DNA of 32,583 nucleotides from an uncultured Bacilli bacterium (GTDB taxonomy: Bacteria; Bacillota_I; Bacilli_A; RF39; UBA660): NCBI GenBank assembly GCA_947588935.1, contig CANQAU010000005.1, forward strand, positions 1-32,583, read 5' to 3'. The notes under the pieces are model-generated. The model saw only the letters and a program-made list of their open reading frames with translations. It did no database searches and had not been told where the DNA came from. A program made the translations under genes and the position numbers. The number at the start of each line of letters is the position of its first letter. The first letter of the stretch is position 1. This document shows, one piece after another, positions 1-32,583 of the stretch.

Positions 1-206
1 TCTTGTTTGATATAGGCTACAATGGTTAATTCTTTTTCTAACGTTTTGGTTACTTCTTTTACGTTATAAGATAAAATGATGGCAACAGCTACTAAAATTA
101 AAGTAATGGTTGAACAAGTGATAGCGGCCATACTTAAGCTAAAATTACGTCCTACACTTTTAAAGGAGTCACGGACGCTTCTAGTTAGAATTCTTAATGC
201 TCTCAT
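1..206 (-). CDS. ftsX: FtsX cell-division permease, N-terminal part, truncated by window edge
   Basis: Reverse-strand translation from ATG at 206: MRALRILTRSVRDSFKSVGRNFSLSMAAITCSTITLILVAVAIILSYNVKEVTKTLEKELTIVAYIKQ; overlaps the end of ftsE, the usual ftsEX arrangement. Confidence 0.88.
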   Translation of the reverse strand, partial: MRALRILTRSVRDSFKSVGRNFSLSMAAITCSTITLILVAVAIILSYNVKEVTKTLEKELTIVAYIKQ

Positions 207-903
207 GCGCTTTATAACTTCCTTTCAAATGATCTGCGGCTAACACTCCATTTTCGATGACCAGTACTCTTTTTTTCATTCGATTGACAATTTCTTTATC
301 ATGTGTTGCCATAATGATTGTTGTTCCAAGTTCTTTATTGATCTTTTCTAATATTTTCATAATTTCTTTTGATGTGTCTGGATCTAGATTTCCAGTTGGT
401 TCATCACAAATCAATAATTTAGGATTGTTGACAATTGCTCGGGCGATGGCTACACGTTGTTGTTCTCCTCCTGATAATTGATTTGGAAAACTTCTCGTTT
501 TTTCTTTTAATCCAACGTTTTCAATGGCTTTCATCACTTTTGGACGAATTTCTTTGGCTTCCATTCCTAAGGCTTCTAATGCAAATGCTACATTTTCATA
601 CACCGTTAATTTTGGAAGTAATTTAAAGTCTTGGAAAACAACTCCCAATTTTCTACGTAATTTATATACTTTGGAGTTTCTTAGTCTGGCAACATTAATT
701 CCTCCAACAATAACGTCTCCTTTGGTTGGCTTTTCTTCTCGATAAAGCATTTTAATAAATGTTGATTTTCCACTTCCGGTTGATCCGATTACGAATACAA
801 ATTCTCCTTTATCGATGGTTACATTTAAATCCGCTATGGCAGTTGTTCCATTTTTATATACTTTGTAACAATTACTTACTTGGATTAATTTCAATTTTAC
901 CAC
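181..903 (-). CDS. ftsE: Cell-division ATP-binding protein FtsE
   Basis: ABC ATPase: Walker A GSTGSGKST, LSGGEQQR signature, LLICDEPTGNLDP; followed by ftsX. Confidence 0.95.
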   Translation of the reverse strand: MVKLKLIQVSNCYKVYKNGTTAIADLNVTIDKGEFVFVIGSTGSGKSTFIKMLYREEKPTKGDVIVGGINVARLRNSKVYKLRRKLGVVFQDFKLLPKLTVYENVAFALEALGMEAKEIRPKVMKAIENVGLKEKTRSFPNQLSGGEQQRVAIARAIVNNPKLLICDEPTGNLDPDTSKEIMKILEKINKELGTTIIMATHDKEIVNRMKKRVLVIENGVLAADHLKGSYKAHESIKNSN

Positions 904-934
904 CTCGTATTGTATCCATTATATCAGAAAAAGC

Positions 935-1840
935 TTAGGAGTTAAATGGTAAATTTGCCCTACTTACGCCACCGCGAACCTCGTAACAATCATTGATTAC
1001 AAAAAAGGCAGTTGGATCTATTGCTAATACAGTTTCTTTAAAGTAATAATAGTCGTTGGTGGGTACTACACACATTAATAGATAGCCACTTTCTTCACGA
1101 TATCCTCCTTTGGTATCTAACATGGTGACACCACTTTTAAAATCATTAATGATAAAATCGCGAACCGCTTTTGTCTCTTTGGTATAAATAAAAAATAGTT
1201 TACTACTAGAGATACCAATTAAGATTCGATCTATGATGACGCTATTTAAAACAAGAATAATAATGGAATAAATCATTTTATTTAAACCAAATGTAAATCC
1301 ACCTAAGATGATTATGATGCTATTAATGTATAAAACGCTTTTTCCTTCTGGAATTTGTGCGTATTTATTGACAATTTTCATTAAAATATCGCTTCCACCC
1401 GTTGTAAATCCTACTTTGTATATGATGCCATTGGCTACTCCGTATAATAAACCGGTGATTAATACAAGTACTAAAAAACTATCAAATACTAGATAAATGC
1501 GCAAAAAGTTTGCAAGAGGTACGGTTGCAGAAACCATGAGGGGATATAAAATGCTTCCTAAAATGGTATTGGTTGTTTCTTCTTTTCCTAGAAATATAAA
1601 ACTAATCACGATTAAAATAATGCTTGTTAAATACAAAAATAATTGTGGATTTAGTCCTGTTAATTTATGAATAATGATAGCGAGTCCACTTGTTCCGCCC
1701 GTTACTAAATCATTGGGTAAGAAAAACACATTATATACAAGCGCTAGTAGTGTTACACCGCTTAGTAAAAACATAAAACGTAAAAGAAAGTTTTTGCGAT
1801 TGACGAGTTCTTTTATTTTTTTAATATCGATAAAGTCCAT
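935..1840 (-). CDS. YitT family membrane protein (YitT/DUF161 + DUF2179)
   Basis: Polytopic protein with LVTGGTSGLAIII and FTTGGSDILMKI motifs and C-terminal DUF2179-like region; start placed at MDFIDIKK (1840) after an AAGGATG SD, shorter than the listed ORF. Confidence 0.85.
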   Translation of the reverse strand: MDFIDIKKIKELVNRKNFLLRFMFLLSGVTLLALVYNVFFLPNDLVTGGTSGLAIIIHKLTGLNPQLFLYLTSIILIVISFIFLGKEETTNTILGSILYPLMVSATVPLANFLRIYLVFDSFLVLVLITGLLYGVANGIIYKVGFTTGGSDILMKIVNKYAQIPEGKSVLYINSIIIILGGFTFGLNKMIYSIIILVLNSVIIDRILIGISSSKLFFIYTKETKAVRDFIINDFKSGVTMLDTKGGYREESGYLLMCVVPTNDYYYFKETVLAIDPTAFFVINDCYEVRGGVSRANLPFNS

Positions 1841-1936
1841 ACGATCATCCTTATGATTATTATACTGTACGTTTTTTTTAAAATCAATCGCATAAAAAAA
1901 TACCGAACGTATATAATTTAGCAGAGGTGAAAATTG

Positions 1937-2299
1937 ATGAACGGTAGTTTTTATCAAAATCCAACTTTTCCAAATGCCCAGTCTTCGAATTCAACTCCGA
2001 TTACACCACCTGGGAACATTAGTTTTCAGTCGCAAATGCCTTTGGAACAGAGTTTGATTGAAAATATTCTGCGATTAAATAAAGGCAAAAAAGTGAAAGC
2101 CTATGTTTCTTATCCAGATTCGAATGAATGGCGAGATAAAATCTATGAGGGAATTATTGAAGAGGCAGGAAGAGATCATTTAATTATTCGCGATTTAAAG
2201 ACCAATATTTGGTATTTAATCCGAATGCTTTATTTGAATTATGTGGAATTTGAAGAAGCGATTGATTATAATCCGGATTATTCCGATACTTTTGATTAA
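1937..2299 (+). CDS. gerQ: GerQ-like spore coat protein
   Basis: Low-complexity N-terminus followed by SLIENILRLNKGKKVKAYVSYPDSNEWRDKIYEGIIEEAGRDHLIIRDLKTNIWYLIRMLYLNYVEFEE, matching the GerQ/YwdL core; SD AGAGGTGA upstream. Confidence 0.85.
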   Translation: MNGSFYQNPTFPNAQSSNSTPITPPGNISFQSQMPLEQSLIENILRLNKGKKVKAYVSYPDSNEWRDKIYEGIIEEAGRDHLIIRDLKTNIWYLIRMLYLNYVEFEEAIDYNPDYSDTFD

Positions 2300-2324
2300 A
2301 AACAACTTTTGGGTTGTTTTTTTA
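2298..2324 (+). terminator. Rho-independent terminator after gerQ-like gene
   Basis: AAAACAAC-TTTTGG-GTTGTTTTTTT directly after the stop codon. Confidence 0.8.
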
Positions 2325-2819
2325 TATGTATTCTTTTAGATAAGGAATTTCTTCTTTTAGGGTTGTTGGTTTTCCATGTCCTGGATAGATTTTTATTTCT
2401 GGTGGATACGTCATGATTTTCTTGATGCTTTCTTTCATTTTTTGAAAATCACTGCCGGGTAAGTCGCATCTTCCAATCGTATGATAAAAGAGAAAATCTC
2501 CGGAAAAGAGAATTTTTTCTTCTGCAAAATAAAAACTGATACAATCTTCTTGATGTCCAGGGGTAGTGATGATTTCATACGGAAAGCCTTCTATCTTTTG
2601 ATTATGTTTTTGATGGTATATGTTTTCTAATGTTTCTAGTGCTCCGATGTGATCAAAATGATGATGGGTAACGAGTATTCCTACCACGTTTTTTCCTTGA
2701 CATTGTTTTACTATTTTCGAAGATTCATCCCCCGGATCTATAATGATGGTTTGTTGATTTTTGGTTACAATATAACAATTTGTTCTTAGTTCTCCCACTT
2801 GGCAAGTTTCGATTTGCAT
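2322..2819 (-). CDS. MBL-fold metallo-hydrolase (glyoxalase II-like)
   Basis: THHHFDHIGA metal-binding motif, TPGHQEDCISF, GDFLF, YPGHGKPT. Confidence 0.85.
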   Translation of the reverse strand: MQIETCQVGELRTNCYIVTKNQQTIIIDPGDESSKIVKQCQGKNVVGILVTHHHFDHIGALETLENIYHQKHNQKIEGFPYEIITTPGHQEDCISFYFAEEKILFSGDFLFYHTIGRCDLPGSDFQKMKESIKKIMTYPPEIKIYPGHGKPTTLKEEIPYLKEYI

Positions 2820-2897
2820 TTTATCACCTATTTTCTTTTATCATCTTATCATATTTCTATTTTTATGTTACAATGATTTTAGAATAAGGTGTTGGTT

Positions 2898-3443
2898 ATG
2901 GATTTATTATACATTTTTCTCATTCTTGTTTTTTTCATCTCTTTATTCATTATGTGCTATGTGACTTATTATAATCGTTTACAGGATGCGAAAACACGAA
3001 TTGAACAAGCAGAAGGAATTATTGATGAAACTTTGCGTGCTCGTTATGATTTGGTTGTGCGAATGAGTGATTTGGTGAAAACCAATTTAAAAGAAAAAAA
3101 GGACTATTTTAAAGAATATGTGCAGTTAAAAAATGAAAAGATTAGTAATTTTGATATGGATCGAAAATTAAAAGAAGCGATTGGAATGATTTATAATTTG
3201 CGAAATGATTATCCAGAATTACAAAAAAATGCAGATGTTAAGGAAATCATTACTGAAATTAAAGCTACTAATGAGAAAATGACAGCGACGATTGCTTATT
3301 ATAACCGGTATACTAGTGAATTGAATGCTTTGATACGGAAGTTTCCATCTAATCTTATTTCCAAAATTCATCATTTTGAGATTTTGCCATTTTTTGATAA
3401 AAAGGATATGCAAGATGATGATATTTTAGATTTTAAATTATAA
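2898..3443 (+). CDS. LemA family protein
   Basis: N-terminal TM then YYNRLQDAKTRIEQAEGIIDETLRARYDLVVRMSDLVK and YYNRYTSELNALIRKFPSNLI; ATG at 2898 with AAGGTG SD. Confidence 0.8.
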   Translation: MDLLYIFLILVFFISLFIMCYVTYYNRLQDAKTRIEQAEGIIDETLRARYDLVVRMSDLVKTNLKEKKDYFKEYVQLKNEKISNFDMDRKLKEAIGMIYNLRNDYPELQKNADVKEIITEIKATNEKMTATIAYYNRYTSELNALIRKFPSNLISKIHHFEILPFFDKKDMQDDDILDFKL

Positions 3444-3471
3444 AAAAACAAGAAATTATCTTGTCTTTTTT
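3442..3471. terminator. Bidirectional terminator between convergent lemA-like and ung
   Basis: AAAAAAACAAGA-AATTA-TCTTGTCTTTTTTG, A- and T-tracts on both sides. Confidence 0.75.
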
Positions 3472-4145
3472 GTTTCGTTTAAATCCCAATTGATTGGTTC
3501 GATATTGTTTTTCTTTAAAAATTCATTGGTTTTCGAGAATGGTTTGCTTCCAAAGAAGCCATAATTTGCAGAAAAGGGACTTGGATGGGCACTCATGATT
3601 ACATAATGTTTGGGATTCGTTATTAACTCTTTTTTGGCTTTGGCAAAATTTCCCCAAAGGATAAAGACTACGGGTTGTTCTTTTTCATTTAAAAGCCTGA
3701 TAATGTAATCTGTCAATCTTTCCCACCCAATATTTCGATGGGAAGCGGGAGTATCTTTGATTACAGTTAATACGGCATTTAATAACAAAACCCCTTGACG
3801 CGCCCAACCGGTTAAATCTCCGCTCGTTCGAATGGGAATGTTTAAATCACTTTGAAGTTCTTTGTATATGTTTTGCAAAGATGGTGGCACTTTGATTCCT
3901 TCTTGTACAGAGAAAGATAAGCCATGCGCTTCGTGTTCTCCATGATAAGGATCTTGTCCGACGATTACTACTTTGACATCTTTGTAAGGAGTTAATTTTA
4001 AGGCATTAAAAATATAGTCTTTTGGTGGATAAATGGTTTTGTTTTTATATTCCTCTTCTATAATGTGCCAAAACTTTTGATACCCCGGACTTTCCCATAT
4101 GATACTTAGTTTTTCATCCCAGTCGTTTCCAATAAAATTTTTCAT
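3456..4145 (-). CDS. ung: Uracil-DNA glycosylase
   Basis: KVVIVGQDPYHGEHEAHGLSFSV, LLLNAVLTV, SAHPSPFSANYGFFGSKPFSKTNEFL. Confidence 0.97.
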   Translation of the reverse strand: MKNFIGNDWDEKLSIIWESPGYQKFWHIIEEEYKNKTIYPPKDYIFNALKLTPYKDVKVVIVGQDPYHGEHEAHGLSFSVQEGIKVPPSLQNIYKELQSDLNIPIRTSGDLTGWARQGVLLLNAVLTVIKDTPASHRNIGWERLTDYIIRLLNEKEQPVVFILWGNFAKAKKELITNPKHYVIMSAHPSPFSANYGFFGSKPFSKTNEFLKKNNIEPINWDLNETKKTR

Positions 4146-4156
4146 TCACTTCCTCC

Positions 4157-4594
4157 TTACTTATGGTAAGTTTCATGATTTCTTATTTTAAATGAACGAT
4201 ATATCTGCTCTAATAAAATTCCTCTAAAAAGTCCATGTGGAAAGGTAAAGTTCGAAAATGATATATCTTCTTTTTTCTGAGCTATTATCTCTTTTGGTAG
4301 ACCGTTTGATCCGCCGATGATAAATGTAAGGTTATTGGTATGTAAAAACAATTCTTCCATGTGTGCCGCAAAATCTTCACTACTATATGATCTTCCTTGA
4401 ATTTCTAGAGTAATGATATAATCTTTTGGGTTTATTACACGGAGAAGATTTTCTTTTTCTTTTTCAATGGATTCATCGTCTTTTACTTCGATGATTTCGA
4501 TCTTATGATATTTGGAAATTCTTTTTTTATAGTCTTCAATTAATTCATTTAAATATTTTTCTTTGATTTTTCCAACACAAATTATTTTAATCAT
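4157..4594 (-). CDS. rlmH: 23S rRNA (pseudouridine1915-N3)-methyltransferase RlmH
   Basis: FIIGGSNGLPKEI, FSNFTFPHGLFRGILLEQIYRSFKIRNHETYHK C-terminus. Confidence 0.95.
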   Translation of the reverse strand: MIKIICVGKIKEKYLNELIEDYKKRISKYHKIEIIEVKDDESIEKEKENLLRVINPKDYIITLEIQGRSYSSEDFAAHMEELFLHTNNLTFIIGGSNGLPKEIIAQKKEDISFSNFTFPHGLFRGILLEQIYRSFKIRNHETYHK

Positions 4595-5351
4595 TTGTCA
4601 CCTTTGTAATTTCATCTTGCTTGGCACAGGTGATATTTGTAAATTCAATATTGTAGTCTTGAAATGTTTGATGAATCATTTCCAAGGCTTTTTCTTCGGT
4701 ATTATTTTTATGGGAAAGATGCATTAAAATGATTTTTTTTGTTTGATCTCCAATTAATTTCGTTAAGTAGAAACTGGCATCTTTATTTGATAAATGGCCG
4801 CTTGTTCCGAGTACCCTGGTTTTTAGCCATTTGGGATAAGGACCATTCATTAACATTCCCACATCATGATTGCTTTCAAATAAATAATAATTTTTATTTT
4901 TTAATATTTGAAAATATTTGCGATTTAAATAGCCCGTATCTGTTAAATAAACTAAAGACTCCCCTTTTTCTTCGAGGACAAAATTTCTGGAGTCACTGAC
5001 ATCGTGAGATGTGCGAATGGATGTTATTTTTAAATTATCCAGCATAATGTCATCTTCGTAAATGATGATGTTATCATATTTTTCTAAGTTAGGTAAATCG
5101 AAAAACATTTTTTGAGTCATGAAGATTTTGGGATGATATTTTTTGACGAAGCGCTCGAGGGCAGCGACATGGTCATTATGGGTATGACTGATAATGATGG
5201 TATCAATTTCTTCTGGTTTTTCTTCAATTTCTTTTAGTTTATCGGTGATGTATTTTACATTTTTACCAATGTCAATTAATATTTTATGATTTTCCGTGGC
5301 TAGGAATGTAGAGTTTCCTTCTGAACCACTTGCTAAGACACATATTTTCAT
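4587..5351 (-). CDS. walJ: MBL-fold hydrolase, WalJ/YycJ-like
   Basis: MKICVLASGSEGNSTFLAT, ISHTHNDHVAALE, LTDTGYL, LMHLSHKNNTEEKA; ATGA overlap with upstream M23 gene supports start at 5351. Confidence 0.85.
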   Translation of the reverse strand: MKICVLASGSEGNSTFLATENHKILIDIGKNVKYITDKLKEIEEKPEEIDTIIISHTHNDHVAALERFVKKYHPKIFMTQKMFFDLPNLEKYDNIIIYEDDIMLDNLKITSIRTSHDVSDSRNFVLEEKGESLVYLTDTGYLNRKYFQILKNKNYYLFESNHDVGMLMNGPYPKWLKTRVLGTSGHLSNKDASFYLTKLIGDQTKKIILMHLSHKNNTEEKALEMIHQTFQDYNIEFTNITCAKQDEITKVTND

Positions 5352-6868
5352 TGGAACAGACTCCATGGACTAAACCAACTGAACCCAGAGGAATTTGGTA
5401 GACCATAAGATGCACTAAAGTGAAGGTGCGTACCGTCTGATGATCCACTACTTCCCATGCTACCAATGATTTGTCCTCTTCCGACGCTTTGTCCTACTGA
5501 TACTAACATATCTTGGGTCATGTGACCATATAATGTGTATACATTATTGGCATGGCGAATAATCACATAATTTCCATAACCTGCACCACAACGCGATCCA
5601 ATATATCCGATGTTGGCACAGTTGTTATTTACATCTACTACCGTTCCGGCTTTGGATGCGTAAATTGGCGAACCAAATCCTGTACCCGAAATATCGAGTC
5701 CATAATGGAATGATCCCCAACGCCATTCATAATTTGTTGTAATAACATATGGACGATTCGTCGGCCAACCAAATTCTTTTCCATTATCTACATAATTTCC
5801 TGTATTGTTCGTATATTTTCTACCAACGGTTGTAATTTCATCGACTACTTCCCGCAATGTTACAGAACTAATCACTACGGCACCTTGGTTTCTTTCCCCA
5901 TTCGTCGTTCGAACCTCTTGGGTTGTTCTTACTATACCGGTTACGCCAGCTTGTGTTATTTCGCTATAAGACGAAGGTTTGTTTTTATCTACTTCTTCTT
6001 TCTTTTCATAAATCTGTTCGGTATCTTCCACTACATGTAATTCTTGAATTAATGTTAAGACGGGATCGATTAAGTCTACAGATACTTCTTGTCCGATGGC
6101 TAAAAGACTGTCTTCACTTTTAAATTGTTGATTGGCAATTAGAAATTCTCGAGTATTTAATTTATTATCTTCTGCTATACTCTTGATTGTATCTCCTTTT
6201 TTTACAGTATAATTGTTAGAAGTCTTGTCTTTTCCAAATAATAAATATCTTCCTAATTCGTCTGCATCGGTGTATATTTTTTCGTTGACGCTGATGTTTG
6301 ATTCTTTAATGGTGATGGTTTCGTCAAAATACATGTGTTCAATAATGGTTCCTACGGTTGTAATTTCTTCTTGCGTATTATTAATGTAATTTTTATAATC
6401 TTTTTCATCGACAAAAACAGTGATTAATGTTTCTAAGGCTTGTTTAAATATCTCTTGATTTAACACGTAAATGTATTCTTTTTTCTCTTCTGTTTCTTCG
6501 GTTTTGGGAGTCGTAATCGTTACGGTATATCCTTTGATTGTAAAATCGCCTTTTTCTTTTACACGATTATAAATATCTTTGGCAGTGGTGATGGTTTCGT
6601 CATAAGTTTTGTATTTTACAATTTCAAATCCATTTGGAGGATAAACGCTGTCCACTCCATATAAATTTTTGATATCGGTTTGTTCCTCGTTTATCATGTT
6701 TAATAATTCATTTTGATCTGTAATTAACCCTAAGCTTTGTCCATCAAGATATACGCGATATACTTCTTTTGAATGGTCTTTTAAATGGGCATTGAAACCC
6801 GTTAATACAAGAACTGCAATGACTATGATGGTCATTGTCATGGTTATTATCTTTTGCTTTGTGTTCAT
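5348..6868 (-). CDS. M23 family peptidoglycan endopeptidase with LysM and G5-like regions
   Basis: N-terminal TM; YTVKKGDTIKSIAEDNKLNTREFLIANQ (LysM); VVEDTEQIYEKKEEVDKNKPSSYSEITQAGVTGI (G5-like); HYGLDISGTGFGSPIYASKAGTVV ... THLHFSASYG (M23). Confidence 0.9.
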   Translation of the reverse strand: MNTKQKIITMTMTIIVIAVLVLTGFNAHLKDHSKEVYRVYLDGQSLGLITDQNELLNMINEEQTDIKNLYGVDSVYPPNGFEIVKYKTYDETITTAKDIYNRVKEKGDFTIKGYTVTITTPKTEETEEKKEYIYVLNQEIFKQALETLITVFVDEKDYKNYINNTQEEITTVGTIIEHMYFDETITIKESNISVNEKIYTDADELGRYLLFGKDKTSNNYTVKKGDTIKSIAEDNKLNTREFLIANQQFKSEDSLLAIGQEVSVDLIDPVLTLIQELHVVEDTEQIYEKKEEVDKNKPSSYSEITQAGVTGIVRTTQEVRTTNGERNQGAVVISSVTLREVVDEITTVGRKYTNNTGNYVDNGKEFGWPTNRPYVITTNYEWRWGSFHYGLDISGTGFGSPIYASKAGTVVDVNNNCANIGYIGSRCGAGYGNYVIIRHANNVYTLYGHMTQDMLVSVGQSVGRGQIIGSMGSSGSSDGTHLHFSASYGLPNSSGFSWFSPWSLFQ

Positions 6869-6874
6869 AACCCC

Positions 6875-8224
6875 TTAAAATCCTTCCTCTTCTGTTTTTA
6901 AATAATTTTTAAAACTACTTTTGTCTAATTCAAATAGTAATTGATATAGTCCTGTTCCACCACGACGATGCTTTGCAATGATTAAGTCTGTTGGAACAAT
7001 ATTTTGTTTATTCTCGGCAGTTTTATTTTCGTAATAGTCTTGACGATTAATGAATAATACTAAGTCTGCATCCTGTTCGATTGAACCTGATTCACGCAAG
7101 TCTGCTAAACGAGGCTGATTGGATTCTCTTCGTTCTGCATTACGTGAAAGTTGTGCTAATGCAATCACTGGTACTTTTAATTCCATGGCCATCGTTTTAA
7201 AGGATCTTGATATCTCGGATACTTCTACTTGTCTTGATTCAGGTCTTCCGCCCGTTGTTACTAACTGTAAGTAATCGATTACTACTAATCCTAATCCTTT
7301 TTCGGTGGCGGCTAGACGGCGGCATTTGGCACGAATTTCTGGAGCGGTAATTCCGGCGTTATCTTCAATATAAATATTAGTTTCCGCTAGTTCACTTAGG
7401 GCTTCGTTGTAACGTTTCCAATCATTGTGTCCTAACATACCGGTTTTTAATTTGTCTCCTTCGATTTGACCAACTGAACTAATCATTCGGTTGACTAATT
7501 GCTCTGCAGACATTTCTAGGTTAAAAATGGCAATGGCTTTATCCGTACTAAAAGCGGCGTTACATGCAATATTTAGTGCAAAAGCAGTTTTTCCCATACC
7601 TGGTCTAGCTGCAAGAATGATTAATTCTCCTTCATGTAATCCTGAAGTCGCTTTATCTAAATCGAAAAAACCGGTCGTTAATCCTGTAATGGCACTTTTG
7701 TTTTTCGCCAGAATTTCCAAATTTTCTTGTGCTTGACGAAGCGCTACGCTAATGGGAACTAACTCGCTTGTTTTTCTGGTTTTGATTACGTTTAATATAT
7801 TTTTTTCAGCATTATCTAGCAACTGGGTGATTTCTCGATCTTCTTCATACGAATTGGAAATAATATCGGTTGCGGTATCAATTAATCTTCTTCGCGTTGC
7901 TTTTTCTTTGACGATTTCAATGTAATAATCTAAATTTGCGGTGGTTGCTACGGAATCAATTACTTCACTTAAGTATTCGACTCCTCCAATGGCATTTAAA
8001 TTTTTTTGTTTGTCTAGTTCGTTTGTGACTGTTGTAATATCGATGGGTGTACTTTTTTGATACAAATTTTTTAAAGCATCAAAAATTTTACGATTGGCTT
8101 CACTAAAAAACATGTCCGAAGTTACTTCTTCCACGATTTTTTCCATCGCATAGTCATTTAAGAATGCAACCCCTAATACACTCATTTCTGCTTCTAAATT
8201 TTGTGGTAATTTTCTAGTGGCCAT
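6875..8224 (-). CDS. dnaB: Replicative DNA helicase DnaB
   Basis: LPQNLEAEMSVLG, AARPGMGKTAFALNIA, LVVIDYLQL, FINRQDYY; adjacent to rplI. Confidence 0.97.
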   Translation of the reverse strand: MATRKLPQNLEAEMSVLGVAFLNDYAMEKIVEEVTSDMFFSEANRKIFDALKNLYQKSTPIDITTVTNELDKQKNLNAIGGVEYLSEVIDSVATTANLDYYIEIVKEKATRRRLIDTATDIISNSYEEDREITQLLDNAEKNILNVIKTRKTSELVPISVALRQAQENLEILAKNKSAITGLTTGFFDLDKATSGLHEGELIILAARPGMGKTAFALNIACNAAFSTDKAIAIFNLEMSAEQLVNRMISSVGQIEGDKLKTGMLGHNDWKRYNEALSELAETNIYIEDNAGITAPEIRAKCRRLAATEKGLGLVVIDYLQLVTTGGRPESRQVEVSEISRSFKTMAMELKVPVIALAQLSRNAERRESNQPRLADLRESGSIEQDADLVLFINRQDYYENKTAENKQNIVPTDLIIAKHRRGGTGLYQLLFELDKSSFKNYLKTEEEGF

Positions 8225-8231
8225 ATTTCAC

Positions 8232-8672
8232 CTACTTCTTTAATGTTACTTTTATTTCAAATATAACTTTTTTGTGTAGTTGTATTGTTACATGATGGGT
8301 TCCTAAAGAGTCAATTGCATTATCAATTTTGATGCATTTTTTATCAATCAGATAACCCCTATTTTTTAATTCCTCACTAATTTGTTTTGAGGAAACGTTT
8401 CCAAAAACTTTGTCTTCTTTTCCTGTTTTTACTTTGAAAATTAATTCGATTGTTTTCAATTCTTCAGCTATTTTTTGATATTTTTGGATTTGTTCTTCTT
8501 CTTGCATCCGTCGAGTTTCTAGTTCTTGATTGAGTATTTTTTTGGCAACTTCTGTAACTGGTACTGCTAAGCCATTTTTAATTAAGTAATTATTGGCATA
8601 ACCATCTGAAACATTGATAATTTCATCTTTTTTTCCTTGCTTTTTAACGTCTTGTAGTAGTATTACTTTCAT
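8232..8672 (-). CDS. rplI: 50S ribosomal protein L9
   Basis: [47 protein letters not shown] upstream of ATG at 8672. Confidence 0.95.
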
Positions 8673-8698
8673 CACTAAAACCTCCATTTGTATTTTTT

Positions 8699-8704
8699 AT
8701 TATA
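8699..8704 (-). promoter_or_regulatory. Putative extended -10 promoter for rplI-dnaB
   Basis: Minus strand TTTGATATAATAAAA contains TGnTATAAT; no convincing -35. Confidence 0.45.
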
Positions 8705-8719
8705 TCAAATTTTCTCTCT

Positions 8720-9586
8720 TCATAAAACCCTGTTTTTTATTGCCTTCGGAAGTTTATCTTCCGTGTATTGTTCGCTTTTTTTGTATTGTTCTGTAATTTC
8801 TGTTACGTAAGTCATATTGAGCTGAAAATTTTTATCTTGGGCGATTTTTTTCCATATTTTTGCTAAGGTTAGATTTTTCTTTTGCATGTATAATTGGCAC
8901 CATAAATCTTGTTCTTCTGGGGTAGCCTTTTGAAAAAATTGATCCATCGTTTTCCGTGGTGAAATGGTTTGAGACATGCGACTTGGTTGGAGCAAATAAT
9001 TGTTTTCATAAATGCGGGTGCCAATATCCGCATAATAGGCAAAATCGTATAGCGGGGAAAGTCTTATGATATTTTCACAGATAAATTCTGTTTGTCGAAT
9101 ATTTAAATCACTATCTCCAAAAAGAATTTGAACTATAAATTTTTGGGTGATTTCTCTTTTTAGTTTTTCTAATACTTCCTTGTTTGAATTTTGAAAATAC
9201 CAATTGATTGCATTTTTTATATCCACAACATTATATAATTCTTGCCATCTTAAATCCATTTGTGAGGATAAGAAAGCCTCATACTTCTTTAATAAATCCC
9301 GCATTTTCATGATGGGTGCACGATTTGGATTATAAGTTTCGGTAATAACACCTGAAGCATCTTCAACTCGAGCAAAATCATAATTTACGTTTGGTATTTG
9401 AAGCGCATTTAAAACATAACTATAAAACACTTCTTTGTATGCTTTATATTCTGATTCTCTTTTAAATAAATAGGGTTTATTTTGATACCAAAACCAAAAG
9501 GCCGCACTTTCTCCATCGTGAGAATTACAGTACTTTATAATCTGGATATTTTTTAACTTTAAAAAGCCATTTTTCCTTTTCACCAT
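8720..9586 (-). CDS. HipA/CtkA-like kinase-fold protein
   Basis: PYLFKRESEYKAYKEVFYSYVLNALQIPNVNYDFARVEDASGVITETYN and FIVQILFGDSDLNIRQTEFICENIIRLSPLYDFAYYADI resemble the HipA-type layout (GD..L.N + L.P.YD). Fold assignment is by motif only. Confidence 0.6.
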   Translation of the reverse strand: MVKRKNGFLKLKNIQIIKYCNSHDGESAAFWFWYQNKPYLFKRESEYKAYKEVFYSYVLNALQIPNVNYDFARVEDASGVITETYNPNRAPIMKMRDLLKKYEAFLSSQMDLRWQELYNVVDIKNAINWYFQNSNKEVLEKLKREITQKFIVQILFGDSDLNIRQTEFICENIIRLSPLYDFAYYADIGTRIYENNYLLQPSRMSQTISPRKTMDQFFQKATPEEQDLWCQLYMQKKNLTLAKIWKKIAQDKNFQLNMTYVTEITEQYKKSEQYTEDKLPKAIKNRVL

Positions 9587-9600
9587 TTATCACGCGTTTT

Positions 9601-9606
9601 ATTGTA
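9601..9606 (-). promoter_or_regulatory. Putative promoter (-10) for HipA-like gene
   Basis: Minus strand TTGCTT-15 nt-TACAAT with TGn extension (TGTTACAAT), just downstream of the rpsR terminator. Confidence 0.4.
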
Positions 9607-9626
9607 ACACGATTTTCTTTTAAGCA

Positions 9627-9655
9627 AAAGAAAAAAACCTTTTCAGGTTTTATTT
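9627..9655 (-). terminator. Rho-independent terminator after rpsR
   Basis: Minus strand AAAACC-TGAA-AAGGTTTTTTTC. Confidence 0.75.
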
Positions 9656-9865
9656 TACAAATGGAATTAATGCCATGAATCTAGCATATTTAATTTGTTC
9701 TGTAATGTGTCTTTGATGTTTTGCACAAGCTCCTGTCATACGTCTTGGCATAATCTTGCCTTTTTCGTTGATATATTTATTAATAATCATCACATCTTTA
9801 TAATCGACACTTTTTCCAGCACACATTTGGCAAATCTTTTTCTTTTTTCTTCTAAATTCTGCCAT
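9650..9865 (-). CDS. rpsR: 30S ribosomal protein S18 (zinc-motif-containing)
   Basis: CQMC...CAKH motif, MPRRMTGACAKHQRHITEQIKYARFMALIPFV. Confidence 0.97.
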   Translation of the reverse strand: MAEFRRKKKKICQMCAGKSVDYKDVMIINKYINEKGKIMPRRMTGACAKHQRHITEQIKYARFMALIPFVK

Positions 9866-9882
9866 GTTCGTATCTCCTTTCT

Positions 9883-10356
9883 TTAAAATGGTAAATCATC
9901 ATCAGATAAAGCAATTTCATCACCAAAATCTTTAAAAGGATCTTCGGTAATATTTGCAGTCTTTTCATCTGCTACATAATTATCTTGATATGTAGGCATC
10001 TCTTGTACGTAATTGTCTGTAGTTGGAGTTTCTACATTACTACGAGATCCCAAGAATGTTACATTGTCAGCAACAATGTCGGTTGTATATCTTTTATTCC
10101 CATCTTGTCCATCATAACTTCCGGTTTGAATTCTTCCTTCGACAGCAACTTGACTTCCTTTTGTACAATATTTTGCAATGTTTTCTGCTTGACGGCGCCA
10201 TGCAATGCAATTGATGAAATCGGCTCCTCTGTCGCCACCTTGTCCTTGAAATGGTCTAGATACGGCAACGGTAAATCGAGTAACGTTTGTACCACTTGCA
10301 GTTGTACGCATTTCTGGATCTCGAGCAAGTCTTCCTATTAAAATTACTTTATTCAT
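9883..10356 (-). CDS. ssb: Single-stranded DNA-binding protein
   Basis: MNKVILIGRLARDPEMRTTASGTNVTRFTVAVSRPF; acidic tail ending DDDLPF. Confidence 0.97.
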   Translation of the reverse strand: MNKVILIGRLARDPEMRTTASGTNVTRFTVAVSRPFQGQGGDRGADFINCIAWRRQAENIAKYCTKGSQVAVEGRIQTGSYDGQDGNKRYTTDIVADNVTFLGSRSNVETPTTDNYVQEMPTYQDNYVADEKTANITEDPFKDFGDEIALSDDDLPF

Positions 10357-10359
10357 TTT

Positions 10360-10650
10360 TTACTCCTCATCTAATTTGATGATTAAATGTCTTAATACGT
10401 TTTCATCAAGTTTAATTTTTCGATCAAATTCCGTAATTTCTTCTTTGGTAGCTTCTACTTGCATGACATAATAATATCCATTGATTTCTTTTTTTATTGG
10501 ATAAGCTAATTTTTTTTCACCAAGTTCTTTCATTTCTACTACTTTTGAAGATTTCGTTGTTAAAAGTTTTTTCGCATTATCTGCAGTCTTTTTTACATCT
10601 GCACTCTCTTGCGTAGCTTTTACAATAAACATGATTTCATATTTGTTCAT
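10360..10650 (-). CDS. rpsF: 30S ribosomal protein S6
   Basis: MNKYEIMFIVKATQE... LAYPIKKEINGYYYVMQVEA; AAGGAGGTG SD; rpsF-ssb-rpsR order. Confidence 0.96.
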   Translation of the reverse strand: MNKYEIMFIVKATQESADVKKTADNAKKLLTTKSSKVVEMKELGEKKLAYPIKKEINGYYYVMQVEATKEEITEFDRKIKLDENVLRHLIIKLDEE

Positions 10651-10654
10651 CACT

Positions 10655-10722
10655 ACACCTCCTTATGGTCTATACGGCTTTAAATCATAGTTTAAAGCAA
10701 GGAGTAATTTCTTACTCGCTCT
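10655..10722 (-). promoter_or_regulatory. rpsF 5' leader with structured hairpins, candidate S6:S18 autoregulatory element
   Basis: Leader RNA contains GAGTAA-GAAA-TTACTC and GCTTTAAA-CTATGA-TTTAAAGC followed immediately by CCG, then the SD. Confidence 0.5.
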
Positions 10723-10724
10723 AG

Positions 10725-10753
10725 ATTATAACAGAAAACATTTTCTTTGTAAA
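10725..10753 (-). promoter_or_regulatory. Vegetative promoter of rpsF-ssb-rpsR
   Basis: Minus strand TTTACA - 17 nt - TATAAT (-35 at 10748-10753, -10 at 10725-10730). Confidence 0.8.
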
Positions 10754-10795
10754 CCTTTTGTTTAATTCATTTTATGCAGATTTTTTTCCGATATG

Positions 10796-10828
10796 AAAAG
10801 ACTAAGATGGTTTTCCTCTTAGTCTTTT
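10796..10828 (-). terminator. Terminator overlapping end of BI-1 family gene
   Basis: Perfect 12-bp stem AAAAGACTAAGA / TCTTAGTCTTTT. Confidence 0.75.
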
Positions 10829-11463
10829 GATGATCCAAAGATGCTTAATAAATTTAAGAAAATGTTAATATAGTCTAAATACAATTCTAATGCCCCATAT
10901 ATTGCTAAATTTTCTTCTGGTAAATTCGCATCTTGCAAGCGAACTAGTTTCTGCATATCATATGCCGTAAAACCAATAAATATTAAGATAGCAATGATAC
11001 TCACAATAGATTCAAACGAAGAGTTTGCTACAAATATGTTTATTATTGAACAAATGATAATTGCGAATAACCCCATTAGTAGAAAACTACTCATCTTCGT
11101 TAAATCAATTTTGGAAAAATACCCAATCGCTGCAAAAATTGCAAACACAATGGCGGTAATTAAAAAAATGTAAATAATGGATGTTAATTCATATGCTACA
11201 AATATTGAAGAAAATGTTAGGCCGCTTGTGAACGAATAAAGCAAAAAGCAAATCTTAGCTGTTGTCGGTTTCATCTTCATTAATCTAGCAGATAATAGAA
11301 TTACCAAAACAATTTCCGCAATGATAAAAAATAAATAAAAATTATTTTCAAAAATACTTATGAGCATATTTTCACTTAAGGATACGCCATATCCCGTTAA
11401 AAATGTCATCAACAATCCTAACGTCATCCAAATAAATATTTTCGGTATTAATTTTTGTTCCAT
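10819..11463 (-). CDS. Bax inhibitor-1 (BI-1/YccA) family membrane protein
   Basis: Seven-TM-like pattern; FTSGLTFSSIF, IGFTAYDMQKL, AIYGALELYLDYINIFLNLLSIFG. Confidence 0.88.
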   Translation of the reverse strand: MEQKLIPKIFIWMTLGLLMTFLTGYGVSLSENMLISIFENNFYLFFIIAEIVLVILLSARLMKMKPTTAKICFLLYSFTSGLTFSSIFVAYELTSIIYIFLITAIVFAIFAAIGYFSKIDLTKMSSFLLMGLFAIIICSIINIFVANSSFESIVSIIAILIFIGFTAYDMQKLVRLQDANLPEENLAIYGALELYLDYINIFLNLLSIFGSSKD

Positions 11464-11484
11464 ACTTCCTCCTTATTATTTATA

Positions 11485-12582
11485 TTATACATTAAATCGG
11501 AAATATGCAATATCTCCGTCTTGCATTAGATATTCTTTGCCTTCTAAATACAGCTTTCCTAATTCTTGTACTTTTTTTTCGTCTTTTAATTCTTCTAAAT
11601 CTGTATATTTCATAATTTCTGCTTTTATGAATCCTCGTTCAATATCGCTGTGTATTAAACCTGCACATTTTTTAGCATTCATTCCTTTTTTAAAAGTCCA
11701 TGCTTTGACTTCGTCTTTTCCAACAGTAAAAAATGTTTGTAATCCTAGTAAGTCGTATGTCGCAAAGATTAATTTATCTAGTCCACTATAGTGAATTCCT
11801 AATTCTTTTAGAAATTCTTTTTTTTCACTTTCTTCTAACTCGGCTAATTCGCTTTCCATTTTGGCAGACATGACAATTGCACTGGTATGTTCTTTGGATG
11901 CATATTCAAACACCTTTTTGGTGTATTCATTTTCATTGGCTGCAGATTCTTCTTCCACATTGGCTGCATAGATGAGTGGTTTTAAGGTGATAAAATTAAA
12001 TGGCTTTAATATTAATTTTTCTTCTGGGGTGAAATCGAGAAGTCTTAGAGGAACATTCTGTTCTAAAGATTTTTTGCATCTTGTTAATATTTCGACTTCT
12101 TCGATGGCTTCTTTATCTTTTGTTGTTTGTGCTTTTTTTGCTATTTTTTCGATGCGATTATCAATGATTTCTAAATCGGCTAGAATTAATTCGACATTAA
12201 TGATTTCAATGTCACGGATTGGATCGACGTTTCCTTCCACATGAATAATGTTTTTATCTTGAAAACAGCGAACAACTTCCACAATTGCATCTACTTCGCG
12301 AATATGTGATAAAAATTTGTTGCCTAACCCTTCTCCTTTTGATGCCCCTTTTACAAGTCCTGCAATATCTGTAAATTCAAAGGTTGTTGGAACGACATTT
12401 TTTGGTAAATATAGATTTTCTAAAAATTCCAGACGACTATCCGGTACGGTAACTACTCCGACATTGGGATCAATCGTTGCAAAGGGATAATTTGCTGCTA
12501 AGATGTTTTTTTTCGTAATTGCATTAAATAACGTTGATTTTCCGACATTGGGAAGGCCAACAATTCCTGCTTTCAATGCCAT
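11485..12582 (-). CDS. ychF: Redox-regulated ATPase / GTP-binding protein YchF
   Basis: MALKAGIVGLPNVGKSTLFNAITK, FTDIAGLVKGASKGEGLGNKFLSHIREVDAI, TFFTVGKDEVKAWTF. Confidence 0.96.
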   Translation of the reverse strand: MALKAGIVGLPNVGKSTLFNAITKKNILAANYPFATIDPNVGVVTVPDSRLEFLENLYLPKNVVPTTFEFTDIAGLVKGASKGEGLGNKFLSHIREVDAIVEVVRCFQDKNIIHVEGNVDPIRDIEIINVELILADLEIIDNRIEKIAKKAQTTKDKEAIEEVEILTRCKKSLEQNVPLRLLDFTPEEKLILKPFNFITLKPLIYAANVEEESAANENEYTKKVFEYASKEHTSAIVMSAKMESELAELEESEKKEFLKELGIHYSGLDKLIFATYDLLGLQTFFTVGKDEVKAWTFKKGMNAKKCAGLIHSDIERGFIKAEIMKYTDLEELKDEKKVQELGKLYLEGKEYLMQDGDIAYFRFNV

Positions 12583-12596
12583 AATTCTCATCCTTT

Positions 12597-14138
12597 CTAT
12601 AAAATAGATGAACCATTTATTCCAATTGGTAGTCCTATAATATACCAGACGATTAAAATTAGCAACAAGATTCCTCCACAGATGATACTGTATGGAATTT
12701 GATATTTTAAAGACTTAAACAACGGAATTGGTTTCTCTGATGTATTATATTTATCAATCATGGCTAAATAAATTACAAAGTAAGCCATTAATGGTGTCAA
12801 GCCCATTGTCATACATTCGCCGAAGCGGAAAATGACTTGAGCAAATTCGGGTGTAATTCCAGATGTCATTAATGTTGGAACGATGACAGGAGCCATAATG
12901 GTCCACTTGGAAATAGATGATGGAACCAATAATGTAGAAAGTGCCGATGTGAAAAATAAGATTGTGATTAATGGAATTCCAGTAAATTTTAAGTTGATGA
13001 TTAACGTTGTTAAATTGGCTACGAGGACATTTCCAATGTTGGAATATCTAAAAATGCTAATGAAGGCTGATGCAAAGAAGATTAATACTAACGTTTTTCC
13101 TGTTCCATCTAAAGAATGTCCAAGGGTATCTACAAAATCTTTATTATTTTTAATTGTCTTGGCACCTATACCATAGAAAAATCCTAGTATGACAAAAAAC
13201 ATTGTTACGACAAAAACAAATCCGTTACTAAAAAAGGAGTTATAACTAAAGAGTTTATCAATATAAAAATCTTGACTATAATCTAATAAGTTTCCTCCTA
13301 ATGGAGCATTTGGAATGATTTGATAAAGGAAAAATAAGACATAAATTACACCAGCAATTCCGCTAAATAAAAGTCCTTTCGTTTCTTTTCTTGTTGTTTT
13401 TAATTCTTCAATTTCCGTTTCTGGGATTTCATATTTATCTAATTTGCTTACTGTGTAATGTTCTGTGATTGCCGTGATGGCAATTGATACCGTTATAATT
13501 GCTACAAACATGATGAAAATTAAGCTGATGGTTGCAAAGCGAAAAGATGGATCTAATATTTTTGCTCCAAGGATGGTCGTTGAAATTAATGAACTATCAA
13601 TACTTGTAATTAAAAAACTTAATCCACTACCACAAGTTAAACCTGCAAAGGAAGCAATGATGCCAATTAATGGATTTCGTTTTCCGTATAAAAAAACAAG
13701 TGCACTTAGTGGTATAAAAATCACGTATGATAAATCTCCCATAAATGAACCTATCACACTAATGAAGACGATTAAAAATGTTACCGTATTTTTTTTCATC
13801 TTTTTAGTTAAAAGAGATAAAGCGGTCTTTAAAAATCCACTTTTTTCCATTACACCAATACCAATTAAAAGAATAATTAAGCTACTTAGTGGTGTAAATG
13901 CTACAAAGTTTGCTACTGTTGAACTAAAAATATATTTTAATCCACTGAAGGATAACACATTTTCAACTTTTAATAAATCTGTTGAGTATTCTAATGAATT
14001 TGGATTAATTTTGTATTGTATGGCTTGAATTCCCATTAAAGATAAAATGCAACTGATTACCATGGTTATTCCAATTAAGATAATGAGGGTCATAATTGGA
14101 TGAAGCGTCATTTTATCTTTTAATTTACTTGCCTTCAT
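12597..14138 (-). CDS. AbgT family transporter (p-aminobenzoyl-glutamate type)
   Basis: IGIGVMEKSGFLKTAL, VIGSFMGDLSYVIFIPLSALVFL, LLVPSSISKWTIMAPVIVPTLMTSGITPEFAQVIFRFGECMTMGLTPLMAYF; ATG at 14138 with AGGTGAT SD. Confidence 0.85.
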   Translation of the reverse strand: MKASKLKDKMTLHPIMTLIILIGITMVISCILSLMGIQAIQYKINPNSLEYSTDLLKVENVLSFSGLKYIFSSTVANFVAFTPLSSLIILLIGIGVMEKSGFLKTALSLLTKKMKKNTVTFLIVFISVIGSFMGDLSYVIFIPLSALVFLYGKRNPLIGIIASFAGLTCGSGLSFLITSIDSSLISTTILGAKILDPSFRFATISLIFIMFVAIITVSIAITAITEHYTVSKLDKYEIPETEIEELKTTRKETKGLLFSGIAGVIYVLFFLYQIIPNAPLGGNLLDYSQDFYIDKLFSYNSFFSNGFVFVVTMFFVILGFFYGIGAKTIKNNKDFVDTLGHSLDGTGKTLVLIFFASAFISIFRYSNIGNVLVANLTTLIINLKFTGIPLITILFFTSALSTLLVPSSISKWTIMAPVIVPTLMTSGITPEFAQVIFRFGECMTMGLTPLMAYFVIYLAMIDKYNTSEKPIPLFKSLKYQIPYSIICGGILLLILIVWYIIGLPIGINGSSIL

Positions 14139-14325
14139 TTGTATCACCTAATATTTTTTTTAATTTTTTTTCAAATTCTAAACGATCCATCATGATTTCT
14201 CGGCCGCAGTGTACACATTTTAATTTAATGTCTACACCTAATCTTGTAATTATCCACTCATTATAACCGCACGGATGACCTTTTTTCATTATGACATGAT
14301 CTTGTAAATTATAAATTCGTTCCAT
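14125..14325 (-). CDS. DUF951 family protein (YyzM-like)
   Basis: VIMKKGHPCGYNEWIITRLGVDIKLKCVHCGREIMMDRLEFEKKLKKIL. Confidence 0.9.
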   Translation of the reverse strand: MERIYNLQDHVIMKKGHPCGYNEWIITRLGVDIKLKCVHCGREIMMDRLEFEKKLKKILGDTNEGK

Positions 14326-15124
14326 TATGCACCTCTATCTGTGGATATGGTATCTTGATATTTTCTTTTTCATAAGCTTCTTTAATCAATTTTAACACAT
14401 CACGTTTTGTCTGCCATTGCGTGTCTTGCTTACAAACAATAACAATTAAATAGTGTATTGCTGAATCCTGCATGCTGTCAATTCCTAAATAAGCCGATTC
14501 TTCTGTTACATTTGGAAATTTTTGAGCTTCTTTGACTACTTTTGTTAAAATTTTTTCTACTTTTTTATGTGATTCTTCATATGCTGTTGGAATTTCAATA
14601 AACAATTTGGCTTTTTGTTGGCTTAAATTAATAATGGCATTAATATTTCTATTGGCAATGATATATACTTCGCCATTTGCTTTTTTTATTTTGGTGCTTT
14701 TTAATCCCATTTCGATGACTTCTCCAGTGAAGCCATTATACATCACGGTGTCTCCAACGACAAAATAATTATCCATAATCATTGCGATTCCACTTACAAA
14801 ATCTTCAACGGTTGATTGAAGCGCAAATCCCAATATCACTCCTGCTACTCCTAAACTTGCAATGATTGAACGGGTATCGACTCCATAAATATTTAATATG
14901 AAAATGATCATGATGATGTAAATAAAATATTTGATGATATTGTTAATCAGTTCAATAATTGTTGTTCGGCGTTTTTCTTCAAATCCACGTTTTCCTTTAT
15001 GAATTAACTTTCTCGTGGCATTTGTGATAATGGCTATGATTAATAGTCCAAAGATCACAATTAAAACAGGACCGATAATTTCTTTTTTGGTAATTAATTG
15101 TAGTATGGTTTGAAACAATTCCAT
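14309..15124 (-). CDS. MscS-family small-conductance mechanosensitive channel
   Basis: IASLGVAGVILGFALQSTVEDFVSGIAMIMDNYFVVGDTV; GAAGGAG SD before ATG at 15124. Confidence 0.92.
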   Translation of the reverse strand: MELFQTILQLITKKEIIGPVLIVIFGLLIIAIITNATRKLIHKGKRGFEEKRRTTIIELINNIIKYFIYIIMIIFILNIYGVDTRSIIASLGVAGVILGFALQSTVEDFVSGIAMIMDNYFVVGDTVMYNGFTGEVIEMGLKSTKIKKANGEVYIIANRNINAIINLSQQKAKLFIEIPTAYEESHKKVEKILTKVVKEAQKFPNVTEESAYLGIDSMQDSAIHYLIVIVCKQDTQWQTKRDVLKLIKEAYEKENIKIPYPQIEVHNGTNL

Positions 15125-15125
15125 T

Positions 15126-16016
15126 TTATTCTCCTTCAACTTTTATTCCTAGAATATCTAAAATTCTTTCTAAATCTTTTTCAGAGTCAAATGGAATTTC
15201 AATTTTCCGTGGGCCAATCTTTACTTTTGTTCCAATCTTTTCGCGCATAATACGCTCATATATCGCATTTCGGATACTTCTTGTATCTGTCATGCGGACA
15301 ATTTTATTTTTCTTTGGCAATTCTTCTTCTGTTATCATTTTTTCTAGATCGCGAACGCTCATTGAATTTACGACTGCTTTGGTTGCCAATTCGTCAATTT
15401 TACTATTGTCTTCTATTTTGCTTAAAGCCCTAGCATGTCCCATACTTAGTTTCTTGTTTTGAACTAATTTTTTCGTATTCGTTGGCAGCGTTAATAACCC
15501 TAACATATTGGTTACATAACTGCGGCTTTTTCCAAATTTTTTGGCAAACTCTTCTTGGGTCATTCCGCTCATACGAATGATATTTTCATAGGCACTTGCT
15601 TCATCAATCGGATTTAAATCTTCTCGTTGAATATTTTCAATCAAGGCAATTTCCATCATTTCTTGATCATTAAAATTTTTCACAATCGCAGGGATGGTTT
15701 TTAATCCTGCAACACGAGCAGCTTTGGTACGACGTTCACCAGCAATTAATTCGTAACCTTTGATACTTTTTTTAACAATGATTGGTTGAACAATTCCTAC
15801 TTCTTTAATTGATTCTGCTAATTCTTGAATGGTTTCATCATTAAAAACTTTACGTGGTTGGTATGGATTTGAACGGATTTCATCTAAGTCTATTTCCAAT
15901 ATATCATTGGTTTTCGCCTCTTTTATAATATCCTTTTCAAAATTATCAAAGTCGATTACTTCATTTGAGAAAAGTTGTTCCAATCCTCTTCCTAAAGCCT
16001 TTCTTTTAGTTTCCAT
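15126..16016 (-). CDS. parB: Chromosome partitioning protein ParB/Spo0J
   Basis: KALGRGLEQLF, IRSNPYQPRKVF, LIAGERRTKAARVAGL, LIENIQREDLNPIDEA. Confidence 0.95.
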   Translation of the reverse strand: METKRKALGRGLEQLFSNEVIDFDNFEKDIIKEAKTNDILEIDLDEIRSNPYQPRKVFNDETIQELAESIKEVGIVQPIIVKKSIKGYELIAGERRTKAARVAGLKTIPAIVKNFNDQEMMEIALIENIQREDLNPIDEASAYENIIRMSGMTQEEFAKKFGKSRSYVTNMLGLLTLPTNTKKLVQNKKLSMGHARALSKIEDNSKIDELATKAVVNSMSVRDLEKMITEEELPKKNKIVRMTDTRSIRNAIYERIMREKIGTKVKIGPRKIEIPFDSEKDLERILDILGIKVEGE

Positions 16017-16791
16017 TTCTACTAATCACTTCCTTTGCGAGATTTTGATAAGCAAGGGTGGCGCGGCTTGTTGGGTCATAATCACTAATTGGTTTTCCAT
16101 GACTTGGGGCTTCTACTAAACGCACTAGTCTAGGTATTATCGTATTAAAAACTTTACTTTTAAAACATTTTCTTACTTCTTCGATGATTTCTAATCCGAT
16201 GTTGGTCCGTCCATCTAACATTGTTAAAAGGACTCCTTCTATTCTCAATTCCGGATTCATATTGGATTGAACTAAAATAATTGAATTTAATAGTTGGGTA
16301 ATTCCTTCTAGTGCAAAGTATTCACATTGTACCGGAATAATGACTGAATCACTAGCAACTAAAGCATTCATAGTCGATATGCCAAGTGATGGTTGACAAT
16401 CAATAATAATATAATCATATTTTTCTTTGATGCTTTCCAAAGATGTTCGCAATTGTTCATTTTGACGAAACGTGTTATCTTCTAGCATTTTTTTAACAAA
16501 TTCAACATCCACTCCGGCTAGATTGATGGTTGCGGGAATCACTGATAAATTTTTAAATTTTGTCTTCATGATTGCATCTGTAATATCACAATTTCCAGTA
16601 ATCACATCATAGATATCATTTTTGAAATCATTTGCATTTAAACCTAGTCCCGAAGAGGCATTGCCTTGGGGGTCTAAATCGATTAAAAGCGTTTTCTTTC
16701 CTTCTTTTCCTAAGGCGGCGGCAAGATTGATACTTGTTGTTGTTTTTCCTACTCCACCCTTTTGGTTAACTAAAGAAATAATTTTCGCCAT
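16006..16791 (-). CDS. parA: Chromosome partitioning ATPase ParA/Soj
   Basis: NQKGGVGKTTTSINLAAALG, LLIDLDPQGNASSGLG, DYIIIDCQPSLG. Confidence 0.97.
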   Translation of the reverse strand: MAKIISLVNQKGGVGKTTTSINLAAALGKEGKKTLLIDLDPQGNASSGLGLNANDFKNDIYDVITGNCDITDAIMKTKFKNLSVIPATINLAGVDVEFVKKMLEDNTFRQNEQLRTSLESIKEKYDYIIIDCQPSLGISTMNALVASDSVIIPVQCEYFALEGITQLLNSIILVQSNMNPELRIEGVLLTMLDGRTNIGLEIIEEVRKCFKSKVFNTIIPRLVRLVEAPSHGKPISDYDPTSRATLAYQNLAKEVISRNGN

Positions 16792-16880
16792 AATACCACC
16801 TTCACATTTTTCGTCACTATTGTTATTTTATCACATGTCGCATATTTTGTCTTTATAAAATCGTCTAAGAATAGTGAAAA

Positions 16881-17351
16881 TTAGTCTTTCGAGACTAGGT
16901 TCCAAGATTTTAAAATTTCTTCTTCTTTCTGCATCTTTTTTAGAGCAATTTCAAATTTTTCTAGTTCTTGCTTTGTCACAAGTTTTCTTTCTTTTAAATA
17001 TGTAACAAATTCTCTTGGTGTTCCAAAAAAGATTTTTTCTGAAAACGTAATTAAACGTTTTTCTAATTTCTTTAATGATGTCGGATCTTTTTGATATAAA
17101 ACATGTGCTTTATTAATGTCTACACGATAGTAACTCATTTGATTGGTAAGCATTTGTTCTCCTTGTTTAATGGTTCCTTTTTCGACAACTTGTTTTTGAT
17201 GAACATTTTGGGATTTGAAATCGAGAATAATATATTTCGTTTCTTCCCAAGTAATTTGTTCTAACTGTTTTACAGCGTAGTATTTTTGATTTAAAATAAA
17301 TTCTAATATCGGAATACCATCTAAGCATATAAAGATATAATAAAAATGCAT
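16881..17351 (-). CDS. Hypothetical protein (156 aa)
   Basis: Complete ORF with AGGTGATAAG SD before ATG; no family recognised. Confidence 0.75.
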   Translation of the reverse strand: MHFYYIFICLDGIPILEFILNQKYYAVKQLEQITWEETKYIILDFKSQNVHQKQVVEKGTIKQGEQMLTNQMSYYRVDINKAHVLYQKDPTSLKKLEKRLITFSEKIFFGTPREFVTYLKERKLVTKQELEKFEIALKKMQKEEEILKSWNLVSKD

Positions 17352-17504
17352 CTTATCACCTCGACGGTCACTTTATCATGGTTTTTTTTCAGCGTCAAAA
17401 GACCGTTTTTTCTCATCTTTGATATATTTTTGATCCTTTTTTATTTTCTTCTCATGCTTTTGAAAATTTGGGCTTTCTTTTTTGATTGTTTATTAAAAAC
17501 GCAA

Positions 17505-17535
17505 AAAAAGAAGAATTATAGTTTGTCTTCTTCTA
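17505..17535 (-). terminator. Possible terminator at ftsH 3' end
   Basis: Minus strand GAAGAA-N12-TTCTTCTTTTTTTG overlapping the stop region. Confidence 0.45.
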
Positions 17536-19495
17536 ACGCTTCTTTTAATTCTTCCTTTGTCATTTTGGTGTAACCTTTGACACCTTTTGCTTTGGCTAGT
17601 TCACGAAGTTTTAAAATGGTTGGTTCATCATCTTTCGCAGATAGATCTTCGTCCACAATTTTCCCAGTTAAGACAAGAGATTCAATTTGCTCTTTCGTAA
17701 GTGTTTCCCTTTCCATTAAAGCATCGCTTAATAGCATGATTAAATCTTTATTTTTCTTAATAATTTCTTTGGCTTTTTGATAACATTCATCGATAATTTT
17801 TCGGGCAGCTTGATCGATTTCTAAAGCGACTTGATCAGAGTAATTTTTCGATTTATTGTAATCTCTACCTAAGAAAATTCCTTCTTCTTTTTGTTCGTAT
17901 TGCATTGGTCCTAAATCACTCATACCATATTCCGTAACCATACTTCTTGCAATGTTTGTAGCACGTTTGAAGTCATCACTTGCTCCCGTTGTAATTTCTC
18001 CTAAGAATAACTCTTCACTTGCACGACCTCCTAGAAGACCTGTAATGGTTGCCAAAAGTTCATTTTTTGACATAATTGACATTCTTTCTTCTTTTGGAAG
18101 CATCATGGTATATCCTCCAGCGTGTCCACGTGGAATAATCGTAATTTTATGTACTTCGTTCGCATCTTCTAATTTGATACCTATTACTGCGTGTCCTGCT
18201 TCATGAATACTTACAAGTCGTTTTTCTTTCTCTGTAATTTTATGAGATGTTTTGGCAGGTCCCATTAAAACACGGTCTGTTGCTTCATCAATATCATTCA
18301 TGGTAATGGCATCTTGATTTTTTCTGACAGCTAGCAGTGCTGCTTCATTTAATAAATTCTCTAAGTCTGCACCACTGAATCCAGGTGTACGTAAACTGAT
18401 ATTTTTAAGATTTACCGTTTTTGCAAAAATTTTATTTCTTGCATGAACTTTTAATATTTCTTCACGTTCTTTCGCATCTGGTAAATTGACTGTCACCTGA
18501 CGGTCAAATCTTCCTGGTCGAAGAAGAGCTGGGTCAAGAACATCCGGACGGTTGGTTGCGGCGATAATAATAATTCCTTCATTAGCACCAAAACCATCCA
18601 TTTCTGTTAATAATTGATTCAGGGTTTGTTCTCTTTCATCATGTCCACCACCAATGCCAGATCCTCTTTGACGTCCTACGGCATCGATTTCATCAATGAA
18701 AATTAAGCATGGTGCATTTCTTTTCGCATCTTTAAACATCTCTCGAACACGGCTTGCTCCTACACCGACAAACAATTCTACAAAGTCTGATCCACTAATG
18801 TAAAAGAATGGAACGTTTGCTTCTCCAGCAACGGCTTTGGCAAGTAATGTTTTCCCTGTTCCTGGAGGGCCTACTAATAAAACTCCTTTTGGAATTCTAG
18901 CACCTAACTTTTGAAAACGTTTTGGATTTTTTAAAAAGTCAATTAATTCTTTTACTTCTTCTTTTTCTTCTTTTAATCCCGCAACATCCGTGAATTTAAC
19001 ACTACCACCGTCTTCACTTAATTTTGCACGACTTTTTCCGAAATCCATACTTCCTTTGTTGCTGTTGGCCATTTTCGAAAATAAGAAGTAAGTAACTCCA
19101 ACCAGTAGGAATAAGGGAACCACATTTACAATGATGTACATCCAAGAAAATGATCCTGGATCTGGTTCGGTTTCATATACATTTAATTTATTTGCTTCGG
19201 CATATTTCACAATATTGGCCAATTCTTCTTCCACGACTTTGGCTTTGAATGTTTCGTTTTCTTTATAATTATTTAATTTTCCTTCAATGTAATAAATGTG
19301 TTCATCTCCACTTGGTGTTATTGTAATTTCTGTAACTGTTTTTGCAGAAATGGAATCCATTAATTCTCCTGTTGTCAATTCTTTAACTACATTACGTCCC
19401 ATATTTAAAACAGATAATACAATGAATATTACTACTATCAAAACGACATAGGGAAATAAATTTTTGATTGTATTTGCATTACTTTTTCGTGACAT
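17516..19495 (-). CDS. ftsH: ATP-dependent zinc metalloprotease FtsH
   Basis: [43 protein letters not shown] zinc motif; ATG at 19495 with GAGGAG SD. Confidence 0.97.
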
Positions 19496-20825
19496 ACTTT
19501 TTCTCCTCACTAAAAACATACTCATATATTATATCATAATTTTCATTAATTTCTTTATCAAATTTCGATTTTCGCAAAGATGGAACCCACAGAATTTGAT
19601 CATTGGCATCGACGAGAATTGGCCACCATTCTCTTTTTTCTTTTGGGATTTTTGCATTTATAAAAATGTCTTTGATTTTTTGATGGCCACATAGATGTTT
19701 GCTTTCTATTTTATCTGCTATTTTTCTTGTTCGCAAATAAAGTGGAAGCGCTATCTCTTTACTATTTAATCGAATAATATTATTACTCTTCGAAGTTCGA
19801 TTTTGACTTGCAATAATTTTTCCAAATTCAGGGATATCAACCGATTCGTTTAACTTTATGTAATAAGGTTCTGTCTTATTCTTCTTTACTATTTTAAATG
19901 TTTGGTAACTTTTTATTCCTATTCTTTTATCCGGTAATGAAATTTCTTTGTTCCCGTCTTGTTGTAATATATTTAGAATTTGATTTATTTGTTTTTCCGT
20001 TAATAAATTCTTTTTGTCACCATATATTTTTTGTAAATAATTTTCTATTACATAACGTTTTTGAAATGAATCTAAATCTCTCATTTCAACAATATGTAAA
20101 GTATCATTCTTCACGCATTCCGTCAAGACATTCGCCATAGATTTCACAAGAAATTCATTTATCCGACATAATTCTTCACTAAATTTTAAATATTTTTGAT
20201 GAACGTTTTTATTTTCTTTTTTCAAAAAAGGTAAAACATGATGACGAAACCGATTTCTTGTATAGGTATCTTCTTCATTGCTAGCATCTACTCTGTATGG
20301 AATATTTTGTTTTTCTAGTTCTTGTTTTATGTCTTCTTTTGTTTCGGTAATTAAGGGCCTTACAATGGTATAATTTTCTTTTTCTTCTATTTTCGAAAAA
20401 CCATGATACGCAAAAAACGATGCTCCACGATTTAATTTCATTAGTATGGTTTCTATTAAATCATCACCATGATGAGCCGTCATAAAATAATGGGCATGAT
20501 ACTTTTGGATGATGGATTCAAAAAATTCTTGTCTCATACGATGGGCTTCATCATGAAAATTATTCTTTTTATATTCTTGAAATACGGTTCCTTCAAAGAT
20601 GATGTTATGATCAAAACAATATTTTTTTAGGAATTGATATTCTTCTTCTGATTCCATCCGTTTTCGATGATTTACGTGTGCACATATTAATATAATTTTT
20701 TTCTTTTGACGAATTTCTTCTAAAAGGGTTAATAAATACATGGAATCTGGTCCGGCAGAGCATGCAAATACAACGATGTCATTTTCTTTTAATAATCGAT
20801 TTAAAAATAATTTTGGTTCTTTCAT
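19479..20825 (-). CDS. tilS: tRNA(Ile)-lysidine synthetase
   Basis: VVFACSAGPDSMYLL (SGGxDS-like PP-loop), HVNHRKR, TAHHGDDLIETILMKLNRGA, TRNRFRHHVLPFL; followed by ftsH. Confidence 0.92.
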   Translation of the reverse strand: MKEPKLFLNRLLKENDIVVFACSAGPDSMYLLTLLEEIRQKKKIILICAHVNHRKRMESEEEYQFLKKYCFDHNIIFEGTVFQEYKKNNFHDEAHRMRQEFFESIIQKYHAHYFMTAHHGDDLIETILMKLNRGASFFAYHGFSKIEEKENYTIVRPLITETKEDIKQELEKQNIPYRVDASNEEDTYTRNRFRHHVLPFLKKENKNVHQKYLKFSEELCRINEFLVKSMANVLTECVKNDTLHIVEMRDLDSFQKRYVIENYLQKIYGDKKNLLTEKQINQILNILQQDGNKEISLPDKRIGIKSYQTFKIVKKNKTEPYYIKLNESVDIPEFGKIIASQNRTSKSNNIIRLNSKEIALPLYLRTRKIADKIESKHLCGHQKIKDIFINAKIPKEKREWWPILVDANDQILWVPSLRKSKFDKEINENYDIIYEYVFSEEKKYVTKK

Positions 20826-20849
20826 TGTATCACGCCCTTTGTGGTTCTT

Positions 20850-20878
20850 ATTCTAGCCGAAAATATCTTATAAAGCAA
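20850..20878 (-). promoter_or_regulatory. Promoter for tilS-ftsH
   Basis: Minus strand TTGCTT - 17 nt - TAGAAT, 25 nt upstream of tilS. Confidence 0.6.
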
Positions 20879-20906
20879 ATAAAAAAGAGGTGTTTCCTCT
20901 TTATAT
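20879..20906 (-). terminator. Terminator at end of five-gene ABC cassette
   Basis: Minus strand AAAGAGG-AAACA-CCTCTTTTTTATTT. Confidence 0.8.
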
Positions 20907-21524
20907 TACTTTTTTAAATGTAAAAGTTTTCCAATTATATATCATTAGAATAATGGCTATTGGCAGGATTATAATTGGTTGAAATGTGTTTAGCATCATA
21001 AGAAATATGAAAATGAGAAAAATATTGGCATATATTTTTTGGGGAATATTCAAACTTGTGATAATCAAAATTGGTATGGCCATGATTAAGATAATTGGAT
21101 TTATCATATAATTCCAGTGAAAAGGGATTTTATCTATAAAATACAGATAGGTCAAAAAGATTTGAATTGTTTTTCCTATTATTATAAATAATAGAGATGT
21201 GCATAACTTATCTCTTATCCACTTTTTGGGAGGATATCGTAATACGATGTTTTCTTTGGCATATAACAATTCGTTTTTGTAAAATTGATACAGAAGATAA
21301 AATAATAAACCGGTTTGATAAATGGCTATTAACCGTTCTACCATTGAATAATTATTGATATTTGGGTATCCAATTAATGCTAGAAAATCATTTTCGGTTG
21401 TAACCATTTCAGGCGGTCTAAGTATCAAAAAGAGGATTTGAATGCTAATTATGAAGAAAAATAACGCAATCCATATCCAGTTTTTGAAAAGTGTACTTTT
21501 TAATATTTTCCATTGTTCTTTCAT
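20901..21524 (-). CDS. Putative membrane protein of ABC cassette (207 aa)
   Basis: Multiple hydrophobic segments; 4-nt overlap with upstream gene. Confidence 0.75.
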   Translation of the reverse strand: MKEQWKILKSTLFKNWIWIALFFFIISIQILFLILRPPEMVTTENDFLALIGYPNINNYSMVERLIAIYQTGLLFYLLYQFYKNELLYAKENIVLRYPPKKWIRDKLCTSLLFIIIGKTIQIFLTYLYFIDKIPFHWNYMINPIILIMAIPILIITSLNIPQKIYANIFLIFIFLMMLNTFQPIIILPIAIILMIYNWKTFTFKKVI

Positions 21525-22267
21525 GAAAAATCCTGCTTCTTTCTAGATACCCAATATTCTATTATTTTCCATATTCCTACTAAAAAGATTGTGTATAAGA
21601 TAAAACAAAGTATTTCTAACCAGAATGATGTATATGTAAGATTTCTGAAGTAGTAGTAGGGTAAGAGGGGCAAATTATAAAAATGTTCAATTGGTTTGGG
21701 AATTTGTAAAACTCCTACTAACACACATTGAATTAAGATTACGATTGCCGCGCAGAAGTCGTTTAATCTGATACTTATTAAATACAAAATTACCTGAAGA
21801 ATGGTTTGAAAAACGATAAAGCGAATGATTGCTACGATGATACAAAAGAGCATGGGAATTTGGTAAGATGCTTGAATAAAAAATGAATAATCGCCAAAGC
21901 AGGACACAATGGCTCCCGCAATGGAGAGAATCACGGCTATAAGACATATATATACGCTAAATACACAAATATCTTTTTCATTTTTTTGAATCATCTTTGA
22001 GTAGGTTTGGTAACGTATTACTATATTTGCATTATTCGCTAATTCTTTTTTTAGAAAAATAACATTGAGTCCTAAAGCACAAAAACACATTACATTAAAG
22101 ATTGGACTTGTCAAAATCGATTGTAATCGGTAATAAAAATTATTGTGCATCAAACCGGAAAAAGCAGGAACACTAACACCAATCAATAATATTAAAAAAA
22201 TTAAAAGATTTTCTTTTCGATTAAAAAAAGTATTTAGTCTTGAAAAATATATTTTTATTTGATTCAT
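21521..22267 (-). CDS. Putative membrane protein / ABC permease-like (248 aa)
   Basis: Multiple hydrophobic segments; 4-nt overlap with the ATPase gene. Confidence 0.75.
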   Translation of the reverse strand: MNQIKIYFSRLNTFFNRKENLLIFLILLIGVSVPAFSGLMHNNFYYRLQSILTSPIFNVMCFCALGLNVIFLKKELANNANIVIRYQTYSKMIQKNEKDICVFSVYICLIAVILSIAGAIVSCFGDYSFFIQASYQIPMLFCIIVAIIRFIVFQTILQVILYLISIRLNDFCAAIVILIQCVLVGVLQIPKPIEHFYNLPLLPYYYFRNLTYTSFWLEILCFILYTIFLVGIWKIIEYWVSRKKQDFS

Positions 22268-22893
22268 TTGACAATGGTTTGATTATCTACATGGAATACT
22301 TTTGTTGTTAATTTTTCTAAGTCCTCTTTAATATGTGTACTGATGATAATCAATTTTCCTTTTTTAGCTTCTTTTTTTAAATATTCTATTAATTTTTTGA
22401 CTGTGTTTTCTTCTATTCCATTAAATGGTTCATCAAATATCATGACTTCTGGATTTTCCATAATTACTTGAGCAATTCCTAATTTTTGTTTCATTCCAAG
22501 AGAATATTTGCTGTACTTTTTATCTTTTTCTTCTTTTAAGTTGACCGTATCTAAGGCATCTAAAATTTCTTTTTCGCCAATTTGATGTTGTATATCCGCT
22601 AACAATTTTAAATTTTCATATCCTGTTAAATCCGGATAAAAAGATGGTCTTTCAATAAAGGCTCTTAAATTGGGTGGAAATTCATTTTTTAAATTTAAAT
22701 TTTCGGAATTGTATAGGATTTCTCCTGTATTTGGAATATAAAACCCACAAATTAGTTTTAATAGTACACTTTTTCCAGAACCATTACGTCCATATAATCC
22801 GTATATATTTCCACTTTCTATGGTTATATTAATATCTTTTAAAACGGTGATGTCTTTAAATTTCTTTGACACATTTTTTAATTCAATTTTCAT
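22264..22893 (-). CDS. ABC transporter ATP-binding protein
   Basis: GLYGRNGSGKSVLLKLICG, YSLGMKQKLGIAQVI, VMIFDEPFNGIEE, STHIKED. Confidence 0.95.
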   Translation of the reverse strand: MKIELKNVSKKFKDITVLKDINITIESGNIYGLYGRNGSGKSVLLKLICGFYIPNTGEILYNSENLNLKNEFPPNLRAFIERPSFYPDLTGYENLKLLADIQHQIGEKEILDALDTVNLKEEKDKKYSKYSLGMKQKLGIAQVIMENPEVMIFDEPFNGIEENTVKKLIEYLKKEAKKGKLIIISTHIKEDLEKLTTKVFHVDNQTIVK

Positions 22894-22901
22894 AAACTCT
22901 C

Positions 22902-23792
22902 CTAATCATTTTTTTCACAATCCATTATTAGTTTTTCTTTATTTCGATAACATAGGTAGACCATTATACTTGTAAAAATCATCACAATGGTTGGAACAAT
23001 CATACAGGTTGCAAAACCACAGGTGTCATTAAATGTCATCATATTCATAATATTAAATATAACGGAATAGTCAGCATGAAGGATTAACGTCACAATTATC
23101 CATCCGAAACCTACTTCTAAAATTACTTCTAAACCGAGAATTGCTAAAAATGATAACATTAAACTGACAAAATAATGATGATATTTTCGAACAACAATGA
23201 GTCCAATATTTAAGTAAAGCATACAGTGAATCCATATATTTAATAAGTAGGTTATAAAAAACAACATTGGATATTTTATGGTCTCTGGATTCCAATATTC
23301 TGCATGTGTTGGAATGGTTCTTTTATACAAGAAACAGATTAAAAAAGAAAATATTACTACGGCTGGAAATACAAAAGAATATTTATAATACTTTTTCCAT
23401 AATCTTTTTTTAATGTTTTTAAAAGAATCTCTAGTGCATTCATTTTTGATACACTCATTTTTTAGGAATCTACTTATGGGTATTAATGCCGGTATTAAAA
23501 GAAATAACCAAATTACGATTGAATATTTTCCAAATCCTTCGATGGTTGTATCATGGTACATATCATAAACGTTAAATATTTCGTTGATATTTTCGTTTAA
23601 AGTATCTTCGCACGCTCTTCTGTGAGATTCTGAAATTTCTGGATTGGTTATTTGTGTTTTGCACTCTTCTTGAAGTTTGATTGCTCCTTGCATGACATGG
23701 ATATCATTTCGAATAAATTGATAAGAACGCGGTACGATAATCATTACGAAAAAAAGAAGAATGAGTGCGATCGAAATTTTTTCTGATTTCAT
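22902..23792 (-). CDS. Putative polytopic membrane protein (about 296 aa)
   Basis: Several TM-like segments; ATG at 23792 (MKSEKISIALILL) fits AAAGGTG SD better than the listed start. Confidence 0.75.
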   Translation of the reverse strand: MKSEKISIALILLFFVMIIVPRSYQFIRNDIHVMQGAIKLQEECKTQITNPEISESHRRACEDTLNENINEIFNVYDMYHDTTIEGFGKYSIVIWLFLLIPALIPISRFLKNECIKNECTRDSFKNIKKRLWKKYYKYSFVFPAVVIFSFLICFLYKRTIPTHAEYWNPETIKYPMLFFITYLLNIWIHCMLYLNIGLIVVRKYHHYFVSLMLSFLAILGLEVILEVGFGWIIVTLILHADYSVIFNIMNMMTFNDTCGFATCMIVPTIVMIFTSIMVYLCYRNKEKLIMDCEKND

Positions 23793-23834
23793 ATTTATAT
23801 TCACCTTTATTTCAAGAAGAGTTTGCTTGACTTT

Positions 23835-24254
23835 CTAATAGCGATTAAACATCCATTGTCCGGAATGGTGTGTTTCTAACAATGTCCAATCTTCTCTCCA
23901 AACTTCTAAGTAATAATTTCCCGGATTTTGATTGACTGTGTTTATATTAAAATCTTTTGTTTCTCCTGCAACAGTGATTATAGCCCCTATAGTATCTCCC
24001 GTATCTACGCAATGTAGTCGTGTGGCAATCTGACATTTTGGGCAAGGACTTGTCAACGGAGTTGAACTTGCAAAATTTTCATATGTTTGAGTACTATAAT
24101 TTGTTTTTTCTCTTACACTAGTATCTTGGTGCTCATTTTTTACTAAATCCAAAAGTATTCCTACTCCACTTTGATTTGTGTAGGCTTGTGTTAAAGCATA
24201 ATCAGTAACTACCGCAACGGCTAAGGTAATTACCGCTAATTTTAAAAATTTCAT
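23835..24254 (-). CDS. Small exported Cys-containing protein (139 aa), unknown family
   Basis: Signal-like N-terminus MKFLKLAVITLAVAVVTDYALTQAYT; CPKCQIATRLHC; ends SGQWMFNRY; AAAGGAA SD; first gene of the cassette. Confidence 0.75.
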   Translation of the reverse strand: MKFLKLAVITLAVAVVTDYALTQAYTNQSGVGILLDLVKNEHQDTSVREKTNYSTQTYENFASSTPLTSPCPKCQIATRLHCVDTGDTIGAIITVAGETKDFNINTVNQNPGNYYLEVWREDWTLLETHHSGQWMFNRY

Positions 24255-24371
24255 AAATATCTATTCCTTTCTGTCAGCAAACTCTCCTTATTGGAAAGAT
24301 ATCTCTGGATACATAGCAAGGCAATATATTTATTCTATAAACTATTTATTATTTCTTTTTAATTATAACAA

Positions 24372-24403
24372 ATAATCTTTTTTGTTAAAAAGAAAAAGAT
24401 TAT
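24372..24403. repeat. Inverted repeat between YitT-family gene and exported-protein gene
   Basis: ATAATCTTTTT ... AAAAAGATTAT (11 bp perfect); weak terminator without a clear U-tract. Confidence 0.5.
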
Positions 24404-25251
24404 CATTCCCCTTCCGGAACCATACGATTTAGGTTTTTGGCTTGATAATTATTTGTAATGGTAATAAAAATCTCTGGATCAATCATTTCTAAACCGGTTT
24501 TTAATTTATAGTAATCTTTTTGATTTACACTACACATAATCAATTTGCTTTTTTTATTGGAAGCATTTCCATAGGTATCAAAAATGGTTACATCACATTT
24601 TAAATCTTTCATTAAATATTCTTTTACTTCTTTATATTTTTTCGTACGAATATAAAATGTTTTATTATTATTAATTCCTAATGTTGATTTATTGCTTAAC
24701 ATGCTAATTAAAAATAATGCTATAATTGAATAAATCATCGATTCTATCCCAAATACTAAGCCCCCTAACATGACAATGGCCCCATCAATGTATATCATCG
24801 ATGTTCCAATTGATATTTTAAATAACTTTTCAGCAATTTGATTTAAAATATCTGTTCCTCCAGATGTAAAATTGTTTTTGAATAATAGCCCATATCCAAC
24901 ACCGCTGATTACTCCACCTAAAACTGCGATTACCAACATGTCTAAATCTTTGATGATAATATGGGAGGTAATATGGGAGGTTAATTCAATAAATACAGGA
25001 GATAACAGGGCACCCATTAAGGTATTTTTGGTTAAATCTTTTCCTAGAATCCAAAAGCTTAAGATTAATAAGAGGATATTGACTATTAAGATAAATAAAC
25101 TTTCGGGAACGAAAAATAAACGGTTTACTACGATGGCCAGGCCACCTACTCCTCCCGTGTCTAAATTATTGGCAGAGAAAAATAAATTGTAAGAGACAGC
25201 TATTAAAAAAATTCCACAAATAACGCTTATATATTTTTTTAAAGTTCTCAT
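24403..25251 (-). CDS. YitT family membrane protein (second copy)
   Basis: LDTGGVGGLAIVVNRL, FTSGGTDILNQIAEKLF, DUF2179-like C-terminus; paralogous to 935..1840; 4-nt overlap with prfB. Confidence 0.87.
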   Translation of the reverse strand: MRTLKKYISVICGIFLIAVSYNLFFSANNLDTGGVGGLAIVVNRLFFVPESLFILIVNILLLILSFWILGKDLTKNTLMGALLSPVFIELTSHITSHIIIKDLDMLVIAVLGGVISGVGYGLLFKNNFTSGGTDILNQIAEKLFKISIGTSMIYIDGAIVMLGGLVFGIESMIYSIIALFLISMLSNKSTLGINNNKTFYIRTKKYKEVKEYLMKDLKCDVTIFDTYGNASNKKSKLIMCSVNQKDYYKLKTGLEMIDPEIFITITNNYQAKNLNRMVPEGE

Positions 25252-26337
25252 CCACTCACCTTTGCTTTTAAGACGGACTTTATCATTTCTCGTATATCTC
25301 CGTCTAGAATTTTATCTACATTACTATTTTCATATCCACTTCGTAAATCTTTAATTAATTTATATGGCTCTAAAACATAATTCCTGATTTGTGATCCAAA
25401 TTCGTTGCTACTTGCTTGTCCTTTTATATCATTTAATTCTTTTTCCTTTTTTTCTTCTTCTAATTGATAAAGTTTACTCTTTAATATTTTCATAGCAATT
25501 TCTTTATTCTTCATTTGACTCCGTTCATTTTGGCAAGTTACCACAATTTTGGTTGGTAAATGGGTAATTCGAACGGCGGAATTGGATGTATTCACCGATT
25601 GTCCTCCTGCTCCACTACTATGGTATACATCGATTTTTAAATCGGTTTCTTTGATTTCAATATCTACTTCTTGATTAATTTCTGGTGTTACGGTTACGCT
25701 TGCAAAACTGGTATGTCTTCTTGCATTGGCATCAAATGGAGATATTCTTACCAAACGATGAGTCCCTTTTTCTCCTTTTAAATAGCCATAGGCAAATTCT
25801 CCTTTGATTAAGAGAATCACACTTTTTATACCTGCTTCTTCTCCATTTTGCTCATCAATGACTTCATAATTGTATCCCTCTTTTTCACAAAATCTTTCAT
25901 ACATTCTTAGAAGCATACTTGCCCAATCACATGATTCGGTTCCTCCAGCACCCGGATGAATTTCTAAATAGCAATTACAATTATCAAATTTTCCATTTAA
26001 TAGGGTATCGATTTCTAATTCGGAAATCTTTTTTTCTAACGCCAAAATTTCGTTTGTTATTTGTTCGAATTCATTTTCTTCCATTAACTCTATAAGCATT
26101 TTGGTTTCTTGGATTTCTTTGGCCGCATTTTCTACGTTATCTACTATTTTCTTTAACGTTGCACAGTTTTTATTGACTTCATTGGCATGGTCGATGTCAT
26201 TCCAAAAATCGGTGGCGGACATTTCTCTTTCCAATTTGGCAATCTCTTCTTTTTTTCCCTCTAAGTCAAAGAGACCTCCCGATGTCTACTATCTTTTTTT
26301 CTAGTTCATTTAATTTGGTCAATAATTCGGATTTCAT
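25248..26337 (-). CDS. prfB: Peptide chain release factor 2 with programmed +1 frameshift
   Basis: Main frame has HPGAGGTESCDWASM and SSGAGGQSVNTSNSAVRITH (GGQ). Short 5' frame MKSELLTKLNELEKKIVDIGRSL-TGA at 26266-26268 with GGGAGGTCTCTTTGAC; +1 shift joins DLEGKKEEIAKLEREMSATDFW. Confidence 0.95.
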
Positions 26338-26359
26338 ATACATCCTCTTTTCTATTTTT

Positions 26360-26365
26360 ATTATA
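26360..26365 (-). promoter_or_regulatory. Putative extended -10 promoter for prfB
   Basis: Minus strand TTGCTATAAT (TGnTATAAT) 22 nt upstream of the prfB start. Confidence 0.5.
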
Positions 26366-26408
26366 GCAATTATTTTGTCATTTAAAAAGTTATCAATTTG
26401 TTATTTTT

Positions 26409-27803
26409 TTAATATGTAATTTTTCTTTGTCTTTTCGGATGTTTTTTTTCTAAAGGGAAAATTAAATCTCGATCGACTAATACAATGGGATATTCTTTAA
26501 ACCATTCTGGTAACAATTCGGGATTGGGATCATCGGCATCTTGATAGGAGTCTAATAAAAGACAATTATCACCGGTTTTTCCTTTTATTAAGGTATCGTA
26601 ATGACGATATCCTAGACGGTTTAATTCCATTTGAAATTTGGATAAGATTTCTGAAGGAACTTCTTTCGCGCTTCGTTTTAAAAATGGTTGAATTTCCAAA
26701 CCTGCTCTTACTAATCCGATCGAATCACGAATATATTCTTCTTCTAAATTCTTAATAATTAAGTATAAATTTGGACAAATGATTTTTTCATATGACCATT
26801 TGTAATTGATTAGTTTTATGACATAGTCTCCAAGTCGATAACAGGTTGAGGTTGTACCTTCTGCGATAAAATAAGTATCTTTTGATTGACTTAATGATAA
26901 GTACTTTTCTACATATTCCTCTAATTTTCTTCCTAAGCGATGAATATAAATATTGATGAGTGCATCATCATATCTTTGATCTTTTTGAAATGAATTTAAA
27001 ATTTTCCGATAGGATTCTAAGATGTTTTTTGAGATATATTCAGAATAATCGATTAGCAGAAAAAAACGAAAATCAATGGAAGTTGTAAAAAGGCGATCAG
27101 CATCTTTCTGAAATTCTTCTTTTCCTTTGTTTAATTCTTCTTCTCTGTTTTTTATCCCAAATGGCACATCTAATAATAAAGATGCTAATGTATTTTCTGG
27201 ATAATTTGCAAAAATAAACGTTTTTATTTTGTTCCAGTAGACATCTTTTAAGGGAGATTTTAAGATATGAATGGCTAGTAGGCACACCTCATCCATGTCC
27301 ATTAACTGATTTTGTGTATTATCTTTTAGATATTTTATGAGATCATCAAATATTTGATTGAATTTTTGGGGTTGGTGGTTGATGAGATAGTTCATGAATA
27401 AATATCTTATATGCAAATTGTTCGATTGTTTAAAAAAAGAAATGAATTCCGCTGATTTGATTGGATACTGTACTAAATATTCAAAAATGATTTCTATTTT
27501 TGTATTCGTCTGGTCTGCAATTTCTTCTTTATGTTTCCATAAGTAATCATAACCCCATGTTGTTTCAAATAACATATATTTCAATTGCTCAGAAGTTGAG
27601 TGTTGATAACTTAATTTTTGCTCCAAAAAGAAAAGTGTCGGTTTTTTCAAAAGTTGATGATTATACATAAGATTAAAACAAGCCTTGTGAAGAAAGTCTT
27701 CGAATGGTTCTTTTATACTTTGAAGCATTTTCTTTTTCGTGATAAATTTGACACTTTTTTGATTCGGTACAGTTCCATTTTTTTCGCTTTCAACCTGTTT
27801 CAT
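26409..27803 (-). CDS. Uncharacterised protein with kinase-like C-terminal region
   Basis: C-terminal AEGTTSTCYRLGDYVIKLI (P-loop/beta3-Lys-like), LGYRHYDTLIKGKTGDNCLLLDSY, PIVLVDRDLIF; start at MKQVESEK (27803) with GGAG SD. TATAAT lies inside the longer listed ORF. Confidence 0.65.
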   Translation of the reverse strand: MKQVESEKNGTVPNQKSVKFITKKKMLQSIKEPFEDFLHKACFNLMYNHQLLKKPTLFFLEQKLSYQHSTSEQLKYMLFETTWGYDYLWKHKEEIADQTNTKIEIIFEYLVQYPIKSAEFISFFKQSNNLHIRYLFMNYLINHQPQKFNQIFDDLIKYLKDNTQNQLMDMDEVCLLAIHILKSPLKDVYWNKIKTFIFANYPENTLASLLLDVPFGIKNREEELNKGKEEFQKDADRLFTTSIDFRFFLLIDYSEYISKNILESYRKILNSFQKDQRYDDALINIYIHRLGRKLEEYVEKYLSLSQSKDTYFIAEGTTSTCYRLGDYVIKLINYKWSYEKIICPNLYLIIKNLEEEYIRDSIGLVRAGLEIQPFLKRSAKEVPSEILSKFQMELNRLGYRHYDTLIKGKTGDNCLLLDSYQDADDPNPELLPEWFKEYPIVLVDRDLIFPLEKKHPKRQRKITY

Positions 27804-27836
27804 GGAATCTTTCTCCACTCCTTTTTTGATAGCGGT

Positions 27837-27845
27837 ATTATAACA
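27837..27845 (-). promoter_or_regulatory. Putative extended -10 promoter of the kinase-like gene
   Basis: Minus strand GTGTTATAATACC (TGTTATAAT). Confidence 0.5.
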
Positions 27846-27872
27846 CGCTTTATACATAAAAAATATTCGGAA

Positions 27873-28403
27873 TTAGCGAATATTTTCTTCTTGTTCTTTA
27901 ACCCTTTTTAAACATTTATGGCGAAAGATTAAATTGTTTTCTGATTTTTCCATACAAGATTGTTCTGTCCACTCCTGTTCATTATATGCTGGAAAATAAG
28001 TATCTGCTAAAGGAAAAGTGGAGTCGATTTCTGTAATCCATAAAGAACTTACATTTGGTAAAAATATTTTATAAATGACTCCGCCCCCGATTACCCAAAA
28101 ATTTTCAGTTGGATTGGAAGATATTATCTTTAATACTTCTTCTGGACTATGACAAACGATTTTTGGTTTTTCCAAAGTGTACTCTTTATTTTGTGATAGG
28201 ACAATATATTGTCTACCAGGTAAATTTTTGGGCATGGAATTATAAGTATTTCTTCCCATAATCACATGCGAATTCATCGTTGTATTTTTAAAAAACGTTA
28301 AATCTTCTTTAATTCTCCATATTAATTGATTGTTATATCCTATTTCTCTGTTTTTTCCCATTGCAACAATCATTCCAAGATTGTTATATACTTGTTTACT
28401 CAT
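27873..28403 (-). CDS. folA: Dihydrofolate reductase
   Basis: GMIVAMGKNREIGYNNQLIWRIKEDLTFFKNTTMNSHVIMGRNTYNSMP, FWVIGGGVIYKIFL. Confidence 0.95.
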   Translation of the reverse strand: MSKQVYNNLGMIVAMGKNREIGYNNQLIWRIKEDLTFFKNTTMNSHVIMGRNTYNSMPKNLPGRQYIVLSQNKEYTLEKPKIVCHSPEEVLKIISSNPTENFWVIGGGVIYKIFLPNVSSLWITEIDSTFPLADTYFPAYNEQEWTEQSCMEKSENNLIFRHKCLKRVKEQEENIR

Positions 28404-29847
28404 TTGCATTTTCCTCTTCTATGACTAAGCCTTCTTTTAGTCTTTTTCTACCTCCGACAGTGAATTTGGCTTTTTCATCTCTTTTTGGCACAATTACGTG
28501 CGCATGTAGGCGTTTTAAAGATGCTCCAGAATAAGATGGGTCTCCAAATCTAAAGCACAAGGCCCCACCCGGAAGATTGTAATGGCTCTGTAATGCTTGC
28601 CATATTGCTTGCAGTTCTTTCCACATTGGTTCTGTAATGTCTTCCGTTTTATAGATTGGATAATTGGCGACAATCAAAAATTGATGCTCGATTCCATTAT
28701 ATGGAAATTTGTTTTTTGTAATAAACCAATAGTTAAATCTTTGAATAATTTCTTGATTAATATATTGCGCATCTAATGGATCTTTATTTTCTTTTTCCAT
28801 GTTGATCATGATATCTAATTGTTCTTGTTCGCGGGCATTTGGTGGATAAATATATTTATATGTTGGCAATTCTTTTTCTATCTCTTTTGGCTTCATTTTT
28901 TGTTCCGATTTGATAAAATTCAATTGAATTGTTTTGATTCCATGGGCAGAGGCTAATTCATGGCTTCTTTTGCTCCAATGACGATCGGGATGATCTTCTA
29001 TATAAAATATTTCGGTTACTCCTTTATCAATTAATACTTTCATGCATTTATCGCATGGAAATAAAGTTGTATATACGGCTGTGTTTAATTTTTCAATATT
29101 TCCAACCTTTTTTAACATATTGATTTCGGCGTGTTCTACTGTAGAATAATATAGTTCCGTGCGTTGCTCAATATCATTTGGTGATAAATTCATATCTACT
29201 TGGTTTGAGCCAAAATACCATTTTCCGTTGATAAAGCAGCAAGCTGATACTGGACATTTGGTATCGGTAGAATGGTATAAATTTTGAATTAAAGCGGGAA
29301 TTGGTTCAGGTAATGAATCTTGATAACCGATTCTTTTTTTCGTTTGTTCTACTGTTTCGAAAACCTTTCCGTCAATTTCTTTTAATTTTTCAGCTTGACT
29401 TGCAATAATCACTTTTCTTATTTTATCCGATGTTGATGTTTCGGATTGTCTTGGTAAAATTTTTACTTCTCCTACGTAATTTTTTAGTTCTTCGATTTGC
29501 GTATCGTTGTAATTTTCTTTGATGGCAATTAAAACATCTGGTCTGATTTCTTTAATTAATTGCCATTTCGGCTCATTTGCAGGCTTGATAATAATGGAAT
29601 TTGCGACCCCTAGTAACTGGATGAAGTCATACCTTTCTTCTTCAGGAATAATGGGACGGCTATTTCCTTTTCTTTTTTTGATTTTTTCGTCACTATCCAT
29701 TGCAACGACTAGATAGTCACACGATTCTTTTGCTTTTAGTAAATATCTTAAGTGCCCAATATGGAACAAATCCCATGATCCTTGGACTAATCCGATTTTC
29801 TGACCATTTTTCTTTGCTTCTTTAATTTTCTCTAATTCTTGATTCAT
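28396..29847 (-). CDS. Three-domain fusion: HIGH-type nucleotidyltransferase + dCMP/cytidine-deaminase-like + HIT-like
   Basis: GLVQGSWDLFHIGHLRYLLKAK with TSTSDKIRK; TVEHAEINML + TTLFPCDKCMKVL (HAE...PCxxC); FPYNGIEHQFLIVANYPIYK ... GASLKRLHAHVIVPKRD (HIT-like). Confidence 0.85.
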   Translation of the reverse strand: MNQELEKIKEAKKNGQKIGLVQGSWDLFHIGHLRYLLKAKESCDYLVVAMDSDEKIKKRKGNSRPIIPEEERYDFIQLLGVANSIIIKPANEPKWQLIKEIRPDVLIAIKENYNDTQIEELKNYVGEVKILPRQSETSTSDKIRKVIIASQAEKLKEIDGKVFETVEQTKKRIGYQDSLPEPIPALIQNLYHSTDTKCPVSACCFINGKWYFGSNQVDMNLSPNDIEQRTELYYSTVEHAEINMLKKVGNIEKLNTAVYTTLFPCDKCMKVLIDKGVTEIFYIEDHPDRHWSKRSHELASAHGIKTIQLNFIKSEQKMKPKEIEKELPTYKYIYPPNAREQEQLDIMINMEKENKDPLDAQYINQEIIQRFNYWFITKNKFPYNGIEHQFLIVANYPIYKTEDITEPMWKELQAIWQALQSHYNLPGGALCFRFGDPSYSGASLKRLHAHVIVPKRDEKAKFTVGGRKRLKEGLVIEEENANE

Positions 29848-29849
29848 GA

Positions 29850-30767
29850 TTAAATACCTACCGGGATGTCCTTAATTTTTTCTCCAGCATGATAATCGGA
29901 TAATTCAAAATCTTCTCGACGATAGTCAGAAATATTTGGATGTGTTTTTACTAGTTTTAGTGTTGGGAAAGCCTGGCTTGGGCGACTTAAAATTTCATCC
30001 ACCCATGGTAATTGATTTTCATAAATGTGTGCGTCACTGATCATATGAACAAATTCGTATGGAACTAAATTTAAAATTTCAGACATTGCTAATAATAACG
30101 CCGTATATTGTGCCCAATTACTTGGAAGGCCAATTAATAAATCACAACTTCTTTGAAACATGACCATGCTTAATTTGTCTTCTAGTATCCGAAAATGAAT
30201 CCAACCATGACATGGTGCAACGACTACTTTTTGTTGATGATCTGCATTTCGAATTGTGTATTGGGGAATCCAAGGAGAAATAAAATGCGTTTTTAATTCT
30301 GGTCTTTCTTTCATTTGTTTTATTATTTCTTCAAACTGGTTAAATGTTTTTCCATCTGCAGTCGGAAACGTAGCAAACGCAGCTCCATAAGATCCTGGTC
30401 CTAAATCTCCTGCTTCTAAGCCTCTTTTTTGACATTTTGCAGGAGTTGCCCAAGACTTCCACCAACGGCAACCAAATTTAACTAATTCTTCTTGGGTGTG
30501 AGCTCCATTTATAAATGCACACAATTCACCGATTGCAGATCTATAAAATCCAGAAATATCTCTTTCTGTGATAATGGGTGCTCCATTTTCTAAAATATTA
30601 AAACGTAATGGAGTTGCTCCCATGTAATCAATTGTTCTTATTTCTTTTCCGTCTTTATCGACCATCGGGGATGGGCTCCATATTCCTTTTTCGAGTACCT
30701 CTTTTATTAAATTCTTATATTGTTCATCGGGCACTCTCTCGTCATATGGTTTATATACACTTTCCAT
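29850..30767 (-). CDS. thyA: Thymidylate synthase-like protein (divergent)
   Basis: VVVAPCHGWIHFRI (catalytic Cys), FQRSCDLLIGLPSNWAQYTALL, MISDAHIYENQ; GAGGAGG SD. Confidence 0.88.
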   Translation of the reverse strand: MESVYKPYDERVPDEQYKNLIKEVLEKGIWSPSPMVDKDGKEIRTIDYMGATPLRFNILENGAPIITERDISGFYRSAIGELCAFINGAHTQEELVKFGCRWWKSWATPAKCQKRGLEAGDLGPGSYGAAFATFPTADGKTFNQFEEIIKQMKERPELKTHFISPWIPQYTIRNADHQQKVVVAPCHGWIHFRILEDKLSMVMFQRSCDLLIGLPSNWAQYTALLLAMSEILNLVPYEFVHMISDAHIYENQLPWVDEILSRPSQAFPTLKLVKTHPNISDYRREDFELSDYHAGEKIKDIPVGI

Positions 30768-30811
30768 TTACTACTAACCTCCTCGTGTATATCCCCTTTT
30801 TATAATAGAAG

Positions 30812-30863
30812 TATAACACTAAACACTTTAAAAAAAAACACCAATAGCATTTTTAGTGTTATA
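30812..30863. repeat. Inverted repeat and overlapping terminator-like hairpins upstream of thyA
   Basis: TATAACACTAAA (30812-30823) / TTTAGTGTTATA (30852-30863). Minus strand also has AACACTAA-AAATGCTA-TTGGTGTT followed by a T-run. Confidence 0.65.
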
Positions 30864-31050
30864 TTTTTTTATTAAAGTCTATCCCAATAGTTCCTAATAC
30901 TAAAATTTTTTTATCGGTATTTTCCACTATCTCATTAATAATGTATAATTCATTAGTTTATCAAATACTTCTGTCGCATTTTTCTAGTTTCGCTTGGATT
31001 TGATATATAGTAATTTTCAGTTGTTGTTTTTTACAAAAATCAGTTCTAAA
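30859..31050 (-). pseudogene. Possible decayed coding remnant
   Basis: One frame reads FRTDFCKKQQLKITIYQIQAKLEKCDRSI-TGA-TAA-TNELYIINEIVENTDKKILVLGTIGIDFNKKI-TAA, followed by a terminator-like hairpin; no start codon found. Confidence 0.25.
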
Positions 31051-31148
31051 TTACTCCTGATTTATAGTCTTTTTTATTATTAGTAATATTACAAATTAGA
31101 AGCGTATGGTATCAAAAATATCGATATATATTTATAAGTAAATTGTGC

Positions 31149-31154
31149 TATAAT
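31149..31154 (+). promoter_or_regulatory. Putative extended -10 promoter for 31173 ORF
   Basis: TGCTATAAT, 18 nt upstream of ATG. Confidence 0.5.
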
Positions 31155-31172
31155 TAATTTAGATGATTTATT

Positions 31173-32363
31173 ATGAAGAAGAAAAAAGTTTTGCTACTAG
31201 CTATAATTTTTATGGTTATTGTTGTAACTTGTATCTTATTGTATCCTAATGGTTTATCCAAAAATATACCTCATAAAATACCATTAGATGATAAAAGATT
31301 TTATCAAATTTATCAAAAACTTCAACCCTATACATATAGTCAAAATAGAATGAATGGAATAGATAGTTTTACAACTTCAGAACTTACAGAAATTGCTCTT
31401 ACAGAATTAAATGATGACGATTTTAAATTTGAAGGAAATGGAGATTTTATTAATTACTACTCTATTGATAAAGAAAAGCTAGACGACAATTTAAAAAAAT
31501 ATTTTGGGCAGGAAATTCATGTAGATTATGATATGAATCAAAGCTATCTTTTACCAAATACCCATTTTGATGACGGATCAGGTTTTAATTTTATACGTTA
31601 CGATAAAGGCGAAAATAAATACATAGGTCAGTTTGGAGGAGTTGGAGGATTATCCTTTACACCAAAATTAAAATTAAGTAAAATTTTTGAAGCAACAATA
31701 AAAGATGACACAATAACTATTAAAGAAAAAGTTATTTATTATAAGAATATATCTGATCCATATGACATCAAACAAATTATAGATATCTACAGTGATAGGA
31801 ATATGCAAGAAAAAATAGATAGAAAAATATATAATTCTGAAAACATTGATGAATATACTATTTCAGTAGATGATTATTTAGATGATGCTACAATTATTAT
31901 TACAACTTTTAAAAAGAACCAAAAAACAAATGAATTTTATTTTGAAAAAAGTTATATTGAAGGCGATGACGTAGAAAATGATATCCAAGCAATAACTTGC
32001 AATAGTGAAGATAATGGTCACAATATGAATAAATATGTTTTTTATTTTATTAATGGTCTTGTAAATGAAATCAAATATACTTCAATCATAGATTATTCAT
32101 ATTATTTTTCAGAGGAAGAATTAAAAGAGAATCCATGTATAACATCTAGTGGACAGGTCTATTATTATTGTGACTGGAATAAATATATATGTAATAATAA
32201 TCAAGTTGTTTGTAATATTGGATATGATCAAGATGAGATTGAAGTTTCCAAATATGCGGATACATTAGAAAAAGCTGAAATAATTGGCTTAGATAGATAT
32301 TATGGAAAAAATGCCATAGAAGTTGTGTCGATTGCAGAAAAAGAAGAACTTCATTGTGAATAA
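31173..32363 (+). CDS. Hypothetical membrane-anchored or secreted protein (396 aa)
   Basis: N-terminal MKKKKVLLLAIIFMVIVVTCILLY TM/signal; remainder hydrophilic, no family recognised; own promoter and terminator. Confidence 0.8.
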   Translation: MKKKKVLLLAIIFMVIVVTCILLYPNGLSKNIPHKIPLDDKRFYQIYQKLQPYTYSQNRMNGIDSFTTSELTEIALTELNDDDFKFEGNGDFINYYSIDKEKLDDNLKKYFGQEIHVDYDMNQSYLLPNTHFDDGSGFNFIRYDKGENKYIGQFGGVGGLSFTPKLKLSKIFEATIKDDTITIKEKVIYYKNISDPYDIKQIIDIYSDRNMQEKIDRKIYNSENIDEYTISVDDYLDDATIIITTFKKNQKTNEFYFEKSYIEGDDVENDIQAITCNSEDNGHNMNKYVFYFINGLVNEIKYTSIIDYSYYFSEEELKENPCITSSGQVYYYCDWNKYICNNNQVVCNIGYDQDEIEVSKYADTLEKAEIIGLDRYYGKNAIEVVSIAEKEELHCE

Positions 32364-32379
32364 TAATTTAATAAAAGGA

Positions 32380-32424
32380 AAAAGACGTTAAAGATAGCAT
32401 TTATATTCTTAACGTCTTTTCTTT
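32380..32424 (+). terminator. Rho-independent terminator after 31173 ORF
   Basis: AAAAGACGTTAA ... TTAACGTCTTTT (12 bp) then CTTTCTTT. Confidence 0.75.
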
Positions 32425-32489
32425 CTTTATTGTAATTTCAACCGCACCACTTTTAATAAATTAATTCTATATCAAAAGGACACTTATAG

Positions 32490-32573
32490 TCAAATATTTT
32501 TTAGGCTTCCATTTACCTTTCCTGCTTCAAAACAATATTGGTAAACGCTACCTCTTTTTCTAATATTAATCAT
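32490..32573 (-). pseudogene. Truncated N-terminal fragment of a tyrosine-recombinase/integrase
   Basis: Minus strand ATG at 32573: MINIRKRGSVYQYCFEAGKVNGSLKNI-TGA; the first about 22 aa match the Arm-type (AP2-like) N-terminus of Tn916/phage integrases, then the frame is lost. Confidence 0.6.
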
Positions 32574-32583
32574 TTTATCACTT

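Follow-up and report, generated by a model that had tools for sequence, protein, structure and literature searches.

Synthesis of dTMP is thought to pass through free dUMP, by way of either ThyA or ThyX. Two further classes of enzymes are relevant to what follows: HIGH-type nucleotidyltransferases (NTs) couple nucleotides to phosphates, and HIT enzymes cleave such phosphoanhydrides via a nucleotidyl-histidine. Fosfomycin is made through such a cap: a HIGH-type cytidylyltransferase puts it on the substrate, Fom3 carries out the methylation while it is in place, and FomD takes it off (PMC8158854). Activation with a nucleotidyl group is a common feature of phosphonate pathways (PMC6697681). Here, we analyzed a stretch of 32,583 nucleotides from an uncultured Bacilli bacterium (the window), in which a protein with NT, zinc deaminase, and HIT domains is encoded between thyA and dfrA. 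Together with ThyA and DfrA, this fusion very probably constitutes a self-contained module for dTMP synthesis.

The fusion is encoded by a single 483-aa open reading frame (ORF; 28396 to 29847, minus strand), with the motifs that the initial annotation had described, and the opposite (plus) strand of this interval is riddled with stops. Its start lies 2 nt after the end of thyA (...ATTTAA TC ATG), which codes for a divergent, module-type thymidylate synthase of 305 aa (29850 to 30767, minus strand; PF00303, 2.2e-58), and its 3' end is overlapped by 14 nt by the start of dfrA, coding for a dihydrofolate reductase of 178 aa (27873 to 28409, minus strand; PF00186, 6.6e-46), so that the tight spacing and the overlap reported earlier both hold. 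Matches to promoters and terminators were no more numerous than in shuffled sequence. A 482-aa ORF that lacks a Pfam or NCBIfam match worth naming follows dfrA after 15 nt and is possibly cotranscribed with it (26409 to 27857, minus strand); in addition, prfB (release factor 2) carries a site for programmed +1 frameshifting of the classic kind, GGGAGG TCT CTT TGA C (26230 to 26340, minus strand), the listed ORF beginning after the site. Elsewhere in the window, a 288-aa ORF between rplI and ssb (8720 to 9586, minus strand) looks by eye like a HipA-like kinase.

All three proposed domains are present, the NT and deaminase domains by Pfam and the HIT domain by a profile match and structure prediction. 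The NT domain (aa 1 to 150; 29398 to 29847, minus strand) matches rfaE_dom_II (1.8e-27) and, over aa 21 to 134, PF01467 (cytidylyltransferase-like; 7.6e-17). It holds both the HxGH and the (I/S)STxxIR-type motifs of the HIGH nucleotidyltransferases (CTP_transf_like), namely FHIGH at aa 28 to 32 (29752 to 29766, minus strand) and TSTSDKIR (29416 to 29439, minus strand), which is part of TSTSDKIRK at aa 137 to 145; residues H29, G31, H32, S138 to S140, and R144 are invariant in the homologs. In an AlphaFold model of the whole protein, this first third matches NT folds, and its Foldseek matches comprise HldC, the ethanolamine-phosphate (ECT), glycerol-phosphate (GCT), and choline-phosphate (CCT) cytidylyltransferases, and the Fom1 CyTase. 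The nearest NCBIfam model, that of the HldE/RfaE-C heptose-1-P adenylyltransferase (TIGR02199), scores 96 bits, well below its cut-off of 181.5. The second domain is a dCMP-type zinc deaminase (aa 193 to 310; 28918 to 29271, minus strand), covered by PF00383 (cytidine/deoxycytidylate deaminase; 1e-8) at aa 194 to 282. The HAE...PCxxC zinc motif of the CDA fold is formed by HAE at aa 239 to 241 (29125 to 29133, minus strand) and PCDKC at aa 264 to 268 (29044 to 29058, minus strand), and it is kept in the homologs, one of which has HSE. Foldseek matches this domain to dCMP deaminases (2hvw and 2w4l); the ComEB model reaches 28 bits against a cut-off of 219, and dCMP is a putative substrate. The anti-phage dCTP deaminase model (NF041025) was rejected: it has a cut-off of 400 bits but scores 36.8 here, with a match limited to the deaminase region.

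The HIT domain (aa 331 to 483; 28399 to 28857, minus strand) is only weakly recognizable in sequence: with the single window sequence, PF01230 stayed below threshold (0.21), and a profile built from the domain matched FHIT at 0.0018. A separate AlphaFold model of the last third was obtained with a pLDDT of 82.7 (about 83) and a pTM of 0.77, the model of the whole fusion having a mean pLDDT of 74, and every one of its 50 best Foldseek matches in the PDB belongs to the HIT superfamily, with Ap4A phosphorylase, HINT, and FHIT closest among these 50. Because the FHIT profile match and the modeled structure agree, the last third, as predicted, is a genuine HIT fold. Its catalytic triad is altered, as had been noted: RLHAHVIVP (aa 446 to 454; RLHAH at 28498 to 28512, minus strand) includes the putative nucleophile His448 and has arginine in place of the first histidine. 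This arginine is fixed in all 19 members of the gut clade described below, which carry R-x-H-x-H rather than the complete HxHx(H/Q), and every fused protein retains the last two histidines of the triad. The Patescibacteria HIT relatives examined all have histidine at the first position (HxHx(H/Q/N)).

The same three-domain fusion is found in 13 further Bacilli-type metagenome-assembled genomes (MAGs) from the gut, 14 with the window, and five Saccharibacteria MAGs encode an NT-deaminase ORF (315 to 371 aa) followed by a HIT ORF (160 to 181 aa). These 18 homologs share the domain order of the window's protein, which goes beyond chance, and are 46 to 64% identical to it (best aligned segment), the 13 fused ones 47 to 64%. 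As for the two neighbors in the window, thyA lies directly upstream in 19/19 gut loci (clipped by the contig end in L017), and dfrA was seen directly downstream only in the window and in L004. Overall, the linkage to thyA and dfrA noted initially is supported.

A separate-gene form of the module exists in the ultra-small Patescibacteria, the bacteria in which the gene set is mainly conserved. Among 380 sampled genomes, an NT-deaminase profile found NT relatives in 27, and 20 of these loci were opened to about 12 kb. Every opened locus contained thyA, HIT, and NT, with the deaminase adjoining the NT (its ORF in L080 fell under the first-pass threshold and was recovered at the same place by a deaminase profile), which puts the set of thyA, HIT, deaminase, NT, and usually dfrA in 20 of the 380 Patescibacteria. 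The usual layout is two convergent operons, [thyA-(dfrA)-HIT] facing [NT-deaminase]; a true DHFR is present in about 14 of the 20 loci, and DHFR and HIT are fused in L087, L091, and L093. Since the Patescibacteria deaminase profile retrieved the same 20 of 380 genomes, plus one partial match, NT and deaminase strictly co-occur in this sample. The deaminase bears an extra N-terminal domain here, with invariant PxxHxGY, Arg, and FLRW motifs, which line up with those of the NT domain without reaching significance (p about 0.05); it may be a second domain of NT type. Many of these modules adjoin rplK/rplA/nusG, and beyond ribosomal and housekeeping genes the only further recurrent nucleotide gene nearby is that for dUTPase. 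In two loci (L085:4779-6227 and L086:4996-6522) the module NT has an added N-terminal domain of ~300 aa, HD-like by eye, with Pfam naming the NT part only, and in two related Patescibacteria a second HIT protein adjoins the module (L077:6993-7571 and L080:4474-5049).

We also found a second version of the set, in which L185, L193, L195, and L196 each hold one operon of tandem NT, HIT, a small dCMP-type deaminase, and a thymidylate synthase (TS)-like protein of 510 to 550 aa of a different, archaeal type (clipped by the contig end in L195); in L194, NT and HIT were seen before the contig ends. The neighborhood of L195 includes, by eye from sequence, a thymidine kinase and an anaerobic-type ribonucleotide reductase. 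These operons indicate that NT, HIT, and deaminase accompany a thymidylate synthase even of another kind. The initial annotation had suggested regulation, salvage, or nucleotide modification as roles for the terminal domains; their stable partnership with deaminase and TS in another phylum and with two TS types points instead to NT and HIT being steps of the pathway rather than add-ons to it.

Next, we considered how module genomes obtain dTMP. The sampled ones each encode a single PF00303 protein, which is that of the module, and among 31 module genomes ThyX is present in one and a full-length thymidine kinase in three; in the window's genome (assembly 88% complete), searches for ThyX and thymidine kinase found neither. 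dCTP deaminase (Dcd) is encoded in 0/31 module genomes compared with 27/37 Patescibacteria with canonical ThyA (Fisher p = 5e-11, ignoring relatedness and with the best PF00303 scorers as comparison genomes). A dUTPase is encoded in 22 of the 31, in several adjoining the module; these genomes therefore have a source of free dUMP, which ThyA might use as its substrate. Relatives of the window's organism show a different inventory: those of the same genus possess a single-domain dCMP deaminase of the ordinary kind instead; G003, the one among them in which a ThyA was detected, carries a different, non-module type; and relatives in the family use thyA-dfrA. From the ordinary deaminase and the non-module ThyA in the genus, the module appears to have taken the place of the usual genes in the genome of the window. 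With all this, dTMP is the predicted product of the module.

To obtain a closer view of the synthase itself, residues were numbered after E. coli ThyA (a sequence that agrees with PDB entries as expected). The window's ThyA is a bona fide family member (PF00303 as above; TIGR03284, 142 bits against a cut-off of 108), with its catalytic-position Cys186 at 30210 to 30212 (minus strand), and in 37/37 module ThyAs C146, E58, W80, Y94, R166, D169, N177, and H207 are kept. The exceptions concern the dUMP phosphate site, formed by R21, R126', R127', and R166: R21 is kept in 2/37 and R127 in 3/37 (Thr in 29), and R126 is Lys or Arg. The window has Pro, Lys, Thr, and Arg at the four positions, Lys159-Thr160 (30288 to 30293, minus strand) corresponding to R126-R127, whereas none of the residues named here is lost in the canonical ThyAs (47/47), which come from Patescibacteria and Bacilli. 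Substitutions of the R127 equivalent in the Lactobacillus casei enzyme are tolerated, and the mutants are still active on dUMP, so loss of R127 is no proof in itself. Two basal module ThyAs (L090 and L092) keep both R126 and R127. For the second TS type, the R126-R127 position reads DKG or DRG beside the trio of NT, HIT, and deaminase; where no trio is adjacent, it reads RR in three relatives (n = 3) and DKG in L189, L191, and L201. A dCMP hydroxymethylase-like activity of the module ThyA was rejected because Asn177, typical of uracil-using TS, is kept in 37/37. Separately, eight divergent ThyAs from module-less Patescibacteria (L159 to L166) have Asp for Asn177 and Gln or His for Arg127, like dCMP hydroxymethylase-type TS, with DNA modification as a possible role.

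We propose that the nucleotide bears a temporary cap while it is processed, a reading that we favor tentatively and hold at somewhat short of even confidence, cap, substrates, and order of steps being inferred. The NT would join a nucleotide to a deoxycytidine nucleotide via a phosphoanhydride, either as dCTP + R-phosphate -> dCDP-R + PPi or as NTP + dCMP -> NppdC + PPi; the deaminase would convert capped dC to capped dU; ThyA, with its remodeled phosphate pocket, would methylate capped dU; HIT would cut the anhydride via a nucleotidyl-histidine, freeing dTMP and recycling the cap; and DfrA would regenerate tetrahydrofolate. In this way, dTMP would be obtained with neither a pool of free dUTP nor dCTP deaminase. 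Both chemistries (a phosphate ester joined to dCTP, or an NTP to dCMP), and ThyA acting either before or after uncapping, would be compatible with the sequences. A capped dU nucleotide would explain the constant NT and HIT, a ThyA that no longer needs the full phosphate site, and a dispensable dCTP deaminase. The initial proposal that the deaminase probably supplies dUMP is supported as far as feeding thymidylate synthesis is concerned, although "dUMP" may be too simple in view of the partner ThyA's pocket.

Several observations favor this capped route: the trio lies beside a TS in 19 gut loci, 20/20 opened Patescibacteria loci, and four second-type loci; Rosetta-stone fusions link NT-deaminase-HIT, NT-deaminase, and DHFR-HIT; the module is the only thymidylate source in most of its genomes, with Dcd missing; ThyA has lost R21 and R127 and kept its other residues, with DKG or DRG in the second-type TS beside the trio; the catalytic residues of NT, deaminase, and HIT are invariant, the first triad histidine excepted; relatives in the window's own genus carry an ordinary deaminase instead; and fosfomycin offers a precedent for the logic, its CyTase being one of the proteins that the NT matches in structure. 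Against it count the dUTPase in 22/31 genomes, the intact R126 and R127 of L090 and L092, the arginine in the gut-clade HIT triad, and the DKG of three TSs without an adjacent trio. In other organisms, moreover, dCMP deaminase and ThyA alone suffice for dTMP.

Alternatively, and with a lower but appreciable probability, the capped route might extend to dUMP only, with the NT making dCDP-R, the deaminase dUDP-R, and HIT releasing dUMP for an ordinary ThyA, so that the trio replaces dCTP deaminase plus dUTPase. The absence of Dcd from 31/31 module genomes would suit this, as would the physical fusion of the trio in Bacilli and its occurrence with two TS types, but the loss of R21 and R127 and the DHFR-HIT fusions would be left unexplained, and dUTPase is retained in 22/31. 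Rather unlikely, in our view, is a conventional dCMP deaminase plus ThyA/DfrA, next to which NT and HIT make and destroy a regulatory nucleotide signal or protectant or clear by-products. Both families include signaling or housekeeping members, Ap4A phosphorylase, HINT, and FHIT being the closest folds, and the deaminase is closest to dCMP deaminases; yet such constancy is rare for regulators, deaminase and TS having both NT and HIT with them in nearly every opened locus, and the ThyA pocket change would find no explanation. We consider it improbable that the product is instead some other pyrimidine nucleotide modified at C5, destined for DNA modification or secondary metabolism: ThyA is divergent and natural-product pathways use nucleotidylated intermediates (PMC6697681, PMC8158854), but this ThyA is the sole TS in sampled module genomes, most of them without ThyX and thymidine kinase, many Patescibacteria modules sit beside rplK/rplA/nusG, and Asn177 is kept throughout. 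Finally, although homologs with a separate HIT exist, a fusion created by an assembly error or made inert by dead domains can be dismissed, since 13 independent fused homologs from different MAGs, 14 Bacilli-type genomes in all, conserve the fusion with invariant catalytic residues.

With regard to origin, the gut clade (Bacilli plus Saccharibacteria) forms a 100/99 group among the Patescibacteria module sequences in the ThyA tree, and the ThyAs from the family of the window's organism lie elsewhere in it. The fusion occurs in 1/392 Bacillota genomes, the window's own, which rules out a common Bacillota gene. Phages, plasmids, and viral contigs yielded no full-length homolog, their matches covering the NT or the deaminase alone, and a phage or plasmid origin is rejected on this ground. 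Taken together, tree placement, rarity in Bacillota, and the lack of full-length phage or plasmid homologs fit a lateral transfer between Patescibacteria and gut Bacilli, the latter probably having acquired the module from the former or exchanged it with them; the tree would agree with a joining of NT-deaminase and HIT in Bacilli as well as with a renewed separation in Saccharibacteria. Our overall picture, held a little more loosely than the capped route itself, is that of a new thymidylate route via a capped intermediate that may have arisen in Patescibacteria with two TS types and then reached gut Bacilli, where three of its enzymes are fused.

If this is true, cells would have a further, new means of making a DNA precursor, and "cap, modify, uncap" chemistry would have a new example in primary metabolism. 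The module also gives a testable account of thymidylate supply in some Patescibacteria that lack ThyX, thymidine kinase, and dCTP deaminase, and it documents that a core pathway has passed between Patescibacteria and Bacilli in the guts of animals. The literature searched, which covered few subscription journals, held no published description of the gene set or of the ThyA arginine site, and two papers that mention CPR/Patescibacteria ThyA treat it as ordinary.

Among known systems, the canonical thyA and dfrA with dCMP deaminase (ComEB/DCTD) share with the module a TS, a DHFR, and a dCMP-type deaminase acting together; in contrast, the module adds constant NT and HIT, its ThyA lacks two phosphate arginines, and its deaminase is fused and lacks the usual SKDPS/YNGxPxG stretch. 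The dCTP deaminase route, like the one proposed here, leads from dCTP to dUMP without free dUTP, and Dcd and the module are mutually exclusive in our sample, but that enzyme has an unrelated dUTPase-superfamily fold and comes without NT or HIT. The anti-phage dCTP deaminase has a zinc deaminase domain in common with the fusion, which in turn sits in a biosynthetic operon. With FHIT, HINT, and Ap4A phosphorylase, the module HIT shares the fold and the middle and last histidines, whereas in the gut clade the first histidine is Arg and sequence similarity to solved members is weak. The fosfomycin set of Fom1 CyTase, Fom3, and FomD follows the same logic of capping, methylation, and uncapping (PMC8158854), and the NT fold matches the Fom1 CyTase; it differs in belonging to secondary metabolism, with a phosphonate substrate, a radical SAM methylase, and, in FomD, an uncapping enzyme that is not of the HIT type.
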